In this document: piece after piece, positions 1 through 64,000 of the stretch
Numbering within the stretch: the stretch's first letter is position 1
Layout of the letters: every line of letters begins with the position of its first letter
Source: Winogradskyella tangerina
GTDB taxonomy: Bacteria > Bacteroidota > Bacteroidia > Flavobacteriales > Flavobacteriaceae
Length of the DNA: 64,000 nt
Direction: 5' to 3'
Assembly (NCBI RefSeq): GCF_003260205.1
Contig: NZ_QERF01000003.1
Coordinates: forward strand, 1-64,000
Position numbers and translations under genes: made by a program
The notes under the pieces: model-generated
Database searches by the model: none
Told to the model about the DNA's origin: nothing
The model's input: only the letters and a program-made list of their open reading frames with translations

Positions 1-32
1 CAACAAAGAACTGAGTTAAAAAACAAGTCTTT

Positions 33-998
33 TTAGCTTAATCTAGATACATAATTTTCATCATAAGGTAATCCTGATTTTGCAATGGCAAATGCTTGTT
101 TCAACAATTTGTTTGCTACTGCGATCAGGGCCAGTTTTTTACTCTTTCCCTTTGCTACTATCCTATCGTATAATTCCTTACAGGATTTGTTATGCTTGCA
201 TGCCGAAAAGGCACACAAAAACAACAGGTTTCTTAGCTTTCTGTTCCCAATTTTACTTATTCTACTTCTGCCTTTTATACTGCTTCCTGACTCCCTTATC
301 GTTGGTGTAATACCAACATAACTGCACAATTGCCTTGCGTTTTCGAATTTTCTAAAACCATCGGTAACTACTATTAAGAACAGTGCGGTCTTGACGCCCA
401 TTCCCGGTATACTCTTTAATAGACTTAATTGATGTTGCTGATCCTGTTTTACCAGTTTCAATAAACGCGCTTCCAATCCGTTGATTTCTTTGTCCAAATG
501 CTTCAGGTTCCGCCTTAGTGAGCTGTAAACGAACCTCGAGGGCCTGCCCAAGGATTCTTCTCCCTTGATCTTGTTCTTGGTCGCTGTACGCTGTTTGATG
601 TAAATATCCAAAAGCCGAAACAACTGCAGGCATTCAGCTTGAACCTCTGTCAAGGCATTGTACAAAGGAACCTGGTTCTGTATACCATATTCACATATGG
701 CCCTCGCATCGCTCTTATCGGTCTTTACCTTGGCCAAGCGCATCTGGATAAATCGCTTTACCGATAATGGATTGACAACTGAGACAGCGATACCTTGTGA
801 ATATAAGTACTGAGCCAATCGATAATGGTAATACCCTGTGGCTTCCATAACTACTAGTGCATTCTGTGGTAATGTCTTTATAAGTGATTTAAAGCCTTTG
901 TCATCATTTTTTAGTTGAATATGACCACCTTGAGAACTGTATACATCAAATACACTTTTACTAATGTCTATGCCATAAATTTCTTTATCTTTATTCAT
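33..998 (-). CDS. IS110-family transposase (DEDD recombinase)
   Basis: The protein has 321 residues. The N-terminal RuvC-like DEDD domain shows Asp11 in GIDIS, Glu52 in MEATG, and Asp94 and Asp97 in KTDKSDAR. A coiled-coil-like linker follows (about 115-190), then the Transposase_20 domain starting at LLKSIPGMG with the conserved block CSYVGITP...RESGSS that carries the candidate catalytic serine. IS110 enzymes are guided to DNA by a bridge RNA encoded in the element's own non-coding end. The ATG at 998 is preferred over an upstream in-frame TTG at 1022 because homologues normally begin shortly before the GIDIS motif. The reading frame is intact, so the element may still be active. Confidence 0.93.
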   Translation of the reverse strand: MNKDKEIYGIDISKSVFDVYSSQGGHIQLKNDDKGFKSLIKTLPQNALVVMEATGYYHYRLAQYLYSQGIAVSVVNPLSVKRFIQMRLAKVKTDKSDARAICEYGIQNQVPLYNALTEVQAECLQLFRLLDIYIKQRTATKNKIKGEESLGRPSRFVYSSLRRNLKHLDKEINGLEARLLKLVKQDQQHQLSLLKSIPGMGVKTALFLIVVTDGFRKFENARQLCSYVGITPTIRESGSSIKGRSRISKIGNRKLRNLLFLCAFSACKHNKSCKELYDRIVAKGKSKKLALIAVANKLLKQAFAIAKSGLPYDENYVSRLS

Positions 999-1022
999 AA
1001 GAACTGTATTTGGAAAGGACAA

Positions 1023-1162
1023 TCTACTTATACATCAACAACTTAAAATCGAGATCTAACGTCTCACAGAACTGAACGATATCTAAGTAGAAAAGAGAGG
1101 GGATTATCATTGTTGTCGAAGTCTTAGCTTCACCGTGTATACTAATCTTAATCCTCTCTTTT
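1023..1162 (-). ncRNA. Candidate bridge RNA of the IS110 element
   Basis: Read on the transposase strand, two stem / internal-loop / stem modules lie just upstream of the gene. Module 1 has an outer stem AAAAGAGAGG...CCTCTCTTTT (1091-1100 with 1153-1162; a few more pairs form past a GG bulge) and an inner stem GAAG/CTTC (1118-1121 with 1128-1131). Module 2 has an outer stem TCTACTTA/TAAGTAGA (1023-1030 with 1084-1091) and an inner stem GAGA/TCTC (1051-1054 with 1062-1065). This is the layout described for bridge RNAs, with a target loop followed by a donor loop. Loop 1 contains TATACAC and CAACAA, which also occur next to the insertion point. Loop 2 contains TCAGTTCT, also found at the right end of the element. 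The pairing was done by eye, and the 5' end may extend toward 1205. Confidence 0.6.
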
Positions 1163-1208
1163 GTTCTTTCTGATTAATCTTCTAAAATTAATAGATTGTA
1201 AACTTAAG

Positions 1209-1335
1209 ATGTGTATAATTCAATGCGACTGAATTCCATATTTGAATTCAATCTTATTCGCTATCTTTCGGTTATAGCAGAATAACACTGCGTGTGATCT
1301 CGCAACAAGCTATACACAAAACCGTTGTAAGTAAT
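1209..1335 (+). repeat. attC-like intergenic repeat 1 (interrupted by the IS)
   Basis: The left arm (ATGTGTATAATTCAATGCGAC) is separated from its outer CAACAA (1-6) by the insertion sequence. The right end reads CTATACACAAAACCGTTGTAA. About 75 bp at 1258-1335 closely resemble 5307-5392: both contain GAATAACACT, CGTGT and CGCAACAA in the same order and spacing, and end in AACC(G/C)TTG. The following gene starts directly at the repeat end. Confidence 0.6.
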
Positions 1336-1743
1336 TTGAGAAAAACGCTAATCATATTGTTATCATTGAGTTATGGACTTTCATCATGCAAGTCCGAAAG
1401 AAAATATTCTGATTATAATGAGTCAGACTTTTATGAAGTACAAGGCTTTATCGAATCAGCAATTCCGACCAGCGACCCGTTTGACAGTCCAAATGAAAAA
1501 AATATCCGATTTAAATATTTTCTTGACCGCGATAATCCGAAATCTGGAATGGAAAATGACTTGGAAATGTTTGAGGCGAAAACTGGATTTCCTTTAATTG
1601 TATTAGTCCATAAGGAAGATGAAAACATTAGCTTTTATGGACGAGTTGGAATTTTAGAAAACTTGAACTCTAAAGAAAAAATGTTTTTATCCGAACATAT
1701 TAGAAACCAAATGAAATTAATTGACCTATCTAAACCTGATTAA
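1336..1743 (+). CDS. Small predicted lipoprotein, cassette-type orphan
   Basis: The protein has 135 residues and I do not recognise the family. From a TTG start the first residues form a clean lipoprotein signal: RK, a hydrophobic run, then LSSC with the lipidated Cys at position 18. The mature part is acidic and soluble and is probably attached to a periplasm-facing membrane surface. The frame is also open upstream to a GTG at 1294, but that stretch lies wholly within the intergenic repeat. Starting at the TTG, immediately after the repeat's GTTGTAAGTAA end, gives both a functional signal peptide and the gene-to-repeat spacing seen in the neighbouring units. Confidence 0.7.
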   Translation: MRKTLIILLSLSYGLSSCKSERKYSDYNESDFYEVQGFIESAIPTSDPFDSPNEKNIRFKYFLDRDNPKSGMENDLEMFEAKTGFPLIVLVHKEDENISFYGRVGILENLNSKEKMFLSEHIRNQMKLIDLSKPD

Positions 1744-1753
1744 AAAACTACTA

Positions 1754-1912
1754 CCAACAATTTATAACCGCAATTACAACAAATTCACCAACCCTTCGAC
1801 TGCGCTCAGGGCAGGCTAAAATCTACTAGGAAATGATAAAGTCTGTGCTAAAACGAAAAGTCTTCGTAATTTAAACCTTAGCTGACGGTAATACTAGATC
1901 GTTGTAATCAAA
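1754..1912 (+). repeat. attC-like intergenic repeat 2 (type A)
   Basis: The left end ACCAAC, with TATAACCGCAATTAC at 1763-1777, can pair with the right end: GACGGTAAT at 1884-1892 pairs with the inner arm, and GTTGTAAT at 1901-1908 with the outer one. The middle holds a REP-like palindrome, CCCTTCGACTGCG followed by CTCAGGGCAGG (1792-1815). The whole unit is a diverged copy of 4171-4316, matching at the left end, the REP-like core and the right end, with a different stretch between. Confidence 0.65.
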
Positions 1913-1924
1913 TTGCAAAAACTA

Positions 1925-2647
1925 ATGAGATTTAATTTAATAGTCGTTTTTCTTTTCCTCTTTCTATCCATTTCTTCGCAAGAAAAAAAAGCTGAATTCA
2001 AAGTTCAATTAAATAACAAGGAGAAAGTTGAATTCGAATCTGACTTCAATTCGTTTGAACATAAATCTGACTTTTTCTATGAAGATGAGAATTACATCGT
2101 AAAAGACTCTTGTAGAGGCGAATTCGGTGGAACAGTTGAATTTAGAAATAAAAAGACTAACAAAGTTTATGTGGCTAAAGCCACATGCCCATCATCTTTA
2201 ATTAAAATAGAGGGAAAGTATTATCTAACCACTTCGCTGGCTCATATGTCTGGATTTTCTGGAATTTATGAAATTGTTGACCCAACAGAACTTACTGAAT
2301 TAAAAGAGGACGATTCTGAAAAAGATAAATTTTTAAAAAAAAGATCAGATAGTGGCCTTAATGAATTGTACAGAAATATTGGCGGAACAATACTTGTTAG
2401 CTTTCCATATAAGGACAAGCTTTATTTTATAACTTCTGACAGAGATGGTACTTATCTCGCTGAAAGAAAAGAATCCGAATTGATTAAAATTAAGAAGTTA
2501 CTGGACTTTAAAGTTTACACTTACGAAACTGAAATTAAAATTACAGATGATAATCACTATGTCAATAATTTTCAAATTAGATATGGAAAGGAAATTGGAT
2601 TATTTGATATTAAGGATAATGTCATCAAAATAAATTTATATAAATAA
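1925..2647 (+). CDS. Exported hypothetical protein, cassette-type orphan
   Basis: The protein has 240 residues with an N-terminal signal peptide (MRFNLIVVFLFLFLSISSQ) and a likely cleavage after SSQ. No known domain is recognised. The mature protein alternates short charged and aromatic stretches, suggesting a beta-rich secreted or periplasmic protein, and contains two cysteines, in DSCRGEF and KATCPSS, that could form a disulphide. An in-frame TTG at 1913 would add MQKL and would place the start even closer to the preceding repeat. The ATG is the more conventional choice. It stands alone between two attC-like repeats. Confidence 0.7.
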   Translation: MRFNLIVVFLFLFLSISSQEKKAEFKVQLNNKEKVEFESDFNSFEHKSDFFYEDENYIVKDSCRGEFGGTVEFRNKKTNKVYVAKATCPSSLIKIEGKYYLTTSLAHMSGFSGIYEIVDPTELTELKEDDSEKDKFLKKRSDSGLNELYRNIGGTILVSFPYKDKLYFITSDRDGTYLAERKESELIKIKKLLDFKVYTYETEIKITDDNHYVNNFQIRYGKEIGLFDIKDNVIKINLYK

Positions 2648-2650
2648 AAA

Positions 2651-2791
2651 ACTAACTACCACAACGGCTATAAGTAATTGCTTGTCCTCGCCTCCTTACG
2701 AAAACTCCACTGGAATTTTCTATCCATGATTATTTGCTAACTTTAGTACTTTAACCTACACAAATCATAGCCAAAACCCTTAGCAGTAATT
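2651..2791 (+). repeat. attC-like intergenic repeat 3
   Basis: Outer arms CTAACTAC (2653-2659) and GTAATTAG (2786-2793) are near-complementary. Inner arms GGCTAT (2666-2671) and ATAGCC (2767-2772) are perfectly complementary. The spacers between outer and inner arms differ in length on the two sides. That two-box, asymmetric layout is the one that defines integron attC sites. The right side reads AACCCTTAGCAGTAATT, like the ends of repeats 1 and 6. Confidence 0.62.
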
Positions 2792-2803
2792 AGAAAATAA
2801 AAT

Positions 2804-3604
2804 ATGAGCCTATTCGATTTCTTCAAGAAAAAAGATAAAAATAAACCTGAAAATAACAAGAATTCTAATCATTTGATATTCAAAGATAAAAATGGAAATT
2901 CGATTTCTCTGTCCGATTTAGAAGGAGCAACTGGCAGATACGATTGGCAAATTGTTGGTAACGGAAAAATACCGAACGATGCTATAATATTACATCAAGA
3001 AGCAAGACAACTTGGTGGGCAAGGAAAATATGATGAAGGAATAGCAAAGTTAAAAGAAGCTAATCAAATCGCTCCAAATTGGGCTTATCCTGTTTATGAT
3101 TTGGCCTACACATACCTCCTTAAACAGGATTTTGAAAATGCTCTGAAATATTACGAACTAACCGACCAATTAGAACCAAAGGGATTTTTTACAGCTAAAA
3201 CAGCTTATTGGTCACTAAAAAAAGAGGAAGAAGGAATTTTTCCGAAAGGTTTGTATTTAGCCTATATGCAGATTGAATGGCAAAATTCAGAAGAGGAAAA
3301 GCTCAGAATTGCTCAGGCGATTTTAGAGAAAATTCCAAATTATGCTCCAGCATGGAAAGAAATTGCAGGAAAGGCAGAAGATCATAATCAAAGACTTGAG
3401 GCTATTGAAAGAGGATTAGAATTAAATCCAGATTTTGAGACAAAAGGAATGCTACTAATTAATAAAGCATTAATTTATGATGTTCAGGGAAATACTAAAT
3501 CGGCAAAGAAAATCTTAGGGCAATTGATTTTCAACAAGGAATCAACTGTATCTAATATCGAAATGGCAAAATTTATATTAAAATCAATTGTAACGAGAAA
3601 TTAA
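2804..3604 (+). CDS. Tetratricopeptide-repeat protein, cassette-type
   Basis: The protein has 266 residues and no signal peptide, so it is probably cytosolic. Residues 1-15 are a short amphipathic, strongly basic segment (LFDFFKKKDKNK). Residues 58-120 contain two recognisable TPR units (GKYDEGIAKLKEANQIAPNW and QDFENALKYYELTDQLEP), and more degenerate helical repeats follow to the end (for example RLEAIERGLELNPDF near 200). TPR arrays bind other proteins, and the partner is unknown. The gene is flanked on both sides by attC-like repeats and has no operon partner. A similar basic Phe-rich tag occurs at an end of the proteins at 4330-5268 and 6683-7432. Confidence 0.8.
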   Translation: MSLFDFFKKKDKNKPENNKNSNHLIFKDKNGNSISLSDLEGATGRYDWQIVGNGKIPNDAIILHQEARQLGGQGKYDEGIAKLKEANQIAPNWAYPVYDLAYTYLLKQDFENALKYYELTDQLEPKGFFTAKTAYWSLKKEEEGIFPKGLYLAYMQIEWQNSEEEKLRIAQAILEKIPNYAPAWKEIAGKAEDHNQRLEAIERGLELNPDFETKGMLLINKALIYDVQGNTKSAKKILGQLIFNKESTVSNIEMAKFILKSIVTRN

Positions 3605-3693
3605 AAAAAGAAGACAAAAGCGACCAAAGGCTAAATCGGCAATAGCGCTATGCGGGCTTACTGCTTTTAACCAGATCGTTGGCAAAACTAAAA
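3605..3693 (+). repeat. attC-like intergenic repeat 4 (short, degenerate)
   Basis: An 89-bp spacer with CGACCAA at the left and GATCGTTGGCAAAA at the right (3676-3689) as outer arms. Inner arms CGGCAATA and TTACTGCTTTT pair imperfectly around AGCGCT. The right end GATCGTTGG matches the GATCGTTGT end of repeat 2. Confidence 0.5.
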
Positions 3694-3697
3694 ATGA

Positions 3698-4177
3698 ATG
3701 ACCTTGAATCCGGCATTAGAATTAAAAGAATATATAACCTCTAACTTAGGAGATAGTGGTGGCACCTGGGAATATGGACATACACCTCATATTGAGTCGG
3801 TATTAAAAAGTCTGAATGAAAAGCAGGCTGAAGAATTTAGTGCTGTAATTTGGGAATGGGAAAATTACCATCTATATCAATTAGCAGACCCAATTTTATG
3901 GAATGGAAATAAAAACATTAATGAAAATTACCTCTACGCAAAAATCTTTAGTCTACTAGATGAACCTGAACAATTGGTTTATTTGGCTCAAAACCTAAGA
4001 ACATGTATCGAATGTTCGGTAATAAAAGATTGGGAGAACAATCTTCTAAAAGATATTGAAAACAACTTATACTATGTAATTAATTACGTAAGTGAAAGTT
4101 GGATCAAAAATCATCTAGAGTTGATTGACTTTATAAACAATGAATTATCGAAAAGAACTACTTCTAAAAATGTATAA
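3698..4177 (+). CDS. Hypothetical cytosolic protein, cassette-type orphan
   Basis: The protein has 159 residues and no signal peptide or membrane segment. It is acidic and predicted mostly helical, with aromatic motifs (GGTWEYGHTPH, VIWEWENYHLYQL) and two cysteines in RTCIECS. The length, acidity and single-gene setting resemble immunity-like or accessory cassette proteins, but no family is recognised. The stop codon TAA lies inside TATAACCGCAATTAC, the left arm of the following repeat, so the repeat supplies the end of the gene. An out-of-frame ATG lies 4 bp upstream; the ATG at 3698 opens the long frame. Confidence 0.7.
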   Translation: MTLNPALELKEYITSNLGDSGGTWEYGHTPHIESVLKSLNEKQAEEFSAVIWEWENYHLYQLADPILWNGNKNINENYLYAKIFSLLDEPEQLVYLAQNLRTCIECSVIKDWENNLLKDIENNLYYVINYVSESWIKNHLELIDFINNELSKRTTSKNV

Positions 4178-4316
4178 CCGCAATTACGACAGATTCACCA
4201 ACCCTTCGACTGCGTTCAGGGCAGGCTAGAATCGACTCGGAAATAATAATAACTGCGCAACAAAAATTAACGTATATTAACCCATTACTGACGGTGATAC
4301 AAGACCGTTGTAAAAC
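4171..4316 (+). repeat. attC-like intergenic repeat 5 (type A, second copy)
   Basis: A diverged copy of repeat 2. TATAACCGCAATTAC (4173-4187), the REP-like CCCTTCGACTGCG/TTCAGGGCAGG (4202-4225), and the right end GACGGTGATAC...CCGTTGTAA (4290-4313) occur in the same order. The inner arms ACCGCAAT and ACGGTGAT pair imperfectly. The copies differ mainly in the middle, between about 1830 and 1875 in copy 1. Confidence 0.65.
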
Positions 4317-4329
4317 ATTTAAGAAACCC

Positions 4330-5268
4330 ATGAGCTACAGAACATACAATGTGATTATCAAATTGGACAATGATAATTCTGAAATAAAGGATCATTTATT
4401 AAACAATTTTAAATTCTTTAATAACAGAATATTTTTTGAACCTTTTAAGGGGTTTGTATGCCAATCCAGTGATAGGTGGAAAAGTCATCCATTTGAAAAG
4501 TTCCCCGATAATTTTTTTAAAAATCAAGATGAGGTTGAAAATCACTTTGAATATGGAATAGAGGATAAACTAATGGAAATATCGAAGGCCTTCCCTGAAA
4601 AGGAAATTGCTTTCATTGATGTCGACTGCTTTGGAGGCGCTTGCACATCTGACGGTTTTATTATTAAAAATCAAGAAAAGATTTTTGTACAAGAACCTCA
4701 TCATTCTTCTCATATAACTTTACTACAGAAAATTCACCCAGGCTTTAACAGTTGGTTTTTTTATCCTTTTACAAGAACATTTTTTACCGATATAGGTGGA
4801 ATCAATGGCGATATAATTAACTTTTCGTTTGCAGCCGTTTGGTTAGCTGTAAGTCAAGAATTCGGAGAGAATAAAGATTATAATCTTCAGGCCGCTGCTA
4901 ACGAAATGTTCTTAGATTGCCCGAATGAATTCAATTTATATTTTATGAAAGTCAATGATAATTGGATAAAAATTATGGGGAGCATTTTACAAAACAACAA
5001 TACGCTTTTTCAAAAAGTAAAAGATCTTATTGAAGATATGCTTCTAGGAATGGAATATAATATCGAAATAAATAATCTCGAAAATGGAGAAACAACAGTT
5101 TTAAAGACCATTGACCAAGAAAAAAATAAAGAGATTAAAGCTACTAGTTATAGAACTCATGCCTTTAACTCTCAAACCATTGATTTATCAGCTAACCATA
5201 GCAGTGGTTCAAATGATAAATCACCTAAGAAAAAGAAAAACTTTTTTCAAAGATTATTTGGGAAATAA
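4330..5268 (+). CDS. Hypothetical protein with basic C-terminal tag, cassette-type
   Basis: The protein has 312 residues and no signal peptide. No family is recognised. The centre carries IAFIDVDCFGGACTSDGFII followed by a His-rich HHSSH patch, which could bind metal but matches no motif I know. The last 20 residues are lysine-rich and end in NFFQRLFGK, an amphipathic basic tail resembling the N-termini of the proteins at 2804-3604 and 6683-7432. The frame is open upstream to a GTG at 4294, but that lies inside the repeat, so the ATG before SYRTYNVII is preferred. Confidence 0.7.
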   Translation: MSYRTYNVIIKLDNDNSEIKDHLLNNFKFFNNRIFFEPFKGFVCQSSDRWKSHPFEKFPDNFFKNQDEVENHFEYGIEDKLMEISKAFPEKEIAFIDVDCFGGACTSDGFIIKNQEKIFVQEPHHSSHITLLQKIHPGFNSWFFYPFTRTFFTDIGGINGDIINFSFAAVWLAVSQEFGENKDYNLQAAANEMFLDCPNEFNLYFMKVNDNWIKIMGSILQNNNTLFQKVKDLIEDMLLGMEYNIEINNLENGETTVLKTIDQEKNKEIKATSYRTHAFNSQTIDLSANHSSGSNDKSPKKKKNFFQRLFGK

Positions 5269-5271
5269 AAC

Positions 5272-5393
5272 AGTTGCTAACAACGGCTACAGTTCATTAC
5301 GGCTGAATCCCTATCTTTAAGCTACGACGGAATAACACTACGTGTCATCCCGCAACAAACCATACATAAAACCCTTGGCAGCAACCTAAGCAC
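5272..5393 (+). repeat. attC-like intergenic repeat 6 (type B)
   Basis: The outer arms are CAGTTGCTAAC at the left (5271-5281) and TTGGCAGCAAC at the right (5370-5380); GTTGCT pairs with AGCAAC. The left arm continues AACGGCTACAGTTCATTACGG. The stretch containing GGAATAACACTACGTGTCAT and CGCAACAA matches repeat 1, and supplies the uninterrupted version used to locate the IS ends. Confidence 0.62.
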
Positions 5394-5439
5394 AGAAATC
5401 ACAAAGAAATATTTGAATTTATGAAACACCTTTTGTACT

Positions 5440-5461
5440 TTTATGAAAGTACTTTCATAAA
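5440..5461. promoter_or_regulatory. Perfect 22-bp palindrome, likely MarR operator
   Basis: The core TTATGAAAGTACTTTCATAA (5441-5460) is its own reverse complement, and one further A/T pair extends it. It sits 8 bp before the start codon of the MarR-GNAT gene. A half-site TTTATGAAA lies 20 bp further upstream. MarR-family repressors bind symmetric sites of this size over their own promoters, so autoregulation is a reasonable inference. Confidence 0.7.
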
Positions 5462-5469
5462 TAATTAAT

Positions 5470-6420
5470 ATGTCAGATGTATTAAACAATTTAGGATATC
5501 TTGCAGGAGCTTCAAGGTTTAGAAGAATTAGTGAAAAACTGCAACAAGATGGTGACAAGATTTATTCAGGGGCCAATATACGATTTAAAGCAAGTTGGTT
5601 CTCTGTTTACTATGTTTTAGCTAAAACAAATTCACAACAGACTATCCTGCAAATTTCCGACCAAATCGACTTTTCACACATTACAGTAAAAAATATTCTT
5701 CGAGAACTAAAAAAAGAGGAATTAGTCAGCATTATACCTAACCCTAATGATAAACGCTCAAAGTTGGTCGGACTAACAAAAAAAGGGAAAGAATTACAGA
5801 TGGAACTTGAACCTATATGGCTATCATTTTCCAATACGCTTAAAGAACTTTTCTCAATTGGTCATCCAGATTTGATTAATATTTTGGATAGGTTAGATCG
5901 GGAAATCAATCATAAACCAATAAATAAACGTTTTAATCAACCCAAAGACGAATTTGTCAAAATCATTGATTATAAACCAAGTCTTAAAAAATATTTCTAC
6001 GAATTGGCTGGGCCTTGGCTATTGAGTGTTCTGGATGGTGTTTTAGAAGAAGATGACGAATTCACCTTACACAATCCTGACAAAGCCTATTTAGAAAATG
6101 GTGGATTTCTCTTTTACGCTAAGTTTAAGGAAGAAATTGTTGGATGTGTTGCCTTAAAACGGCTGAATGAAGATGCCTTTGAGTTCGCCAAATTATTCAT
6201 CAATCCTAACTATAGAAAACTTGGAATTGCAACAAAATTAATTGAACGTTGTATAAGTCGTTGTTTAGAAAATGATACTACTGAACTATGGCTACAAACC
6301 ACGATGAGTATGCCACAAGCACACAGATTATATTACAAACTTGGTTTTAAAGATAAAAAAGCACCATCTCAAATGGACGTTTTAGAAAGAACCGAAAAAA
6401 TAATGTGCTTATCTTTATGA
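5470..6420 (+). CDS. MarR-type regulator fused to a GNAT acetyltransferase
   Basis: The protein has 316 residues. Residues 1-150 form a MarR winged helix: recognition helix around DQIDFSHITVKNILREL, wing at PNPNDKRSKL. Residues about 160-316 form a GNAT N-acetyltransferase domain with the acetyl-CoA motif NYRKLGIATKLI (248-259) and a C-terminal YKLGF. Fusions of this kind are known in bacteria. The acetyl acceptor is unknown, and the two halves may allow an effector or acetyl-CoA to be sensed and acted on in one protein. The gene overlaps the next by ATGA, so translation is probably coupled. The perfect palindrome just upstream suggests autorepression. Confidence 0.88.
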   Translation: MSDVLNNLGYLAGASRFRRISEKLQQDGDKIYSGANIRFKASWFSVYYVLAKTNSQQTILQISDQIDFSHITVKNILRELKKEELVSIIPNPNDKRSKLVGLTKKGKELQMELEPIWLSFSNTLKELFSIGHPDLINILDRLDREINHKPINKRFNQPKDEFVKIIDYKPSLKKYFYELAGPWLLSVLDGVLEEDDEFTLHNPDKAYLENGGFLFYAKFKEEIVGCVALKRLNEDAFEFAKLFINPNYRKLGIATKLIERCISRCLENDTTELWLQTTMSMPQAHRLYYKLGFKDKKAPSQMDVLERTEKIMCLSL

Positions 6421-6650
6421 TTCACATTATTGGTTATTCAGCTCTAGGTGTTAATTTACTTTCAATGACCATGAAAAATATCTTGTTGTTGAGAGCTCTA
6501 TCATTGATCGCTAATTTGATTTATATTGCTTATGGAATACTATTAAATGCACCACCATTCATAATAGGTTGTGGAATAGCAGTTTTGATTCACGGATTTC
6601 ATATTTTTAAGATTCAAAAATCAAAGAAGGCAACTGCCAACAATGATTAG
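6417..6650 (+). CDS. Small membrane protein coupled to the MarR-GNAT gene
   Basis: The protein has 77 residues with three predicted membrane segments (IIGYSALGVNLLSM, LLRALSLIANLIYIAYGILL, FIIGCGIAVLIHGFHIF) and a short basic tail. The pattern resembles small inner-membrane proteins of the YgjV type, but the match is too weak to name. The ATG overlaps the upstream stop by four bases, favouring this start over a GTG at 6405. Coupling to a regulator/acetyltransferase suggests a joint role, possibly in resistance or sensing of a small molecule. This is inference only. Confidence 0.7.
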   Translation: MIHIIGYSALGVNLLSMTMKNILLLRALSLIANLIYIAYGILLNAPPFIIGCGIAVLIHGFHIFKIQKSKKATANND

Positions 6651-6682
6651 AACTAATTAAAGCTACAGAACCGTAAAAACAT
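6651..6682 (+). other. Short inter-cassette spacer, degenerate
   Basis: Only about 30 bp. The end of the preceding gene reads GCCAACAATGATTAG, and the spacer ends AGCTACAGAACCGTAAAA, which vaguely recalls the AACAA...ACCGT ends of the attC-like repeats. No convincing pairing arms remain. Confidence 0.3.
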
Positions 6683-7432
6683 ATGAGCATATTCAAAAAA
6701 TTATTTGGAAGAAAACCAAAGGAAAAAAAAGAAGTTCAACCAGAATCTAATACTTCATTTAAAACTGCAACCATATCTGCTTCTGATTTAGCAAATTTAA
6801 AAGTTGGAGATACCATAAGTTTTGGGAATCCGGAAGAGGCTGAAAAAACATATGAACCCAAATGGATTAAACCTAATGAAAATCCATATAACTTAGAGGT
6901 ATTTGATTGTAGAGAATACGCTCTAAAAATGACATCTACAACCCAAGATCCCAAAATTGCAACCAATTTCTTGAATTTAAGGGAAAGTGATGGAAAAGAA
7001 TATATTGGCAAATTTCCGGAGAATGCTGCAAAGTGCGAAGTTGACTTAAATTTTAACACAAAGGGAAGGCAAATTCCAGATGGAGTAGTTTATAAAGCAT
7101 CCGAAATGGAAGAAAAATGGGATATCTATAAATATGCAAATTTTCTCTTTTTTGTTCGCAGTTGGACAGGCGAATTAGTCTACTTTTCAAACTACATACC
7201 GACAGCAAAAGGATTTAAAGTTGATCTTATTGTTTTAGATGATAGGAAAATCGATCAAGAAGACCCATTCTTTGAATTTAAAGTTGTCGAATTTCTAATT
7301 CATAGTCATATTTTGGGTTATAATGTTCCGCATCCTATTCCAAAAAGTCTCGATAGAAATAATCACGAAAGTATTTTAGGGTATTCCTTTTCAATGTTTG
7401 GCAATAAGGGACAATTTGCAACTTATGATTGA
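6683..7432 (+). CDS. Hypothetical protein with basic N-terminal tag, cassette-type
   Basis: The protein has 249 residues and no signal peptide. Residues 1-18 are amphipathic and basic (SIFKKLFGRKPKEKKE) and are followed by a low-complexity linker to about residue 60. The rest appears to be one alpha/beta domain with aromatic runs such as YANFLFFVRSWTGELVYFSNY, a composition seen in small orphan proteins of Bacteroidota. I recognise no catalytic motif. The tag closely resembles the tail NFFQRLFGK of the protein at 4330-5268 and may dock these proteins to membranes or a common partner. Confidence 0.7.
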   Translation: MSIFKKLFGRKPKEKKEVQPESNTSFKTATISASDLANLKVGDTISFGNPEEAEKTYEPKWIKPNENPYNLEVFDCREYALKMTSTTQDPKIATNFLNLRESDGKEYIGKFPENAAKCEVDLNFNTKGRQIPDGVVYKASEMEEKWDIYKYANFLFFVRSWTGELVYFSNYIPTAKGFKVDLIVLDDRKIDQEDPFFEFKVVEFLIHSHILGYNVPHPIPKSLDRNNHESILGYSFSMFGNKGQFATYD

Positions 7433-7503
7433 TTATGACTGACTACAATAACAGCCCAACACTTTAACACATCAAAAGCATTACTGTCATCTTTGAGTAA
7501 CCA
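7433..7503 (+). repeat. Degenerate attC-like spacer 7
   Basis: AATAACAGCCCAAC at the left and GCATTACTGTCAT at the right give weak complementary arms (ACAG/CTGT and flanks). It is similar in position to the other inter-cassette repeats, but shorter and without the GTTG end. Confidence 0.35.
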
Positions 7504-7515
7504 TTGAAAAAAACC

Positions 7516-7977
7516 ATGTGTGATTATACCAACGGAATTAAACTTTGCTCTTGCAAAAACGAAAAAATCAAATTTCGTGAGCCAAGAGTTTTTATCAAAA
7601 AGAAGGGGAAACTCATTGAAAAAGAGAACCCTGAAAATGCTGATATTCCAATAGAATATATTTGGACGCTTTTCAAATTTGAAGGCGAAAAAGAAATTAC
7701 CGAAATAGGTCGCTATATGATGCCCGATAATGATTTAGGAAATGGTCTCAATGCAGAGTGGATTGCGCTGAATTTGAATTCTGAAAATTGCTTTGATTTC
7801 GATTACACCCCAAATGAAGGCGATAATTTAAAAATTCGTCAGAACGTGCGATTAGGACCGTATTTATCATTTATTTTTAGAAAAAATGAATGGATAATCG
7901 ACCACCATAGTCCTTGGTCGACCGAAATATCAAAAATTAAAGAAGGGAAAATAAAAGCCAATACTAACAATAGCTAA
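7516..7977 (+). CDS. Hypothetical cytosolic protein, cassette-type orphan
   Basis: The protein has 153 residues, with no signal peptide and no membrane segment. The N-terminus has three cysteines close together (MCDYTNGIKLCSCKNEK), which could bind a metal. The rest is charged, with beta-strand-like stretches (IPIEYIWTLFKFEG, LGPYLSFIFRKNEWIIDHHSPW). No family is recognised. An in-frame TTG at 7504 would add MKKT. The ATG is chosen because nothing resembling a ribosome-binding site precedes either start and ATG is the stronger codon. Confidence 0.65.
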   Translation: MCDYTNGIKLCSCKNEKIKFREPRVFIKKKGKLIEKENPENADIPIEYIWTLFKFEGEKEITEIGRYMMPDNDLGNGLNAEWIALNLNSENCFDFDYTPNEGDNLKIRQNVRLGPYLSFIFRKNEWIIDHHSPWSTEISKIKEGKIKANTNNS

Positions 7978-8021
7978 AACCTCAATTCCAAAATAAAAGT
8001 TCGTTGCACAATAGTTAAGCC

Positions 8022-8585
8022 ATGAATTCAGATTACAAATTTATCGCAAAAGACCAATTAACCGAACTTGCAAAACGCAATGGTATCAAGTCATGGAATG
8101 AATTAACCGATTTTGTAAAAACCCTACCCTATGGGCGTACTAAAAATAGAACAGACCTCAGTCTCGTATTATCTGAAAAAAAAGGAACCTGCAGCTCAAA
8201 ACACGCCTTACTAAAACGTCTGGCCGATCTCAATGACATACCAAATATTGAACTGGTCATCGGAATCTATAAAATGACGGAATCTAATACGCCGAAAATC
8301 GGAAATGAACTCACCCAAAATGGGCTTGTTTATATTCCGGAAGCCCATTGTTATTTAAAAATAAATGGAAACCGAAAAGATCTAACAAGCAACCAATCAG
8401 ACATTGATAAAATTGCAAAGGACATCATTGAAGAACAGTTTATTGAGCCACACCAGATCGCAGAATTCAAAGTTAACTATCACAAAAATTTCATCAAGGC
8501 ATGGCTAAAAGAAACAGATTCAGAATCAGAATTTGATCGCATCTGGACCATCAGAGAAAATTGTATTAACAGACTAACAGAATAA
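8022..8585 (+). CDS. Transglutaminase-like hypothetical protein, cassette-type
   Basis: The protein has 187 residues and no signal peptide. The arrangement Cys57 (KKGTCSSKHALL), His109 (PEAHCYLKI) and Asp120 (NRKDLT) matches the Cys-His-Asp order and spacing of the transglutaminase-like cysteine hydrolase fold, in which the Cys opens a helix and the His and Asp sit on adjacent strands. Such proteins may be proteases, transglutaminases or inactive scaffolds, and the substrate cannot be told. It is the last clear member of the run of single-gene units. The domain call rests on motif reading alone. Confidence 0.68.
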   Translation: MNSDYKFIAKDQLTELAKRNGIKSWNELTDFVKTLPYGRTKNRTDLSLVLSEKKGTCSSKHALLKRLADLNDIPNIELVIGIYKMTESNTPKIGNELTQNGLVYIPEAHCYLKINGNRKDLTSNQSDIDKIAKDIIEEQFIEPHQIAEFKVNYHKNFIKAWLKETDSESEFDRIWTIRENCINRLTE

Positions 8586-8589
8586 ACTA

Positions 8590-8620
8590 GGTGTCACTGC
8601 CAAAACCGCCAACAATTTAA
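8590..8620 (+). repeat. Remnant of an attC-like right end
   Basis: GGTGTCACTGCCAAAACCGCC followed by AACAATTT resembles the right half of the repeats upstream (TTACTG...AAAACCGTTG). It lacks a partner arm and marks the likely end of the cassette-type stretch. Confidence 0.35.
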
Positions 8621-8634
8621 AGGGCATATAATTC

Positions 8635-9669
8635 ATGAAAAAAAATCGCGCCAAACAAATTTTTAGAATCATCCTATTGCTAGGTACGGCCATCTCTCTA
8701 TATTTTGTGCCATGGATTTTGGTAAAAGCCTGGATCTTACCACTTCCCGATACCGTTCAGGAGCAGGTCAACGAAGCCATTGACCACGGTTTTGACGGTA
8801 TGATCGTTTACGTTGACGAAGCAGGAAAACCACCTGCCTTTTACACAGGAGGTTGGAAGAATCGTGAAAATAAAATTCCGGCAGATCCAAATTCATTATT
8901 CAAAATTGCTAGTATAAGTAAGCTGTACACTGCGGTTGCTCTTACCAAGTTGGTCAAAGCCGATAAACTATCGTTCGACGACACGCTCGCAGACTACTTC
9001 CCCGAATTGGTAGGTAGAATTGAAAACGCAAAAGAGATCACCTTGAAAATGATGGTTCAGCATCGATCTGGTATTCCTAATTTTACTGATAATCCGGCTT
9101 ACTGGGAAAACGAACAAGAAAATGGCAAGAATGCCCTTGAGTTTGCACTCGATCTACCTGCTAGTTTTAAGCCAGATCAAGGCTACGAATATTCAAATAC
9201 CAATTATCTACTGCTCCGCCAGATCATGGATAATGTGTTAGGGTACAATCACCATGAGTATATCAAGGAAAATATACTGATCCCATTAGAGCTAAATAAC
9301 ACCTTTTTCTCACTTAGTGAAGTTGTTCTAGATGATGTAATGAGTGGTTATTATGTTGGTTATGATAAAGATTTTAAAGCTAATGAGTATGGCATGCTTG
9401 CCACGGCAGAAGACGTAGGTACCTTTTTACGCGCACTCAACGACGGCTCCGTATTTAACGATGGCGAACAAGACATCTATCCTTATGAGTACGACCACGG
9501 AGGCCTGGTTATTGGCTATCAAAGTCTGGCAGAATATCACAAGGATATTGACACGGTGGTTGTTCAATTTATTAATACTACCGATTTTAATGGCTATGAA
9601 TGGAACCTTTCAGAAATTGTAATTAATCGCATTGTGAAAATTCTGAAAAAGCAAAAGGACGAGTCTTGA
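8635..9669 (+). CDS. Membrane-anchored serine hydrolase (class C beta-lactamase fold)
   Basis: The protein has 344 residues. An N-terminal anchor (residues 10-33) is followed by the penicillin-binding-protein/class C fold. The nucleophile motif SISK (Ser93, Lys96), the YSN triad (Tyr186-Ser187-Asn188) and HGG (288-290) are all present in the right order, so the enzyme should be active. Family members include D-aminopeptidases, esterases and penicillin-binding proteins, and a true beta-lactamase role is not implied. It probably acts on the outer face of the inner membrane. It is a single gene with its own upstream region that still carries a repeat remnant. Confidence 0.88.
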   Translation: MKKNRAKQIFRIILLLGTAISLYFVPWILVKAWILPLPDTVQEQVNEAIDHGFDGMIVYVDEAGKPPAFYTGGWKNRENKIPADPNSLFKIASISKLYTAVALTKLVKADKLSFDDTLADYFPELVGRIENAKEITLKMMVQHRSGIPNFTDNPAYWENEQENGKNALEFALDLPASFKPDQGYEYSNTNYLLLRQIMDNVLGYNHHEYIKENILIPLELNNTFFSLSEVVLDDVMSGYYVGYDKDFKANEYGMLATAEDVGTFLRALNDGSVFNDGEQDIYPYEYDHGGLVIGYQSLAEYHKDIDTVVVQFINTTDFNGYEWNLSEIVINRIVKILKKQKDES

Positions 9670-9741
9670 AGCGTTAATTTCCTTTTGCTATCTTAGTAAC
9701 TATACATTTCAACTAATACTAAATTAATTAAATCAAGCTTT

Positions 9742-9981
9742 ATGACCACAATACTATCTATTGGACCCTGGCAAATCATACTCCTCTTAGTCTTTGTCTT
9801 TATCGGACTTTTACCAACTATAATAGCACTCATAGATATTGTTAGAAATGAATTTACAGGCAACAATAAAATCGTATGGCTATTAGTGGTTTTATTTGGA
9901 AATTTTATCGGTGCTGTGTTATACTTTTTGATCGGAAGGCAACAGAAACTTCCAAGAACTGATCAAACCAACTTGACTTGA
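9742..9981 (+). CDS. Small membrane protein with PLDc_N domain
   Basis: The protein has 79 residues and two membrane helices (about 10-32 and 43-63). The signature ALIDIVRNEF...NNKIVWLLVV...GAVLYFLIGR is the PLDc_N domain, which forms the membrane anchor of cardiolipin synthases but in Bacteroidota often stands alone. A free-standing copy has no catalytic HKD motif, so it is not an enzyme. Its role is unknown. Spacing to both neighbours suggests a single transcription unit. Confidence 0.85.
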   Translation: MTTILSIGPWQIILLLVFVFIGLLPTIIALIDIVRNEFTGNNKIVWLLVVLFGNFIGAVLYFLIGRQQKLPRTDQTNLT

Positions 9982-10015
9982 GGTCTATAAAAGCCGGAAA
10001 AAAATCAGTTAATAC

Positions 10016-10615
10016 ATGGAGATAAAAGACAGTCAGAATAAAGCAGTTAACGACATCATTGAAATGATCGTTGCTGTCATAGGTAAAGGATCGCGTGAAA
10101 TAGATACCACTGAAGCGATTTCGAGTGCTGCACGACTTGCTGGTAGTTTTATGTTCAGGTCTTTCGAATTTGATATTGACGATGTAAAACCTGGAACAGC
10201 CATGTTATCTAACGAGGCAAATACCATGGGGCCAGCACTGGTAAATATCACTTTAGCCGTACTACAACACTACGATATCGAAATTGATCAAAATTCTATT
10301 TCAGCTCAAAATCAAACAACAGCAGATAGTGATTTTGTAGATGTTATCGGCAGAGTACAAGGACCAGCATTAGATATCATGAAAAATAATGACCTTAACT
10401 ATGAGCAATTAGCCCAATCTGCTGCAGTTGCAACTGCCTTCATAATTCAACAAAGCAGCAATATTAAACCAGAAGAAGGCTTCGGAATTGCGGTCTACCA
10501 CTATATCGAAGGTACCAAAACCTGTCCACCTAAGTTCAACGACCAACCTCAACAGAATAAAAGTCAAAATGTTGAGAAAGAAAACAAGTCGAAGCCGTGG
10601 TGGAAATTTTGGTAA
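10016..10615 (+). CDS. Hypothetical protein with Trp-rich C-terminus
   Basis: The protein has 199 residues and no signal peptide. It is mostly helical, with repeated small-residue segments (TTEAISSAARLAGSFMF, EQLAQSAAVATAFIIQQ), and ends in a lysine-rich linker closed by KPWWKFW. The last residues could insert at a membrane surface. No family is recognised. It lies 34 bp after the PLDc_N gene and could share its transcript. Confidence 0.7.
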   Translation: MEIKDSQNKAVNDIIEMIVAVIGKGSREIDTTEAISSAARLAGSFMFRSFEFDIDDVKPGTAMLSNEANTMGPALVNITLAVLQHYDIEIDQNSISAQNQTTADSDFVDVIGRVQGPALDIMKNNDLNYEQLAQSAAVATAFIIQQSSNIKPEEGFGIAVYHYIEGTKTCPPKFNDQPQQNKSQNVEKENKSKPWWKFW

Positions 10616-10775
10616 ATGGAAATCGTAAAGCCTTTTATTCTTGATATTAACTAGTTATTTCTGAAAAATAATCTAACTTTAATCAACCTGCTTAAAATCG
10701 ACTTCGAAAGAAGATTTTGGCTTCAACAATGTTGTAAAAGTTATTAATCGAACCTTCAAAACACAATTCAATCGC
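10616..10775 (+). other. Intergenic region before the exported protein at 10776
   Basis: 160 bp without a coding frame. It contains the imperfect repeat AAAATCGACTTC / GAAGATTTT (10694-10718) and AT-rich sequence. I see no clear TAnnTTTG box or terminator. Confidence 0.3.
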
Positions 10776-11246
10776 ATGAAAAAACTTATCCTATTTATTG
10801 CCATCGCTACTACTTTTAATTTGTCTTTTAGTCAGAATTTTGACGAGATTGCTACCTACGAATTTAAAGATGCTGAAAGCTATTCAACCGAAAAACCTAA
10901 AGTCTTAGCTTGTGCAAATTATTTATTCAATAATCCGGTTGATACAGACGGATACAATAGACTGTTAGCCCTTCAATATATTATGAAATGGATGGAAGGC
11001 ACCCCAGATTACACCTTTGAAATTGGTAGTGATGTCTTAGACTTAACAAAAGGAAGTGACGATTTATTCGGACTTTATTTAGCTGCTATGTCTAAGGTTG
11101 TTCTTGAAGAAAATGGCGACACCTCCTTAACAAGTGAACAGATCCATGACAAATCCGTGAATATCCTGGTAGATTATTGTGCCAATAAAAGCAACAATAT
11201 TAAACCTTCAAAAAAGATCAAAAAACTGATAAAGAAACGCAACTAA
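10776..11246 (+). CDS. Exported hypothetical protein
   Basis: The protein has 156 residues with a signal peptide (MKKLILFIAIATTFNLSFSQ, cleavage after SFSQ). The mature part is helical and acidic, ends in a basic tail (KKIKKLIKKRN), and has one cysteine pair (ACANY, DYCANKS). No catalytic motif is seen. The pattern is typical of small periplasmic Flavobacteriaceae proteins of unknown role. It is followed 38 bp later by another exported protein and may be co-transcribed with it. Confidence 0.75.
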   Translation: MKKLILFIAIATTFNLSFSQNFDEIATYEFKDAESYSTEKPKVLACANYLFNNPVDTDGYNRLLALQYIMKWMEGTPDYTFEIGSDVLDLTKGSDDLFGLYLAAMSKVVLEENGDTSLTSEQIHDKSVNILVDYCANKSNNIKPSKKIKKLIKKRN

Positions 11247-11284
11247 AACTTCGAAAATTCGGTTAATTAATGATCTTCAAACCA

Positions 11285-12280
11285 ATGAAGTACCTATTAC
11301 TTTTTACTTTACTTTTCGGCCTTAATGTATCGTTTGGTCAGGACAAAGACTATGAGATCTTAGGAAAGGCCTTAGCCGAATCTATCGTTAAAAATGATTC
11401 ATTGGCGTTTTATAATTTGATACTTCCAAAAGAAGCGGCCGTTGAGTTCTTCAAAAGTATGGCGGGAGATCAATTATCTGCTGCAAATCTTGAAATGGCT
11501 ACGGAGAGTATTCTTGCCAATTATGAGGAAATTGTAACAAGTACATTTGCATTAAGCTTCTTTAATTTAACTACCAAAGCTGAGATTTTCGACCTAGACC
11601 TAAGCGATGTAAATTATGAAGTCGTAGAAACCAATGACACCAAAGATTTACCAAATGTAATGGCTATTCATGGTAGTGTTGACCATCATAAATTTCCACA
11701 CTTTACATTTTATGCTATTGATTTTGAGGACCAGCTATATTTAGCAAGTCACTTAATTAGTATTTCAGAAACTGATGCATTTAAAGTTAGGGAAAGTCTT
11801 AAAAAGGTAGATCTGTCGGCAGATGAAAATGGCTATGTTATCTGTCAGGGTATCCTTCAACTTGAAGACCAAAACGCACCAAAGAAAGAAATTTTGAATT
11901 GCTTGCTAGCAACGCCTATTGTTATTGGTTTACAAGAGTCCTCGGAAGATACAGACGAAGCGATCGATAAGGAATATATCAGAGGAAAATGGGAGTATGG
12001 TTATTACGTAAATAATACCACAGATCTTGCTGGACGCGTTAGTTTCAAATACGAATTCATAATTTCAGATGGAGTGATTAATTATAGATATTATGATTTC
12101 ACACATGATAAGGGAAGTTCAGAATTTAATTCTATTGGTAAATTACCTTTCGAAATTAATGATGCCGTCCTGAAAGTTTTTACCAACAAGCAATACCGAG
12201 AGATCATGGGAGATATTCGTTTTAATCATGTTGCCAACATTAAACGTCTCAAAGAATTTGCAGATAAATGCTTCAAGTAA
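11285..12280 (+). CDS. Exported hypothetical protein
   Basis: The protein has 331 residues from the ATG that gives a clean signal peptide (MKYLLLFTLLFGLNVSFGQ). An ATG 15 bp upstream would add MIFKP and weaken it. Residues 20-180 look helical and then mixed, with charged loops. Residues about 220-330 (GKWEYGYYVNN...FKYEFIISDGVINYRYYD) resemble lipocalin-like beta strands. There is no assigned function. The location after another exported protein suggests a small envelope operon that continues into the membrane protein 15 bp downstream. Confidence 0.72.
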   Translation: MKYLLLFTLLFGLNVSFGQDKDYEILGKALAESIVKNDSLAFYNLILPKEAAVEFFKSMAGDQLSAANLEMATESILANYEEIVTSTFALSFFNLTTKAEIFDLDLSDVNYEVVETNDTKDLPNVMAIHGSVDHHKFPHFTFYAIDFEDQLYLASHLISISETDAFKVRESLKKVDLSADENGYVICQGILQLEDQNAPKKEILNCLLATPIVIGLQESSEDTDEAIDKEYIRGKWEYGYYVNNTTDLAGRVSFKYEFIISDGVINYRYYDFTHDKGSSEFNSIGKLPFEINDAVLKVFTNKQYREIMGDIRFNHVANIKRLKEFADKCFK

Positions 12281-12294
12281 CATAATCTAACATT

Positions 12295-12522
12295 GTGAGT
12301 AAAAGACGAATTATTCTTATTCATATCTTGAGTTTTATCATCTTAACGCTCATCCTACTTTTTTCTGCTGAACCATTTCTTCAAACTTTCGCCTCCGGAA
12401 TTCATCATGTCGAAATGTGGTTGAATATAATCGTTGTTGGCACTATTGGAATTGCCGTACTTACTTCATTTTCCTGTTTTATATGCTTAACATGGAAAAG
12501 AAAAGACAAAACCAACAATTAA
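12295..12522 (+). CDS. Small two-helix membrane protein
   Basis: The protein has 75 residues with two membrane helices (about 6-27 and 41-65) and a lysine-rich cytosolic tail (WKRKDKTNN). It starts at GTG. The 15-bp gap to the preceding gene argues for co-transcription. No family is recognised. Confidence 0.6.
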   Translation: MSKRRIILIHILSFIILTLILLFSAEPFLQTFASGIHHVEMWLNIIVVGTIGIAVLTSFSCFICLTWKRKDKTNN

Positions 12523-12617
12523 AACTGTGTTTTAGATGCAGATCAACCAAAAAACCTAGAAAATGTTGGTTAGCAACATAAATCTGAATAACTTACAACT
12601 AAATAGAATTCTAAAAC

Positions 12618-12639
12618 GCATCAAATTTAGAATTGATGC
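12618..12639. promoter_or_regulatory. Hairpin or operator in the 12523-12663 gap
   Basis: A 7-bp stem GCATCAA/TTGATGC with an 8-base loop. An overlapping 8-bp inverted repeat ATTCTAAA/TTTAGAAT (12608-12633) shares bases with it, so two alternative foldings are possible. It ends 24 bp before the next start codon, a position fitting an operator or 5'-UTR structure. The rest of the gap shows nothing recognisable. Confidence 0.35.
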
Positions 12640-12663
12640 CTCACAAACATTTAAATTAAAATC

Positions 12664-13077
12664 ATGAAAAAATTCTTAACACTTTTATTGATAGTCCCGC
12701 TTTTATCTATGACTGTCGAAATTGATAATTCAAAATTCATTGGTAAATGGGTAGGTGAAGACGGCAAAGAAATAGGATATATAACTTTTGATAGTGAAGG
12801 TTACGCTACCTTCGAAATCCAAGGTCAGGTTTTTGGAGGAAAAGAGTTCGTCTTAGATGGTAAGCGAGGAAAAATGACCTACGAAATTAAAGATGGCACT
12901 GAGCCTATTGAGGTCGACCTGATCATGACCAATCTAGATAATGGTGATGTAAGAACATTGTCTTGTATTGCTAATTTCATAGACGACAACACCATGGAAT
13001 TTGCTATGGGCTTCAGTGATAAAAGACCAACAGATTTTGGAGGCGAAGATGCTATAATTCTTAAACGTGTGAAGTAA
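12664..13077 (+). CDS. Exported lipocalin-like hypothetical protein
   Basis: The protein has 137 residues with an N-terminal signal (MKKFLTLLLIVPLLSM). The mature part follows a FIGKWVGEDGKE opening with alternating strands (IGYITFDSEGYATFEI, KRGKMTYEIKDG, MEFAMGFSD), the sort of pattern found in small eight-stranded lipocalin/DUF beta-barrels of Bacteroidota. The ligand is unknown. Confidence 0.72.
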   Translation: MKKFLTLLLIVPLLSMTVEIDNSKFIGKWVGEDGKEIGYITFDSEGYATFEIQGQVFGGKEFVLDGKRGKMTYEIKDGTEPIEVDLIMTNLDNGDVRTLSCIANFIDDNTMEFAMGFSDKRPTDFGGEDAIILKRVK

Positions 13078-13085
13078 AAAACACA

Positions 13086-13172
13086 ATGAGAATTGTGCTT
13101 TTAACCCTTTTATGGATCACCAATTTTTGTTATGCACAATCTGAAGTTGAAGAACTGAAAAATAACTTATGA
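13086..13172 (+). CDS. 28-residue signal-peptide mini-ORF
   Basis: The reading frame encodes MRIVLLTLLWITNFCYAQ followed by ten residues and a stop. It therefore has a complete-looking signal peptide but almost no mature protein. Its TGA overlaps the ATG of the next exported gene as ATGA, the arrangement used for translational coupling. It may be a leader peptide controlling the next gene, or the 5' remnant of a deleted exported protein. It is too short for homology to help. Confidence 0.5.
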   Translation: MRIVLLTLLWITNFCYAQSEVEELKNNL

Positions 13173-13558
13173 AACATAAACTCTTAATTCCATTTTTATT
13201 ACTGGTTTTCGGTTATTCTTATTCTCAAGGTGACTGCAGTAAATTCAGAACTGGCAAGTTTCAGAATAATGATAAAGGCATACTAAAAGCTCAAATTCAA
13301 AGAAACGATTCTATTCAAACTGAACAATACGGAGAAAAGGAAGTAACTTTAAAGATCACTTGGATAGATGACTGTAGCTACAGACTCAAATTCCTTGATG
13401 GTAATGAAGCGTTTTGGGCATCGAGACCTAAGGACATGCCTACATACGACCTCATCGTAAAGATTGTCAAAATAAACGGGAACACCTACACGCAAGAGTC
13501 TAAATTCGATACCGATAATGATTTTGTTTACATCAGTGAAATCACAAAAATTGAATAG
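13169..13558 (+). CDS. Exported hypothetical protein (GDCSKFRTGKF type)
   Basis: The protein has 129 residues. The signal peptide ends SYSYSQ, and the mature protein begins GDCSKFRTGKF. That opening recurs in a family of small Flavobacteriaceae exported proteins sometimes mislabelled as topoisomerase; nothing here supports an enzyme. Two conserved-looking cysteines (GDCSK, DDCSY) could form a disulphide. Translation is probably coupled to the mini-ORF in front. Confidence 0.75.
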   Translation: MKHKLLIPFLLLVFGYSYSQGDCSKFRTGKFQNNDKGILKAQIQRNDSIQTEQYGEKEVTLKITWIDDCSYRLKFLDGNEAFWASRPKDMPTYDLIVKIVKINGNTYTQESKFDTDNDFVYISEITKIE

Positions 13559-13605
13559 AACATTATTGAATTTCAACTTTTGAATTAGGGTTAGCAAAAA
13601 GGAAA

Positions 13606-14511
13606 ATGATGAAAAATTTAGTTTTAGTCTTATTATTCTGTTTAATTCTATCTGCTTGCCAAGACACACCAAGCTTCATCAATTTCACCTATCCAGATGG
13701 AAAGCTTAAGGCATTAGTTTTGAGTTATGATGATGGTACAATTCAGGATGTGGAACTCGCCCAATTATTTGATGAAAATGGATTGAAGGGCACCTTTAAT
13801 TTAAATTCCAGCTATTTAGGTGTAACACGTGGATGGCCGCAACAAAATGGCGATACCATCTATCAAAGATATGTGCCAAAAGATTCGCTATTAATTATTT
13901 ATAAAAATCATGAAATTGCAGCTCACGGCGCATTGCATAAAAACTTTACGGACATTACCCACGAAGAAGTTCTTGAAGAAATATCCATAGATATCGAAGT
14001 ATTAAGTCAGCTCTCTAAAAGAGAAATTATCAGTATGGCATATCCCTTCGGAAATACGAATGATAGCATTGCAGTACTTCTTTCGAAGACAAATCTTATT
14101 AATGGAAGAACCGTTTCAGACACTTATAATTTTGAACTTCCCGATAATTACATGATGTGGCATCCTACCTGTCATGACAGCAAGGCCTTAGACTATCTAA
14201 ATGACTATTTAGAACTTAAACCTCAAGCGTTGAAATTATTTTATGTTTGGGGTCACTCATGGGAATTTGGCGACGAGCAACGTTGGAATAATATGGTAGA
14301 ATTTTGTCAGCGAATTGGTAAGGCAAATGATATCTGGTCTGTAGGTAATGGAGAACTTACACAATATTTATTAGCTATTGATAGAGTAATTATTGGAGAA
14401 AATTCAATTTCTAATCCATCAGATAATCTTCCTGTTTGGATTCAGTTATCAATTGGCAATAAATTACTCGAAGCAGGTCAATCTTTAGAAATAAATAGCT
14501 CTATGCCTTAA
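13606..14511 (+). CDS. Polysaccharide deacetylase family lipoprotein
   Basis: The protein has 301 residues. The lipobox is LSAC (Cys18). The NodB/CE4 domain shows motif 1 as SYDDG (Asp42-Asp43), motif 2 as HGALH (His107, His111, the zinc ligands) and motif 3 as YPFGN (146-150), and a later WGHSWEFG. All key metal and catalytic positions are visible, so activity on an N- or O-acetylated sugar polymer in the envelope is likely. The substrate cannot be predicted. MM at the start allows either methionine. Confidence 0.85.
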   Translation: MMKNLVLVLLFCLILSACQDTPSFINFTYPDGKLKALVLSYDDGTIQDVELAQLFDENGLKGTFNLNSSYLGVTRGWPQQNGDTIYQRYVPKDSLLIIYKNHEIAAHGALHKNFTDITHEEVLEEISIDIEVLSQLSKREIISMAYPFGNTNDSIAVLLSKTNLINGRTVSDTYNFELPDNYMMWHPTCHDSKALDYLNDYLELKPQALKLFYVWGHSWEFGDEQRWNNMVEFCQRIGKANDIWSVGNGELTQYLLAIDRVIIGENSISNPSDNLPVWIQLSIGNKLLEAGQSLEINSSMP

Positions 14512-14561
14512 TTTTATATTTCATCAAAAGTCTAAACGACTTATTATTTTGAACTCAAACA

Positions 14562-15023
14562 ATGATCAAAGGACTCTACGAAACGCATTTATATGTTGAA
14601 GATCTAGAACGCTCTATTAAATTCTACTCTCAGGTTTTAGGGTTAAAGCAATGTAGATATGGAGAAGAGCGCCGAACCGCTTTTTTTTGGATTGGCGAAG
14701 ATAAAAAAGCTATGCTCGGGCTTTGGGAAAAACCAAAAGATGAAATTGATTTAAGACATTTTGCATTTGAATGCGACCCAGAATGGGTTATCAATGAATC
14801 TGTAAACTTTTTGAAATCACATAACTTGAATTACTGGAATTTCCTTCAAGACCATAACGATGAGCCTATGGTATTTTGCTGGATGCCCGCAATCTCAATT
14901 TATTTTACAGATCCAGACGGGCATTATCTAGAATTCATTGGTATATTGCCAGGCGAAACACAACCCGATAGCGAAAAAAGAGTAGTCACCTATAAAGAAT
15001 GGCTTAATATTACCAACCGATGA
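14562..15023 (+). CDS. VOC (glyoxalase/bleomycin-resistance) family protein
   Basis: The protein has 153 residues and is cytosolic. It shows the paired beta-alpha-beta-beta-beta modules: YETHLYVEDLERSIKFYSQVLGL at the start with His9, then DLRHFAFEC, and FTDPDGHYLEFIG near the C-terminus with the expected metal-ligand Glu. Members are dioxygenases, isomerases or binding proteins, and substrate is not predictable. Its stop overlaps the next gene's start (ATGA). Confidence 0.85.
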   Translation: MIKGLYETHLYVEDLERSIKFYSQVLGLKQCRYGEERRTAFFWIGEDKKAMLGLWEKPKDEIDLRHFAFECDPEWVINESVNFLKSHNLNYWNFLQDHNDEPMVFCWMPAISIYFTDPDGHYLEFIGILPGETQPDSEKRVVTYKEWLNITNR

Positions 15024-15196
15024 AAAAAACACTTTTACCCGTCATTATTATTATTGCGAGTGTGGTTTTAATTATTGTCAATCTCGCCACAGCAGAAGAA
15101 TATAACCGTGCTTTTTATATGCGTATTCTATCGAGTGTGCTGTTAATAATTGCCATGATTTTTACCATGTGGGCATTAAAGAAAAACAGCAAATAA
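15020..15196 (+). CDS. Small membrane protein (58 aa)
   Basis: It encodes MKKTLLPVIIIIASVVLIIVN, a short loop (ATAEEYNRAFYMR), then a second hydrophobic helix and KKNSK. It has two membrane helices and a basic end inside. Translation is coupled by ATGA to the VOC gene. Bacteroidota commonly place such two-helix peptides after small enzymes. The function is unknown. Confidence 0.65.
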   Translation: MKKTLLPVIIIIASVVLIIVNLATAEEYNRAFYMRILSSVLLIIAMIFTMWALKKNSK

Positions 15197-15229
15197 AAAA
15201 TATCCTCCAGACTTAAGCATCAATCAAAA

Positions 15230-15335
15230 ACGAAAAAGCACCCATAAATGGGCGCTAAATCTATGCTACTATTAAGGGCATAAAATCATACAAGAATTAA
15301 AACAAAATGTACATCCCTTAAGTACCTTTTGCAGC
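15230..15335 (-). ncRNA. Candidate small RNA with intrinsic terminator
   Basis: On the minus strand the 259-bp gap holds an ordered set of signals. An AT-rich promoter-like stretch (TTACTTTTACGC) is followed by a long stem with arms CTTAAGGG and CCCTTAA (15315-15321 with 15272-15278), and then by AGCGCCCAT-TT-ATGGGTGCT (15237-15256) running into TTTTTCGTTTTT. That is a textbook terminator. No reading frame of useful length is present. A second inverted repeat GTAAGAAA/TTTCTTAC (15342-15367) lies at the promoter end. Rfam lists RNA motifs of Flavobacteria such as Flavo-1, and I cannot say whether this is one. Confidence 0.5.
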
Positions 15336-15455
15336 GTAAAAGTAAGAAAATTAATAACATTTCTTACGCCGATCTTTGATAATTTATCCAATTCATTTAA
15401 ATTGAAAATGGTAAAAAACATTCAAAAAAAAGAAGTTGCCAAATAAAAGAACCAA

Positions 15456-16106
15456 GTGAATTCAAAACAACTCTTCAGTTATATTCTGCCCATAACAAAG
15501 ACGATTAAGTCGAAGCATAGTGGAACTCTAGAGATCACATGGCATAATGGCAAAAAACACCTCAATTCTAAAAATGCAAACTACAGTTATGGGTCACTTC
15601 AAAAAATTCTGAAAATTGGTATTGAACAAACTGAACTTCCAAAGGTAAAATCTGTATTAGTTTTAGGTATGGGTGGCGGTAGTGTTATCGAAACACTACG
15701 AACCGATTTTGAGTACAACTACCCAATTACTGCGGTTGAGATCGATCCTGTAATTATAGAAATTGCTAATGCCGAATTTGGTATTTCAGAAAACGAAAAT
15801 CTGCAAATCCATTGTATTGATGCCTATCAGTTTGTAAAGCAAACAACAAAACAATTCGATCTCATCATCATAGATTTATTTATTGATCTATCCGTTCCCG
15901 ATCAATTTTTGTCTGAGGCTTTTTGGAATGAGGTTCTACGCTTAAAGTCATCTAAAGGTGATATCATTTTCAATGCCGCGGTTAAGAACGGTAAGCACAA
16001 GAGTATTCAACAGTTAATTAGTTATTTACGAACAAAAGTTTACAGAGTTGACCTTCTCGAAAATGTGAACAACACTAACACCTTACTGATCTTGAAATCT
16101 CTGTAA
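15456..16106 (+). CDS. Spermidine-synthase-like methyltransferase-fold protein
   Basis: The protein has 216 residues with a GTG start. The Rossmann-fold SAM-binding core shows VLVLGMGGGS (67-76), the acidic VEIDP (94-98) and a DLIIIDLF strand. This is the PABS/spermidine-synthase C-terminal module. It lacks the full N-terminal beta domain of true polyamine synthases, so the reaction may be a methyl transfer. It is cytosolic and has no clear operon partner. Confidence 0.78.
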   Translation: MNSKQLFSYILPITKTIKSKHSGTLEITWHNGKKHLNSKNANYSYGSLQKILKIGIEQTELPKVKSVLVLGMGGGSVIETLRTDFEYNYPITAVEIDPVIIEIANAEFGISENENLQIHCIDAYQFVKQTTKQFDLIIIDLFIDLSVPDQFLSEAFWNEVLRLKSSKGDIIFNAAVKNGKHKSIQQLISYLRTKVYRVDLLENVNNTNTLLILKSL

Positions 16107-16141
16107 ACGTTCGTAGTTGAATATTTCGTAACTTGTAAATT

Positions 16142-16663
16142 ATGACCTATCAATTTACAGAAGCGCTCGAGGTATTAGCACAGACTCCAAAAACCCTGAA
16201 ATCACTTTTAGGACAATTATCAGATCCATGGATTTACAATAATGAAGGTGACAAAACCTGGAGTCCATATGATATTGTTGGTCATTTAATTCACGGTGAA
16301 AAAACAGATTGGATTCCGCGAGCAAAGATCATTCTAAGTCCTTCTGAAAATAAAACCTTTGTACCGTTTGATAGATTTGCACAATTTGAAAATTCGAAGG
16401 GTAAAACTATTTCACAATTGCTCGATGAGTTTGAAACTCTTAGAGCAAATAATCTCAACACCTTAAAACAACTCAATTTAACCACAAAACAACTAGACCT
16501 TAAGGGTATACATCCAGAGCTTGGTGAAGTGACTTTGTCACAATTATTAGCCACTTGGGTTACCCACGATTTAGCCCACCTTGCACAAATAAGTCGTGTC
16601 ATGGCCAAACAGTACAAAAATGAAGTTGGTCCATGGTCGGCATATATTCCAATTTTAAATTAA
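16142..16663 (+). CDS. DinB-family metal-dependent protein
   Basis: The protein has 173 residues in the DinB four-helix bundle. The metal triad is His48 (VGHLIHG), His142 and His146 (THDLAHLAQI), with a Trp-rich start (DKTWSPYDIVGHL). Some DinB relatives are thiol S-transferases (bacillithiol, mycothiol); most have unknown substrates. It follows the methyltransferase by 35 bp and precedes the zinc-ribbon protein by 6 bp, so the three may form an operon. Confidence 0.85.
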   Translation: MTYQFTEALEVLAQTPKTLKSLLGQLSDPWIYNNEGDKTWSPYDIVGHLIHGEKTDWIPRAKIILSPSENKTFVPFDRFAQFENSKGKTISQLLDEFETLRANNLNTLKQLNLTTKQLDLKGIHPELGEVTLSQLLATWVTHDLAHLAQISRVMAKQYKNEVGPWSAYIPILN

Positions 16664-16669
16664 AATATT

Positions 16670-17020
16670 ATGCAACGAAAATGTCCGGAATGTGGGGATA
16701 GAATCATAGGTAGAATCGACAAGAAATTTTGTGGTGATGCATGCAGAAATGCCCACAATAATCGCATTAATAAAGATTCTAAAAATTTAATTCGAAATAC
16801 CAATAATCGCCTTAGAAAAAACTACAGGATATTAGAAGCGCTAAACCCTAATAAAAAGACCAAATGTTCCAGGGCTAGGCTTATCGAAAAAGGTTTTGAT
16901 TTTAACTATTTCACAAGTATTTATACAACCAAAACTGGTAACATATACTATTTCGTGTATGACCAGGGTTATTTGCCTTTGGAGGGCGATTACTATGCTC
17001 TAGTAAAACGAGACGATTAA
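16670..17020 (+). CDS. Zinc-ribbon protein
   Basis: The protein has 116 residues. The N-terminal zinc ribbon is CPEC (Cys5, Cys8) with CGDAC (Cys21, Cys25) and a nearby His29. A basic helical middle (RNTNNRLRKNYRILEALNPNKKTKCSR) and an aromatic C-terminal domain (YYFVYDQGYLP) follow. Nucleic-acid or protein binding is plausible from charge, but the function is unknown. It converges with the CBS protein, overlapping it by 4 bp. Confidence 0.75.
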   Translation: MQRKCPECGDRIIGRIDKKFCGDACRNAHNNRINKDSKNLIRNTNNRLRKNYRILEALNPNKKTKCSRARLIEKGFDFNYFTSIYTTKTGNIYYFVYDQGYLPLEGDYYALVKRDD

Positions 17021-17499
17021 CCTTTAGTGGTGCTATTCCAGTTTACACCTTTTAACTGAAGTGCGGCTTTCAGAATATCCTTTTGGCTTATCTGACCAAC
17101 TAACTTTCCATTTTCAACGATAGGAAAACGTCGCCTTTTTGAATTAAGAAACTTGTTCGCTGCATCAAAAACATCCATGTTACCATCAATGGTTTCGACA
17201 TTTCTAGCCATTCGTTTTTCAACATTATCATGTTCTAACGGCATGTTATAATAGCGACTTTCACTCAGTTGCTTTAAACAATCCCCTTCTGAAATGATCC
17301 CAACCAACTCCTGTTTATCGTTAACCACAGGACCACCAGAAATTTTATACTTTATCAATGATTCTACAACCTCCTGAACAGATTGATCTGGCCTAAACGT
17401 TATAAGGTTAGTAGTCATATAGTCCTTTACTTTTAGCGCTATGGTCTGCGTTGCACCTTGCTGTTGCTTACGCGACCCTTGAAAACTTTTTATCCCCAT
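17017..17499 (-). CDS. CBS-domain protein (tandem CBS pair)
   Basis: The protein has 160 residues. Two CBS motifs are readable: KVKDYMTTNLITFRPDQSVQ with GGPVVNDKQELVGIISEGD, and NVETIDGNMDVFDAANKF with RRRFPIVENGKLVGQISQKD. Such pairs form a Bateman module that binds adenosyl ligands and regulates partners. The start MGIKSFQGSRKQQ is chosen because it begins the conserved part. The frame also runs upstream to 17625, but that extension would overlap the divergent neighbour's start. Confidence 0.85.
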   Translation of the reverse strand: MGIKSFQGSRKQQQGATQTIALKVKDYMTTNLITFRPDQSVQEVVESLIKYKISGGPVVNDKQELVGIISEGDCLKQLSESRYYNMPLEHDNVEKRMARNVETIDGNMDVFDAANKFLNSKRRRFPIVENGKLVGQISQKDILKAALQLKGVNWNSTTKG

Positions 17500-17613
17500 G
17501 ACCTGATAGTTATTAGAGTGAATCTTAAAGTTACTGAAAATTAATCGTTTAGCAAAATCAGCAGGTTTTAAGGGATTGTTGTGTATTTTTAAGTCTTTAA
17601 TTCTGAAAGACTT

Positions 17614-18423
17614 TTGAAACATCAAATAAGCATTATTGGTTGCGGTTGGTTGGGCTTTCCTTTGGCCAAAACACTTGTTTCTGAAGGCTTAAGTGTGAAG
17701 GGTTCTACAACCTCCAATGATAAACTTGAAACGCTAACCAATGCTGATATTGATGCCTTTCTGATTCAATTACAGCCTGAAGGTATCATAGGTAACATTA
17801 CAGATTTCTTATCAAATAGTACTACGGTGGTTATCAATATTCCTCCTGGACTTAGAAAAAATCCAACTAAGGATCATGTGGCAGAAATAAAGCATTTGAT
17901 CCGAGCGATTGAAGAACATCGGGTACCAAATGTGATTTATATTAGTTCCACTTCTGTATTTAAAGATGATGAGAATTTTCCAGTAATTGGTCATAACACC
18001 AAGCCAAACGGCATGTCTTCAAGTGCAAAACAACTCATCGAAATTGAGGAATTACTTCAAAATAACACTAGTTTTAAGACTACTATTATTCGATTTGCAG
18101 GATTATTCGACGCAGAAAGGCATCCTGCTAAGTTTTTATCAGGTAGAACAAATATTTCAAATCCAGAAGCTCCCGTTAATCTAATTCATAAAAATGATTG
18201 CATCGAGATTATTTCCAAAGTGATTAAAACCAACCGTTGGAATATCTGTCTAAATGCTTCATTTCCAGATCATCCAACAAAAAAAGACTATTATTCAGCC
18301 TATTGTGAACTTCATGATTTAACCCTTCCAGTTTTTAATTCAGATAAAAAGAGTGAAGGAAAAATCATTGATAGCTCTAAATTGGAACAACTTTTGAACT
18401 TCACTTTTCAACAAGGCATATAG
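17614..18423 (+). CDS. NAD(P)-binding SDR-like oxidoreductase
   Basis: The protein has 269 residues with a TTG start. The dinucleotide-binding motif is ISIIGCGWLGFPLA (residues 5-18). The later SSTSVFKDDENFP and GMSSSAKQLIE resemble the active-site region of extended, YeeZ-like SDR proteins, with no canonical YxxxK, so catalysis is uncertain. Beginning only about 115 bp from the divergent CBS gene, it could share a regulatory region with it. Confidence 0.78.
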   Translation: MKHQISIIGCGWLGFPLAKTLVSEGLSVKGSTTSNDKLETLTNADIDAFLIQLQPEGIIGNITDFLSNSTTVVINIPPGLRKNPTKDHVAEIKHLIRAIEEHRVPNVIYISSTSVFKDDENFPVIGHNTKPNGMSSSAKQLIEIEELLQNNTSFKTTIIRFAGLFDAERHPAKFLSGRTNISNPEAPVNLIHKNDCIEIISKVIKTNRWNICLNASFPDHPTKKDYYSAYCELHDLTLPVFNSDKKSEGKIIDSSKLEQLLNFTFQQGI

Positions 18424-18492
18424 AAATTAATAGATTTTTAAGAGCTATTATCGTTAATTTTTATAGTTTTAGCCCGTCAAAATTCAAAGAAC

Positions 18493-19200
18493 ATGAAACA
18501 TATTACGATTGCATTAATGATGCTTTTTTCGGTTGGTATTTTTGCCCAGACGAAGTCAGAATTAAAGGAGCACTACGAAGCTTATTACAAGCAAATGAAA
18601 AAACAGGGAGATATTCAGGGCATTATTAATGCTATGACACATCTCAATATTTTAGAGCCATCGGTAGAACGACAAGATACTTTAGCGTATTTATATCTTA
18701 CCGAAGGAAAGTATTTACAAGCACTTAACACTATTGGTGTTGATAAGAATCCGACGGATTCAGACATCAATGTTGAGGTTAAAGCATTAGCATTAAAAAA
18801 TCTGAATCGCCCACAATTAGCTTTAGAGCATTATGAGATCTTATTTAAGCGAAATCCTAATGTATATTTAGCTTATGAGATGGCAGATATGAAAATTCAG
18901 ATCAATGATCTGGCTGGTGCAAAAACAAATATCGAGTACGGTTTAGCCAATGTAAAGGACGACATGAAACGTGCCTTCTACGAATCGCAACAACCTTATG
19001 AAACATCAATGAAAGCAGCCTTACTTTGTTTAAAAGGGCTACTGACATTCAGTGAAGATAAATCTGCAAATATTGATGCAGCCATTAAATTAATGAATGA
19101 TGCATTAGCTATTGATCCTAATTTTAATTTGGCGAAAATTAGCCGACAAGGATTAGAAAATCAAAAAGCGCAACAAGCTGCTGCAGCGAATAAGAACTAG
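18493..19200 (+). CDS. Exported TPR-like protein
   Basis: The protein has 235 residues. A signal peptide (MKHITIALMMLFSVGIFAQ) precedes a helical solenoid of degenerate TPR units (QDTLAYLYLTEGKYLQALNTI, LALEHYEILFKRNPNVYLAYEMADMKI, AIKLMNDALAIDPNFNLAKISR). It probably acts as a periplasmic or outer-membrane interaction scaffold. It is followed directly by a strong hairpin terminator shared with the convergent peptidase gene. Confidence 0.82.
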   Translation: MKHITIALMMLFSVGIFAQTKSELKEHYEAYYKQMKKQGDIQGIINAMTHLNILEPSVERQDTLAYLYLTEGKYLQALNTIGVDKNPTDSDINVEVKALALKNLNRPQLALEHYEILFKRNPNVYLAYEMADMKIQINDLAGAKTNIEYGLANVKDDMKRAFYESQQPYETSMKAALLCLKGLLTFSEDKSANIDAAIKLMNDALAIDPNFNLAKISRQGLENQKAQQAAAANKN

Positions 19201-19221
19201 TTTATTTGATATATTTAAAAA

Positions 19222-19245
19222 AATGCTGCCTAGTTAGGCAGCATT
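19222..19245. terminator. Bidirectional intrinsic terminator
   Basis: A perfect 9-bp stem AATGCTGCC/GGCAGCATT with loop TAGTTA, flanked by A-rich sequence on one side and T8 on the other. It can terminate both the TPR gene and the convergent metallopeptidase gene. Confidence 0.85.
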
Positions 19246-19269
19246 TTTTTTATTCAATTTATTCTGAAA

Positions 19270-21336
19270 TTACCATATTCTCACACGTTCTTCAGGTGGT
19301 AAATACATCGCATCACCTTCTTTAATACCAAATGCTTCATAGAAGGCATCGATATTTTTTAATGGCTGTGTTGCTCTAATATGACCTGGCGAATGCGGAT
19401 CGGTGTTAATCTGTGTTCTTAAGGCCTCGTCTCTAATTATCGTTCTCCAAACTGTAGCCCAAGACATAAAGAAACGCTGCTCTGCTGTGAATCCGTCAAT
19501 ATCATCTGGTCTTCCGTTTTCCTTGAAGTATAATTGTAATCCGTCATAGGCTCCTAAAACACCTCCAAGATCACCGATGTTTTCACCTAAGGTAAATGGA
19601 CCATTAACATAAACACTATCCAACACTTCAATTGCAGAATACTGATCTGCTAATGCTTTACCTCTCTTTTCAAACTCGGCAAGATCTTCTTCAGTCCACC
19701 AGTTATTAACGTTACCGTCGCCGTCAAAACGCGCACCAGAATCATCAAATGCATGAGAAATCTCATGACCAATAACAGCACCTATGGCACCATAATTAAC
19801 AGCCTCGTCAGCCGTGTAGTTATAGAATGGAGGTTGCAAGATTGCCGCCGGAAAAACAATTTCATTGTTTAAAGGGTTATGGTAGGCATTTACCATTTGT
19901 GGTGGCATGCCCCATTCGCTCTTATCAACGGGTTCGTTTATTTCACTTAAATTCTTCTTTTGAGCCCAAGCGCCAACAGCTAACATATTCTCAGCATAAG
20001 AATTACCTTCTTTAACCTGTAAGTCTGAATAGTCTTCCCACTCATCTGGATAAGCAATTTTTACTGTGAACTTATCCAATTTTTCAATGGCTTTTTGCTT
20101 CGTAACTTCACTCATCCAATCTAAATCTGAAATTCTATTCTGAAAGGCTTTGATGACATTTTCAATCATTTTTTCTGCCTTTTCCTTTGCTTCTGGTGGG
20201 AATTTCGCCTGAACATAAAGCTGACCTACAGCTTCTCCTACACTACCATCAACCGTACCAAGTGCACGCTCATCAGCAGGACGCATTTTTTTCGCACCGT
20301 TAAGAGTTTTACCATAAAACTCCCAATTCGCTTTTTCTATTTCAGTGGTTAGGAAACCAGCAGCACCGTTTAATGTGCTCCAGTCCATTAAGGTTTTAAT
20401 ATCCTCAATAGATGTAGAAGCCAAAAAGTTATCGAGTGCCTTCATATATTTTGGTTGCATTACCAATAAAGTATCCACTTGCTTTTCAATGCCCATATCA
20501 TCCATAAACTTCTTCCAGTTGATAGAAGGCGTCATGGTCTGTAAATCTTCAACTGAAGTTGGATTATTAAAGTTTCTAATATCTCTACTTGCCACTTTAT
20601 CTAAACGTGGTTCCGCAAGTTGTGTCTCCATTGCTAAGATCTTTTCTGCTGCAGCACTAGCATCTGCTTCAGAATAGTTGATATATTGCAACATTCTAGC
20701 GACGTGATCAACATATTGCGACCTAATTTCTTTGGTCTTTTCGTCTTGATCTAAATAGTAATCGCGCTGTAAACCTAAACCTGCTGCAAAAACCCAAGCA
20801 GTATTCATACTACTATCATTCAGATCTGGATTTGCACCAATACCTGCAAATGGAGCTGCAACACCTAGTGTTTTCGCCAAAACAGTCTGCATATCATTGA
20901 GGTTATTAATTCCGTCTATTTTATCTAATAGCGGTTGCAATGGCGCTATGCCAGCTTCGTTTCGAGCCACAGAATCAAGCTCTGATTCAAAAATTAAAAG
21001 TGCTTTTTGCTGGTCTGAACCTTCCTTGTAGGTGCCTAATTCTTTAGATGTATTAAGGATTTCTAAAACATCTTGGCGGGTAGATTTGCGCAGAACCATA
21101 AAACCGCCCCAACGGGTTTCGTCGTCTGGAATGGTGTTTGTTTCAAGCCATTTACCATTGACATACTTGTAAAAATCTTCTCCTGGACTAACGCTTGTGT
21201 CCATGTTTTCCAATATAATTCCTGGAATTTTCTCTCCTGCGTATGCAGTGTCTTTTTTGGCTTCATCTTTACATCCAACAATAGCAAAGAAAGCCAAACC
21301 TGATATCGCTAGAACGCGACTTAGATTGGTCTTCAT
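19270..21336 (-). CDS. M13-family zinc metallopeptidase lipoprotein (PepO/neprilysin type)
   Basis: The protein has 688 residues, the usual family length. The lipobox is FFAIVGC (Cys22). The N-terminal M13_N domain runs to about residue 430. The catalytic part has GAVIGHEISHAFDDSG, the HExxH zinc site near residue 523, and GENIGDLGG with the third zinc-ligand Glu. A conserved C-terminal RW-type end (MYLPPEERVRIW) is present. It degrades peptides in the envelope. It is preceded by a 96-bp region holding a weak terminator for the upstream gene. Confidence 0.95.
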   Translation of the reverse strand: MKTNLSRVLAISGLAFFAIVGCKDEAKKDTAYAGEKIPGIILENMDTSVSPGEDFYKYVNGKWLETNTIPDDETRWGGFMVLRKSTRQDVLEILNTSKELGTYKEGSDQQKALLIFESELDSVARNEAGIAPLQPLLDKIDGINNLNDMQTVLAKTLGVAAPFAGIGANPDLNDSSMNTAWVFAAGLGLQRDYYLDQDEKTKEIRSQYVDHVARMLQYINYSEADASAAAEKILAMETQLAEPRLDKVASRDIRNFNNPTSVEDLQTMTPSINWKKFMDDMGIEKQVDTLLVMQPKYMKALDNFLASTSIEDIKTLMDWSTLNGAAGFLTTEIEKANWEFYGKTLNGAKKMRPADERALGTVDGSVGEAVGQLYVQAKFPPEAKEKAEKMIENVIKAFQNRISDLDWMSEVTKQKAIEKLDKFTVKIAYPDEWEDYSDLQVKEGNSYAENMLAVGAWAQKKNLSEINEPVDKSEWGMPPQMVNAYHNPLNNEIVFPAAILQPPFYNYTADEAVNYGAIGAVIGHEISHAFDDSGARFDGDGNVNNWWTEEDLAEFEKRGKALADQYSAIEVLDSVYVNGPFTLGENIGDLGGVLGAYDGLQLYFKENGRPDDIDGFTAEQRFFMSWATVWRTIIRDEALRTQINTDPHSPGHIRATQPLKNIDAFYEAFGIKEGDAMYLPPEERVRIW

Positions 21337-21372
21337 AATGTGATTTTAGTTAATTCGAATTGTTTAGTATTA

Positions 21373-21396
21373 ATAAGACCGATTAATAGGGTCTTA
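21373..21396 (-). terminator. Weak intrinsic terminator
   Basis: An 8-bp stem ATAAGACC/GGTCTTAT with an 8-base loop, followed on the minus strand by ATTAATA. It lies between the lipoprotein gene upstream and the metallopeptidase gene. The U tract is poor, so termination may be partial. Confidence 0.4.
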
Positions 21397-21432
21397 TGTT
21401 ACATCTTAACAAAATTTTAAGAGTTTTAGCCT

Positions 21433-21960
21433 TTAAAACTCAGATTCGATCTGATCGTAAATATCCTTCTCTATTTTCTTATTGATCTGGTAGTTGAGAT
21501 TAGAAAAAGCTACCAAAACCTCTTTAACGCTCTGTAGTTTTAAACTATCCTGTATATTGTCTAATGTCAAATTTTCATTTAACCTTAAAAGGGTAGTTTC
21601 CATGATAACCGTTCTGGAAACAATGGCATTGGTTTGAAGCGTATCTGGAATTTTCATTTTTAAGGTGTCTATAAATCCCTTTAAGAGCGTCTTATCTCCA
21701 TTGAAGAATGTTAAATCTGCTTTTCTCAAATAACTAACCTGAATGGCAAGCTCCTGATATTTATCCCAATTAGCTACAACACTTTCGCCATTTGCACTCA
21801 GTACATAATCCGTAAACTTAAAATTCTCAATAGCCCTTGCTGTGATGACATCCTTTTGATTTGAAGCATTTTCTTCAACAGGGTCCGTTGTATTTTGATC
21901 TCCCTTGCAATTCATTACAAGTACGAGCACGATACAAATAAGGCTAAAACGAATATTCAT
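21433..21960 (-). CDS. Hypothetical lipoprotein
   Basis: The protein has 175 residues. The lipobox reads VLVMNC (Cys18), followed by a flexible Asn/Glu-rich linker and a helical domain with a leucine heptad pattern (ETTLLRLNENLTLDNIQDSLKLQSVKEVLVAF). No family is recognised. It may be co-transcribed with the downstream metallopeptidase, subject to the hairpin between them. Confidence 0.7.
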   Translation of the reverse strand: MNIRFSLICIVLVLVMNCKGDQNTTDPVEENASNQKDVITARAIENFKFTDYVLSANGESVVANWDKYQELAIQVSYLRKADLTFFNGDKTLLKGFIDTLKMKIPDTLQTNAIVSRTVIMETTLLRLNENLTLDNIQDSLKLQSVKEVLVAFSNLNYQINKKIEKDIYDQIESEF

Positions 21961-22100
21961 TTACATTAAAAATTTGATTGTAAATATACTTAAACTAAAA
22001 TATTGAAATCTTAGTATGTTCTTAAAAATTAGATTATCAAATATTTAGAAATAGCGCTATTTTTTTGAAAATTTTAATTTATAGCAGCCTATTTTCTTGT

Positions 22101-22108
22101 TATTTTTG
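22101..22108 (+). promoter_or_regulatory. Bacteroidota -7 box for the SDR gene at 22130
   Basis: TATTTTTG matches TAnnTTTG, the -7 element recognised by the primary sigma factor of Bacteroidota. It lies 21 bp before the chosen start, leaving a short leader. Confidence 0.4.
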
Positions 22109-22129
22109 ACAATATTATAATTGAAAACT

Positions 22130-23086
22130 ATGCCTTCCAAAATTTTGATTATTGGTGCCTGTGGACAAATTGGTTCTGAACTCACCGCTAAACTTAGAGA
22201 GATCCACGGTATTAACAATGTAATTGCCAGCGATATAAATACTCGAAAATTAGATCTGGTTAATGCAGGTCCTTTCGAGATTATTGATGCCAAGAATTTT
22301 AATGCTATTAAAGACTGTTGCAAAAATCACGACATTGACACCGTATATTTAATGGCGGCATTGCTAAGTGCAACAGGAGAAAAATACCCAATGGAGGCTT
22401 GGGATCTAAACATGAATTCACTTTTTCATGTCCTTAATTTGGCAAAAGGTGGAACAATAAAAAAAGTATATTGGCCTAGTAGTATCGCGGTATTTGGACC
22501 GACAACCCCTCAAGAGTTTACACCTCAACATACTATTTGCGAACCTACTACTGTTTACGGTATTACCAAACAAGTAGGCGAACGATGGTGCGAATATTAT
22601 CACAAAAAATATGGCGTTGATGTTAGAAGTATTCGTTATCCTGGCATTATTAGTCACAAAGCTATGCCAGGAGGCGGCACTACTGATTACGCTGTTGAAA
22701 TTTATCATGACGCCATTAAAAAAGGTAAATATGAATGTTTCCTCTCTGAAGAAACTAATCTACCAATGATGTTTATGGACGATGCGATAAAGGCAACCGT
22801 TGATCTTATGGAGGCACCAACCGAAGATTTAACAATTAGATCTTCCTACAACCTAGCAGCCATATCATTTACACCTAAAGAAATCGTAGCTAGTATTAAA
22901 AGGCACTTGCCTGATTTTGAAATAAGCTATAACCCTGATTTTAGACAGGCGATTGCTGACAGCTGGCCATCTTCTATTGATGATTCGGTAGCAAGAGCTG
23001 ATTGGAATTGGCAACATCACTTTGATTTAGATGCGATGACTAAAGTTATGCTTGAAGAACTGAAGAAAAAATACGCTAAGAAATAA
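22130..23086 (+). CDS. NAD-dependent epimerase/dehydratase, L-threonine dehydrogenase type
   Basis: The protein has 318 residues. The cofactor motif ILIIGACGQIG sits at residues 5-15. The extended-SDR active site shows PSSIAVFG and YGITKQ (Tyr and Lys). The substrate side has RYPGIISHKAMPGGGTTDYAVE and FLSEETNLPMMFMDDA, features of SDR-type L-threonine 3-dehydrogenases, which oxidise threonine to 2-amino-3-ketobutyrate. The ATG is preferred to a TTG 9 bp upstream. Overall length and motif order agree with the family. Confidence 0.87.
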   Translation: MPSKILIIGACGQIGSELTAKLREIHGINNVIASDINTRKLDLVNAGPFEIIDAKNFNAIKDCCKNHDIDTVYLMAALLSATGEKYPMEAWDLNMNSLFHVLNLAKGGTIKKVYWPSSIAVFGPTTPQEFTPQHTICEPTTVYGITKQVGERWCEYYHKKYGVDVRSIRYPGIISHKAMPGGGTTDYAVEIYHDAIKKGKYECFLSEETNLPMMFMDDAIKATVDLMEAPTEDLTIRSSYNLAAISFTPKEIVASIKRHLPDFEISYNPDFRQAIADSWPSSIDDSVARADWNWQHHFDLDAMTKVMLEELKKKYAKK

Positions 23087-23093
23087 AGCTAAT

Positions 23094-23363
23094 TCACTCA
23101 TCAATACATTCTTCGGGCACAATTAATTCAAAAATTTTACCTCTGTTAATCTGAGTTATGGGTAATTTATGATACCCTATATAGGTCTGAATTTTTATGG
23201 TTTTGACTAAAGTAAAAAACCAAAAAACAGCTATTCCGTCGTCATTAGTTAGATTCATTTCAGAAAGGCTAAAAACGTTTGAATAATTAATTGCAGTAAC
23301 CGGTGTGAATTTTATTGGGTTGCCTTCAACATCTTTAAATTTGAGAATGTACCTGCCGAGCAT
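23094..23363 (-). CDS. Hypothetical small protein
   Basis: The protein has 89 residues and no signal or membrane segment. It reads as a compact beta-rich domain (KFKDVEGNPIKFTPVTAINYS, DGIAVFWFFTLVKTIKIQTYIGYHKLPI), perhaps carboxypeptidase-regulatory-like. It is unrelated to its neighbours and lies at the edge of the scarred integration region. No homologue is recognised. Confidence 0.55.
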   Translation of the reverse strand: MLGRYILKFKDVEGNPIKFTPVTAINYSNVFSLSEMNLTNDDGIAVFWFFTLVKTIKIQTYIGYHKLPITQINRGKIFELIVPEECIDE

Positions 23364-23593
23364 AGCCTATTTTTCAATTGTTTCTATTTACATATTTAGC
23401 CAAATAATGAGATAAAACCATGTTGAATTCAATAGTTGTAAGCGAACAATTCACAAACGGGAAGATAAGGTACTGGATGAAGTTTTAGACTAGAAGTTGT
23501 ACTGCTTCATATCTAATTAAATGAACAGAGCCAGAACAAAATGTCCTGGCCCTGAATGATAATAAAACTTAACTATCATCATGAAAAAAAAGT
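23364..23593. other. Non-coding gap with a hairpin and a stray gene start
   Basis: The gap contains GCCAGAACAAAATGTCCTGGC (23530-23550), with 5-bp arms GCCAG/CTGGC. At 23581 a + strand ATG AAA AAA AAG opens MKKKFSAL and stops after eight residues, just inside the 3' end of the minus-strand OmpA gene. This looks like the first codons of an exported-protein gene whose body is missing. No other gene is seen. Confidence 0.4.
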
Positions 23594-24595
23594 TTAGTGC
23601 TTTATAATAAATTCACTTCTGCGATTGAGTTGATGTTCATCTTCATGGCACTTAACACCATTGGAACAATGGTTTAGAAGTTCATTTTCTCCATAACCAA
23701 TTCCGGTCAATCTAGAAGGATCAATACCCCGTTCTATTAAATATTTCATTGTGGATTGTGCCCTTCGGATCGACAACTTCATATTGTAACTATCGTTAGC
23801 TCTGCTATCTGTATGTGATTTAATATGAATCTTCAAGTCTGGAAACTTCTTCATAATTGCAAGAATCTTTTGAAGCTCTACCTCGGAGTCTGAACGAATA
23901 ATATCTTTATTTAAATCAAAGTAAATTGGGTTAAGAATAGATCCAATATTGGTGTTTTCTTTCAGTTCTATTTCGCGCTTTAAAAGCATAATATCCGTTG
24001 TAACTATACCATCTTTGGGGTCACCAATTAGTTCTTCATAGGTTTGATAACCGTTCCGTTCAATACGGATAAATCTAGCTTTATCAATATCAACTTTATC
24101 AAATTCATAAAGGCCAGATTTAGCAATTTTTTTAACTATAACATTATTGTCGCCGTCAATTAATGAGACTACAACATCATCCAAAATTTCCCCTGTTTTT
24201 TTATCACGAACAACACCTTCTACCTTTATGGTTTCAGGAGTTTTCATGATTTTGTTTACGTTTACTTTGAAAATATTATCACTCGCTTCTAAATTCCGGT
24301 TGGAAGCAAAATAACCTTCATTATTATCATTATTATAAACCCAAGCAAAATCATCCATCGAACTATTTACAGGCTTCCCTAAATTCATTAGTTCACCATA
24401 CTGACCACCTTCATTTATTTGCACCGAATACACGTCTAGACCTCCCAAATTTTCCTGAAAACCATTTGATGAAAAGTATAACGTCCCATCATTTGCCATA
24501 TAAGGAAACATTTCATTCATTGGCGTATTTAATTTTTCAAGATTTTTGGGTTCGCTAAAGTTGCCGTTTTCTAAAATATCAACTTCAATACGGGC
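23594..24595 (-). pseudogene. OmpA-family protein, 5'-truncated (PD40, carboxypeptidase-like and OmpA domains)
   Basis: About 334 codons of the C-terminal part of a protein that is normally about twice as long. In order it has PD40 beta-propeller blades (NEMFPYMANDGTLYFSSNG, GYFASNRN), a carboxypeptidase-regulatory-like domain (VEGVVRDKKTGEILDDVVVSL) and the OmpA peptidoglycan-binding domain (FDLNKDIIRSDSEVELQKI, HTDSRANDSYNMKLSIRRAQS). The homologous frame continues upstream of the first in-frame ATG (24520) as DILENGNFSEPKN, and is then lost. Signal peptide and TPR part are absent, so the product cannot be exported normally. It overlaps a second gene fragment at its 5' end. Confidence 0.75.
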
Positions 24596-24678
24596 TGAGC
24601 CGCACCCTCTACAATTAAAGCGCAGAATTCCTTACCATCACTTCCTGTGATAGTTTTAAAGTCAATAACTTTTACCAT
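24571..24678 (-). pseudogene. 5' fragment of a small gene fused to the OmpA remnant
   Basis: A start MVKVIDFKTITGSDGKEFCALIVEG, reminiscent of a common small cytosolic Bacteroidota protein, followed by ten residues out of its expected frame and a stop. The likely break is near 24595-24605, where the OmpA homology begins in another frame. It is too short to be functional and best explained as one side of a deletion junction. Confidence 0.5.
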
Positions 24679-24827
24679 TTTCTTTTGTATTATTATTAAT
24701 TAACTAGGGGGAATCCCCCAAATTATTATGACAGGGTGGTTGATAATATATTTAATTCGTTCATATACTTCGAACTTATATTTTAAGGATGTATTTGTTC
24801 CATCAATAACGAACAATAAGTATTTAT
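24679..24827. promoter_or_regulatory. Upstream region of the fragment, with a GC hairpin
   Basis: A 5-bp perfect hairpin GGGGG-AAT-CCCCC (24707-24719) stands out in an otherwise AT-only stretch, 30 bp before the fragment's ATG. It could be a terminator for the integrase gene upstream or part of a leader. No TAnnTTTG box is clear. Confidence 0.3.
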
Positions 24828-26027
24828 TTACTTCAACTTATTTCTGAGTTTGCTCATTTCATTACTAACACTTTGCTGCACAATCTTCCCGTAGTGACGT
24901 TGAGTAATTATCATACTAGAATGACCTAGTAATTCACTAACAATTTCCATTGGCACTTCATTAAATAAAAGTACTGTCGATGCAAAGGTTCTTCGAGCTA
25001 TATGTGTAGTTAATCTTTTTTCGATTCCAATAATAAATGCTACTTCTTTTAAGTAACTATTATATTTCTGGTTACTTATTCTTGGAAAAACATAATTATC
25101 ATTATCGAATTTTGCTAATATTTCTAAGGCCTTGGGAAGAATTGGTATGGATACTGGTCTTGATGTTTTTTCTCGTACTATCTGAATCCATTTATGGCCG
25201 TCAAATCCATCTATTATGTTTTCTTGTTTTAAATTCATAAGATCTACATAGGCAAGTCCTGTGTAACAACAAAAAACAAATAAGTCTTGGATTAAGCTAA
25301 GTCTAGATTGATTGAACTTATAATTTTCTATGAAAAATAATTCTTTTTGATTTAAAAAGACGATTTTCTTTTTTACAGGTTTTGCCTTATGCAGCTCAAA
25401 AGGATTTCTCTGAAGAAAACCGTCAACAACTGCCATCTTAATTACTCTTTTAAACCTCTGTAATTTTTTATTAATTGTAACCTGCTGATAGTCTTTTTCA
25501 GTTTTATAATAATACTCTAGTTTATCTAAAAAATTCGGTTTTAAATCTTTCAACAGAATATCATTTTTTTTAAAATCTGATTTCAAAACTCTCATTATAT
25601 CTGATTTTATATAGAAGTATTTTTTATATGTTTCTTGTTTTAACTCTATATTTATTAGTTTTTTATATTTCTTTAGATAAATGTCATAGTATTCAATAAC
25701 TCCTATTTCATTGGTGTCCTTTTCACCTATAAATACTCTAAAAATATCATCTACGCTAAAATCTACATCCTTTATCTTCAATGATAAAAAAGAATGATTT
25801 ATTTTATTTCTAATTAATGTCAAATGCTTATTTTTTAAATCCGATTCTTCCGAATCACCCCCGACGAGTTGTTTTCTACTATCCCATAGTTTAGGGTCAA
25901 TGTACTCGCCTGTACTAAAAGATCTTCTCTTTTTCTTGTATGTAATTCTGCCATACAGTGCAGCTTTACCATTTTTTATTCTGCCTCTATATAAAACGAA
26001 AATAAAATTTAATCTATCTAAAATCAT
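24828..26027 (-). CDS. Tyrosine recombinase/integrase (phage_int_SAM type)
   Basis: The protein has 399 residues. The N-terminal arm-binding domain (FIFVLYRGRIKNGKAALYGRITY), the SAM-like core-binding domain (about 105-205) and the catalytic domain are all present. Readable catalytic residues are Lys287, His342-x-x-Arg345 (THIARR), His369 (LLGHS) and nucleophile Tyr379 (RHYGKI). The first catalytic Arg, expected in TGLRxS, is Ala259 (TGLAYVD). Bacteroidota element integrases often depart here, and IntDOT of CTnDOT also lacks it. The gene lies 183 bp from the 3' end of tRNA-Asn, the usual position for an integrase that uses a tRNA as its attachment site. Confidence 0.92.
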   Translation of the reverse strand: MILDRLNFIFVLYRGRIKNGKAALYGRITYKKKRRSFSTGEYIDPKLWDSRKQLVGGDSEESDLKNKHLTLIRNKINHSFLSLKIKDVDFSVDDIFRVFIGEKDTNEIGVIEYYDIYLKKYKKLINIELKQETYKKYFYIKSDIMRVLKSDFKKNDILLKDLKPNFLDKLEYYYKTEKDYQQVTINKKLQRFKRVIKMAVVDGFLQRNPFELHKAKPVKKKIVFLNQKELFFIENYKFNQSRLSLIQDLFVFCCYTGLAYVDLMNLKQENIIDGFDGHKWIQIVREKTSRPVSIPILPKALEILAKFDNDNYVFPRISNQKYNSYLKEVAFIIGIEKRLTTHIARRTFASTVLLFNEVPMEIVSELLGHSSMIITQRHYGKIVQQSVSNEMSKLRNKLK

Positions 26028-26185
26028 TGATGTTATATGTTTGATTATGTGGTATTTAGGTGATACCTTTCATTTGTAAATTGCTACCTTACAGATTACC
26101 TCTAGATTTATATTTTATAAATCTTGTAATTCGGATAATAATATTTTGCTCTGATATTGTACTGGGAATAGGCAATAAAAAAACC

Positions 26186-26201
26186 CACCACTTTCGTGGT
26201 G
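26186..26201 (-). terminator. Intrinsic terminator of the tRNA-Asn transcript
   Basis: A 6-bp stem CACCAC/GTGGTG with loop TTTC, followed on the minus strand by GGTTTTTTT. It lies ten bases past the tRNA 3' end. Confidence 0.8.
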
Positions 26202-26210
26202 AGTTATTAG

Positions 26211-26284
26211 CTCCTCAGACTGGGCTCGAACCAGTGACCCTCTGATTAACAGTCAGATGCTCTAACCAACTGAGCTACTGAGGA
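26211..26284 (-). tRNA. trnN: tRNA-Asn (anticodon GTT)
   Basis: A complete cloverleaf: acceptor TCCTCAG/CTGAGGA, D arm GCTC...GAGC with AGTTGGTTA, anticodon stem TCTGA/TCAGA around CTGTTAA (anticodon GTT), T arm with TTCGAGC, and discriminator G. CCA is not encoded. The gene reads toward the tyrosine recombinase, so its 3' end is the likely attachment sequence. Confidence 0.95.
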
Positions 26285-26309
26285 AGATCTATTTTCGCGT
26301 TAGCGAGCG

Positions 26310-26317
26310 CAAATATA
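26310..26317 (-). promoter_or_regulatory. Promoter -7 box of tRNA-Asn
   Basis: TATATTTG on the minus strand fits TAnnTTTG exactly, 25 bp before the mature tRNA. Confidence 0.5.
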
Positions 26318-26380
26318 AATTATTTTTTAATCTCTACAATGTGAAATCTTAATTTTTTAAACTCTAAACCTAAAAAATAT

Positions 26381-27727
26381 TTAGCGCGTTATGGCCTTGA
26401 ATATATCGTTTCCGTTAGCAAATAACACCAATGCGATAAGAATAAAGAACCCAACGATCTGTGCGCGTTCTAAGAATTTTTCACTTGGCTTACGCCCCGA
26501 AACCATCTCGTATAATAAGAACATCACATGACCACCATCTAAGGCCGGAATTGGCAACAGGTTTAAAACACCAAGCATTATGGATAAAAATGCCGTAATA
26601 GTCCAAAAACTCTCCCAAACCCAACGGTCAGAAAAAATATCGAAGATGGCTTTAAATCCACCAACGCCTTTGTAGGCACCAGTTTTAGGCGTAAAGATCA
26701 GCTTTAACTGCTCGCCATATTTTTTGAATTCCTTAATGAATTTATCTGTTCCGGCACCAAAACTTTCACTAAAAGTGTACTCTTTTCTGGTAATTTTCAA
26801 ATACCCAAGTTCTTCAAAAATATTCAGACTTCCGCCAGGCATAATACCAAGTGTTCCTTCAGAATCAATCTTTAATGGCACATCAATAGTATTGCCATCT
26901 CTAAGTATTTTGGCATTGACAGTTTGGTTCTTATTGGCCATTAAAACAGGCTCAAATTCATCGAAATATTTTAATTCCTTATCGTTAATTCCAACGATCA
27001 AATCCCCTTTTTTTATGTTAGCCTCAGCGTTGTGTAAGGTATCTATGGCATAACTCACATAAAAAGGCGAACGCAACTTAAGCAATGGACCGTCCTCTTT
27101 TTTACTGTCTGATAATCGTCCGGCAAAATCTTCAGGGAAAGTTATGGTTTGTTCAACACCATCACGTCTAATCTGAATTTCCTCTGCGGTCAAAAAACTA
27201 TAGGTGAGGTCTGTTAAATTCTCATAGGTCTCACCATTTACCGACAGGATTTCATCGCCTGTTCTTAAACCGGTCTCTAAGATCGCTTCATTCTGAATTA
27301 AATAACCGTCCTTAATACTATTGGTAGCAATTGCTGTATCGCCATAATAACCCGACATAAAAACATAGATCACCCAGGCCAAAATAAAGTTAACCGTTAC
27401 ACCGCCAAGCATTATAATTAAACGCTGCCAAGCTGGTTTAGAACGGAATTCCCAAGGTTGTGGTGGTTGATTCAATTGCTCTTTGTCCATACTCTCATCG
27501 ATCATACCGGCTATCTTCACGTAACCACCGAGAGGCAGCCAGCCAATGCCATAAACGGTTTCTCCGATTTTCTTTTTGAAGAGCGAATACTTCACATCAA
27601 AGAAGAGGTAAAACTTCTCAACTTTTGTCTTAAATAATTTAGCTGGTATAAAGTGTCCTAACTCGTGAAGCACGATAAGGAGTGATAAACTCAATAAGAA
27701 TTGCGATATCTTTATTACAAATTCCAT
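26381..27727 (-). CDS. rseP: RseP-type site-2 zinc protease
   Basis: The protein has 448 residues, an integral membrane protease. The active site HELGH (21-25) lies in the first membrane helix and the second zinc-ligand motif LLPIPALDGGH near residue 395. Two PDZ-like segments lie between (SIKDGYLIQNEAILETGLRTGDEILSVNGE and IKKGDLIVGINDKEL). The family cleaves anti-sigma factors and signal-peptide remnants inside the inner membrane. A TAnnTTTG box lies upstream. No DXR partner gene, which is adjacent in some phyla, is visible here. Confidence 0.95.
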   Translation of the reverse strand: MEFVIKISQFLLSLSLLIVLHELGHFIPAKLFKTKVEKFYLFFDVKYSLFKKKIGETVYGIGWLPLGGYVKIAGMIDESMDKEQLNQPPQPWEFRSKPAWQRLIIMLGGVTVNFILAWVIYVFMSGYYGDTAIATNSIKDGYLIQNEAILETGLRTGDEILSVNGETYENLTDLTYSFLTAEEIQIRRDGVEQTITFPEDFAGRLSDSKKEDGPLLKLRSPFYVSYAIDTLHNAEANIKKGDLIVGINDKELKYFDEFEPVLMANKNQTVNAKILRDGNTIDVPLKIDSEGTLGIMPGGSLNIFEELGYLKITRKEYTFSESFGAGTDKFIKEFKKYGEQLKLIFTPKTGAYKGVGGFKAIFDIFSDRWVWESFWTITAFLSIMLGVLNLLPIPALDGGHVMFLLYEMVSGRKPSEKFLERAQIVGFFILIALVLFANGNDIFKAITR

Positions 27728-27753
27728 GTAATCATTTTCAAATTTCGATTGAC

Positions 27754-27761
27754 AAAAGTAC
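27754..27761 (-). promoter_or_regulatory. Promoter -7 box of rseP
   Basis: TACTTTTG on the minus strand fits TAnnTTTG. A TTTG candidate -33 element stands about 23 bp further upstream. The spacing to the start codon is about 26 bp. Confidence 0.5.
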
Positions 27762-27886
27762 GGTTTTCAAGGCATTTTGAAAACAAATGTATTTTTAATC
27801 GGAATTTTTTTAACAATCATTTATATATCAAAGGATTCCAATGAGATTATTGTGTTAAAATCATTCGAAAAAATAGACATGAGTCG

Positions 27887-27894
27887 TAACTTTG
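27887..27894 (+). promoter_or_regulatory. Promoter -7 box of the SCO gene
   Basis: TAACTTTG fits TAnnTTTG, 25 bp before the start codon. Confidence 0.5.
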
Positions 27895-27919
27895 CAATTC
27901 TAAAAATTAATGTACGTCT

Positions 27920-28594
27920 ATGTCATTTCTTTCCTTTTTTAAACGCTATAAAAAGTTCGGAATTTTCTTTTCAATATTGTGTATTGTCATCATTATGATG
28001 ATCTATAATATCCTGAATGTTAAAGCACCATTGCCAATTTATCAACCAGCGATGGTTAGTGAAGAGCTGGTAGATAGTACCATTCAACATCAAATGAAAT
28101 ACCATACGATAGCCGATTTCAGTCTTACCAATCAAAATGGTGAAACGGTAACTCAAGATACTTATAAAGACAAAATATATGTGGCAGACTTCTTCTTTAC
28201 AACCTGCCCAACTATTTGTCCGATTATGACCGATCACATGTATCAGATTCAGAAAGAAATATTAAGCGACGACGATGTGATGTTATTGTCCCATTCCGTA
28301 ACTCCAAAGATTGACAGCGTGGCACAACTCAAAAAATACGCCAAGGAAAAAGGGGTGATTGATCGCAAATGGAATTTAGTCACAGGCGATAAAAAACAGA
28401 TCTATGAGCTCGCCAGAAAAAGCTACTTGGCTGTTAAAACAGATGGTAATGGTGATGAGTACGATATGATCCATACCGAGAATTTTATGCTTATCGATAA
28501 GAAACGGCAGATCAGAGGATTTTACAATGGCACCAAGCCTGAAGATATTGAGCAACTGCTCGAGGATATTCAAACCTTAAAAGACGAATCTTAA
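27920..28594 (+). CDS. SCO1/SenC family copper/thiol protein
   Basis: The protein has 224 residues. A membrane anchor (13-33) is followed by a periplasmic thioredoxin fold. The copper/redox motif is CPTIC (Cys96, Cys100), and the third ligand is His185 in DMIHTENF. SCO proteins deliver copper to, or reduce, the CuA centre of cytochrome c oxidase. All ligands are present. It is followed 78 bp later by feoA. Confidence 0.93.
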   Translation: MSFLSFFKRYKKFGIFFSILCIVIIMMIYNILNVKAPLPIYQPAMVSEELVDSTIQHQMKYHTIADFSLTNQNGETVTQDTYKDKIYVADFFFTTCPTICPIMTDHMYQIQKEILSDDDVMLLSHSVTPKIDSVAQLKKYAKEKGVIDRKWNLVTGDKKQIYELARKSYLAVKTDGNGDEYDMIHTENFMLIDKKRQIRGFYNGTKPEDIEQLLEDIQTLKDES

Positions 28595-28633
28595 ATTCTT
28601 TACAAAGGGTTTTAGGCAATTGAAATTTTGCCG

Positions 28634-28641
28634 TATTTTTG
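28634..28641 (+). promoter_or_regulatory. Promoter -7 box of feoAB
   Basis: TATTTTTG fits TAnnTTTG, 31 bp before the TTG start of feoA. An imperfect repeat GGCAA...TTGCC (28614-28632) lies just upstream. The palindrome found at 35739-35760 does not recur here. Confidence 0.45.
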
Positions 28642-28672
28642 CTTCTTTAAAATTATTCTAAATAAGTAAGCT

Positions 28673-28900
28673 TTGACATTAGCAGAACTAAAACGAGGGC
28701 AACAAGGTGTTATTACCGATGTTTCTTCCATTCATATTCCTTTAAAACTATTGGAAATGGGTTGCCTACCTGGTAATAGTGTTGAGCTTGTGCAAGTTGC
28801 CCCGTTTTCAGATCCGATGTATCTTAATATCAATGGATCGCATTTGGCTATTAGAAAAGAAACTGCAGTTCATATTTTAATTGAGTGTGTAGATGAGTAA
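28673..28900 (+). CDS. feoA: FeoA, ferrous iron transport accessory protein
   Basis: The protein has 75 residues with a TTG start and is a small cytosolic SH3-like barrel. Family features are LKRGQQGVITDV, LLEMGCLPGNSVELV and LAIRKETAVHI. FeoA associates with FeoB and is needed for ferrous iron uptake. It overlaps feoB by 8 bp, so translation is coupled. Confidence 0.92.
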   Translation: MTLAELKRGQQGVITDVSSIHIPLKLLEMGCLPGNSVELVQVAPFSDPMYLNINGSHLAIRKETAVHILIECVDE

Positions 28901-31007
28901 GCAGATCAATGTTGCCTTAATTGGAAATCCAAATACCGGAAAAACATCTGTTTTTAACTCCCTAACCGGTCTCAATCAAAAAGTAGGTAACTACCCTGGG
29001 ATTACCGTCGACAAAAAAGAAGGTATCTGCAAACTACCACGAGGTGTAAAAGCACATATTATTGATCTTCCTGGCACTTATAGTTTGAATGCCTCATCAC
29101 TAGATGAAAATGTGGTTATTGAATTACTTCTGAATAAGAACGACAAAGATTTTCCTGATGTTGCTGTAGTTGTTACCGATGTTGAAAACCTGAAGCGCAA
29201 TCTGTTACTTTTCACGCAGATAAAAGACTTAGAGATCCCAACCATTCTTGTGATCAATATGTCCGACCGAATGGCTTATAAAGGCATTTCTTTAGATATT
29301 GAACATCTCGAAGAACGCCTTAAGACCAAGATCGCGCTAATTAGCACGAGAAAAAATACCGGTATTGGTGAGTTAAAGGAACTGATCACTAATTACAAGA
29401 CTCTTTCTACCGAACCCTGCATGAATGCCACGTCTATAGACAAAGACTATTTTGAATCGCTTCAAAAGGCATTCCCAAACCAACTATTATATAAACTTTG
29501 GTTAGTTATAACCCAAGATGTCAACTTTGGTAAAATAGACCGCAACACCATCGATGCCGTTTCAGATTTTAAAACCAAGTCTAAGACCGATCTTAAACGC
29601 CTTCAGCAAAAAGAAACCATAAAGCGCTATCAATTTATAAACGACACCCTTAAAAAAGGGCAAACGATAGATCTTAAATCTGCTAAAGATATTCGTATAA
29701 AATTAGACCGACTCTTAACGCACAAAGTTTGGGGTTACGTCATTTTCGCAGCCATATTACTTCTAATTTTTCAGGCAATATACGACTGGGCTCAAGTACC
29801 AATGGACTTTATAGATAGCACCTTTGCATCGTTTAGTGAATGGGCAAAAACAACTTTACCTGAAGGCGCCTTTAGCGACCTTATTGCTGAAGGGCTCATC
29901 CCTGGTCTCGGCGGTATTGTTATTTTTATTCCTCAGATTGCCTTTCTATTCCTCTTTATATCAATCTTAGAAGAAAGTGGCTATATGAGTCGCGTGGTCT
30001 TTTTAATGGACCGTGTAATGCGTCGATTTGGATTGAGCGGAAAAAGTGTGGTGCCTTTAATTTCGGGGACTGCATGTGCAATTCCTGCTGTAATGGCTAC
30101 CCGCAATATTGAAAGCTGGAAAGAGCGTTTAATTACTATTTTGGTTACGCCATTTATGACCTGCTCTGCCCGATTACCTGTTTACCTCATCATCATTGCC
30201 TTAGTGATTCCTGAAGGCCGGTTTCTAGGCTTAAGTTATCAAGCACTAACTTTAATGTTGCTCTATCTTATTGGCTTTGGCGCTGCTGTGGGTTCGGCAT
30301 ATCTTTTAAGCAAAGTACTAAAGATTAAAAGCAAATCCTTCTTTGTTATAGAAATGCCTAATTATAAATTACCGCTGTTTAAAAATGTGGCAATAACTGT
30401 AATTGAGAAAACTAAAACCTTCGTTTTTGAAGCAGGTAAGATCATATTAGCCATTTCAATAATTCTGTGGTTTTTAGCGTCGTACGGACCAGGAGAGCAA
30501 TTCAATAATGCGGAAACTATAGTTCAGCAAGCAAATCCTAATGCTTCAGAAACTGTCTTAAATGATATGATCGCCGAACACAAATTAGAGCATTCGTACA
30601 TCGGAATCATTGGTAAAACTATTGAACCTGTAATTCAACCTTTAGGTTATGATTGGAAAATTGGGATAGGACTGGTGACTTCCTTCGCGGCTAGAGAAGT
30701 TTTTGTTGGGACGCTAGCGACTATTTACAGTGTGGGAAGCGCCAATGAACTCGATGATGAAGATGAGGCCATGTCCACCATTAAAGGTAGAATGGCAGAA
30801 GAAGTCCATAGTGATGGCCGGAAGGTTTTTACCTTCCCATCTGGGATATCGCTACTATTGTTTTATGCCTTCGCTATGCAGTGTATGAGTACTCTTGCCA
30901 TTGTAAAACGTGAAACAAACTCATGGAAATGGCCTGTTTATCAGCTTGTTATTATGAGCGGAATTGCGTATTTTGTAGCTCTTGTTGCCTTTCAAATTTT
31001 GAAATAA
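28893..31007 (+). CDS. feoB: FeoB, ferrous iron transporter
   Basis: The protein has 704 residues. The N-terminal G domain has G1 GNPNTGKTS (11-19), G3 DLPG (58-61) and G4 NMSD (122-125, usually NxxD). The GDI-like helical domain follows, then two Gate domains with the conserved cysteine motif GTACAIPAVMATR and the second Gate KTFVFEAGKIIL. It imports Fe(II) across the inner membrane. Length and order are normal. Confidence 0.97.
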   Translation: MSKQINVALIGNPNTGKTSVFNSLTGLNQKVGNYPGITVDKKEGICKLPRGVKAHIIDLPGTYSLNASSLDENVVIELLLNKNDKDFPDVAVVVTDVENLKRNLLLFTQIKDLEIPTILVINMSDRMAYKGISLDIEHLEERLKTKIALISTRKNTGIGELKELITNYKTLSTEPCMNATSIDKDYFESLQKAFPNQLLYKLWLVITQDVNFGKIDRNTIDAVSDFKTKSKTDLKRLQQKETIKRYQFINDTLKKGQTIDLKSAKDIRIKLDRLLTHKVWGYVIFAAILLLIFQAIYDWAQVPMDFIDSTFASFSEWAKTTLPEGAFSDLIAEGLIPGLGGIVIFIPQIAFLFLFISILEESGYMSRVVFLMDRVMRRFGLSGKSVVPLISGTACAIPAVMATRNIESWKERLITILVTPFMTCSARLPVYLIIIALVIPEGRFLGLSYQALTLMLLYLIGFGAAVGSAYLLSKVLKIKSKSFFVIEMPNYKLPLFKNVAITVIEKTKTFVFEAGKIILAISIILWFLASYGPGEQFNNAETIVQQANPNASETVLNDMIAEHKLEHSYIGIIGKTIEPVIQPLGYDWKIGIGLVTSFAAREVFVGTLATIYSVGSANELDDEDEAMSTIKGRMAEEVHSDGRKVFTFPSGISLLLFYAFAMQCMSTLAIVKRETNSWKWPVYQLVIMSGIAYFVALVAFQILK

Positions 31008-31148
31008 ATGAATACTATTATTCAAAATATACTTCTTGTTTTAGCGCTAGGATCAGCACTGGTTTTTTTGTATAGAAAGTTCTTCTGGAAACCTAAAAAA
31101 GCAACCGATTCTAAGGCGTGCGGTAATGACGGTTGTGGATGTCATTAA
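31008..31148 (+). CDS. FeoB-associated Cys-rich membrane peptide
   Basis: The product has 46 residues: one N-terminal membrane helix (IIQNILLVLALGSALVFLY), a basic stretch (RKFFWKPKKA), and a C-terminal ACGNDGCGCH with three cysteines and a His. This is the FeoB-associated Cys-rich membrane protein type found directly after feoB. It starts immediately after the feoB stop. The cysteines probably bind iron or carry out redox chemistry at the transporter. It is too short to be picked up by most gene-length thresholds. Confidence 0.85.
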   Translation: MNTIIQNILLVLALGSALVFLYRKFFWKPKKATDSKACGNDGCGCH

Positions 31149-31378
31149 TCCTTGTTTTAATTGGCTACTATTTCGATTATAAACATTCGAAAAATACCTT
31201 CCTGAAAGATTTTAGTTCAGGATGTCTGGTCTTTGTTTTTCTTATTATATCTGGACTTGGCTTTATTACGCTCTTCGATCTACATTACGTTTATGGTATT
31301 TTCTATATAGGTGTAGAAATCATTTTGCTTTTCGCTTTAAAAGCTATTATTCAGAGCAATATGAATAAGAGAAAGTAA
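31139..31378 (+). CDS. Small membrane protein after the Feo operon
   Basis: The protein has 79 residues and three hydrophobic segments (LILVLIGYYF, CLVFVFLIISGLGFITLF, IFYIGVEIILLFALKAII), with a basic tail. The ATG lies inside the final codons of the Cys-rich peptide gene, so the two overlap by 10 bp and are probably coupled. No family is recognised. A structural or assembly role with FeoB is guesswork from position. Confidence 0.62.
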   Translation: MSLILVLIGYYFDYKHSKNTFLKDFSSGCLVFVFLIISGLGFITLFDLHYVYGIFYIGVEIILLFALKAIIQSNMNKRK

Positions 31379-31397
31379 CTTGAATTTAATCTGTACC

Positions 31398-32219
31398 TTA
31401 TCCTAAACCAACATCTAGGGTCATCATAATTATAAAGCCGCCAATAAATCCTAAGGTTGCAATATCTGTGTATTTATCGCGCTGCGTTTCAGGAATTACT
31501 TCTTCTACAACCACAAAGATCATAGCACCTGCTGCAAACGCTAAAGCGTAAGGTAAAATAGGCTGAAAGAAAGTTACCGCTAATGCACCAACCACTGCCG
31601 CCATAGGCTCTACTATGGCCGATAATTGTCCGTACCAAAAACTTTTAAATTTGCTCACACCATGTCTTCTCAACGGCATCGAAACGGCCAAGCCTTCAGG
31701 AAAGTTTTGAATACCTATTCCTAAAGCCAGTGCTACAGCACCACCAATTGTAGCCTCAGGAATGCCTGCCGCTACACCACCAAATAAAACACCAACAGCT
31801 AAGCCTTCCGGTATGTTGTGTAAGGCAATAGCCAAAACTAAAAGTGTGGTTCTGCGCCAAGGTGTTTTAACCCCTTCCTTTTCATCCTCTCTAAAGTTGA
31901 TATGAAGGTGTGGTAAGACCTTATCTAATCCGAAAATGAACAAAGCACCAAGCGAAAACCCAACAACGGCCGGTATCACCTTCACAAATCCTTCGCCCTC
32001 ACTCATTTCTATTCCTGGAGCCAGTAAACTCCAAAAACTAGCTGCTACCATCACACCGCCTGTAAATCCTAGCATTCCATCTAGTAATGCACGATTCATC
32101 CCTTTAAAAAAGAATACCAATGACGCCCCAGCAGCCGTTAAGATCCAAGTAAATAAGGAGGCGTATAATGCCCCTAGAACAGGGTCAATGGTTTCAAAAT
32201 ATTGTATGATACTGTCCAT
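31398..32219 (-). CDS. ZIP-family divalent metal transporter
   Basis: The protein has 273 residues and about eight membrane helices. Signature motifs are HNIPEG (134-139, helix IV) and QNFPEG (171-176, helix V), which carry the metal-site residues. A His-containing loop (VLPHLHINFRED) precedes them. The family imports Zn, Mn or Fe, and the ZupT-like members are broad. It is the last gene of the TonB receptor - thioredoxin-like - DtxR - ZIP operon, and its location under a DtxR-type regulator suggests Mn or Fe. Confidence 0.92.
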   Translation of the reverse strand: MDSIIQYFETIDPVLGALYASLFTWILTAAGASLVFFFKGMNRALLDGMLGFTGGVMVAASFWSLLAPGIEMSEGEGFVKVIPAVVGFSLGALFIFGLDKVLPHLHINFREDEKEGVKTPWRRTTLLVLAIALHNIPEGLAVGVLFGGVAAGIPEATIGGAVALALGIGIQNFPEGLAVSMPLRRHGVSKFKSFWYGQLSAIVEPMAAVVGALAVTFFQPILPYALAFAAGAMIFVVVEEVIPETQRDKYTDIATLGFIGGFIIMMTLDVGLG

Positions 32220-32223
32220 AGTA

Positions 32224-32883
32224 TTAAAGTTTTTTTACGAATAAATTATTTGTGATCGATTTAGACATTACAATAGTTTTAGAATTGATCTCTAAACTCA
32301 TAGATTGATCAAAATCCTCCTTTTCAATGACATGTATTTTAGAACCGAGACCAATTTGATGCTTGTCTAGATACTTTAAAAAATCAGATGATGAATCTAT
32401 TACACCTACACAGGTGTATGTTTCCCCAACACTTGCTTGTGAAAGAACGATCTTATCCGTACGTTGAATTTGTCCATTTTTATCAGGAATGGGGTCCCCA
32501 TGGGGATCGTGCGTTGGAAAATCTAAAAGCGCGTCCAATTCATTGATTAACTTGGGCGATTTAATATGCTCTAGCTGTTCTGCAACATCATGAACCTCAT
32601 CCCAAGAAAAATTTAATTTATCTACCAAAAACACTTCCCAAAGACGGTGTTTTCTAATAATATCTACAGCTGTTAATCGCCCTTTCTCAGTAAGATTTAC
32701 ACCTTTATATTTTATATAGGTGATTAGATTTTTGTCTGCTAACTTTTTGAGCATGTCGGTCACAGAAGAAGCCTTGGCATCGATCTTCTTAGCAATAGCA
32801 TTTGTACTGACACCTTTTTTTGAAGTCTGACTAATGTGATAAATAGCCTTTAAATAATTTTCTTCTGTTAATGTAGTTAGCAT
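32224..32883 (-). CDS. DtxR/MntR-family metal-dependent repressor
   Basis: The protein has 219 residues. Residues 1-70 form the winged helix (ISQTSKKGVSTNAIAKKIDAKASSVTDMLKKLADKNL), residues about 70-140 the metal-binding and dimerisation helices with the expected HRLWEVFLVDKL and HVAEQLEH-like segment, and the C-terminal part an SH3/FeoA-like domain. With metal bound, the family represses uptake genes. Four bases separate its stop codon region from the ZIP gene. The palindrome upstream of the first operon gene is its most likely target. Confidence 0.92.
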   Translation of the reverse strand: MLTTLTEENYLKAIYHISQTSKKGVSTNAIAKKIDAKASSVTDMLKKLADKNLITYIKYKGVNLTEKGRLTAVDIIRKHRLWEVFLVDKLNFSWDEVHDVAEQLEHIKSPKLINELDALLDFPTHDPHGDPIPDKNGQIQRTDKIVLSQASVGETYTCVGVIDSSSDFLKYLDKHQIGLGSKIHVIEKEDFDQSMSLEINSKTIVMSKSITNNLFVKKL

Positions 32884-32884
32884 A

Positions 32885-33355
32885 TTATTCTTCTGTTAAT
32901 ATGGAGAGCATTTCCTTGGGTGGAATATAGCGATAAATCCGTTGTTCTATATTGAAATCTTTATCTAAAATCACAGTGGCAGGAAGCTCTAGCTGTTGAT
33001 CTTTTCGACCTGCTAACAATTCTGGAATTTGATGAAAGGCAGTTCGTTTTTTACCAATATTAAGATTAACAAATGACTGACCGCCAAACCGAATAGTATC
33101 TTTTGTCTCAACATTGAATTTTACAGCGTAATATTCATTATTTATAGCATCTACGATTTCGGGTTTTGTATAAACAGCTTCTTCCATTTTTTTACAAAAA
33201 ACACACCAATCTGCATAGAAATGAACAATGACCTTTTTTGGTTCTTCATTTAAAGCAACCTCGAGCTTTTCAAAAGATAACCAATCGACTTTCGACTTCG
33301 GAATAAAGCTCAGAAACATTAAGCTTAAGATTGATATGACAGCTACCTTTTTCAT
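32885..33355 (-). CDS. Exported thioredoxin-fold protein
   Basis: The protein has 156 residues. A signal peptide (MKKVAVISILSLMFLSFIP) is followed by a thioredoxin fold with the redox motif ADWCVFCKKM (Cys51, Cys54) and the cis-Pro region QLELPATVIL. It probably keeps a periplasmic or surface partner reduced, possibly the TonB receptor encoded immediately upstream, with which it overlaps by 4 bp. Confidence 0.87.
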   Translation of the reverse strand: MKKVAVISILSLMFLSFIPKSKVDWLSFEKLEVALNEEPKKVIVHFYADWCVFCKKMEEAVYTKPEIVDAINNEYYAVKFNVETKDTIRFGGQSFVNLNIGKKRTAFHQIPELLAGRKDQQLELPATVILDKDFNIEQRIYRYIPPKEMLSILTEE

Positions 33356-35709
33356 CGATGCATTTTTCCTATTTTGATACCAAGAAAAAATGTTCTCGGT
33401 AGTGCCGGACCATAAACATAGTCTGAATCTCGCGTTGGTCCCACCTGAAAATCATCCTGAAAACTGTTAAACAAATTCTTCACGCCAGCGTTAAATGTAA
33501 TCTGAAAGTCGTTAGACACATCTAAATGTGCTTCTGCATTTAAATTTACATCAAAAAAGGCATCGCTTTCATTCAAACTTAAAAATCCCGAATCACTAAT
33601 CACCAATGGAACGATCATCGACCCTGTATAGGTACCAGTAACTGAAATACTGTAGGTGTCGTTGGGTGTCCAGTTCGTATTGAGGTAGCCGTAAACATTT
33701 GGGTTTCGGGTAAATTCTGAAATCAAAATATCGGTTTCATTAGGGTTAGTACCATCAGCTTCAAACAAGATTTGATCTTCATTATATTCTGAACGCTGCA
33801 GAGTTCCACCAATTTGAAAAAGCCACTTCTTGGACGGTGACACACCAAATTCAAAATTAGCACCATAGACAATGGCACCTTCTCCATTTCGAACTTCTTC
33901 AACTATAGACCCGTTCTGTAATTGCGCTCCAGTACTAACTAAGGTAAAAGGGTTTTCTAAACTTGTGTAAAACCCTTCAACCAAAAAATTGGTCTGCGTT
34001 GTATTAAATTCTTTGGCAAAGTTGAAAGAACCTGTAAAAGCATTAGAAAATTCAGATTCTAGATCATCTGAAAGAATAACAAATTGTGGTTCTCCACCGA
34101 CGGATGATATATGTAAGTCTTCATTAAAAGCCTGTGGCGCCCTAAATCCTCTGGCATAGCCTCCTCTAAATTTTAGGTCTTCCATTAATTGGTAGGCTAT
34201 GGTCAATCTGGGATTTAAAGTCGTTTGAAAAATATCTACAGCTCTTGAAATATCACCTACAGTATAGTTACCATCAACATTAATGTGATCTACACGCGAC
34301 CCAATTAAGGCCGAAAAAGATGCATTTGGCTTCCATTCGTATTGGGCATAGGCACCAACCGCATTGACTTTTTGATCTATTCTTCGATTATAGCCAATAA
34401 TATTGTCATCCGTACTGCTCCTGTTATACTCGATCCCGGATGTTAAAACATCGCGCTTAAACTGTTTAGTAAACTGAAAGCCAGTTGCCACAGCCAAATC
34501 TTTTGTAATGCCGTAGGCGTTAAGTGCTGTTAGGCTATCTTGGGCAGTTCTACCGCCACCTAAACCACCATAATAACTATCTCTATCAGTGAATTGTACT
34601 GAACTATAAATAGAGTAATAGTTGGTATTTGCCTCATTATTGAAATCGTAACTCACGCCACCCATAATTGTGTTATGAGTTAACTCCTCAGTGATATCCG
34701 TGAGGTGTGGTGGTAAGTCCAAGCGGTCTCCACCACGACGGTATTCGTTAAGAACAGTTGCATCAAGGGTGAGTCTACTATGATCCGTTGGTTTGTAGTA
34801 TAATTTTGTTCCGAAGGTGGTATTTTTTAACTCTACAACCTCAGTGAATCCGTCACCATTGGCATCCCATTCATCTCTATTTCTATGAATACCGTAAAAT
34901 GTAGCGCCGCTTCTGAGGTCGTCAGAAACAAGTGAAGCGTTGAAGTTAAGAACGCGGTCTGGCGTATCTCCATCAATGAGCCCCAAGTAACTGCCCACTT
35001 CCCAAGTATTTAAAACGGGATCTTTAGTAATAATATTTACAGTTCCGGCGATAGCATTAGATCCAAATAGTGCCGAGCCACCACTACGTACTATTTCAAT
35101 TTTATCAATGATCTGCGTTGGGATTTGTTCTAATCCATAAACGCTATTCAAGGCACTAAATACAGCACGACTGTTAACTAATATTTGAGAATAACTGCCA
35201 TCTAATCCGTTGAGTCGAACTTGTGTAAATCCACAATTTTGACAATTGTTTTCAACCCTAACACCTGGAGAGTAATTAAGACTTTCAGAAACTGCCAAAG
35301 ATTGGGTTGCTGTAATAAGTTTCTCTCCCAAGGTATTCACCACAATTGGTGCTTCTTTTTTGTTTACCCTATTCCTGGTGGCACTCACTACAACCTCATC
35401 TAAACCTAAAAGATCTTCAACGAGTTCAATGATCAAATCATTTTTATTATTTGCAGTAATTGTGATCAATTTATATTTAGTCTTATAACCAACGAAATCT
35501 ACATTCAAATTATATTCACCGTAAGGTATTTTTAAAGTGAATTTTCCTTCGGCATTAGAATACGTCTGATAAACCTTTTCAGCATTTGTAAATTTAAGTG
35601 CTGCATAAGCAATCGCTTCATCACCAAATTTAACTGTACCATTTACATCAATGTTTTGTGCACTGAGACTAAAAATCCCAAGCAGAAAAACAACAATCAA
35701 TATTCGCAT
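33352..35709 (-). CDS. TonB-dependent outer-membrane receptor
   Basis: The protein has 785 residues. In order: a signal peptide (MRILIVVFLLGIFSLSAQ), a carboxypeptidase-regulatory-like domain (VNGTVKFGDEAIAYAALKF), the plug domain (residues about 115-230, with VRLNGLDGSYSQILVNSR) and a 22-stranded barrel ending in a C-terminal aromatic residue pattern. Its operon partners (DtxR regulator, ZIP transporter) point to a metal chelate, perhaps a siderophore, haem or Mn complex. The ligand itself cannot be told from the sequence. Confidence 0.92.
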   Translation of the reverse strand: MRILIVVFLLGIFSLSAQNIDVNGTVKFGDEAIAYAALKFTNAEKVYQTYSNAEGKFTLKIPYGEYNLNVDFVGYKTKYKLITITANNKNDLIIELVEDLLGLDEVVVSATRNRVNKKEAPIVVNTLGEKLITATQSLAVSESLNYSPGVRVENNCQNCGFTQVRLNGLDGSYSQILVNSRAVFSALNSVYGLEQIPTQIIDKIEIVRSGGSALFGSNAIAGTVNIITKDPVLNTWEVGSYLGLIDGDTPDRVLNFNASLVSDDLRSGATFYGIHRNRDEWDANGDGFTEVVELKNTTFGTKLYYKPTDHSRLTLDATVLNEYRRGGDRLDLPPHLTDITEELTHNTIMGGVSYDFNNEANTNYYSIYSSVQFTDRDSYYGGLGGGRTAQDSLTALNAYGITKDLAVATGFQFTKQFKRDVLTSGIEYNRSSTDDNIIGYNRRIDQKVNAVGAYAQYEWKPNASFSALIGSRVDHINVDGNYTVGDISRAVDIFQTTLNPRLTIAYQLMEDLKFRGGYARGFRAPQAFNEDLHISSVGGEPQFVILSDDLESEFSNAFTGSFNFAKEFNTTQTNFLVEGFYTSLENPFTLVSTGAQLQNGSIVEEVRNGEGAIVYGANFEFGVSPSKKWLFQIGGTLQRSEYNEDQILFEADGTNPNETDILISEFTRNPNVYGYLNTNWTPNDTYSISVTGTYTGSMIVPLVISDSGFLSLNESDAFFDVNLNAEAHLDVSNDFQITFNAGVKNLFNSFQDDFQVGPTRDSDYVYGPALPRTFFLGIKIGKMHR

Positions 35710-35725
35710 TCAAACAATTTTTATA

Positions 35726-35733
35726 CAAATATA
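35726..35733 (-). promoter_or_regulatory. Promoter -7 box of the receptor/DtxR operon
   Basis: TATATTTG on the minus strand fits TAnnTTTG and starts 16 bp before the ATG. The palindrome at 35739-35760 begins 5 bp upstream and covers the -33 region. Confidence 0.5.
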
Positions 35734-35738
35734 AATAT

Positions 35739-35760
35739 ATTTTTAGACAAGTCTAAAAAT
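35739..35760. promoter_or_regulatory. Palindromic operator, probable DtxR-family box
   Basis: ATTTTTAGAC-AA-GTCTAAAAAT is a perfect 10-bp inverted repeat around AA. Its place over the promoter of an operon that encodes a DtxR-family repressor suggests feedback by metal. The spacing and AT-rich arms resemble other metal-repressor boxes of the TTTAGNNNNNCTAAA kind. Confidence 0.65.
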
Positions 35761-35800
35761 TATCAGATGATAAATAATATTTCCTAAAGGTTTTTTCGAA

Positions 35801-35998
35801 TTAAGAATCAGTCAAATCTTGAGATGACTTGCTTTTTAGGCTTTCATCCACCATTTCAACTCCTTGTTTTTTGAACGTACTCGGATGTTCTAAAATGCCA
35901 AGACTGGAATCCTTGTTTTCATTTTTATTAATGGATAGCTTGATAATGACAAATGCTAAAACAAAGACAAATACTACACTAGCAATGAACCAAGCCAT
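35801..35998 (-). CDS. Small single-helix membrane protein
   Basis: The protein has 65 residues with one N-terminal membrane helix (FIASVVFVFVLAFVIIKL) and a charged cytosolic tail rich in Ser/Lys. It lies 10 bp after the DjlA-like gene and is probably co-transcribed. Role unknown. Confidence 0.65.
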   Translation of the reverse strand: MAWFIASVVFVFVLAFVIIKLSINKNENKDSSLGILEHPSTFKKQGVEMVDESLKSKSSQDLTDS

Positions 35999-36008
35999 AG
36001 GTTAGATC

Positions 36009-36803
36009 TTATTTAAATCCACGTTCTTTCTGAATGTGCTCATAAGCTTCCTGTACTTGCCTGAACTTTTCTTCAGCACCTTCCTGGTGTTCCTTGCCTA
36101 AATGCACCACGCGATCTGGATGATACTTTTTAGCCATTTTACGGTAAGCACTTTTTACCTCATCATCAGATGCAGATTTATCAACTTCTAGAATTTTGTA
36201 AGCATTATTGGTTTCGTCATAAAACATAGCTTTTATGCTTTCATAATCTTTATGACTTATTCCTAGATACCCAGACATGGTATAGATCTGACGAATTTCA
36301 ACCTCCGCAATATGACCGTCAGCCTTTGCTATTCCGAATAAAAAATGAAGTAACTGTAGACGCGAAGCATGATCCATCATTTGCTTGATCTGCATACATA
36401 CCTGGCGCATAGATATGTTTTGCTTAGACACACGTTTGAACAATTCAAAGGCATGATTTGCACGATCCTTCCCATACATGTTTCGAAACTGCTGACGTAC
36501 ATAATCTAACTCGCGTTGATCTTGTTTCCCATCTGCTTTTATTATGATCGACGCCAAAATAAGTAAGCTCACCTCAAAATCGCCAGATTGTGTTTTTGGT
36601 TTCTGATCTCTTCGGGTTTGTTTAGGTCTTTGACGATAAGGATCACGCTGACGTGAACGTTTAGTTTGGCTTTCGCCAAGTAACGGTGTGCCATCTCCTG
36701 CTAAATTATCAACGAAACTGCCTAAGGCTAAACCAATAATTGCTCCTATTGGTCCACCAAAAGACCATCCTATAGCACCGCCGATCCACTTTGCAAAACT
36801 CAT
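36009..36803 (-). CDS. DjlA-like co-chaperone with TerB domain
   Basis: The protein has 264 residues. A Gly-rich N-terminal hydrophobic segment ([26 protein letters not shown]) serves as a membrane anchor. The TerB-like domain runs over about 75-185 ([23 protein letters not shown]...[22 protein letters not shown]), and the C-terminal J domain begins [24 protein letters not shown], with the HPD motif KYHPDRV. This layout equals DjlA, a membrane J protein that stimulates DnaK. Confidence 0.9.
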
Positions 36804-36949
36804 GTATTTCTTTTATTAATTGTAAAAATCAAATATACTATTTGTTAGTCTAACTCATTCATAATTTGTTTCAATTCAGACTATAGAAAATCTAAATGCT
36901 ATAATATAAACTGACTACTGATAACTAATAAACAGCTACTATTTTTCTT

Positions 36950-36957
36950 TATCTTTG
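36950..36957 (+). promoter_or_regulatory. Promoter -7 box of the bacilliredoxin gene
   Basis: TATCTTTG fits TAnnTTTG, 34 bp before the start codon. The 188 bp between the divergent DjlA and bacilliredoxin genes shows no other obvious element. Confidence 0.5.
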
Positions 36958-36991
36958 CATTTCAAAAGTGTTAATTAAAAAGAATTAAAAT

Positions 36992-37402
36992 ATGTATCCA
37001 GCAGAATTAGTAAAACCAATGCGCGAAGATTTAACAAACGTTGGTTTTGAAGAATTACATACTACAGAAGCTGTTGACAATGCCCTTGCAAAAGAAGGAA
37101 CAACTCTAGTGGTTGTAAACTCTGTTTGTGGTTGTGCTGCAGCAAATGCAAGACCAGGTGCTCGCATGAGTTTACAAAACGCTAAACGTCCTGATAACTT
37201 AGTAACAGTTTTTGCGGGTGTAGATAAAGAAGCTACAGATAAAGCCAGAGAATATATGGTGCCATTTCCTCCAAGCTCACCGAGTATGGCCTTATTTAAA
37301 GATGGTGAATTAGTACACATGCTAGAGCGTCATCATATTGAAGGAAGACCTGCGGAACTAATTGCAGAGAACCTAATGGACGCCTACAACGATCATTGTT
37401 AA
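36992..37402 (+). CDS. BrxA/BrxB-family bacilliredoxin
   Basis: The protein has 136 residues. The diagnostic CGC motif (Cys46-Gly-Cys48) occurs in SVCGCAAANARPG, followed by the family sequence TVFAGVDKEATDKAREY and MALFKDGELVHMLERHHIEGR. The family reduces protein-bacillithiol mixed disulphides in Bacillus, and Bacteroidota homologues probably act on a related low-molecular-weight thiol. It ends at a strong terminator. Confidence 0.95.
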   Translation: MYPAELVKPMREDLTNVGFEELHTTEAVDNALAKEGTTLVVVNSVCGCAAANARPGARMSLQNAKRPDNLVTVFAGVDKEATDKAREYMVPFPPSSPSMALFKDGELVHMLERHHIEGRPAELIAENLMDAYNDHC

Positions 37403-37425
37403 GAGCTTTCTGAAAAAATAAAATT

Positions 37426-37453
37426 AAAAACCACGAATTAATTCGTGGTTTTT
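37426..37453 (+). terminator. Intrinsic terminator after bacilliredoxin
   Basis: A perfect 28-bp palindrome of two 14-base arms, AAAAACCACGAATT and its complement, with no true loop, followed by T-rich sequence. It can also act in reverse. Confidence 0.75.
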
Positions 37454-37487
37454 TTGTGCATCAATAGCATTGATTTAATTTTGTGCT

Positions 37488-38225
37488 ATGACAAAACTGC
37501 TGGCTTATCCACTTACCGTATTATACTTTATTTGCTTTGGTCTTACCCTAGTAATTTTTCATCCTATTCAGTGGTTTTGTAAAAATGTATTTGGATATAA
37601 AGCACACAAAATTAGTGTGGATTGGCTGCAATTCTTTTTAATGCGGTGTCTCAATATCTTAGGGACTACATTTTCTTTTACGAATCCATATAAAATTGAA
37701 AAGGGTGTTCCGCTAATTCTGGTGTCGAATCATCAGAGTATGTACGACATCCCGCCATTAATTTGGTATTTAAGAAAGCATCATGTGAAATTTATTAGTA
37801 AAAAGGAACTAGGAAAAGGAATTCCGAGTGTGTCTTACAATTTACGTCATGGCGGTTCTGTACTTATAGATCGAAAAGACGCCCTAGCATCTATTGAAGC
37901 CATAAAAGATTTTGCAATACGCATAGAACAAAATAAATGGGCGGCAGTTATTTTTCCTGAAGGCACACGAAGCAGAGATGGCCAACCAAAACCATTTAAA
38001 ACCAAAGGGTTATTAGCCATGATAAAGCACGCACCAAATGCATTAGTGGTGCCAATAACCATCAACAATTCTTGGAAAACTTTGCGTTACGGAAAATTTC
38101 CTATGGGATTAGGCGCTCATATCACCTTTACTGTACACAAGCCACTTCAGGCTAATCATTATGAAGATAAATTAGAGCTCATCAGCCTTGTTGAGGCGCA
38201 GGTAAAAAGCAACATTGAAGCATGA
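37488..38225 (+). CDS. plsC: 1-acyl-sn-glycerol-3-phosphate acyltransferase
   Basis: The protein has 245 residues with an N-terminal membrane anchor (LLAYPLTVLYFICFGLTLVIF). Catalytic motif 1 is NHQSMYD (His82, Asp87) and motif 3 is FPEGTRSRDG (156-165), with motif 4 at LVVPITI. It transfers an acyl chain to lysophosphatidic acid in phospholipid synthesis. It overlaps the next gene by ATGA. Confidence 0.94.
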   Translation: MTKLLAYPLTVLYFICFGLTLVIFHPIQWFCKNVFGYKAHKISVDWLQFFLMRCLNILGTTFSFTNPYKIEKGVPLILVSNHQSMYDIPPLIWYLRKHHVKFISKKELGKGIPSVSYNLRHGGSVLIDRKDALASIEAIKDFAIRIEQNKWAAVIFPEGTRSRDGQPKPFKTKGLLAMIKHAPNALVVPITINNSWKTLRYGKFPMGLGAHITFTVHKPLQANHYEDKLELISLVEAQVKSNIEA

Positions 38226-38878
38226 GTAAAAATCCCCTCATAGATAAAACCATTGCCTTTGTTAAAGCAGAATTAAAAGACGCTGAAGGCGGGCACGATT
38301 GGTTTCATACTGAGCGAGTTTACAAAAATGCACTGCTGATTTCAAAAACTGAAAATGTTGATCCCTTAGTTGTGGCTCTCGCCGCTTTATTACACGATAT
38401 TGCCGATCCGAAGTTTTATGATGGCGATGAAACTATTGGCCCTAGAAAAGCTAGTGCGTTTCTTCTGAAACAAAATGTAGATAGCCAGGTCATTGAACAT
38501 GTCTCTAAAATCATAGAGAACATGTCGTTCAAAAATTCTTTTGATCTCAATACAACTTTTAATTCGAAAGAAATGGAAGTGGTACAAGATGCTGATCGTC
38601 TCGACGCGATCGGTGCTATTGGAATTGCGCGTTGTTTTAATTATGGCGGATTTAAAAACCGGGCACTCTATGATCCTAATATCTCACCTAATCTGAATAT
38701 GACTAAGGCTGAATATAAAGCATCCAAAGCACCAACGATAAATCATTTTTATGAGAAATTACTTTTGCTAAAGGATAAGATGAATACTAAGACTGGTCAG
38801 CGAATTGCAACGAGTCGTCACCACTATATGGAAGGTTATTTAAGGCAGTTTTTTGCCGAATGGAATGGCGAACAATAA
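38222..38878 (+). CDS. HD-domain hydrolase
   Basis: The protein has 218 residues. The HD metal site uses His29 (GHDWFHTERVY), His58-Asp59 (LLHDIADPKF) and a later Asp (VQDADRLDAIGAIG). Family members act on nucleotides or other phosphate esters. The length and motif spacing match the YedJ-like group. It is translationally coupled to plsC. Confidence 0.88.
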   Translation: MSKNPLIDKTIAFVKAELKDAEGGHDWFHTERVYKNALLISKTENVDPLVVALAALLHDIADPKFYDGDETIGPRKASAFLLKQNVDSQVIEHVSKIIENMSFKNSFDLNTTFNSKEMEVVQDADRLDAIGAIGIARCFNYGGFKNRALYDPNISPNLNMTKAEYKASKAPTINHFYEKLLLLKDKMNTKTGQRIATSRHHYMEGYLRQFFAEWNGEQ

Positions 38879-39052
38879 TTAATTCTCCTTCGCTATTTCT
38901 AAGGCGGTAAGCTTGTATTCAATAATGGCCATTTCTTCACCATATTTTATGAGCTCGTCTGCCGTGATATCGGATTTTTTGTTGACCTTGGTTAAAATAT
39001 CCTGTCCTTTTTTGTAGTAATAGTCAATTGCGATGTCGATCTTTTTATCCAT
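38879..39052 (-). CDS. Small hypothetical protein (57 aa)
   Basis: It encodes MDKKIDIAIDYYYKKGQDIL and on to EIAKEN, a soluble, highly charged, helical peptide. Its stop follows directly after the stop of the HD gene on the other strand, and its start stands 13 bp after the AraC gene. The AraC gene and this one are therefore probably co-transcribed. Codon use and an uninterrupted frame support it as a real small gene. Confidence 0.6.
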   Translation of the reverse strand: MDKKIDIAIDYYYKKGQDILTKVNKKSDITADELIKYGEEMAIIEYKLTALEIAKEN

Positions 39053-39065
39053 GATATTTTGATTT

Positions 39066-39938
39066 CTATTGCACCATCAGTTTTAATTCACTTCTATATT
39101 TTGAAGCGCTCTTACCCGTAAATTCTTTAAACACCTTATTGAAATGCGAAAAGTTATTAAAACCACATTCGTAACTTATATCTGTTATACTCATCTGACT
39201 TTCCGAGAGTAACTTCGTCGCATGCACAACACGATATTCGTTTACCAGTTTTGTGAAAGTTTTACCCGTTACTTTTTTGAAATATCTACAAAAGGCAGGC
39301 ACCGTCATACTAACCTTATCAGCGATCTCATCTAAACTAATATGATCCTTAAAATTGTCATTGATATGATTAAAAATCTTATCGATCTTAGCGCTATCCT
39401 GCGGTTCTGTTTCAAACGAATAGCCTTCTGCGTTCAGTATTGTGTAGTCTTCAGCTTTGGCCAAAGTGTGTAAAATTTCAAGCAGTACTAGTATTTTCTT
39501 AAAACCTTCTTTTTCGGAAAGTTTTTCAATCTTTTTGCCCAATTTTTTCTTCGTCGGAATACCAAACAGGATACCATTTTTTGCACGATCAAATAGGTTG
39601 CTGATGCGGTCCATTTCAGGAATATTGAAAAAATTCTCACCTAAAAACTCTGGTCGAAACTGAACAATTGTTTCCGTTCCGTTAACCGTCAATCGGTCGG
39701 TAAAGCCATTATGAGGAAGATTAGATCCTATCAATAAAAGCTGACTATTATTAAAATATGACAGATGATTACCGATATGACGTTTCCCCTTGCCTTTATT
39801 TACGTAAACCAGTTCAATCTCTGGGTGAAAATGCCAAAACGGTTTTTTCTCACCTATGTCCGATTCGTGCTTAATCACACGCATGGAACTACCAAACTCG
39901 GGACTGATCTTTTCTAAAGTAGGTTTTCTTGTACTCAT
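39066..39938 (-). CDS. AraC-family transcriptional regulator with cupin sensor
   Basis: The protein has 290 residues. The N-terminal cupin-like effector domain contains KPFWHFHPEIELVYVNKGKGKRHIGNHLS. The C-terminal double helix-turn-helix (residues about 190-285) has DEIADKVSMTVPAFCRYFKKVTG and ISYECGFNNFSHFNKVFKEFTG. The His residues in the cupin could bind a ligand or metal. Targets are not evident from the neighbourhood. Confidence 0.9.
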   Translation of the reverse strand: MSTRKPTLEKISPEFGSSMRVIKHESDIGEKKPFWHFHPEIELVYVNKGKGKRHIGNHLSYFNNSQLLLIGSNLPHNGFTDRLTVNGTETIVQFRPEFLGENFFNIPEMDRISNLFDRAKNGILFGIPTKKKLGKKIEKLSEKEGFKKILVLLEILHTLAKAEDYTILNAEGYSFETEPQDSAKIDKIFNHINDNFKDHISLDEIADKVSMTVPAFCRYFKKVTGKTFTKLVNEYRVVHATKLLSESQMSITDISYECGFNNFSHFNKVFKEFTGKSASKYRSELKLMVQ

Positions 39939-39954
39939 TATTACCTGATTACTA

Positions 39955-39962
39955 CAAAGTTA
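39955..39962 (-). promoter_or_regulatory. Promoter -7 box of the AraC gene
   Basis: TAACTTTG on the minus strand fits TAnnTTTG, with TTTTG about 15 bp further upstream as a possible -33 element. Confidence 0.5.
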
Positions 39963-40104
39963 GTCGTAATTAAAATGCAAAACCTATATTCAATTACCAT
40001 TAATGTGTGCTATTTTAACTTTATATTCAATATTGATCCGATATGCAGTTAATTTAGTGCATAAATATGCCAAAATCCTTGTTTTTCAAAGCACTTCTCT
40101 AAAA

Positions 40105-40112
40105 TATCTTTG
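40105..40112 (+). promoter_or_regulatory. Promoter -7 box of the exported protein at 40149
   Basis: TATCTTTG fits TAnnTTTG. A TTG (40079-40081) lies 23 bp upstream as a -33 candidate. Confidence 0.5.
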
Positions 40113-40148
40113 CCTTGTAAAAATTGTTTAACCCCAAAAACGAAAACA

Positions 40149-40706
40149 ATGAAAAAAATAGTAAGAAACATATTAGCAGTAGCTGTAATGTTGGGAACAT
40201 ATACGAGCTACGCAAGTCAGGAAGCAAGCACTTTACCTGCATCATATAACATTAATAACCATCATATTATTAAAATCACTGATGCAAAGGGAGAAGTAAT
40301 TTTTAGTGGTCAATTAAATCAAACCGGAAAACTCACAGAGTTCTTTGATTTCACACAATTAAAGGATGGTCTTTATCAAGTAGAAATTACTAAGGCCTAT
40401 GAAATTGAAATTAATTCGGTTGAAGTAAAAAATCACGTGGTTACCTTTATTGAAAGTGCTAAAGAAAAAATCTTTAAACCAGTTATAAGAACTGAAAACG
40501 CTAAGGTTATGATTTCAAAATTAGCTCTCGATTCTAAAGAGATGACGGTTGAACTTTATTTTGAAGACGACCTGTTTTATTCAGAAACTTTAAAAGGTGA
40601 AAAGGTTTTAAATCGCATATACCAATTAGATCAAGATCTACCTGGCAATTATACAGCCATCATTAGGTCAGATAACAGGGTATATGTTGAACATTTTAGC
40701 ATATAA
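40149..40706 (+). CDS. Exported hypothetical protein
   Basis: The protein has 185 residues from the ATG giving a good signal peptide (MKKIVRNILAVAVMLGTYTSYAS). Upstream codons 40110-40148 overlap the promoter and are not used. The mature part reads as two beta-sandwich-like repeats (IIKITDAKGEVIFSGQLNQTGKLTEFFDFTQLKDGLYQVEI; MTVELYFEDDLFYSETLKG...GNYTAIIRSDNRVYVEHF), reminiscent of short secretion-tail-like modules of Bacteroidota. The function is unknown. Confidence 0.75.
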   Translation: MKKIVRNILAVAVMLGTYTSYASQEASTLPASYNINNHHIIKITDAKGEVIFSGQLNQTGKLTEFFDFTQLKDGLYQVEITKAYEIEINSVEVKNHVVTFIESAKEKIFKPVIRTENAKVMISKLALDSKEMTVELYFEDDLFYSETLKGEKVLNRIYQLDQDLPGNYTAIIRSDNRVYVEHFSI

Positions 40707-40745
40707 ATTGGAATGTTTATATATTTAGTTATTTATTAGTTTTGA

Positions 40746-40766
40746 AGTGGGCTTTTACAGCCCACT
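40746..40766 (+). terminator. Intrinsic terminator
   Basis: A 7-bp stem AGTGGGC/GCCCACT with loop TTTTACA and T6 tail, between convergent genes. Confidence 0.8.
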
Positions 40767-40773
40767 TTTTTAT

Positions 40774-41847
40774 TTAAAACAATCGCAATTGGCCCGTTTT
40801 ATATTGCTCGTGTAACTCGGTATTTAGCTTAGGCATGGTCCGCCCTTTGAAATATTTGTGTTTGGCTAAAGTCATTAGATCTTTTATTTGCTTTGCGATC
40901 TGTCCTTCGCCACGCATTCTTACACCAAACCGACTTTCATTGAGTTTGCCTCCATGGCAACTTTCTATTTGATGGAGTACTTTGTCTGCTCTGTCGGGCA
41001 TTGTTTTTTTAATCCATTCGGTAAATATGTCGCCATTTGCACCATTTAAGCGTACTATCGTATGCACAATACCTAAGGCGCCTGCCTCTGATACCGCTTT
41101 AGCCATGGGTAAAATCTCGTGACTATTTATTGATGGAATAATCGGCGCTAACATCACCTTAACCGGAATTCCATGATCACTCAGCGCTTTCACTACTTTG
41201 AGTCTTCTTTTTATGGTTGCCGTTCTTGGTTCTAACAGACGTCTGGTGTCTTCAGATAAGGACGTTATAGATACCAATACTGAAATTAGATGGTCTTTTG
41301 CCAATTGTTTTAATAGATCGAGATCTCTTAGAATTAAAGCATTCTTGGTAATGATTGCTGTGGGGTGCTTGTATTTGAGAAAGACTTTGAGACATTGACG
41401 CGTCAATTCAAATTTTTGTTCGGCTGGCTGATAACAGTCTGTATTTCCAGACATCACGATTGTATTGGCTTTCCAGCTTTTTCTTTTGATATATTCCTCG
41501 AGTAATTGAGGAGCACTTTTCTTCACCAGGATACGTCGTTCAAAATCTAGTCCAGGACTATAACCCCAAAATTCGTGACTATTTCTCGCATAGCAGTAGA
41601 TACATCCATGTTCACAACCTTGATACATGTTCATTGAATAAGCCATTCCTACGTCGGGGCTTGTCACTTTATTTACAATACTCTTCGGAAAAACTTCTAG
41701 ATATTGGGTTTTGTTCTTTTCTGCTACCTCGCCTTCCTTTTCACAATACTCCAAAAAATCATCGCGCATTTCATGAGAAAACTCAGAAAAACGATTTTGA
41801 ATATTGCTTTGGGCACCTCGACCCTTGATTACTTTTTTGTTTGACAT
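40774..41847 (-). CDS. Radical SAM protein (PA0069/spore-photoproduct-lyase-like)
   Basis: The protein has 357 residues. The radical-SAM cluster motif is CEHGCIYC (Cys78, Cys82, Cys85), followed by the GNTDCYQPAEQ and KNALILRDLD family segments. The reaction is unknown; the family is the PA0069 type, related to the DNA-repair lyase SplB but lacking its C-terminal fingerprint. Two direct 16-bp repeats lie just upstream of the start. Confidence 0.9.
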   Translation of the reverse strand: MSNKKVIKGRGAQSNIQNRFSEFSHEMRDDFLEYCEKEGEVAEKNKTQYLEVFPKSIVNKVTSPDVGMAYSMNMYQGCEHGCIYCYARNSHEFWGYSPGLDFERRILVKKSAPQLLEEYIKRKSWKANTIVMSGNTDCYQPAEQKFELTRQCLKVFLKYKHPTAIITKNALILRDLDLLKQLAKDHLISVLVSITSLSEDTRRLLEPRTATIKRRLKVVKALSDHGIPVKVMLAPIIPSINSHEILPMAKAVSEAGALGIVHTIVRLNGANGDIFTEWIKKTMPDRADKVLHQIESCHGGKLNESRFGVRMRGEGQIAKQIKDLMTLAKHKYFKGRTMPKLNTELHEQYKTGQLRLF

Positions 41848-42064
41848 GTGACAAATTCGGGCAATAAAATTACAACATATGTTTTATTTTAATGTATCAC
41901 ATATGTTTTATTTTTCAACATGAAGGCCACTTGAAGAGTGTAAAATATAGACATGAATTACGACTAATTGCTGAAAACAAATCGGTTAATTTCGAATACT
42001 AATTAGTTAAAATACTTGTTTTCAGGATATTAAAAAGAAGTGAAATTTGTAAAAAATTAAAATC
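41848..42064. repeat. Regulatory gap with a tandem 16-bp repeat
   Basis: ACATATGTTTTATTTT occurs twice (41875-41890 and 41899-41914), 24 bp start to start, and each copy contains the palindrome ACATATGT. The first copy begins 28 bp upstream of the radical SAM gene's start. The rest of the gap, to the 42-residue ORF, shows no clear -7 box for either direction. The pair suggests a regulator binding two helical turns apart. Confidence 0.5.
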
Positions 42065-42193
42065 ATGAAAAAGCAACATCTTTTATTATTGGTTTTTAGC
42101 CCCGCTATATTATTAGGAATAATTTTCTTTGGGCCTTTTTATCTACTTCATGTTTTAGTAGACGGAAGGTACTTCAATAATAAATTGCAATAA
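42065..42193 (+). CDS. 42-residue membrane peptide
   Basis: It encodes MKKQHLLLLVFSPAILLGIIFFGPFYLLHVLVDGRYFNNKLQ, one long hydrophobic segment with a basic start and polar end. It lies alone, convergent to the crotonase gene. The frame is unremarkable in length, so gene status is not secure. Confidence 0.45.
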   Translation: MKKQHLLLLVFSPAILLGIIFFGPFYLLHVLVDGRYFNNKLQ

Positions 42194-42204
42194 GAGGCTA
42201 AAAG

Positions 42205-42987
42205 TTATCTGCCTGGGAAATCGGCTTTGCGCTTTTCAAGAAATGCGGTAGTGCCTTCAGCAAAATCTTCTGTTCCAAAGCAGTTACCAAACGATTCAAT
42301 TTCAATTTCAAAACCATTGACCCCATCTTTGTAAGCTGCATTAACAGATCTAATTGCTTCAGCTATGGCTACTGAGGAATTACGCATAATTTTACCAGCG
42401 ATCTTTTCGCAGAGTCCAAGAAGCTCGTCTTGTTCTACGACATGGTTTACTAATCCATAGCTTAAAGCATGACTAGCGTCTACCATACCTGCGGTCATGA
42501 TCATTTCCATGGCTCGTCCTTTTCCGATGAGCTGTGGTAATCGTTGTGTGCCGCCGTAACCAGGTATTACACCTAGTGACGTTTCTGGCAAGCCCATTTT
42601 AGCATTGGTACTAGCGATTCTAAAATGACAAGACATGGCAAGTTCTAATCCACCACCGAGTGCAAATCCATTGATAGCAGCAATTACAGGAGTACCAAGG
42701 TTTTCTACAAAATCGAAAAGTAATGCCTGTCCCTGAGCTGCGAGTTTACCACCTTCTTCTACACTAAAATCAGCAAACTCACTTATGTCGGCACCAGCAA
42801 CAAAAGCTTTATCACCACTACCGGTAATAATGATGACTTTCGTATCAGCATCTTTATTAGCTTCATCGAAGGCATCATGTAATTCCTGAATAGTGTCTTT
42901 ATTTAAAGCGTTTAATTTATTTGGTCGGTTGATGGTAATCGTAGTGATTCCATTTTGATAGTCGGAAATGATATTTTCGTAAGCCAT
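42205..42987 (-). CDS. Enoyl-CoA hydratase/crotonase
   Basis: The protein has 260 residues. The acyl-CoA motif AFVAGADISEF, the oxyanion-hole segment NGFALGGGLELAMSCHFRIAS and the second site PETSLGVIPGYGGTQRL are typical of active enoyl-CoA hydratases, with the Glu in PETSLG and the later Glu in GLELAM both present. It probably serves fatty-acid or butanoate metabolism. It is 8 bp after the sensor kinase gene, so they share a transcript. Confidence 0.9.
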   Translation of the reverse strand: MAYENIISDYQNGITTITINRPNKLNALNKDTIQELHDAFDEANKDADTKVIIITGSGDKAFVAGADISEFADFSVEEGGKLAAQGQALLFDFVENLGTPVIAAINGFALGGGLELAMSCHFRIASTNAKMGLPETSLGVIPGYGGTQRLPQLIGKGRAMEMIMTAGMVDASHALSYGLVNHVVEQDELLGLCEKIAGKIMRNSSVAIAEAIRSVNAAYKDGVNGFEIEIESFGNCFGTEDFAEGTTAFLEKRKADFPGR

Positions 42988-42995
42988 ATTACTTT

Positions 42996-44450
42996 TTATT
43001 TCTTTGGAAATGCCACAGTAAAGATCGTTCCTTTACCTTCTTCTGACGTAAAGGTAATACTTCCGCCGAAGGTTTCCACAATATTTTTTACCATAGCTAA
43101 TCCAAGTCCCATACCACTAGTTTTGGTGGTGAATTTTGGTTCGAAGATTTTAGATTTAGTCTCTTCGGAAATACCAGAACCATTATCTTCAACAGTGATT
43201 TTAACAAGATCTCCATCCGAAAACACACGCACATCAATATTAGGATCGGCTTTATCTTTTGGCATTGCCTGAATACTATTCTTAACTAAATTGGTTACCA
43301 CTCTGATCAGTTGTGTACGATCGAATTTAGCAATGATCTCTTCCTCCTCAGCTTCATAAGAAATATAATGCTCGTTAAAAATATCAAGAGCGAGTCGTAC
43401 AATATTAACCACATCGAGTTCTTCACTTTTCTGAGCAGGCATTTTTGCAAAATTTGAAAAGGCCGAAGCGATAGAACTCATGGTGTCTATTTGCTGAATT
43501 AAAGTATTACTAAATTCTTCAACTTTTTGATCAACACTTGGGTCTTCAGGATCGAATTTACGTTGGAAACTTTGCACACTCAAACGCATAGGTGTAAGTG
43601 GATTTTTGATCTCATGCGCCACTTGTTTTGCCATTTCACGCCAAGCCTGTTCACGCTCGCTTGTGGCAAGTTTTACAGCACTAGCTTCGAGTTCATCGAT
43701 CATACTATTATATGAATTTACCAAGGTCTCAATTTCCTCGCTAGTCGATTCTACTTGAATCTTCTTATTGCGTTTTTCGAGACGTGTTTCATTCATTTTA
43801 TCGCTAATGGTTTTAAGCGACTTTGTAATGTATTTCGAAATAAAATAGGCAAATACAATGGCCGCTAAGATCATAGCTAAATAGGCGTACCCTAAACGAA
43901 GTAAGAATTCATTCAATTCTTTATTCAGGAAATCATCATTTTCCAAGTAGGGTAAATTCAAAATTGCTAAATTTTTGAATTTTTCGTCTGTGATATAGGA
44001 ATATGAAGATTGAAAGGTCTGTCCGTTTTCAGCCTTTTTGATAACCTTTCGATGTTCTGCAGTGTTTGATAAAGTATTTAAAACATCAGCCGTTAGGCAT
44101 TGTTCGGTTGTATCGCGTTGAATGGTTCGTTTCGAACTTATTAAAAGCTGACCTTCCAGATCGTATAAATTAATTTGAAGGCTATGCACAGCATCGATAT
44201 CGAAGATCGCATCTTTAAAAATTAAAGGTACATTCTCGGTAGTTACCGGATAGGTGGTTTTCTGAATGGTAAAATCGATACTCTTACGAATGGCCTTCTC
44301 CTTGCGCTCTAAACGTTCTCGGTGATAATCGCGGGCTTCCTCGTTGTACTGATAAATCGTAACTGCTGCAATTAAGATCGAAGCCAAGAGTACCAGCAGT
44401 ATCATGGCGATAAATATTCGGGATCTTAAAGACAGTTTTTTAATTTTCAT
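42996..44450 (-). CDS. Sensor histidine kinase (NtrY-like)
   Basis: The protein has 484 residues. It has a first membrane helix (12-34), a periplasmic sensor (35-187), a second helix (188-207), a HAMP linker to about 260, and a HisKA dimerisation domain with the phospho-acceptor His279 in VAHEIKNPLTPMRLSVQ. The ATPase domain has an N box VVTNLVKNSIQAM and G boxes DNGSGIS and GMGLGLAMV. No response regulator gene is adjacent, so the partner is elsewhere. Overlap with the same operon as hemJ is possible. Confidence 0.92.
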   Translation of the reverse strand: MKIKKLSLRSRIFIAMILLVLLASILIAAVTIYQYNEEARDYHRERLERKEKAIRKSIDFTIQKTTYPVTTENVPLIFKDAIFDIDAVHSLQINLYDLEGQLLISSKRTIQRDTTEQCLTADVLNTLSNTAEHRKVIKKAENGQTFQSSYSYITDEKFKNLAILNLPYLENDDFLNKELNEFLLRLGYAYLAMILAAIVFAYFISKYITKSLKTISDKMNETRLEKRNKKIQVESTSEEIETLVNSYNSMIDELEASAVKLATSEREQAWREMAKQVAHEIKNPLTPMRLSVQSFQRKFDPEDPSVDQKVEEFSNTLIQQIDTMSSIASAFSNFAKMPAQKSEELDVVNIVRLALDIFNEHYISYEAEEEEIIAKFDRTQLIRVVTNLVKNSIQAMPKDKADPNIDVRVFSDGDLVKITVEDNGSGISEETKSKIFEPKFTTKTSGMGLGLAMVKNIVETFGGSITFTSEEGKGTIFTVAFPKK

Positions 44451-44490
44451 CGGGTCAATAATGGACTAAATATAGCAATAATCGAGCCAA

Positions 44491-45036
44491 TTAAGCATCC
44501 GGATTCTTAGCACGAATGTTTTTATACAAACGAAATCCAAGCATAATCAAAATCCCTAAAACAATAATACCAACAACGCCGTAAATCCAATTGATCGAAT
44601 TTTTCAGAATGGCTAAAAAGACCACAGCAAATAAAATAAAGGTTGCGCCCTCGTTCCAGATTCGCATAAAATTAGACGTTACCTTAACCTCATCATTTTG
44701 TAATTGCTTGTAATACACGTGTGTCTTGTAATGGTAAATAAATAAGGCCAGAACAAAAGCCAGTTTAACATGCATCCAGCCTTGTTCTAACCAAACAGGT
44801 CTGATGATGATTAACCATATTGCAAAAACAGTGGCCAATATCGCTGAAGGCCAGGTGATGATATACCACAGCCGTTTGGCCATAAGTTTTAACTGTTTGC
44901 CCAAAATTTCCTTTTCTGGTGAAGGCTTATGAAACGCTTCAATCTGGTAAACAAACAATCTGGGAATGTAGAACAGACCCGCAAACCAGGTAATTACAAA
45001 AATAAGATGAAGTGATTTTATATAGTTGTATTCCAT
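44491..45036 (-). CDS. hemJ: HemJ-type protoporphyrinogen IX oxidase
   Basis: The protein has 181 residues and four membrane helices. The family signature HLIFVITWFAGLFYIPRLFVY has the conserved His10 and Arg26, and a late YHYKTHVYY segment. HemJ oxidises protoporphyrinogen IX to protoporphyrin IX with haem as cofactor, and replaces HemG/HemY where those are absent. The CopD label sometimes used reflects distant fold similarity. It overlaps the BNR gene by one base on the minus strand and precedes the sensor kinase by 40 bp. Confidence 0.88.
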   Translation of the reverse strand: MEYNYIKSLHLIFVITWFAGLFYIPRLFVYQIEAFHKPSPEKEILGKQLKLMAKRLWYIITWPSAILATVFAIWLIIIRPVWLEQGWMHVKLAFVLALFIYHYKTHVYYKQLQNDEVKVTSNFMRIWNEGATFILFAVVFLAILKNSINWIYGVVGIIVLGILIMLGFRLYKNIRAKNPDA

Positions 45037-48000
45037 TAATCCTCCACAAATAAATAATTGAGTTGTTTCGAATTAAATGCCGCATTAAAGGCTTTAACCT
45101 CATCATTTAAGATGGTATTAAAATCTGCCAGTTGTTTTTCAATTTTAGCAGTCAGTTCATTCCTAACAGCAATATCTTGTGCGGTTGGTGCAAAATCGCC
45201 CATACGAACCAAAGAATTTAAATGTCCTAATTTGTTGGTCAATCGAATAGGGAAATTCAACGGATCCTGACCACTTCTATTTTTAGTTTGATACAGTTCC
45301 TTTTCAATATTAGACAATTGTTCCTCTAAAGCCTTTGCTTTTTCAACCAGGTCTTTTACATTTTCGTCGTCTTTATATTGCTTTTGAAATGCTCCTAACT
45401 GCGCATTGATATTCCTTATTTTTTTAATGGATTTATGTGCCTCATCCATTGTTTTATTCACACTCTTTATGAATTCAAACTGCTTTTGCATATCCGCCAA
45501 AGTACTTTCAGCTCTAGGATCTGTAAGAATGGTAAATGCTTGAGACTGCTCTTCGCCATTTACATTTAATGTTACTTTATACTGCCCCGGAATTGCTCTC
45601 GGCCCGTCTAAACTCGCCCACCATAGAATCATTCCTTTCAAGCGCTCCGCACCATCATAGGTCATATTCCACACAAACTGATTGGCCCCTTTCTTCACGG
45701 TTAACTTATTCTTTTTGTCTTTTGTTGAAAAGGTCTTGATGGTGTCGCCCTTAGTATCAAAATAAGTCAATGATACTTTGTCATCGTCCTTATAATCTTT
45801 CAAATTGAAATAGGTCATCACACCATTCGGATGATTGCTTCCAGTCGTTTTGCTCCCTTTTCTACTACCACCGCGCATTCTATAGGTGTCTTTTGGTTTG
45901 AAAAGCACATTCTTACTAAGGTCAGCATCATACAATTGATGAATTACTGTTAGATCATCAATGATCCACAAGCTTCGCCCTTGGGTAGCTACAATAAGGT
46001 TATTGTCTTTAATAGTTAAATCAGTGATAGGCACGATTGGTAAATTCATCTGAAATGGTTTCCAATCCTGGCCATCGTTAAACGAAATATACATTCCTGT
46101 TTCAGTACCTGCATATAGCAGTCCCTTACGTTTTGGATCTTCTCTTAACGCCCTGGTAAAATGTTCTTCGTTGATGCCGTTAGTAATCTTTTTCCAAGAT
46201 TTACCGTAGTCGGTAGTTTTGTATAAGTAAGGCGCAAAATCACCAGTTTTATATTTGGTTCCTGCAACATAACAAGTACCTGCATCGAAGGCGCTTGGTT
46301 CAATACTATTGATCATCATCCATTCTGGCATTCCTTTAGGGGTTACATTATCCCAAGTCTTGCCACCATCTTGCGTAACATGAATTAGACCGTCGTCACT
46401 ACCAACCCAAAGCAAGCCTTCCTTTAAAGGGGATTCTTGCGCTGCAAAAATGGTACAATAGTACTCTACTGAAGTGTTATCTTGGGTTATTGGACCACCC
46501 GAAGACTTCAACTTTTCTGGGTCATTTCTTGTGAGATCAGGGCTAATAATATCCCAGGACTGCCCTTCATTTTCAGTAACATGAACATGTTGTGAGAAGG
46601 TGTACAATCGATCTGGATTATGCTTTGAGAATATGATTGGGAAGTTCCATTGGAAACGATATTTCATGCCTTCTGCTCCATGACCCATAGGGTTATCTGG
46701 CCATACATTGATGGCTCTTACAGTTCCGGTTTTGTGATTAACACGAGTTAAGAACCCGTCATAACTACCACCATACACTATATCATTGTCTTCTGGGTCG
46801 ATCGCTATATGTGCAGACTCTCCACCTGCTGTGCTTTCCCAGTCATCTTCACTTATTGAAAATCCATCTGTACGATGTGGAATTCTTATGGTTGAATTAT
46901 CTTGCTGGGCTACATAAATTCGATATGGAAATGCATTATCTGTAGTGACACGATAAAACTGAGACGTCGGTTGGTTGTAGTACGTACTCCAAGTCTCTCC
47001 ACCATCATAAGTCACCTGAGCGCCACCATCATCACCAATAATCATGCGATGTGGATTTTCGGGAGCGATCCAAAGATCGTGATGATCACCGTGAGGTGCA
47101 TTATAAGTACTAAAGGTTCTTCCGCCATCAGTACTTTTATGATAGCGCACGTTTAAGACATAAACGGTATTTACATCTTCTGTATCTGCATAAACTCTGG
47201 TGTAATACCATGCACGTTGGCGCAATTTACGCTCGCTGTTGACTTGCGTCCAAGTTTCGCCGCCATCTTCACTTCGGTATAAACCACCTTTATCTTTATT
47301 TTCAACTATTGCCCAAACACGTTGATTATTAACTGGCGACACCGTAACACCAATAATTCCTAAGATACCACCAGGGAATCCTTTTTTGGTCGAAATTTCA
47401 GTCCAAGTTTCTCCACTATCTGTACTTTTCCAAAGAGCAGAACCTTCACCACCAGAACTTAAGCTGTACGGTGTTCGTTGTACTCTCCAAGTAGAGGCGT
47501 AAAGTATTCTCGGATTAGTAGGGTCCATTATCAAATCAACCACACCAGCATGTTCGTTTGAGAACAAAATCTTTTTCCAGGTTTTACCACCATCGATACT
47601 TTTATAAACACCGCGTTCTTGAGTAGGTTTGTATATATTTCCTAGTACACCAGCATAAACGATATTGTGATTTGTTGGGTGAATTGCAATACGTGGAACG
47701 TGTCTGGATTTTGGTAATCCTGAAGCTGTCCAGGTTTTACCAGCGTCAACACTTTTCCAGATTCCGTAGCCAGATGAAACATTACCTCGAACAGTTTTTT
47801 CACCACCACCAACATAAATGACATTGGGATCGCTTTTTGAAACTGCAATAGCACCGATACTACCGCCGAAGTATCCATCTGAAATATTTTCCCATTGGCG
47901 TCCGCCGTTGGTAGTTTTCCAAATTCCGCCACCTGTAGACCCAAAATAATACAAGTTAGGTTGGTTGGGCACGCCTGTTACAGCACAACTTCTTCCACCT

Positions 48001-48122
48001 CTAAAAGGACCTAAAAGTCTATACTCTAAGGCGCCATAATCCGCTTCTTGAAAATTTTGAGATTCTAAATTTAACGTGAATAACGATAGCAATAATACTG
48101 CTAGGGTAGTATACAATTTCAT
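45036..48122 (-). CDS. Large exported BNR/sortilin-like beta-propeller protein
   Basis: The protein has 1028 residues. A signal peptide (MKLYTTLAVLLLSLFTLNLES) is followed by two beta-propellers built of BNR/Asp-box repeats (for example SVDAGKTWTA, SIDGGKTWKKI, SEDGGETWTQV, TYDGGETWST, TTDYGKSWKKI), as in VPS10/sortilin-like and xyloglucanase-like proteins. Residues 740-870 carry an Ig/FlgD-like domain, and the C-terminus is coiled coil (MQKQFEFIKSVNKTMDEAHKSIKK, KAKALEEQLSNIEKEL). No catalytic Asp pair of a glycoside hydrolase is evident, so binding is as likely as hydrolysis. Confidence 0.87.
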   Translation of the reverse strand: MKLYTTLAVLLLSLFTLNLESQNFQEADYGALEYRLLGPFRGGRSCAVTGVPNQPNLYYFGSTGGGIWKTTNGGRQWENISDGYFGGSIGAIAVSKSDPNVIYVGGGEKTVRGNVSSGYGIWKSVDAGKTWTASGLPKSRHVPRIAIHPTNHNIVYAGVLGNIYKPTQERGVYKSIDGGKTWKKILFSNEHAGVVDLIMDPTNPRILYASTWRVQRTPYSLSSGGEGSALWKSTDSGETWTEISTKKGFPGGILGIIGVTVSPVNNQRVWAIVENKDKGGLYRSEDGGETWTQVNSERKLRQRAWYYTRVYADTEDVNTVYVLNVRYHKSTDGGRTFSTYNAPHGDHHDLWIAPENPHRMIIGDDGGAQVTYDGGETWSTYYNQPTSQFYRVTTDNAFPYRIYVAQQDNSTIRIPHRTDGFSISEDDWESTAGGESAHIAIDPEDNDIVYGGSYDGFLTRVNHKTGTVRAINVWPDNPMGHGAEGMKYRFQWNFPIIFSKHNPDRLYTFSQHVHVTENEGQSWDIISPDLTRNDPEKLKSSGGPITQDNTSVEYYCTIFAAQESPLKEGLLWVGSDDGLIHVTQDGGKTWDNVTPKGMPEWMMINSIEPSAFDAGTCYVAGTKYKTGDFAPYLYKTTDYGKSWKKITNGINEEHFTRALREDPKRKGLLYAGTETGMYISFNDGQDWKPFQMNLPIVPITDLTIKDNNLIVATQGRSLWIIDDLTVIHQLYDADLSKNVLFKPKDTYRMRGGSRKGSKTTGSNHPNGVMTYFNLKDYKDDDKVSLTYFDTKGDTIKTFSTKDKKNKLTVKKGANQFVWNMTYDGAERLKGMILWWASLDGPRAIPGQYKVTLNVNGEEQSQAFTILTDPRAESTLADMQKQFEFIKSVNKTMDEAHKSIKKIRNINAQLGAFQKQYKDDENVKDLVEKAKALEEQLSNIEKELYQTKNRSGQDPLNFPIRLTNKLGHLNSLVRMGDFAPTAQDIAVRNELTAKIEKQLADFNTILNDEVKAFNAAFNSKQLNYLFVED

Positions 48123-48168
48123 ATTAAAATAGGGTTAGTTAAAGAGTCCTAAAAATACGGATTAAAAA

Positions 48169-49524
48169 TTATTCTGCTTCCTTGGGCAGTAAATTTAACT
48201 TTACTTCGCGATGTAAAAAGTACATGGTCACGGCCGTGGCTAACACATCTGAAATTGGAAAGGCCATCCAAACACCTAATTCGCCATAAAATGCTGGTAA
48301 AATAAATATCAGAGGAATGAAGAAAATGCCTTGGCGTAATAAGGTCAGTAATAATGCAGGTGTTGCCTTACCAATAGCCTGAAAATAGGCAGCACCAATT
48401 AATTGAATTCCGATGATTGGTGTGGCTGCAAATACCCAACGCATGGCTGGTGGTGTTTCCTTTAGCACCTCAGCATCTTGTGTAAATAACTGTGTAATGG
48501 CATCTGGGAATATCATTAAAAACACGAATATGATAGCGGCTAATCCGATGCCATACTTAATTGCTGTCATAATAGTTTCCCGAACGCGCTTGTATTTTTC
48601 TGCACCATAATTGAAACCAGCAATCGGTAAAAATCCTTGGGTAATTCCATAAACGGGGAACAAAGCAAACATGAGCATTCGACCAACTATAGCGTATGCA
48701 GTTACTGAAGTTTCTCCACCAAGATCGAATAAAATGTTATTCATGAGTAGGTAGGTAACGCTAACAATTGCCTGACGAGATAAGGTTACAAAGCCTAAAC
48801 TTCCGATCTCCTTCACGATAGGTAATTTCAATCTGTAGAAACACTCAGTGATTCTTAATTCTGAATTTTTCGAAAAAAAGAACCAAACAATAAATGCCAG
48901 ACATAATACATAAGATCCTGTTGTAGCCCAAGCGGCGCCATGCATTCCGAAGTCGAATACTTTAATAAAAATATAGTCTAAAAGTAAATTTCCAACAGAA
49001 GGAATCATCATAGCGTACATGGCAAATTTTGGTTTGCCTTCAGCTCGAATAACCGTATTCCCCATCATACATAAAGCCAAAAATGGAATACCGTAAAGTA
49101 CGATAACATAGTAGATCTTAGCGGGTTCAAAAATACCGCCTTTACCGCCAAAGGCTGGAATAATACTATCTACGAAGTAAAGGCCTGGAATAACTAAAGA
49201 AACCGTAAGAAGTAATGTTAGGGTAATCTGATTTCCGAATACGGTAAGCGCTTTTTTTCGATTGTCAGCACCTAAAGCTCTAGAAATTATTGACGATCCT
49301 CCAATACCTATGGCCATACCAAGGGCGGCTATAAAAAACGATACAGGAAGTACAACATTGATGGCAGCAATAGCCGTTGGGCCAATCCAATTTCCGACGA
49401 AAATGGTATCAACCAAAATGTTTAAAGACATCACTAAAATACCGATCGATGCAGGAACAGCTTGTTTAATGAGTAGCTTTCCAATAGGTTCGGTACCTAA
49501 ATCTTGTGAGGTTACTTTAGCCAT
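48169..49524 (-). CDS. MATE-family multidrug/metabolite exporter
   Basis: The protein has 451 residues, with 12 membrane helices in two homologous halves. It has typical MATE features: VPASIGILVMSLNILVDTIFVG, GIGGSSIISRALGA and the second-half QGFLPIAGFNYGA. The start at MAKVTSQDLG is chosen because the frame upstream (to 49563) overlaps hemH and codes no membrane sequence. It lies between hemH and the BNR gene, in the same orientation. The substrate is unknown, and porphyrin export is only a possibility from location. Confidence 0.9.
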   Translation of the reverse strand: MAKVTSQDLGTEPIGKLLIKQAVPASIGILVMSLNILVDTIFVGNWIGPTAIAAINVVLPVSFFIAALGMAIGIGGSSIISRALGADNRKKALTVFGNQITLTLLLTVSLVIPGLYFVDSIIPAFGGKGGIFEPAKIYYVIVLYGIPFLALCMMGNTVIRAEGKPKFAMYAMMIPSVGNLLLDYIFIKVFDFGMHGAAWATTGSYVLCLAFIVWFFFSKNSELRITECFYRLKLPIVKEIGSLGFVTLSRQAIVSVTYLLMNNILFDLGGETSVTAYAIVGRMLMFALFPVYGITQGFLPIAGFNYGAEKYKRVRETIMTAIKYGIGLAAIIFVFLMIFPDAITQLFTQDAEVLKETPPAMRWVFAATPIIGIQLIGAAYFQAIGKATPALLLTLLRQGIFFIPLIFILPAFYGELGVWMAFPISDVLATAVTMYFLHREVKLNLLPKEAE

Positions 49525-49531
49525 TAAGCAC

Positions 49532-50602
49532 TTAAGATTTGCTCTCAGTGGCCAGAGCCACATTGCTGTGGCTTAGTTGCCCGGTTTCTGCCCATTCACC
49601 AATCATATTACCGATTACTGCAGCAAAATCATCGCGTTCATTTAAACAAGGAATCACCGTGAACTCTTCGCCTCCAACTTCATGGAAAATTTCTTCACCT
49701 TCCATGGCAATTTCTTCAAGCGTTTCTAAACAATCGCTCACAAATGCTGGTGTTACAATGGCCATTCGCTTTACGCCTTCTTTGCCCATGCGCTCAATGG
49801 TACGATCTGTATAAGGTTTTAACCATGGATCGAAACCTAATCGCGATTGGAACGTTGTTGAGTAAGTGCCGTTTTTAAGCTTCAGTTTCTTGGCGACATT
49901 GACCGTAGTGATCTCGCACTGATGACGGTAACAGAATTCGTGCTGCGGACTCCCTTTTTTAAAGCAGCATTTGCCATCCATTTTGCAATTGCCATTAGTA
50001 ATATCGCTTTTGCGAATATGACGCTCGGGAACACCGTGGTAACTAAAAAGAATATGCTCGTAATCTAAGCCTTCGAGTTTTTCGGCAATACTCTTTGACA
50101 GAACGTCGATGTAATCCGCTCTTTTATAAAAGGCTGGAGTTCTGGTAATTTTTACCTGCGGAAAATGCTCTGCCACCAATTCATCGACCTTAACATCAAT
50201 TGTTTCTGTGGTAGCCATTGCAAATTGAGGATATAAGGGTATGGTCATAATCTCGGTACAGCCTTTGTCTACCAATTCTTGAAGTCCGTTTTTGATGGTC
50301 ATACTTCCATAACGCATAGCCAAGGCTACTGGGAAATCGACTTGCTTTTGAACTTTTTCTTGAAGTCTTTCTGAAAGTACAATAAGAGGCGAGCCTTCTT
50401 CCCACCAAATCTTTTTATAAGCTTTTGCTGAAGCCTTAGGACGCGTATTTAATATAATTCCTTTGACTAATAGATTTCGAGCCCATAGTGGCACATCGAT
50501 AACACGTTCGTCCATTAAGAATTCCCCCAAATAAGTTTTTACATCTTTTGGGTTTGGACTATCTGGAGATCCTAAATTGACTAATAAAATTCCTTTTGAC
50601 AT
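49532..50602 (-). CDS. hemH: Ferrochelatase
   Basis: The protein has 356 residues. The active-site His189 is in LFSYHGVPERH, with the expected Glu in the C-terminal CLETLEEIAMEG. It inserts Fe2+ into protoporphyrin IX, the last step of the haem branch. After the active site there are five cysteines (206, 212, 213, 224, 229) in NGNCKMDGKCC and CYRHQC, which could hold an Fe-S cluster or a metal-sensing site. Start chosen at MSKGILLVNLG, where homologues begin. Confidence 0.95.
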   Translation of the reverse strand: MSKGILLVNLGSPDSPNPKDVKTYLGEFLMDERVIDVPLWARNLLVKGIILNTRPKASAKAYKKIWWEEGSPLIVLSERLQEKVQKQVDFPVALAMRYGSMTIKNGLQELVDKGCTEIMTIPLYPQFAMATTETIDVKVDELVAEHFPQVKITRTPAFYKRADYIDVLSKSIAEKLEGLDYEHILFSYHGVPERHIRKSDITNGNCKMDGKCCFKKGSPQHEFCYRHQCEITTVNVAKKLKLKNGTYSTTFQSRLGFDPWLKPYTDRTIERMGKEGVKRMAIVTPAFVSDCLETLEEIAMEGEEIFHEVGGEEFTVIPCLNERDDFAAVIGNMIGEWAETGQLSHSNVALATESKS

Positions 50603-50827
50603 AGTTTTCTTTTTCAAAAGCAAAAATACAACCCTTTTGCTAATACCTCCTTATCCTTAACATAGCTTTTATTTATATTGGTATCGCGTATCATATTTTT
50701 TAAATTTTTCAGTTATTAATTTTAACATAGAACATCTATTATTTGAGTTTTTTAACGAGTTTTAGATAATGGCCATGGCTATTTCAATGATTTAAATATC
50801 TTTACGAGTCCTGAATAATTTATACAA
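50603..50827. other. Divergent intergenic region hemH / TraB-GumN gene
   Basis: 225 bp without a coding frame. An AT-rich run (50690-50740) and a near-match -7 box TATCTTTA (50798-50805), 22 bp before the TraB/GumN gene start, are the only features seen. No palindrome of the kind found at 35739 or 55395 is present. Confidence 0.3.
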
Positions 50828-53800
50828 ATGAAAAAGATCTTAATTGCCCTCATATTTACAATTTCAATATCAAGCTTTTCACAACAAAAATATCAGAGTT
50901 TACTTTGGGAGATCACTGGCAATGGTTTAGAAAAACCATCTTATCTCTATGGCACCATGCACGTAAGTAAAAAGGTAGCCTTCAGACTAGATGATGTTTT
51001 TTATAAAGCCTTGAATGAGAGCGAATGTATTGCTTTAGAATCTGACCCAACAACCTGGCCAGGTTTTAACTACGACATGATGCTCAATGAAATGAGCTAT
51101 TACAATAACTACAGATATGGTTTCTACACTAACCTTTTTAAATTATCGCATCCTGAAGAAATGGCTATTAGAGCTTCAGTTAGGATGGATAATGGTGCTG
51201 TAAATGCCTATTTATACAGAAAAAGTAATGCGGCTGATAATTTTGAAGAGGAAACCTATTTGGATATGTTTATTTATCAGGCAGGAAAGAAAAATGGGAA
51301 AGAGATCTACGGATTAGAGGATTTGGCCGAATCGCGCTACTTAACTACAAAAGCAGCCTACAATGCAAATAAAAAGGATTTAGATCCATGGTTACAAAAA
51401 TTGTATGCTAAAGAAAACCCGTATTTAATTCAGGAAAATCTGTATCGTGACAGAAATCTAGACCTATTAGATTCTATCGGCGCAGGTGTAAATACAGAAT
51501 TCTACAGAGAAAACATGCTTTACATTCGAAATGAAAACATGGTGAATTCTCTAGTAGAACTAATGCCTCAAAAATCGGTCTTTGCAGGTGTGGGTGCGGC
51601 TCATTTACCTGGTGACAAAGGCATGATCAATATGTTGCGTCAGCGCGGTTATACAGTAAAAGCTTTAACCTCTGAGCAAACCGATTTTAGTAAAACTGAA
51701 AAGACAAAACTCGATAGCCTATTTGTAGCGCCTGAGTTAAAGATTCATAAAACTCCTGATGGCTTTTTAGGGCTAAATACTTATGACGAATTGCGTGAAT
51801 TCTCGTATTCTGGTCAGAAATATTACCTCGATCCAGATATGACCAATGGCGCTTATCTCACCGTTAACAGAATCAGCCGATTTATGTATCTGCCTAACGA
51901 GAAAGATAACATGACGCTTCAAGATATCGACGATCTGCTCTATGAAGATATCCCTGGAGATATTGTTAAGAAAGAAGAATTAACCGATCCTTATCCTGGT
52001 CTAAGTATCGTTAATAAGACTAAAAAAGGTGAGTTTCAGAAATATCATATTTATCAAACACCATTAGAGATTATTATTATTAAATATGCAGGTCGAAGTG
52101 ATTTTGTGTTGAAGCATGAAGCCAAGATCTTTAATTCAATTTCGCTTAAAACACCATCAAATGCATTGGTGCCTTTTGAATCTCCAAGCAAAAAATATAA
52201 TGTGGATTTTCCGGAGTATTACATCACTAGTAATATGAATAACAAAGGGAAAAAATTGTTGGAAGGCTATCAGAATGATGCTTACTATTTTCTTGAAGAA
52301 GTCCCTGTTCACGATCTAGACTATATTGAAGAAGACAGTTTTGAGGCAAAATATTTTCACCATGCGCTTTACAAAAATTATAAGCTTGAAGAGGTTGATG
52401 GCGGCTTTAAATCTGGCACCTACAAAAACTATGAGTCGCGCGCCCTATTAGATTCTACAACAAACAAAAGTTTACACCTAAAAACCATCGTAAAAGATGG
52501 AAGCTATTATCTTTTGGGCTATGTTGGGACCAACACTGAAGAAAAATCAGCGTTTTTCGAATCGTTTAGATTTAACAAGACGGATTACTCTGATTTTGAA
52601 AAGGTGGTAGATACCTCTTTACATTTTTCAGTATATACAAATGCTAAGGCGCCAATACCTAATCCATACGGTTATGGTTATTATGGCGGTAATAAAGATG
52701 AAAAAGACTACCAAGAGAAATCAAAAACAACAACCTATTCTACCAAAGCCAACGAGCAAATTGAAGTCTCGAGGAAGAAATTTCATGATCTTCAAATGTA
52801 TCATAATGTAGATAGTTTGTGGAATACTGTGGAGCGTAAAATCAATTACGGCACACGTTATTATTCACCTAAGAAAAAATTCAAAATAGGTAATAAGGTA
52901 AAAACTAAAACAGATAATATCTACACTTATAGTTTTACATACACAGATTCAAATAGTGCTAAACAAGTGATGGTTAAGAACGTCCTTAAAGAAGGCGTGC
53001 TTTTTGAAATGAAGACCTTAATAGACTCCATAAGTGGTCCTTCAAAATTTGTAACTGAATTTTATGATTCCTTTACGCCAATAGACACGTTGATGGGTAA
53101 GGATGTACTAAAGGATAAAACACGTCAGTTCTTTGATGCGCTGAAGGAAAACGACAGTATTGTTTTAGAATCGTACAATCTTATAAAATTCAAAAAGTAC
53201 AATAGCCGAGATATGGTTTCTATACTGAAAGATTTTGAATTTGATAAAGAACGTTTAAACATTAAATCGCATTTGGTTAGAAAACTCATTGAGATCGACC
53301 TTGAAAATAATATCGATTTTGTTAAGCAATTATACTATGACAGCTATTCAGATCCTCAGACACAATCAGCCATTTTAGAAGGTTTATTCTATTCGAATAA
53401 AAAAGAAAATTACGAACTAGCCATGGATCTTATGGAGCGCGACCTACCGTTAGGTGGTATTGGCGGTGTATTCTATAACTACTACCGAAAGGATTCTTTA
53501 GAATTGAAGGCTGCATTATTCCCAAAAATTCTTCAATACAGTACTATTAGCGAATACAAGGAGCCACTTTACGATCTATTAGTACGCTTAAAAGATAGTG
53601 GACAAGTGAAGATCAATTCGTATAAAAAATATAAGAATCAGATCATTAATGACGGTAAGATCGAAGTAAAACGTAGTTTGAGTAATAATGGTTATGGCTA
53701 CAATTCATACTCCGACGATCTGTCTACTTATGTAAACCTTATATTTCCATACAGAAAGGAGCGAACGGCTCAGGATTTCTTTGAAAAAATGTTGAATGTC

Positions 53801-54349
53801 GACGAGACCTCAGCATTGGTACGTTACTATATTTTGCTAACGAAAAACAAGGAAGCCATACCGCAGCAACTTGTGGAAAAACTGGTTGAAGATGAAGAAA
53901 ACCAATATCGTCTCTTAGAAGAATTAGATGAAGCCAAACTGCTTTCAAAAATTAAATCACTTAATATCAGTCAGCAACAATTTGCCAAATCAAAGCTTTT
54001 ATCACAAGCAAATTATGAGAAAGAGAAAGATTCTGTCACTTATCTTATGAAACGCGATTTTAAAACCGACAAAGGCAAAGATGCTGTAATGTATTTCTTT
54101 AGAATTGATAAGGATGATGAATACTCAGGCAAATCTGAAGTATTACACTATATCTCATTTATTAAACCAAAAGATCCAAATCAATTAGTGGTAGATTATT
54201 ACGACAAGTCAGATAACTACGGAACAACGATAGATGAAACTAAGGAACTAGAAGAGCAATACGAAGAAATTATAAACCTCGCCATATACAAGGACCGTAA
54301 ACGGGTTACTCCGAGTTCTAATGGTTACAATGGGTATTATGATTATTAA
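50828..54349 (+). CDS. Large exported protein with TraB/GumN domain
   Basis: The protein has 1173 residues, about four times the usual length for this domain. A signal peptide (MKKILIALIFTISISSFSQ) precedes the TraB/GumN domain, residues 20-300, with the conserved GTMHVS (42-47) and FAGVGAAHLPGDKGM. The remaining about 870 residues have no recognised domain. They contain a Tyr/Gly-rich patch (NPYGYGYYGGNKDE) around 615 and another (NNGYGYNSYSDD) near 960, and appear as long alpha/beta and helical solenoid sections. The conserved GxxH and EExE-type residues suggest metallopeptidase-like chemistry, which is not proven for the family. Confidence 0.82.
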   Translation: MKKILIALIFTISISSFSQQKYQSLLWEITGNGLEKPSYLYGTMHVSKKVAFRLDDVFYKALNESECIALESDPTTWPGFNYDMMLNEMSYYNNYRYGFYTNLFKLSHPEEMAIRASVRMDNGAVNAYLYRKSNAADNFEEETYLDMFIYQAGKKNGKEIYGLEDLAESRYLTTKAAYNANKKDLDPWLQKLYAKENPYLIQENLYRDRNLDLLDSIGAGVNTEFYRENMLYIRNENMVNSLVELMPQKSVFAGVGAAHLPGDKGMINMLRQRGYTVKALTSEQTDFSKTEKTKLDSLFVAPELKIHKTPDGFLGLNTYDELREFSYSGQKYYLDPDMTNGAYLTVNRISRFMYLPNEKDNMTLQDIDDLLYEDIPGDIVKKEELTDPYPGLSIVNKTKKGEFQKYHIYQTPLEIIIIKYAGRSDFVLKHEAKIFNSISLKTPSNALVPFESPSKKYNVDFPEYYITSNMNNKGKKLLEGYQNDAYYFLEEVPVHDLDYIEEDSFEAKYFHHALYKNYKLEEVDGGFKSGTYKNYESRALLDSTTNKSLHLKTIVKDGSYYLLGYVGTNTEEKSAFFESFRFNKTDYSDFEKVVDTSLHFSVYTNAKAPIPNPYGYGYYGGNKDEKDYQEKSKTTTYSTKANEQIEVSRKKFHDLQMYHNVDSLWNTVERKINYGTRYYSPKKKFKIGNKVKTKTDNIYTYSFTYTDSNSAKQVMVKNVLKEGVLFEMKTLIDSISGPSKFVTEFYDSFTPIDTLMGKDVLKDKTRQFFDALKENDSIVLESYNLIKFKKYNSRDMVSILKDFEFDKERLNIKSHLVRKLIEIDLENNIDFVKQLYYDSYSDPQTQSAILEGLFYSNKKENYELAMDLMERDLPLGGIGGVFYNYYRKDSLELKAALFPKILQYSTISEYKEPLYDLLVRLKDSGQVKINSYKKYKNQIINDGKIEVKRSLSNNGYGYNSYSDDLSTYVNLIFPYRKERTAQDFFEKMLNVDETSALVRYYILLTKNKEAIPQQLVEKLVEDEENQYRLLEELDEAKLLSKIKSLNISQQQFAKSKLLSQANYEKEKDSVTYLMKRDFKTDKGKDAVMYFFRIDKDDEYSGKSEVLHYISFIKPKDPNQLVVDYYDKSDNYGTTIDETKELEEQYEEIINLAIYKDRKRVTPSSNGYNGYYDY

Positions 54350-54351
54350 GT

Positions 54352-55272
54352 TCAGCTAGCCGCCGTAATATATTTTTTAGGCGTAGTGCCAAATTTCTTT
54401 TTAAAGGCTGCAATAAAATGACTGGCTGTGCTATAACCTACTCGTAAGCCAACCTCATTGACGTTGTAATCGCCAGACTCTAAAAGTTTACGTGCCACTT
54501 CCATTTTATAGTCAAATAAAAAGCCATAAACGGTATCTCCGTAGATCTGTTTGAAGCCCTCTTTGAGTTTTTTCAAGCTTAGGTCAACTTCCTGAGCCAA
54601 ATCTTTTAAGCTAGGCGGTTCGGCCATTTGAGCAATAATAATATCCTTTGCATTACGCAATTTGGCGACATTAACTTCATCAACCAAAAACGGACATTGT
54701 TCAATATCGGCATCTTCATTTCTATTAAAATACAAACTCAGCAGCTCGTAAACTTTAGCCTTGAAGTATAATGGCTTAATGGACGAATTAAGATTGAAAC
54801 TAATCAGCTGATTTAATACTACGGCCATAGACGGATTGATTTTTCCATCAGTATAGTATTTTTTGTTCTTATTTTCTTCGGAAAGGAACGTTACATAATT
54901 AGCATCTTGAGAAAATAACCCATGAAACTTCTTTATAGAGATCACAAAAGACACCAACCAAGAATGTGGATGTAATTCTAAATGAATAGGAAGATCTCGT
55001 TGCGGATTGTATAATAATAAAGACGTCTCTTCTTTAATATTCAGCGTATAATTCCCTTGATTAAAAACAAAATCTGCTGAACCCTTAGTGCAAAAATGAA
55101 ATTGAATATAGCTGCTATCGATCTCTCGTTCAAGAATTTCAACAAGGTCGTTATCATTTTTTGAAGTGAGCACAAAAAAGCCATCTTCGATGTAGGTTTC
55201 GTCAAAAGTACCTCTAGCGACACTTTTTGAAGGCATTTTTTCAAAATTCATTTTCTTGTTATTTAGATTCAT
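54352..55272 (-). CDS. AraC-family regulator, divergent from hemA
   Basis: The protein has 306 residues. The N-terminal part (residues 20-180) is a cupin-like sensor, and the C-terminal double helix-turn-helix spans about 205-300 (LRNAKDIIIAQMAEPPSLKDLAQEVDLSLKKLKEGF; YNVNEVGLRVGYSTASHFIAAFKKKFGTTPKKYI). The first 15 residues are low-complexity, and starts at 55251 or 55236 are possible. The divergent placement next to hemA, with a 13-bp palindrome in the shared 179-bp gap, makes it a candidate regulator of haem genes. Confidence 0.88.
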   Translation of the reverse strand: MNLNNKKMNFEKMPSKSVARGTFDETYIEDGFFVLTSKNDNDLVEILEREIDSSYIQFHFCTKGSADFVFNQGNYTLNIKEETSLLLYNPQRDLPIHLELHPHSWLVSFVISIKKFHGLFSQDANYVTFLSEENKNKKYYTDGKINPSMAVVLNQLISFNLNSSIKPLYFKAKVYELLSLYFNRNEDADIEQCPFLVDEVNVAKLRNAKDIIIAQMAEPPSLKDLAQEVDLSLKKLKEGFKQIYGDTVYGFLFDYKMEVARKLLESGDYNVNEVGLRVGYSTASHFIAAFKKKFGTTPKKYITAAS

Positions 55273-55308
55273 TCTAAACTAAAGACTTAAAAAGCCTTGA
55301 TTTCACTA

Positions 55309-55316
55309 CAAAAGTA
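55309..55316 (-). promoter_or_regulatory. Promoter -7 box of the AraC gene next to hemA
   Basis: TACTTTTG on the minus strand fits TAnnTTTG. Confidence 0.5.
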
Positions 55317-55394
55317 TGACAAAAATCATGTTTTATTAAAAAATAAACTTAAAAAACCAGAAACGATATTTTAAGTTCTTCTAGCGTTATTTTT

Positions 55395-55418
55395 TTGTTA
55401 TTAACAAAAGTAAATTTG
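55395..55418 (+). promoter_or_regulatory. hemA promoter with overlapping palindrome
   Basis: TTGTTA-T-TAACAA (55395-55407) is a perfect 13-bp inverted repeat. Three bases later TAAATTTG (55411-55418) fits the -7 consensus TAnnTTTG. The repeat covers the sequence just upstream of the -7 box, a good place for a regulator to block or recruit polymerase. The start codon is 33 bp downstream. Confidence 0.5.
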
Positions 55419-55451
55419 CCTTGTTAATTTCCGAGTCAGGTAAACGAGCGA

Positions 55452-56699
55452 ATGCAACAACATAAAAGCACATATTTTTATGCCATAGGACTCAGCTATC
55501 AGAAAGCTGATGCTGAGGTGCGCGGTCATTTTAGTTTGGGAGATACTGAAAAGCAAAACTTATTGCTTCAGGCTAAAGAAAATGCCATAGAAAGTTTAAT
55601 GGTCATTTCAACGTGTAATCGCACGGAACTTTATGGCTTTGCTGAGCATCCATACCAGCTCATTCACCTACTTTGCGAAAACACAAAGGGAACGGTTGAG
55701 GAATTTCAGGAGGTTGCTTACATTCATAAAGGGAAAAATGCCATTCACCACATGTTTCGTGTGGGTTCAGGATTAGATAGTCAGATTCTTGGAGATTTCG
55801 AAATTATAAGTCAATTGAAGTTTGCAGCACGCAAATCTAAAACCATTGGCTTGCTCAACTCCTTTACTGAGCGCTTAGTGAATTCTGTTATTCAGGCGAG
55901 TAAGCGTATCAAAAATGAAACTGAATTATCGTCTGGTGCTACATCTGTATCTTTCGCATCGGTGCAGTACATTATGAATAATGTTGAACAGATTTCAGAC
56001 AAAAACATTTTACTCTTCGGAACTGGTAAAATAGGTCGAAATACGTGCGAGAACTTAGTAAAGCATACACAGAATTCGCACATTACCTTAATCAATAGAA
56101 CCAAAACTAAGGCTGAAGAAGTAGCTGGTAAATTTAATCTTCTCGTTAAAGATTACAATCAACTTGAAGAAGAGATCAATAGTTCGGATATTTTAATTGT
56201 AGCGACTGGTGCTTTAAATCCAACCGTTTACAAATCATTAATTACGACAGACAAACCTCTTTTGGTTCTCGATCTTTCTATTCCGAAAAACGTCAATGAA
56301 GATATAAGAGAGCTTTCAAATGTTACTTTGGTTCACTTAGATGATTTAGCAAAGATCACTGATGATACCTTAGAAAAACGCAAAGCCTTTATCCCTGCGG
56401 CAGAACGTATTATTGATGAGATCATGACGGAGTTCAACGCGTGGATAGACACCTTAAAATTTGTACCTACCATACAGGCGATAAAACATAAGCTCAACGG
56501 TTTTAAAGCTTCAGAATTAAATACGCAGCGTAAAAAAATAGCTGATTTCAATGAAGATCAGGCTGAGTTGATCACTAACAACATCATTCAAAAGATCACC
56601 AATCAGGTTGCTCATCACCTTAGAGCCGATGGCTCTTCAGATGAAAGTATAGAGCTTATCAAAAAAATATTCCAGCTAGAAACCATAGATAATGCCTAA
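55452..56699 (+). CDS. hemA: Glutamyl-tRNA reductase
   Basis: The protein has 415 residues. The catalytic Cys55 is in VISTCNRTELYG, and GSGLDSQILGDFEI and the NADPH-domain NILLFGTGKIGRNTC are conserved. This is the first enzyme of the C5 pathway, converting glutamyl-tRNA to glutamate semialdehyde. It overlaps hemCD by 8 bp, so the genes are an operon. Confidence 0.96.
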   Translation: MQQHKSTYFYAIGLSYQKADAEVRGHFSLGDTEKQNLLLQAKENAIESLMVISTCNRTELYGFAEHPYQLIHLLCENTKGTVEEFQEVAYIHKGKNAIHHMFRVGSGLDSQILGDFEIISQLKFAARKSKTIGLLNSFTERLVNSVIQASKRIKNETELSSGATSVSFASVQYIMNNVEQISDKNILLFGTGKIGRNTCENLVKHTQNSHITLINRTKTKAEEVAGKFNLLVKDYNQLEEEINSSDILIVATGALNPTVYKSLITTDKPLLVLDLSIPKNVNEDIRELSNVTLVHLDDLAKITDDTLEKRKAFIPAAERIIDEIMTEFNAWIDTLKFVPTIQAIKHKLNGFKASELNTQRKKIADFNEDQAELITNNIIQKITNQVAHHLRADGSSDESIELIKKIFQLETIDNA

Positions 56700-58269
56700 A
56701 ACAATTCGCATTGGCACGCGCGATAGCCAATTGGCTATGTGGCAAGCAAAAACCGTTCAATCTCAATTAGAACATTTAGGCCATAAAACGGTTTTGGTTC
56801 CGGTGAAATCTACAGGAGATATTGTTCTCGACAAGCCGTTATACGAACTTGGTATTACAGGGATTTTCACAAAAACATTAGACATTGCTATGCTCAATGA
56901 AGATATTGACATTGCAGTGCACTCACTCAAAGACGTCCCTACGCTTCTACCCAAAGGTATTGTTCAAGCAGCTGTACTCAAACGCGGTAACGTTAATGAT
57001 ACTCTTGTTTTCAAAAAGAATGAAGAATTTCTTTCAGCAAGGGAGGCTATAATCGCTACCGGAAGTTTAAGACGTAGGGCGCAATGGTTAAATCGCTATC
57101 CAACGCACACTGTAGTTGGTTTGCGAGGAAACGTGAATTCTAGACTTCAGAAATTAGAAGATAATGCCGATTGGAATGGTGCCATTTTCGCAGCTGCGGG
57201 AATTGGACGACTTAATATTAGACCCGAAAATGCCATCAACCTTCATTGGATGATCCCAGCCCCTGCACAAGGTGCTATAATGATCACAGCCTTAGAATCT
57301 GATGAGGAGACGAGAGCTATTTGCGCAGAGATCAATCATGAAGAAACAGAAATATGCACAAGTATTGAACGCAAATTTTTAAATCTACTTGAAGGAGGCT
57401 GTACAGCGCCTATTGGTGCTTTGGCACTGATTAAAAATGAAGAAGTTCATTTTAAAGGCATTCTATTAAGTAAGGATGGTACAAAAAAAGTGGAAGTCTC
57501 TAAAGTCGCAGCACTAGGCAAGCATGATGACTTGGCTGAATTTTGTGCTGACTATGTTATTGGCAAAGGTGGTAAAACACTGATCGATCAACTTCAGAGG
57601 AGCGATAAAAAGACCAATATTTATTCTACCAAAAAACTCACAGACGATCAGTTGTTATTGTTTCATAATGCGGTTGTGGCTGAGAGTAACGATGCTATAA
57701 AAATTAGTCTCAATCGCCTTTCGAAGAGTATTATTAGAAATGAGATAGAACATGTCATCATCACTAGTAAGAATGCTGTTGAGTCTTTACTCACTAACTA
57801 TTCTACTCCCGAATTGCAATTCAAAAATATCTACTGTGTAGGTCGAAGAACCAAACGTCTGATAGAGAAGCGTATCGGTAAAGTAACGCATACAGAAGCG
57901 AATGCTAAAAAGCTTGCGTCTTATTTGGTAGAACAATCTAACGTGAAAGAGGTTACCTATTTCTGCAGTGATCTTCGATTAGATGATCTGCCCAATATTC
58001 TTAGTGAAAACAACATTTCTGTCAATGAAATAGAAGCGTATCAAACAAAATTTGATGCCGATAAAATTGAAGGTCAATTAGACGGTGTTATGTTTTACAG
58101 CCCTTCTACTGTTGAAAGTTTTCTGAAGCAAAACAAAGCCCATGGTATTGCATTTTGTATTGGGGAAACTACCGCTAAAGCTGCGAGTGCATATTTTGAA
58201 GAGGTGAGAGTAGCTAAAGTACCAACCGTGGAAAGTGTGATTGAATTAGTTAATGAATATTATGTATAG
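56692..58269 (+). CDS. hemC: HemC-HemD fusion: hydroxymethylbilane synthase plus uroporphyrinogen-III synthase
   Basis: The protein has 525 residues, against about 310 for HemC alone. Residues 1-300 are HemC with the dipyrromethane-cofactor Cys237 in LLEGGCTAPIGA and the Arg/Asp sites TGSLRRRAQ and HSLKDVP. Residues about 310-525 match the two-lobed uroporphyrinogen-III synthase (YSTKKLTDDQ, HVIITSKNAVESLL, YCVGRRTKRLIE, VMFYSPSTVESFL, FCIGETTAKAA). The fusion would pass the unstable hydroxymethylbilane directly to cyclisation. A separate hemD is not seen in the window. Confidence 0.92.
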   Translation: MPKTIRIGTRDSQLAMWQAKTVQSQLEHLGHKTVLVPVKSTGDIVLDKPLYELGITGIFTKTLDIAMLNEDIDIAVHSLKDVPTLLPKGIVQAAVLKRGNVNDTLVFKKNEEFLSAREAIIATGSLRRRAQWLNRYPTHTVVGLRGNVNSRLQKLEDNADWNGAIFAAAGIGRLNIRPENAINLHWMIPAPAQGAIMITALESDEETRAICAEINHEETEICTSIERKFLNLLEGGCTAPIGALALIKNEEVHFKGILLSKDGTKKVEVSKVAALGKHDDLAEFCADYVIGKGGKTLIDQLQRSDKKTNIYSTKKLTDDQLLLFHNAVVAESNDAIKISLNRLSKSIIRNEIEHVIITSKNAVESLLTNYSTPELQFKNIYCVGRRTKRLIEKRIGKVTHTEANAKKLASYLVEQSNVKEVTYFCSDLRLDDLPNILSENNISVNEIEAYQTKFDADKIEGQLDGVMFYSPSTVESFLKQNKAHGIAFCIGETTAKAASAYFEEVRVAKVPTVESVIELVNEYYV

Positions 58270-58270
58270 C

Positions 58271-58347
58271 TGTCATTCCTGCGCAGGCAGGAATCCAAAA
58301 TGGCTGTTGGTAAATAAATTTAGATTCCTGCTTTCGCAGGAATGACA
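58271..58347. repeat. Palindromic intergenic repeat (CCTGCGCAGGCAGG type)
   Basis: TGTCATTCCTGCGCAGGCAGGAATCC (split here: TGTCATTCCTGCG then CAGGCAGGAATCC) faces GATTCCTGC...GCAGGAATGACA (58323-58347) in inverted orientation. It is a mobile REP/MITE-like intergenic repeat of a widespread kind. The resulting long hairpin falls between hemCD and hemE. Confidence 0.7.
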
Positions 58348-58368
58348 AAATATGGGATTGAAAGTAAA

Positions 58369-59394
58369 ATGATAAAAAACGATTTATACTTAAGAGCACT
58401 AAAAGGAGAAACAGTTGAACGTCCACCAGTATGGATGATGCGTCAGGCTGGTCGTTATTTACCTGAATTCATGGAAATAAAGGCGAAGTACGATTTCTTT
58501 ACACGTTGTCGCACTCCAGAATTAGCCAGCGAAATTACTGTACAACCTATCCGTCGTTATGGAATGGATGCTGCTATATTATTTTCTGATATTTTGGTGA
58601 TTCCACAAGCTATGAATATAGAGGTGGAGATGAAACTTAATTTCGGACCATACTTACCAAATCCGGTACGCACTCAAAAGGATGTAGATAATGTTATTAT
58701 TCCAGATGTACACGTAGAACTCGACTACGTAATGCAGGCTATTAAAGCTACCAAGGAACTACTCAATAATGATATTCCGTTAATTGGATTTGCAGGTTCA
58801 CCTTGGACTATACTCTGCTACTGTGTGCAAGGACAAGGCAGTAAAAACTTCGACAAAGCCAAGCAGTTCTGCTTTACAAACCCTATCGCTGCTCATCAAT
58901 TGCTTCAAAAAATTACAGATACAACCATTGCCTATTTAAAGGCAAAAGTTGCTGCAGGATGTAATGCCGTACAAGTTTTTGATTCTTGGGGAGGCATGCT
59001 GTCTCCAACCGACTATCAAGAATTTTCATGGCAATACATAAATCAGATTATTGAAGCCTTAAAAGATGATGCGCCAGTTATTGCCTTCGGAAAAGGGTGC
59101 TGGTTTGCCTTAGGTGAAATGGCAAAATCTAATGCCGCTGCTCTAGGCGTTGACTGGACCTGCTCGCCGCAAAATGCGAGATATCTCACAGGTGGAAATA
59201 TTACACTTCAGGGTAATTTTGACCCTTCACGATTATTCTCACCACCTTCAGAAATTAAAAAAATGGTCACCGAAATGATAAATGCTTTCGGGAAAGACAA
59301 ATACATTGTAAATTTAGGTCACGGTATTCTACCTAATATTCCGTTAGATAATGCAAAGGCCTTCATTGATGCTGTTAAAGAGTATAAGGCTTAA
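58369..59394 (+). CDS. hemE: Uroporphyrinogen decarboxylase
   Basis: The protein has 341 residues. The diagnostic N-terminal site RQAGRYLP (25-32) and the later catalytic Asp region [10 protein letters not shown] are conserved. It decarboxylates uroporphyrinogen III to coproporphyrinogen III. The start [14 protein letters not shown] is chosen because the ATG at 58342 lies inside the preceding palindromic repeat. Confidence 0.95.
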
Positions 59395-59472
59395 TTTCGG
59401 AATTAGCGACGTAACAGAATGGAATTTCATGCGTCTTGATTAGTAGTTAATACTGTCAACTAAAACTGAAAA

Positions 59473-60255
59473 ATGATTCAAAATATATTTAGAGGTCTTC
59501 AGGTGTATTCAGGAGCCTACGGATTAATTTCAAAATTGAAATTATGGAAGTACTTCGTTATTCCGGTGCTCATTAGCTTTGTAGTTTTTGTATTGATCTT
59601 TGTCTCTGCTTACGGTCTTTCCGATAATCTTGGAGAGTGGTTTGCTCAGATCTGGATCTGGGAATTTGGCAAAGAAACATTCACTGCCATTTCTACATTT
59701 ATTGGAGGTATTATCATATTTGCCATTGGGCTGATAATGTATAAACATATCATTATGGCCTTATCTTCGCCATTTATGGCTCCGGTTTCAGAAAAGATCG
59801 AGGCCTATTTTACAGGTAAACCTGCCCAGAATTATGTGAACACAAACTTTACTAAACAACTGGTTAGAGGGATTAGAATTGGTATGCGCAATTTGTTCAG
59901 AGAGTTACTTTATACCATTCCTATTTTACTTCTGAAATTTATTCCGGTAGTTAATATTTTTTCAACAGCACTGTTGTTTTTAGTACAGGCCTATTATGCC
60001 GGATTTGCAAATATGGACTACACGCTTGAACGCCATTTTAAATATAAAGAAAGTGTTGCGTTCATTAGAAAACATAGAGGTCTTGCTATTGGAAATGGCA
60101 TTGGATTCTTACTCCTTTTATTCATCCCGGTGATCGGAGTTATTTTAGTACTCCCATTAAGTGTAACCTCTGCTTCGGTTATTGCAGTTGATTTGTTATT
60201 CGACGATGATGAGGAAATTGGCTTTGAACCTTTCGATAAGATAGACCTTAACTAA
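59473..60255 (+). CDS. EI24-domain membrane protein (CysZ-like)
   Basis: The protein has 260 residues and four to six hydrophobic segments (VIPVLISFVVFVLIFVSAYGL, FIGGIIIFAIGLIMYKHIIMALSSPFMAPVSEKI, IGFLLLLFIPVIGVILVLPL). The EI24/CysZ fold is evident in the SSPFMAPVSEKI segment. CysZ imports sulphate, but Bacteroidota EI24 proteins sit in hem clusters, where their role is unknown. One base overlap (TAATG) couples it to the GNAT gene. Confidence 0.85.
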   Translation: MIQNIFRGLQVYSGAYGLISKLKLWKYFVIPVLISFVVFVLIFVSAYGLSDNLGEWFAQIWIWEFGKETFTAISTFIGGIIIFAIGLIMYKHIIMALSSPFMAPVSEKIEAYFTGKPAQNYVNTNFTKQLVRGIRIGMRNLFRELLYTIPILLLKFIPVVNIFSTALLFLVQAYYAGFANMDYTLERHFKYKESVAFIRKHRGLAIGNGIGFLLLLFIPVIGVILVLPLSVTSASVIAVDLLFDDDEEIGFEPFDKIDLN

Positions 60256-60806
60256 TGATCGCTGCGTTCGATGGTTTTGAAATAAGTGCAGTTCACGGAG
60301 GTGATGCCTGGAAAATCTGCAACCTCATGGTAGCTAATGAGGAACGTTTCAAACGGTACTTTCCAAAAACATTAGAACAAAACTTATCACCTACCTTATC
60401 CCAGTTATTTGTTGAACAAAAAGTGAAACAATTTGAAAGTAAGGAAGAATTTCTATTCACATTAAAACATTCTGAAACCAGAGCACTGGCCGCACTTATC
60501 TACATTAAAGAGTTAGACTGGGAAAAGGGCCAAGGCGAATTTGCCTATTGCATCGGCTATACTTTTGAAGGTCGCGGACTAATAACTAAGGCCATCAAGT
60601 TTTTAACGGTATATGCTTTTGACGAATTGGGGCTAAAAACGCTTCAAATCATTGTGAATAAGGATAATCCGGCAAGTATAAAAGTAGCCCTAAAAAATGA
60701 TTTTGAATGGCAAAAAACACTAGCAAAAGCCTATGCACCTCCCGGCGAATCTCCGCTAGACATGGAATTATATGAACGTTACAAATCTGAAGTTAAAAGC
60801 TCATAA
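60255..60806 (+). CDS. RimJ/RimL-type GNAT acetyltransferase
   Basis: The protein has 183 residues, a GNAT fold with an acetyl-CoA pocket around EFAYCIGYTFEGRGLITKAIKFL and a C-terminal LKTLQIIVNKDNPASIKVALKNDFEW. Members acetylate protein N-termini or small amines. The last 14 bp overlap the convergent TPR-HTH gene. Confidence 0.87.
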   Translation: MIAAFDGFEISAVHGGDAWKICNLMVANEERFKRYFPKTLEQNLSPTLSQLFVEQKVKQFESKEEFLFTLKHSETRALAALIYIKELDWEKGQGEFAYCIGYTFEGRGLITKAIKFLTVYAFDELGLKTLQIIVNKDNPASIKVALKNDFEWQKTLAKAYAPPGESPLDMELYERYKSEVKSS

Positions 60807-62631
60807 TGTGCTTTTCTAAATCGTCCTTAGAAGAAAGTTCTAGTTTTTTTCGAAGCCTATATCTCGCTTTCTTTACGCCTTCAGTCGAAATATTTAACAA
60901 GGAGGCGATAGCGTTTGAGTCATATTTCATCTTTAATAATGCAATTAATCGAATATCATTTTTCGTTAAATTGCTGTAAAGCTGAGTGATATTTTTGAAG
61001 AAATCTGGATTCATTTCCATAAACTGGGTTGTAAACTGCTCCCAATTGTCATCGATCTGTTTATCGATATGTAGCTTTCTTATCAAGTGATTTACACTAT
61101 TACTATTGCTGTCTTTTTTTAGCTGATTGAGATCGCCTTTAAGTTCGTTTAGCATTTCGTTTTTCTGAGCAATATGAAGCGCTTTAGACGCTAACTCTCG
61201 TTTTTGATATTCAATTTTTTGATTCAGGTTTTCATTTTCTAATTCCTTAACCTTGGTGATGGCTTTTTGTTTTGTTGCCTTCAGTCTGAACTTATTAATC
61301 AAAGCATAGGCAATTGCTGCCAGCAAAAACAATGTGATCAATAAAGCAATGTTTCGATTGTTAGCTGCTCTATTCTTTACCGTTAATAAGTCGTTTTCTT
61401 GCTGTTGGATCTTAATTTGATTTTCGCGCTTTTCAGCTTCATAGAATTTTTCTAAAGCGGCAATTTCTTTCAATTTTTCCTCTCCTAGGAGACTGTCTTT
61501 TAGTTCAATATAGTCTAAAAATGCGCTGTGACTTTCTTTGTTTTTATTTACTTCATAACTCGATTTTGCAAGAGTTAATAAGCTTTTCAACCGATCATAG
61601 CTATTACCAATAAGCACTGACACCGAATCAGATTTTAAGGCGTATACATAGGCCAGTTCTTTATTGTTTTTGGCCTTATAAGATTGCACCAAAAAGTTAT
61701 ATAAGTTCACATTGAGACCACTATCATCAATGGTTTTATTGACTTCTAAACCCTTTTTAAGATCCTTGATCGACTGATCGTATTTACCTAATTGATAATT
61801 CAAATTTCCATAGTGTTGATACACATATGCATTGGCCAATTGATGTCTGTTTTCAACAATTTTGTGTGCTATTGGTAAGTATTTAACAACACTGTCGGTC
61901 TCTTTCATGTCGAGATAAGACGAACACATATCTATGAGAGCCACAGCATAGTTAAGATCGCGTTTCGCATTTTTATAAATAAAAGCAGCTTTCTTGGTAG
62001 CCTCAATAGAGCGAACCTTTTCTTGCAAATTAGAATACACAATAGCTAAATCGAGATTTACCATGGCAATGCCCAAGGAATCCTTTATAGAGCTATAATT
62101 CTTTTCAGATTCCAAAAGGTTTTTAAGTGCATTTTTATAATCGGCATCGGTGATATAGGCTGCGCCGACAAAAGATTGCGCGTGTGCTATCTGTTTTAAA
62201 TCGCCACATTCTTTCGCAATTTTCAAGCCGTGGTTGGCAGATTCAAGTAATTCCGGACTGTCTTGAAATAAGGCAAATCGGGTTAAGTTGAATTGGCTTA
62301 TTGCAAGTTTACAATTGTCGCCAGACGCTTCAACCCTATCATAACCCATTTTATGAATACCTCTTGAAATACTATCCCAGCGCCCCATATCTAACCTTAA
62401 ATTGGCAAATTTGTGATAGAAATCTCCAGCTATGGTATCGTTTTTAATTTTTGAAATGGATGGGATGGCACCATCGATCTTTTGAAGTGTTGAATCACTG
62501 CGGTTAAGGTTTGCTTTTAGCGATTCGTATAGGTTGTCTAATTCGGCTTTATTATAGGTTTTGTCTTGCGACCAACTCGTTAAAATTGAAAAACAAAAAA
62601 CTACACAATAAAAAAATCTATTGACAAACAT
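60793..62631 (-). CDS. Exported TPR protein with membrane helix and C-terminal HTH
   Basis: The protein has 612 residues. A signal peptide (FFYCVVFCFSILTSWS) and about eight TPR-like repeats (residues 30-400) are followed by one membrane helix (IALLITLFLLAAIAYALI, about 430), a coiled coil (KAITKVKELENENLNQKIEYQKREL) and a LuxR-type helix-turn-helix at the C-terminus (LTKNDIRLIALLKMKYDSNAIASLLNISTEGVKKARYRLRKKL). A TPR sensor outside the inner membrane could relay a signal to DNA through one transmembrane helix. The HTH would be cytosolic. Confidence 0.83.
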   Translation of the reverse strand: MFVNRFFYCVVFCFSILTSWSQDKTYNKAELDNLYESLKANLNRSDSTLQKIDGAIPSISKIKNDTIAGDFYHKFANLRLDMGRWDSISRGIHKMGYDRVEASGDNCKLAISQFNLTRFALFQDSPELLESANHGLKIAKECGDLKQIAHAQSFVGAAYITDADYKNALKNLLESEKNYSSIKDSLGIAMVNLDLAIVYSNLQEKVRSIEATKKAAFIYKNAKRDLNYAVALIDMCSSYLDMKETDSVVKYLPIAHKIVENRHQLANAYVYQHYGNLNYQLGKYDQSIKDLKKGLEVNKTIDDSGLNVNLYNFLVQSYKAKNNKELAYVYALKSDSVSVLIGNSYDRLKSLLTLAKSSYEVNKNKESHSAFLDYIELKDSLLGEEKLKEIAALEKFYEAEKRENQIKIQQQENDLLTVKNRAANNRNIALLITLFLLAAIAYALINKFRLKATKQKAITKVKELENENLNQKIEYQKRELASKALHIAQKNEMLNELKGDLNQLKKDSNSNSVNHLIRKLHIDKQIDDNWEQFTTQFMEMNPDFFKNITQLYSNLTKNDIRLIALLKMKYDSNAIASLLNISTEGVKKARYRLRKKLELSSKDDLEKHIMSF

Positions 62632-62811
62632 GTATACCTGACCTTAATTAATAGCTCTTTTAAAAATACAGTTTTTTATACAAATGAAAGAAGAACGCTT
62701 CAATGCATAACTTCCTATTAGAAATTCAGTCCTATTTTACTCTATTATCGTAATTTTGCAACATTAAATTTTTAGGAGCTAAACGCTCATGCTAACGGTA
62801 GAATTATACCC
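62632..62811. promoter_or_regulatory. Divergent intergenic region with the hemF promoter
   Basis: TAATTTTG (62751-62758) fits the -7 consensus TAnnTTTG and lies 53 bp before the start. The remaining 180 bp between the divergent TPR-HTH and hemF genes is AT-rich without other signals. Confidence 0.45.
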
Positions 62812-63714
62812 ATGAAAGACCATTTTTTCAAATATATACACGAACTTCAAGACACAATTACTTCAAAGCTAGAAGCCATTGATGGTAAAGCTAAATTTAG
62901 AGAAGATCTCTGGGAGCGCCCAGAAGGTGGCGGCGGAAGAACTCGTGTTATAGAACATGGAAATGTGTTTGAAAAAGGCGGCGTTAACATCTCTGGTGTA
63001 CATGGTAAATTACCCGAAAGCATGCAGAGTTACTTCGGTGTAAAGGATGCTGATTTCTTCGCTTGTGGGTTAAGTTTGGTGCTTCACCCTAAAAGTCCAA
63101 TGGTCCCAACAGTACATGCCAACTGGCGCTATTTTGAAATGTACGATCAGGATGGAAACATTGTAGATCAGTGGTTTGGTGGCGGACAAGATCTAACACC
63201 CTATTATCTCTTCGATGAAGATGCCACCCATTTTCATCAGGTTTGCAAAACTGCATGCGACAAACACAATGGAGAGTTTTACGAGACCTACAAAAAAAGA
63301 TGTGACGATTATTTCTACAATTCTCACCGGAAAGAAGCCCGCGGGATTGGTGGTTTATTTTTCGATTATTGCAAAAAAAGCGACACCATGAGCATGCAAA
63401 ATTGGTACGATTTTGTGACTGAAGTCGGCAATAGTTTTTTAGAAGCTTATGTTCCTATCGTTGAAAAACGAAAAGACCTCAACTATTCTCAAGCACAGCG
63501 CAATTGGCAAGAAATTCGTCGGGGACGTTATGTTGAATTTAACCTTGTACACGACAAAGGAACTTTGTTTGGATTAAAGACTAACGGCCGCATTGAAAGT
63601 ATCCTCATGAGTTTACCACCTCATGTGCAATGGGCTTACGATCATCATCCTGAAAAAGGAAGTGAAGAAGAGCGCTTGCTTAAGGTTTTAAAAGCACCTG
63701 TAGATTGGGTATAA
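62812..63714 (+). CDS. hemF: Oxygen-dependent coproporphyrinogen III oxidase
   Basis: The protein has 300 residues with the normal N-terminal sequence. Conserved motifs are LHPKSPMVPTVHANWRYFE, FGGGQDLTPYYLFDED and NSHRKEARGIGGLFFDY. It uses O2 to convert coproporphyrinogen III to protoporphyrinogen IX, so the organism is at least microaerobic. An O2-independent HemN is not seen in the window. Confidence 0.96.
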   Translation: MKDHFFKYIHELQDTITSKLEAIDGKAKFREDLWERPEGGGGRTRVIEHGNVFEKGGVNISGVHGKLPESMQSYFGVKDADFFACGLSLVLHPKSPMVPTVHANWRYFEMYDQDGNIVDQWFGGGQDLTPYYLFDEDATHFHQVCKTACDKHNGEFYETYKKRCDDYFYNSHRKEARGIGGLFFDYCKKSDTMSMQNWYDFVTEVGNSFLEAYVPIVEKRKDLNYSQAQRNWQEIRRGRYVEFNLVHDKGTLFGLKTNGRIESILMSLPPHVQWAYDHHPEKGSEEERLLKVLKAPVDWV

Positions 63715-64000
63715 CTACTCCCACGCCGTTAAGGTGTCGTGGTCCTTTTTTTGCTCATTGGTGTGGCTGTACAACCTCGCTCTTAATAAAGCACGCCGTC
63801 CTTCTTTTTGCCTTGTAAAAATAAGTTCGCTCTTGCCCATTTGTCGTTTCCAATGTTTATGAAAAATTTCAGCAGTTTCTTTGTTCTTTCCAAAGGCTTC
63901 TGGGACCGGATAAAAATTTTCGATATTGAATCCTTTTTTAAAAAAATCAGATTTTACAATTATATATCGGGGAGATTTTACGGGCTCCAAAAGTTCTGTT
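63715..64000 (-). CDS. Hypothetical protein, 5' end beyond the window
   Basis: At least 95 residues of one reading frame, open to the right edge, so the gene is partial. It has no signal peptide, a strongly basic middle (KHWKRQMGKSELIFTRQKEGRRALLRARLYSHTNEQKKDH), and no motif I recognise. The first Met-like codon (TTG at 63990) is probably internal. Convergent to hemF with no gap after the stop. Confidence 0.5.
   Translation of the reverse strand, partial: TELLEPVKSPRYIIVKSDFFKKGFNIENFYPVPEAFGKNKETAEIFHKHWKRQMGKSELIFTRQKEGRRALLRARLYSHTNEQKKDHDTLTAWE

Follow-up and report, generated by a model that had tools for sequence, protein, structure and literature searches.

A worn integron-like cassette array in Winogradskyella tangerina and the recombinase without an I2 region that heads such arrays in Flavobacteriaceae

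Introduction

Near one end of a contig of Winogradskyella tangerina, a row of short genes is interspersed with spacers whose arms can pair; are these genes integron cassettes and, if so, what moves them? The DNA analyzed, referred to below as the window, is the first 64,000 nt of the forward strand of contig NZ_QERF01000003.1 (assembly GCF_003260205.1). A sequence-only reading had proposed an integron-like array, perhaps of an unreported type, with no integrase in sight; the absence of an integrase is true of the window but not of the genome, as a recombinase lies on contig C1. Our overall explanation, to which we give a probability of about 0.85, is that the window contains the distal, decayed part of an integron-type array headed, on that other contig, by a recombinase that lacks I2.

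Results

The array in the window

The genes do run in one direction, from about 1336 to 8585, but they comprise ten ORFs rather than the nine or so originally counted. The features of the region are as follows.

33..1022, minus strand: IS110-family transposase ORF (ORF call; PF02371 and PF01548 over cut-off)
1199..1333, plus strand: attC-like site 1, left arm split by the IS110-family element (R2 E 3e-9)
1336..1743, plus strand: cassette gene 1 (ORF; no Pfam or PADLOC match)
1749..1910, plus strand: attC-like site 2 (R2 E 1.8e-4)
1925..2647, plus strand: cassette gene 2 (ORF; no Pfam or PADLOC match)
2653..2788, plus strand: attC-like site 3, with the lowest E value of the five (R2 E 9.9e-13)
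2804..3604, plus strand: cassette gene 3, TPR protein (Pfam TPR)
3698..4177, plus strand: cassette gene 4, preceding spacer not recovered as a site (ORF list, Pfam, R2)
4159..4316, plus strand: attC-like site 4 (R2 E 9.1e-5)
4331..5268, plus strand: cassette gene 5 (ORF; no Pfam or PADLOC match)
5272..5383, plus strand: attC-like site 5, the last recovered (R2 E 8.3e-7)
5470..6420, plus strand: winged-helix and GNAT acetyltransferase gene (PF13463, PF00583)
6405..6650, plus strand: 81-aa ORF (no Pfam match)
6683..7432, plus strand: ORF in the site-less part (ORF list, Pfam, R2)
7504..7977, plus strand: ORF in the site-less part (ORF list, Pfam, R2)
8022..8585, plus strand: last ORF of the row, followed by ordinary genes (ORF list, Pfam, R2)

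Most of the cargo has no Pfam match. The same end of this IS also abuts the R'' end of a cassette on two other contigs of the genome, C1 and C5.

Covariance model R2 was trained on 11 sites from the other contigs of the genome and none from the window (site 1 is outside the training sets of both R1 and R2). Over the 64-kb window it recovered exactly five sites at E ≤ 1, all on one strand between 1199 and 5383, with E values from 9.9e-13 to 1.8e-4, and none past 5383. At least six spacers had been credited with shared ends, which overstated the number of good sites; the spacers at about 3600-3700, 6640-6690, 7430-7510, and 7965-8020 were matched by neither R1 nor R2. The split, paired arms were borne out by covariation in an alignment of 15 sites, four of them from the window, for which RNAalifold predicted nine pairs, six with compensatory changes. 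Paired cells reached 91.1% and the covariation score 0.534, versus shuffled values of 67.9% and 0.140, with 0/500 shuffles as high for either measure; the same alignment showed no clear excess of pairs changed on both sides (6 versus 4.4 in shuffles, 41/500 as high) or of further pair types (10 versus 8.5, 102/500 as high).

An unbiased test of cassette-end complementarity confined to the window was not significant (606/5000 shuffles as high). With hand-chosen anchors, only two of eight window cassettes had a complementarity of at least 5 of 7, and several stems did not outperform those formed by mismatched arms (ranks 3, 17, 7, 2, 21, 7, 17, and 3 of 22). The window array is real but worn, most likely the decayed distal end of a larger sedentary integron-type array, and the strongest evidence for an integron comes from the other contigs of this genome and from its relatives, not from the window.

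The recombinase and its distribution

Contig C1 ends in a locus where the gene for an IntI/XerA-like tyrosine recombinase precedes an attI-like inverted repeat, with cassettes bearing the same sites coming next; the IntI- or XerCD-like enzyme that was to be sought beside the array is on a different contig. An in-frame TGA interrupts the N-terminal portion of the gene, and the platform of this particular genome may therefore be inactive now. The join of contig C10 to C1 is ambiguous, involving 127-bp overlaps inside an IS repeat.

Searching this genome and other Flavobacteriaceae with a covariance model, as had also been suggested, yielded sites on the other contigs and in 172 of the 199 family genomes sampled; the recombinase was present in 123/199 at a cut-off of E ≤ 1e-55. 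Sites occurred in 118 genomes with the recombinase and were absent from five, whereas genomes without it numbered 54 with sites and 22 without (Fisher p 1.7e-6); that is, 54/172 site-bearing genomes had no recombinase at this cut-off, and 5/123 recombinase genomes had no site. Such cassette arrays are common across this large, mostly marine bacterial family. One genome (G028) carries 115 sites in about 117 kb, and its 71 distinct cassette proteins are of mixed families, including Barstar, abortive-infection, and GmrSD domains.

Nearly all sites at 40 recombinase loci (217/220) lay downstream of the gene and on its strand, and in 36 of the 37 site-bearing loci the recombinase was co-directional with the array. 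An inverted repeat with GTT was found beside the recombinase in 16/20 subfamily-A loci, versus 3.5% of 780 control windows, and in 0/19 loci of subfamily B. The layout of recombinase, putative attI, and array is as read from sequence, the attI being that of subfamily A. It could be argued that cassette movement is the work of host XerC/XerD or some other recombinase, in the manner of IMEX elements, and that the nearby recombinase serves only the attI repeat: both xer genes are in the genome, and the attI is an inverted repeat, as dif-like sites are. However, it is the recombinase at the head that co-occurs with the sites and adjoins them in 37/40 loci, and we consider this alternative improbable.

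The head recombinase appears, by sequence, to belong to a Bacteroidota clade related to IntI and archaeal XerA. The clade recombinase has no I2 region, the feature that defines IntI, and integrons are defined by an IntI with this additional (I2) domain, which the present system lacks. The protein of this genome scores 213 bits on TIGR02249, below the cut-off of 265; a protein over the cut-off was found in 0/99 relatives' genomes, where matches stop near profile position 181, and seven IntI from other phyla, used as a control, score 369-488 bits. Motif spacing was 65-66 in 29 of the 35 Bacteroidota rows measured versus 107-108 in five of seven IntI. Recombinases of the Bacteroidota clade begin with an additional domain of some 80-100 aa at the N-terminus; those of subfamily A are about 376 aa long. 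These scores, together with the position of the I2-less recombinase at array heads, make it very improbable that a classical I2-bearing IntI, present or past, moves the cassettes with the I2-less recombinase as a bystander, even though the architecture and G^TT boundaries agree with classical integrons and draft assemblies often part IntI from its cassettes (PMC9024848).

Cassettes as units

Complementarity between the two ends of a cassette was 5.17 of 7 in this genome and 2.6 with the next neighbour (0/20000 shuffles as high); for 229 cassettes with model-placed sites in six other genomes, the values were 6.21 and 2.79 (0/2000 shuffles as high). The unbiased end test was not significant in genomes L050, L057, and L088. 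Every array among 242 sites was confined to one strand (242/242). There were 23 near-identical duplicate pairs of units containing a gene, most of which end at GTT, and cassette pairs common to different genomes shared a neighbour in 0/12 cases; neither this result nor the covarying arms, the two tests named in advance for refuting the original proposal, refuted it. By comparison of sequences, through these duplicates and shared pairs, cassettes appear to move as discrete units, and an integron-like array, as first proposed, is supported by this mobility together with the one-strand sites, the covarying split arms, and the attI-like site.

By sequence, the sites have the imperfect hairpin, conserved ends, and G^TT boundary of attC, with an R box that is variable, long, and self-complementary. 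Conserved arm mismatches are G-T wobbles on the bottom strand only, which suggests that the bottom strand of attC is the one that folds, as in integrons; folding energies also favour that strand. A rival view takes the repeats for miniature mobile elements, or for regulatory sequences of Bacteroidota scattered among ordinary genes, with no cassette movement. It is compatible with the window array taken alone, with single sites of this genome far from any array (e.g., C14 and C15:81492), and with the site-bearing genomes that have no recombinase at the cut-off used, but it is nearly refuted by the one-strand arrays, by cassette ends that pair with each other but not with those of the next cassette, by duplicated units that include the gene and end at GTT, and by the location of sites downstream of the recombinase.

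Discussion

Under our explanation, the array begins elsewhere in the genome, on a different contig, with the tyrosine recombinase, which would capture cassettes, each a circle with one gene, at an attI in double-stranded form (the inverted repeat, then TTG^TT); its substrate would be the bottom strand of the cassette attC, folded as a hairpin and cut at G^TT. We infer that this recombinase is the probable catalyst, that attC may act in single-stranded form, and that the work of I2 may fall to the N-terminal domain. Single-strand recombination by integron integrases is credited to the I2 helix, which no other protein is said to contain (PMC7790495, introduction). Apparently, cassettes are moved here by an integron-like enzyme without the part thought necessary for capture.

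Like sedentary chromosomal integrons, these loci have a recombinase, attI, and one-strand array of mostly single-gene cassettes, along with predicted split hairpin attC sites, G^TT boundaries, a probable bottom-strand bias, and apparent shuffling of units; unlike them, the recombinase lacks the I2 region, has an extra N-terminal domain, and is co-directional with the array, and the R box is variable, long, and self-complementary. The recombinase-associated acquired interbacterial defence (rAID) clusters of Bacteroidales, described by their immunity cargo (T6SS orphan immunity genes), share a related tyrosine recombinase, co-oriented short genes, and conserved intergenic motifs (PMC12247911, in the sections seen, where "integron" has 0 occurrences). 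Relatives of the recombinase head both Flavobacteriaceae-type and rAID-type arrays, the likeness being through these relatives, and one B. ovatus plasmid array has self-complementary cassette ends. The Flavobacteriaceae arrays appear to differ from rAID in their mixed cargo, and they differ in site sequence, for which we cite the R2 search of L189, in which no site was found. The suggestion of an unreported type survives in part: the recombinase is without the IntI-defining feature, and no description of arrays of this kind in Flavobacteriaceae is among the open-licence literature matches listed, but a relative, rAID, has been described, and integrons are recorded for the phylum Bacteroidota.

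As in a CALIN, the window array's own contig has sites and no recombinase; unlike a CALIN, a recombinase with the same sites is present elsewhere in the genome. The IS1111-attC group consists of insertion sequences tied to the attC sites of another host phylum and another site family. An IS110-family element likewise sits inside attC-like sites here, although host phylum and site family differ and same-place insertion in the arm occurs at few junctions only.

More broadly, we lean toward an integron lineage of Bacteroidota's own, whose enzymes would recombine folded single-stranded cassettes despite lacking the I2 helix, either an independent or an ancestral solution, with the N-terminal domain recognizing structured attC; it would have been missed because surveys filter for I2. 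The gut rAID clusters of Bacteroidales look like branches of it, as does a platform that adjoins tet(X3) on plasmids of Acinetobacter; this would put tet(X3) in a cassette position and would suggest a growth route for rAID clusters, termed an open question in PMC12247911. The variable yet self-complementary cassette ends bear on cassette birth. A clade that apparently carries out single-strand recombination without I2 makes the above view of I2 (PMC7790495) directly testable, and it would place large cassette arrays in a family where surveys filtering by an I2 profile would see no recombinase.

The array in the window

Ten short co-directional ORFs occupy window positions ~1336 to 8585; a sequence-only reading had their direction right and counted about nine. 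R2, a covariance model of the attC-like site trained on 11 sites from the other contigs of this genome, was run over the whole 64-kb window and gave five matches at E ≤ 1, all on the + strand, while recovering no site in the spacers past 5470. The repeated sites of that reading were found again, in five places rather than in at least six spacers.

attC-like sites in the window (R2 matches)
1199-1333, +, attC-like site 1
1749-1910, +, attC-like site 2
2653-2788, +, attC-like site 3
4159-4316, +, attC-like site 4
5272-5383, +, attC-like site 5

The predicted stem has nine pairs, arranged 6+3 around a mismatch, and six of them show compensatory change (RNAalifold, on a set of 15 sites that includes four window sites). 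In these 15 sites, the proposed covariation of the split arms was borne out, with 91.1% of stem cells paired vs. 67.9% in shuffles, and pairing dropped to 24-43% when the partner was slid by 1-3 columns; two cruder covariation measures were not clearly above shuffles (41/500 and 102/500). In the window alone, complementarity of cassette ends was not significant (606/5000 shuffles as high), and just two of eight cassettes passed a hand-anchored end test; the window array reads as the worn distal tail of an array. A REP-like word (CCTTCGACTGCG.TCAGGGCAGGCT) occurs in the loop of two related sites (window 1790-1815 and 4200-4225).

The window is the first part of contig C10, which starts within an IS110-family element. 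This element sits behind the AACAA of the left arm in attC-like sites, presumably resembling the IS1111-attC group in this respect.

IS110-family element in attC-like sites
window 33-1333
L023 (contig C1), near 120
L025 (contig C5), near 6565
L026 (contig C8), near 3830

On C1 and C5, one and the same IS end abuts different cassette ends. Contig ends overlap by 127 bp, and these overlaps fit a single array C1 - C8 - C5 - C10 broken by IS copies, the IS repeat making the order ambiguous. Two further observations concern this genome. One is a 777-bp repeat of ~95% identity, with three copies on C4 (L024, 128-904, 2409-3185, and 7742-8518) and one on C15 (L027, 6790-7565). The other is a 413-aa phage-type tyrosine recombinase (window 24891-25283), with a tRNA (26211-26284) ~1 kb away; this region is perhaps an integrated element.

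Cassettes as units

In the end test, the seven nucleotides that follow a cassette's initial GTT are compared with the reverse complement of the seven that precede its final AAC. Across 24 cassettes of this genome, own ends matched at 5.17 of 7 positions vs. 2.6 for the next cassette and 2.57 when shuffled (0/20000 shuffles as high), and all 16 cassettes of C1, C5, and C8 scored at least 5. Because these anchors had been chosen by eye, the test was rerun on sites that R1, a second covariance model, placed in six genomes each assembled in one or two contigs. They hold 242 sites, every array lying entirely on one strand, and the own ends of 229 cassettes matched at 6.21 positions vs. 2.79 for the next cassette (0/2000 shuffles as high), with six or seven of the seven positions matched in 203. 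End pairing spans positions 0-9 and 11-13, position 10 being Watson-Crick in only 3/228, and the longest ORF is on the array strand in 210/228 cassettes. A long run, in the relative G028, has 115 sites across ~117 kb, with three more ~35 kb away if the contig is circular.

Among 253 cassettes, 12 pairs are common to different genomes, and in none of the 12 was a neighbor shared. In 20 of 23 near-identical duplicate pairs, identity starts at most 8 nt ahead of the G in G^TT, and in 19 it stops 2-6 nt beyond the G of the next G^TT; the exceptions include some whose neighbors are duplicated as well. A 363-bp unit common to C1, C8, and C5 of this genome has both limits at GTT. Judged from these sequence comparisons, the cassette is the unit.

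Stem mismatches were summed over ten positions in 194 sites of 134-142 nt, and top-strand A.C (bottom-strand G.T) was seen 233 times vs. nine for top-strand G.T; a single stem position accounts for 153 of the 233. At position 10 of the R box, 188/228 have C.A and none has G.T. Folding energy was lower for the bottom strand in 225/242 sites. A bottom strand that folds to serve as the substrate, as it does in integrons, would give just such asymmetries, which suggest that it does so here.

The recombinase and its attI-like site

The remark that no integrase was in sight holds for the window and not for the genome: a tyrosine recombinase lies at the end of C1, on the minus strand, and the cassettes after it carry the window's kind of site. 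The recombinase score with NF040815 was 230.6 bits, over the cut-off of 220; with the integron integrase model TIGR02249 it was 213 bits, below the cut-off of 265. None of 99 relatives exceeded the latter cut-off, their matches stopping near profile position 175-181, whereas seven IntI of other phyla reached 369-488 bits. The closest solved structures by sequence are 4a8e (archaeal XerC-like) and 2a3v (IntI4), and IntI4 residues 183-241 lie in the gap between two aligned stretches, opposite only 16 query residues. Two catalytic motifs are 65-66 residues apart in 29/35 Bacteroidota rows (six not measured), and archaeal and CPR relatives likewise have a short spacing; the distance is 107-108 in 5/7 IntI rows (two not measured), and three XerC/XerD rows have 71-72. 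A quick tree, its deeper order poorly supported, groups the seven IntI in a single clade (SH-aLRT 100) that excludes the Bacteroidota proteins.

Of the 120 relatives listed, most have a length of ~376 aa and an extra N-terminal domain; the C1 gene has one in-frame TGA within that part. An AlphaFold2 model (pLDDT 82, pTM 0.50) best matched IntI4 and XerA over residues 103-373. Modeled alone (pLDDT 80.9), the N-terminal domain gave weak matches, the top one being the N-terminal part of XPB. Domains of that kind bind distorted or branched DNA, and one might speculate from the modeled likeness that the recombinase domain does so too.

An inverted repeat, then G^TT, stands right after the recombinase stop in this genome, in loci L043-L047, and in relatives G005, G026, G034, and G047. 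By a fixed criterion (GTT no more than 8 nt after the repeat), it is present in 16/20 loci of recombinase subfamily A and in 3.5% of 780 control windows; the repeat score was reached by none of 19 subfamily-B loci. Any attI that subfamily B uses must be of a different kind.

Distribution

R1 sites (E ≤ 0.001) occur in 59/60 genomes of the genus and in 10/39 other genomes of the order, most of these ten having one or two matches (no more than 33 candidates scored per genome in these scans), as well as in 172/199 across the family and 48/198 across the phylum. The recombinase is present in 53/60 genomes of the genus (E ≤ 1e-50) and 123/199 of the family (E ≤ 1e-55). Both co-occur in 118 family genomes, with the recombinase only in five, sites only in 54, and neither in 22 (Fisher p 1.7e-6).

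Eighty recombinase loci yielded 33 matches at E ≤ 0.01 in eight loci, all Bacteroidota (including Winogradskyella ursingii, Seonamhaeicola aphaedonensis, Algibacter onchidii, Algoriphagus, and Rufibacter), without exception on the + strand and downstream of the recombinase. Forty more, picked by hand from the genus and family recombinase scans, mainly for long contigs, had sites within ~10 kb in 37 cases; two of the other three end 175 and 223 bp past the recombinase (L162, L184). At the forty loci, 217/220 sites are downstream of and co-directional with the recombinase, and the remaining three are all in one divergent locus, L185. At G028:C1:104015 (L131) and G004:C2:553752 (L185), recombinase and array point away from each other, an arrangement known from classical integrons, and these two proteins group together in the tree.

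Relation to known systems

From its sequence features, the system very likely works like an integron. The I2 region that defines IntI was looked for and is lacking in the recombinase here, and for this reason the current definition of an integron excludes the system. IntegronFinder as used in PMC9668308 demands an IntI-specific profile, and the 2008 survey PMC2426708 retained solely matches carrying the additional domain. Bacteroidota are among the integron-bearing phyla in PMC8618304 and PMC9668308; PMC9024848 gives one complete integron in Bacteroidetes proper, in Salinibacter ruber, and earlier only integrases without cassettes. Among the matches listed from the open-licence literature, we found no description of such arrays in Flavobacteriaceae.

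A plasmid search with the recombinase as query listed 20 of 259 records, and 13 of the 20 are of a truncated relative whose identity is 55.7% across residues 143-376. In both records inspected, this relative lies immediately upstream of tet(X3).

Truncated relative with tet(X3)
L186, 5052-7073, and L187, 4052-6073: Acinetobacter plasmid and uncultured-host plasmid

The interval between these genes holds an attI-like inverted repeat with ACTTGTTATG after it, as if tet(X3) were placed as the first cassette of a Bacteroidota platform; as one gene, its ends alone give no test of complementarity.

A Bacteroides ovatus plasmid array (L189, 4953-11032) has immunity-type genes behind a related recombinase, resembling the recombinase-associated acquired interbacterial defence (rAID) clusters of Bacteroidales, and its cassette ends are self-complementary (31/5000 and 22/5000 shuffles as high). 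The rAID clusters may be integrons, and they are probably a described branch of the present system. Defence-type cargo also occurs in the G028 array (L126-L134; G028:C1 ~1-103 kb and the contig's far end), where abortive-infection, HerA, GmrSD, Barstar, and toxin-antitoxin families are among those represented in 71 distinct cassette proteins; this array is possibly a reservoir of defence genes.
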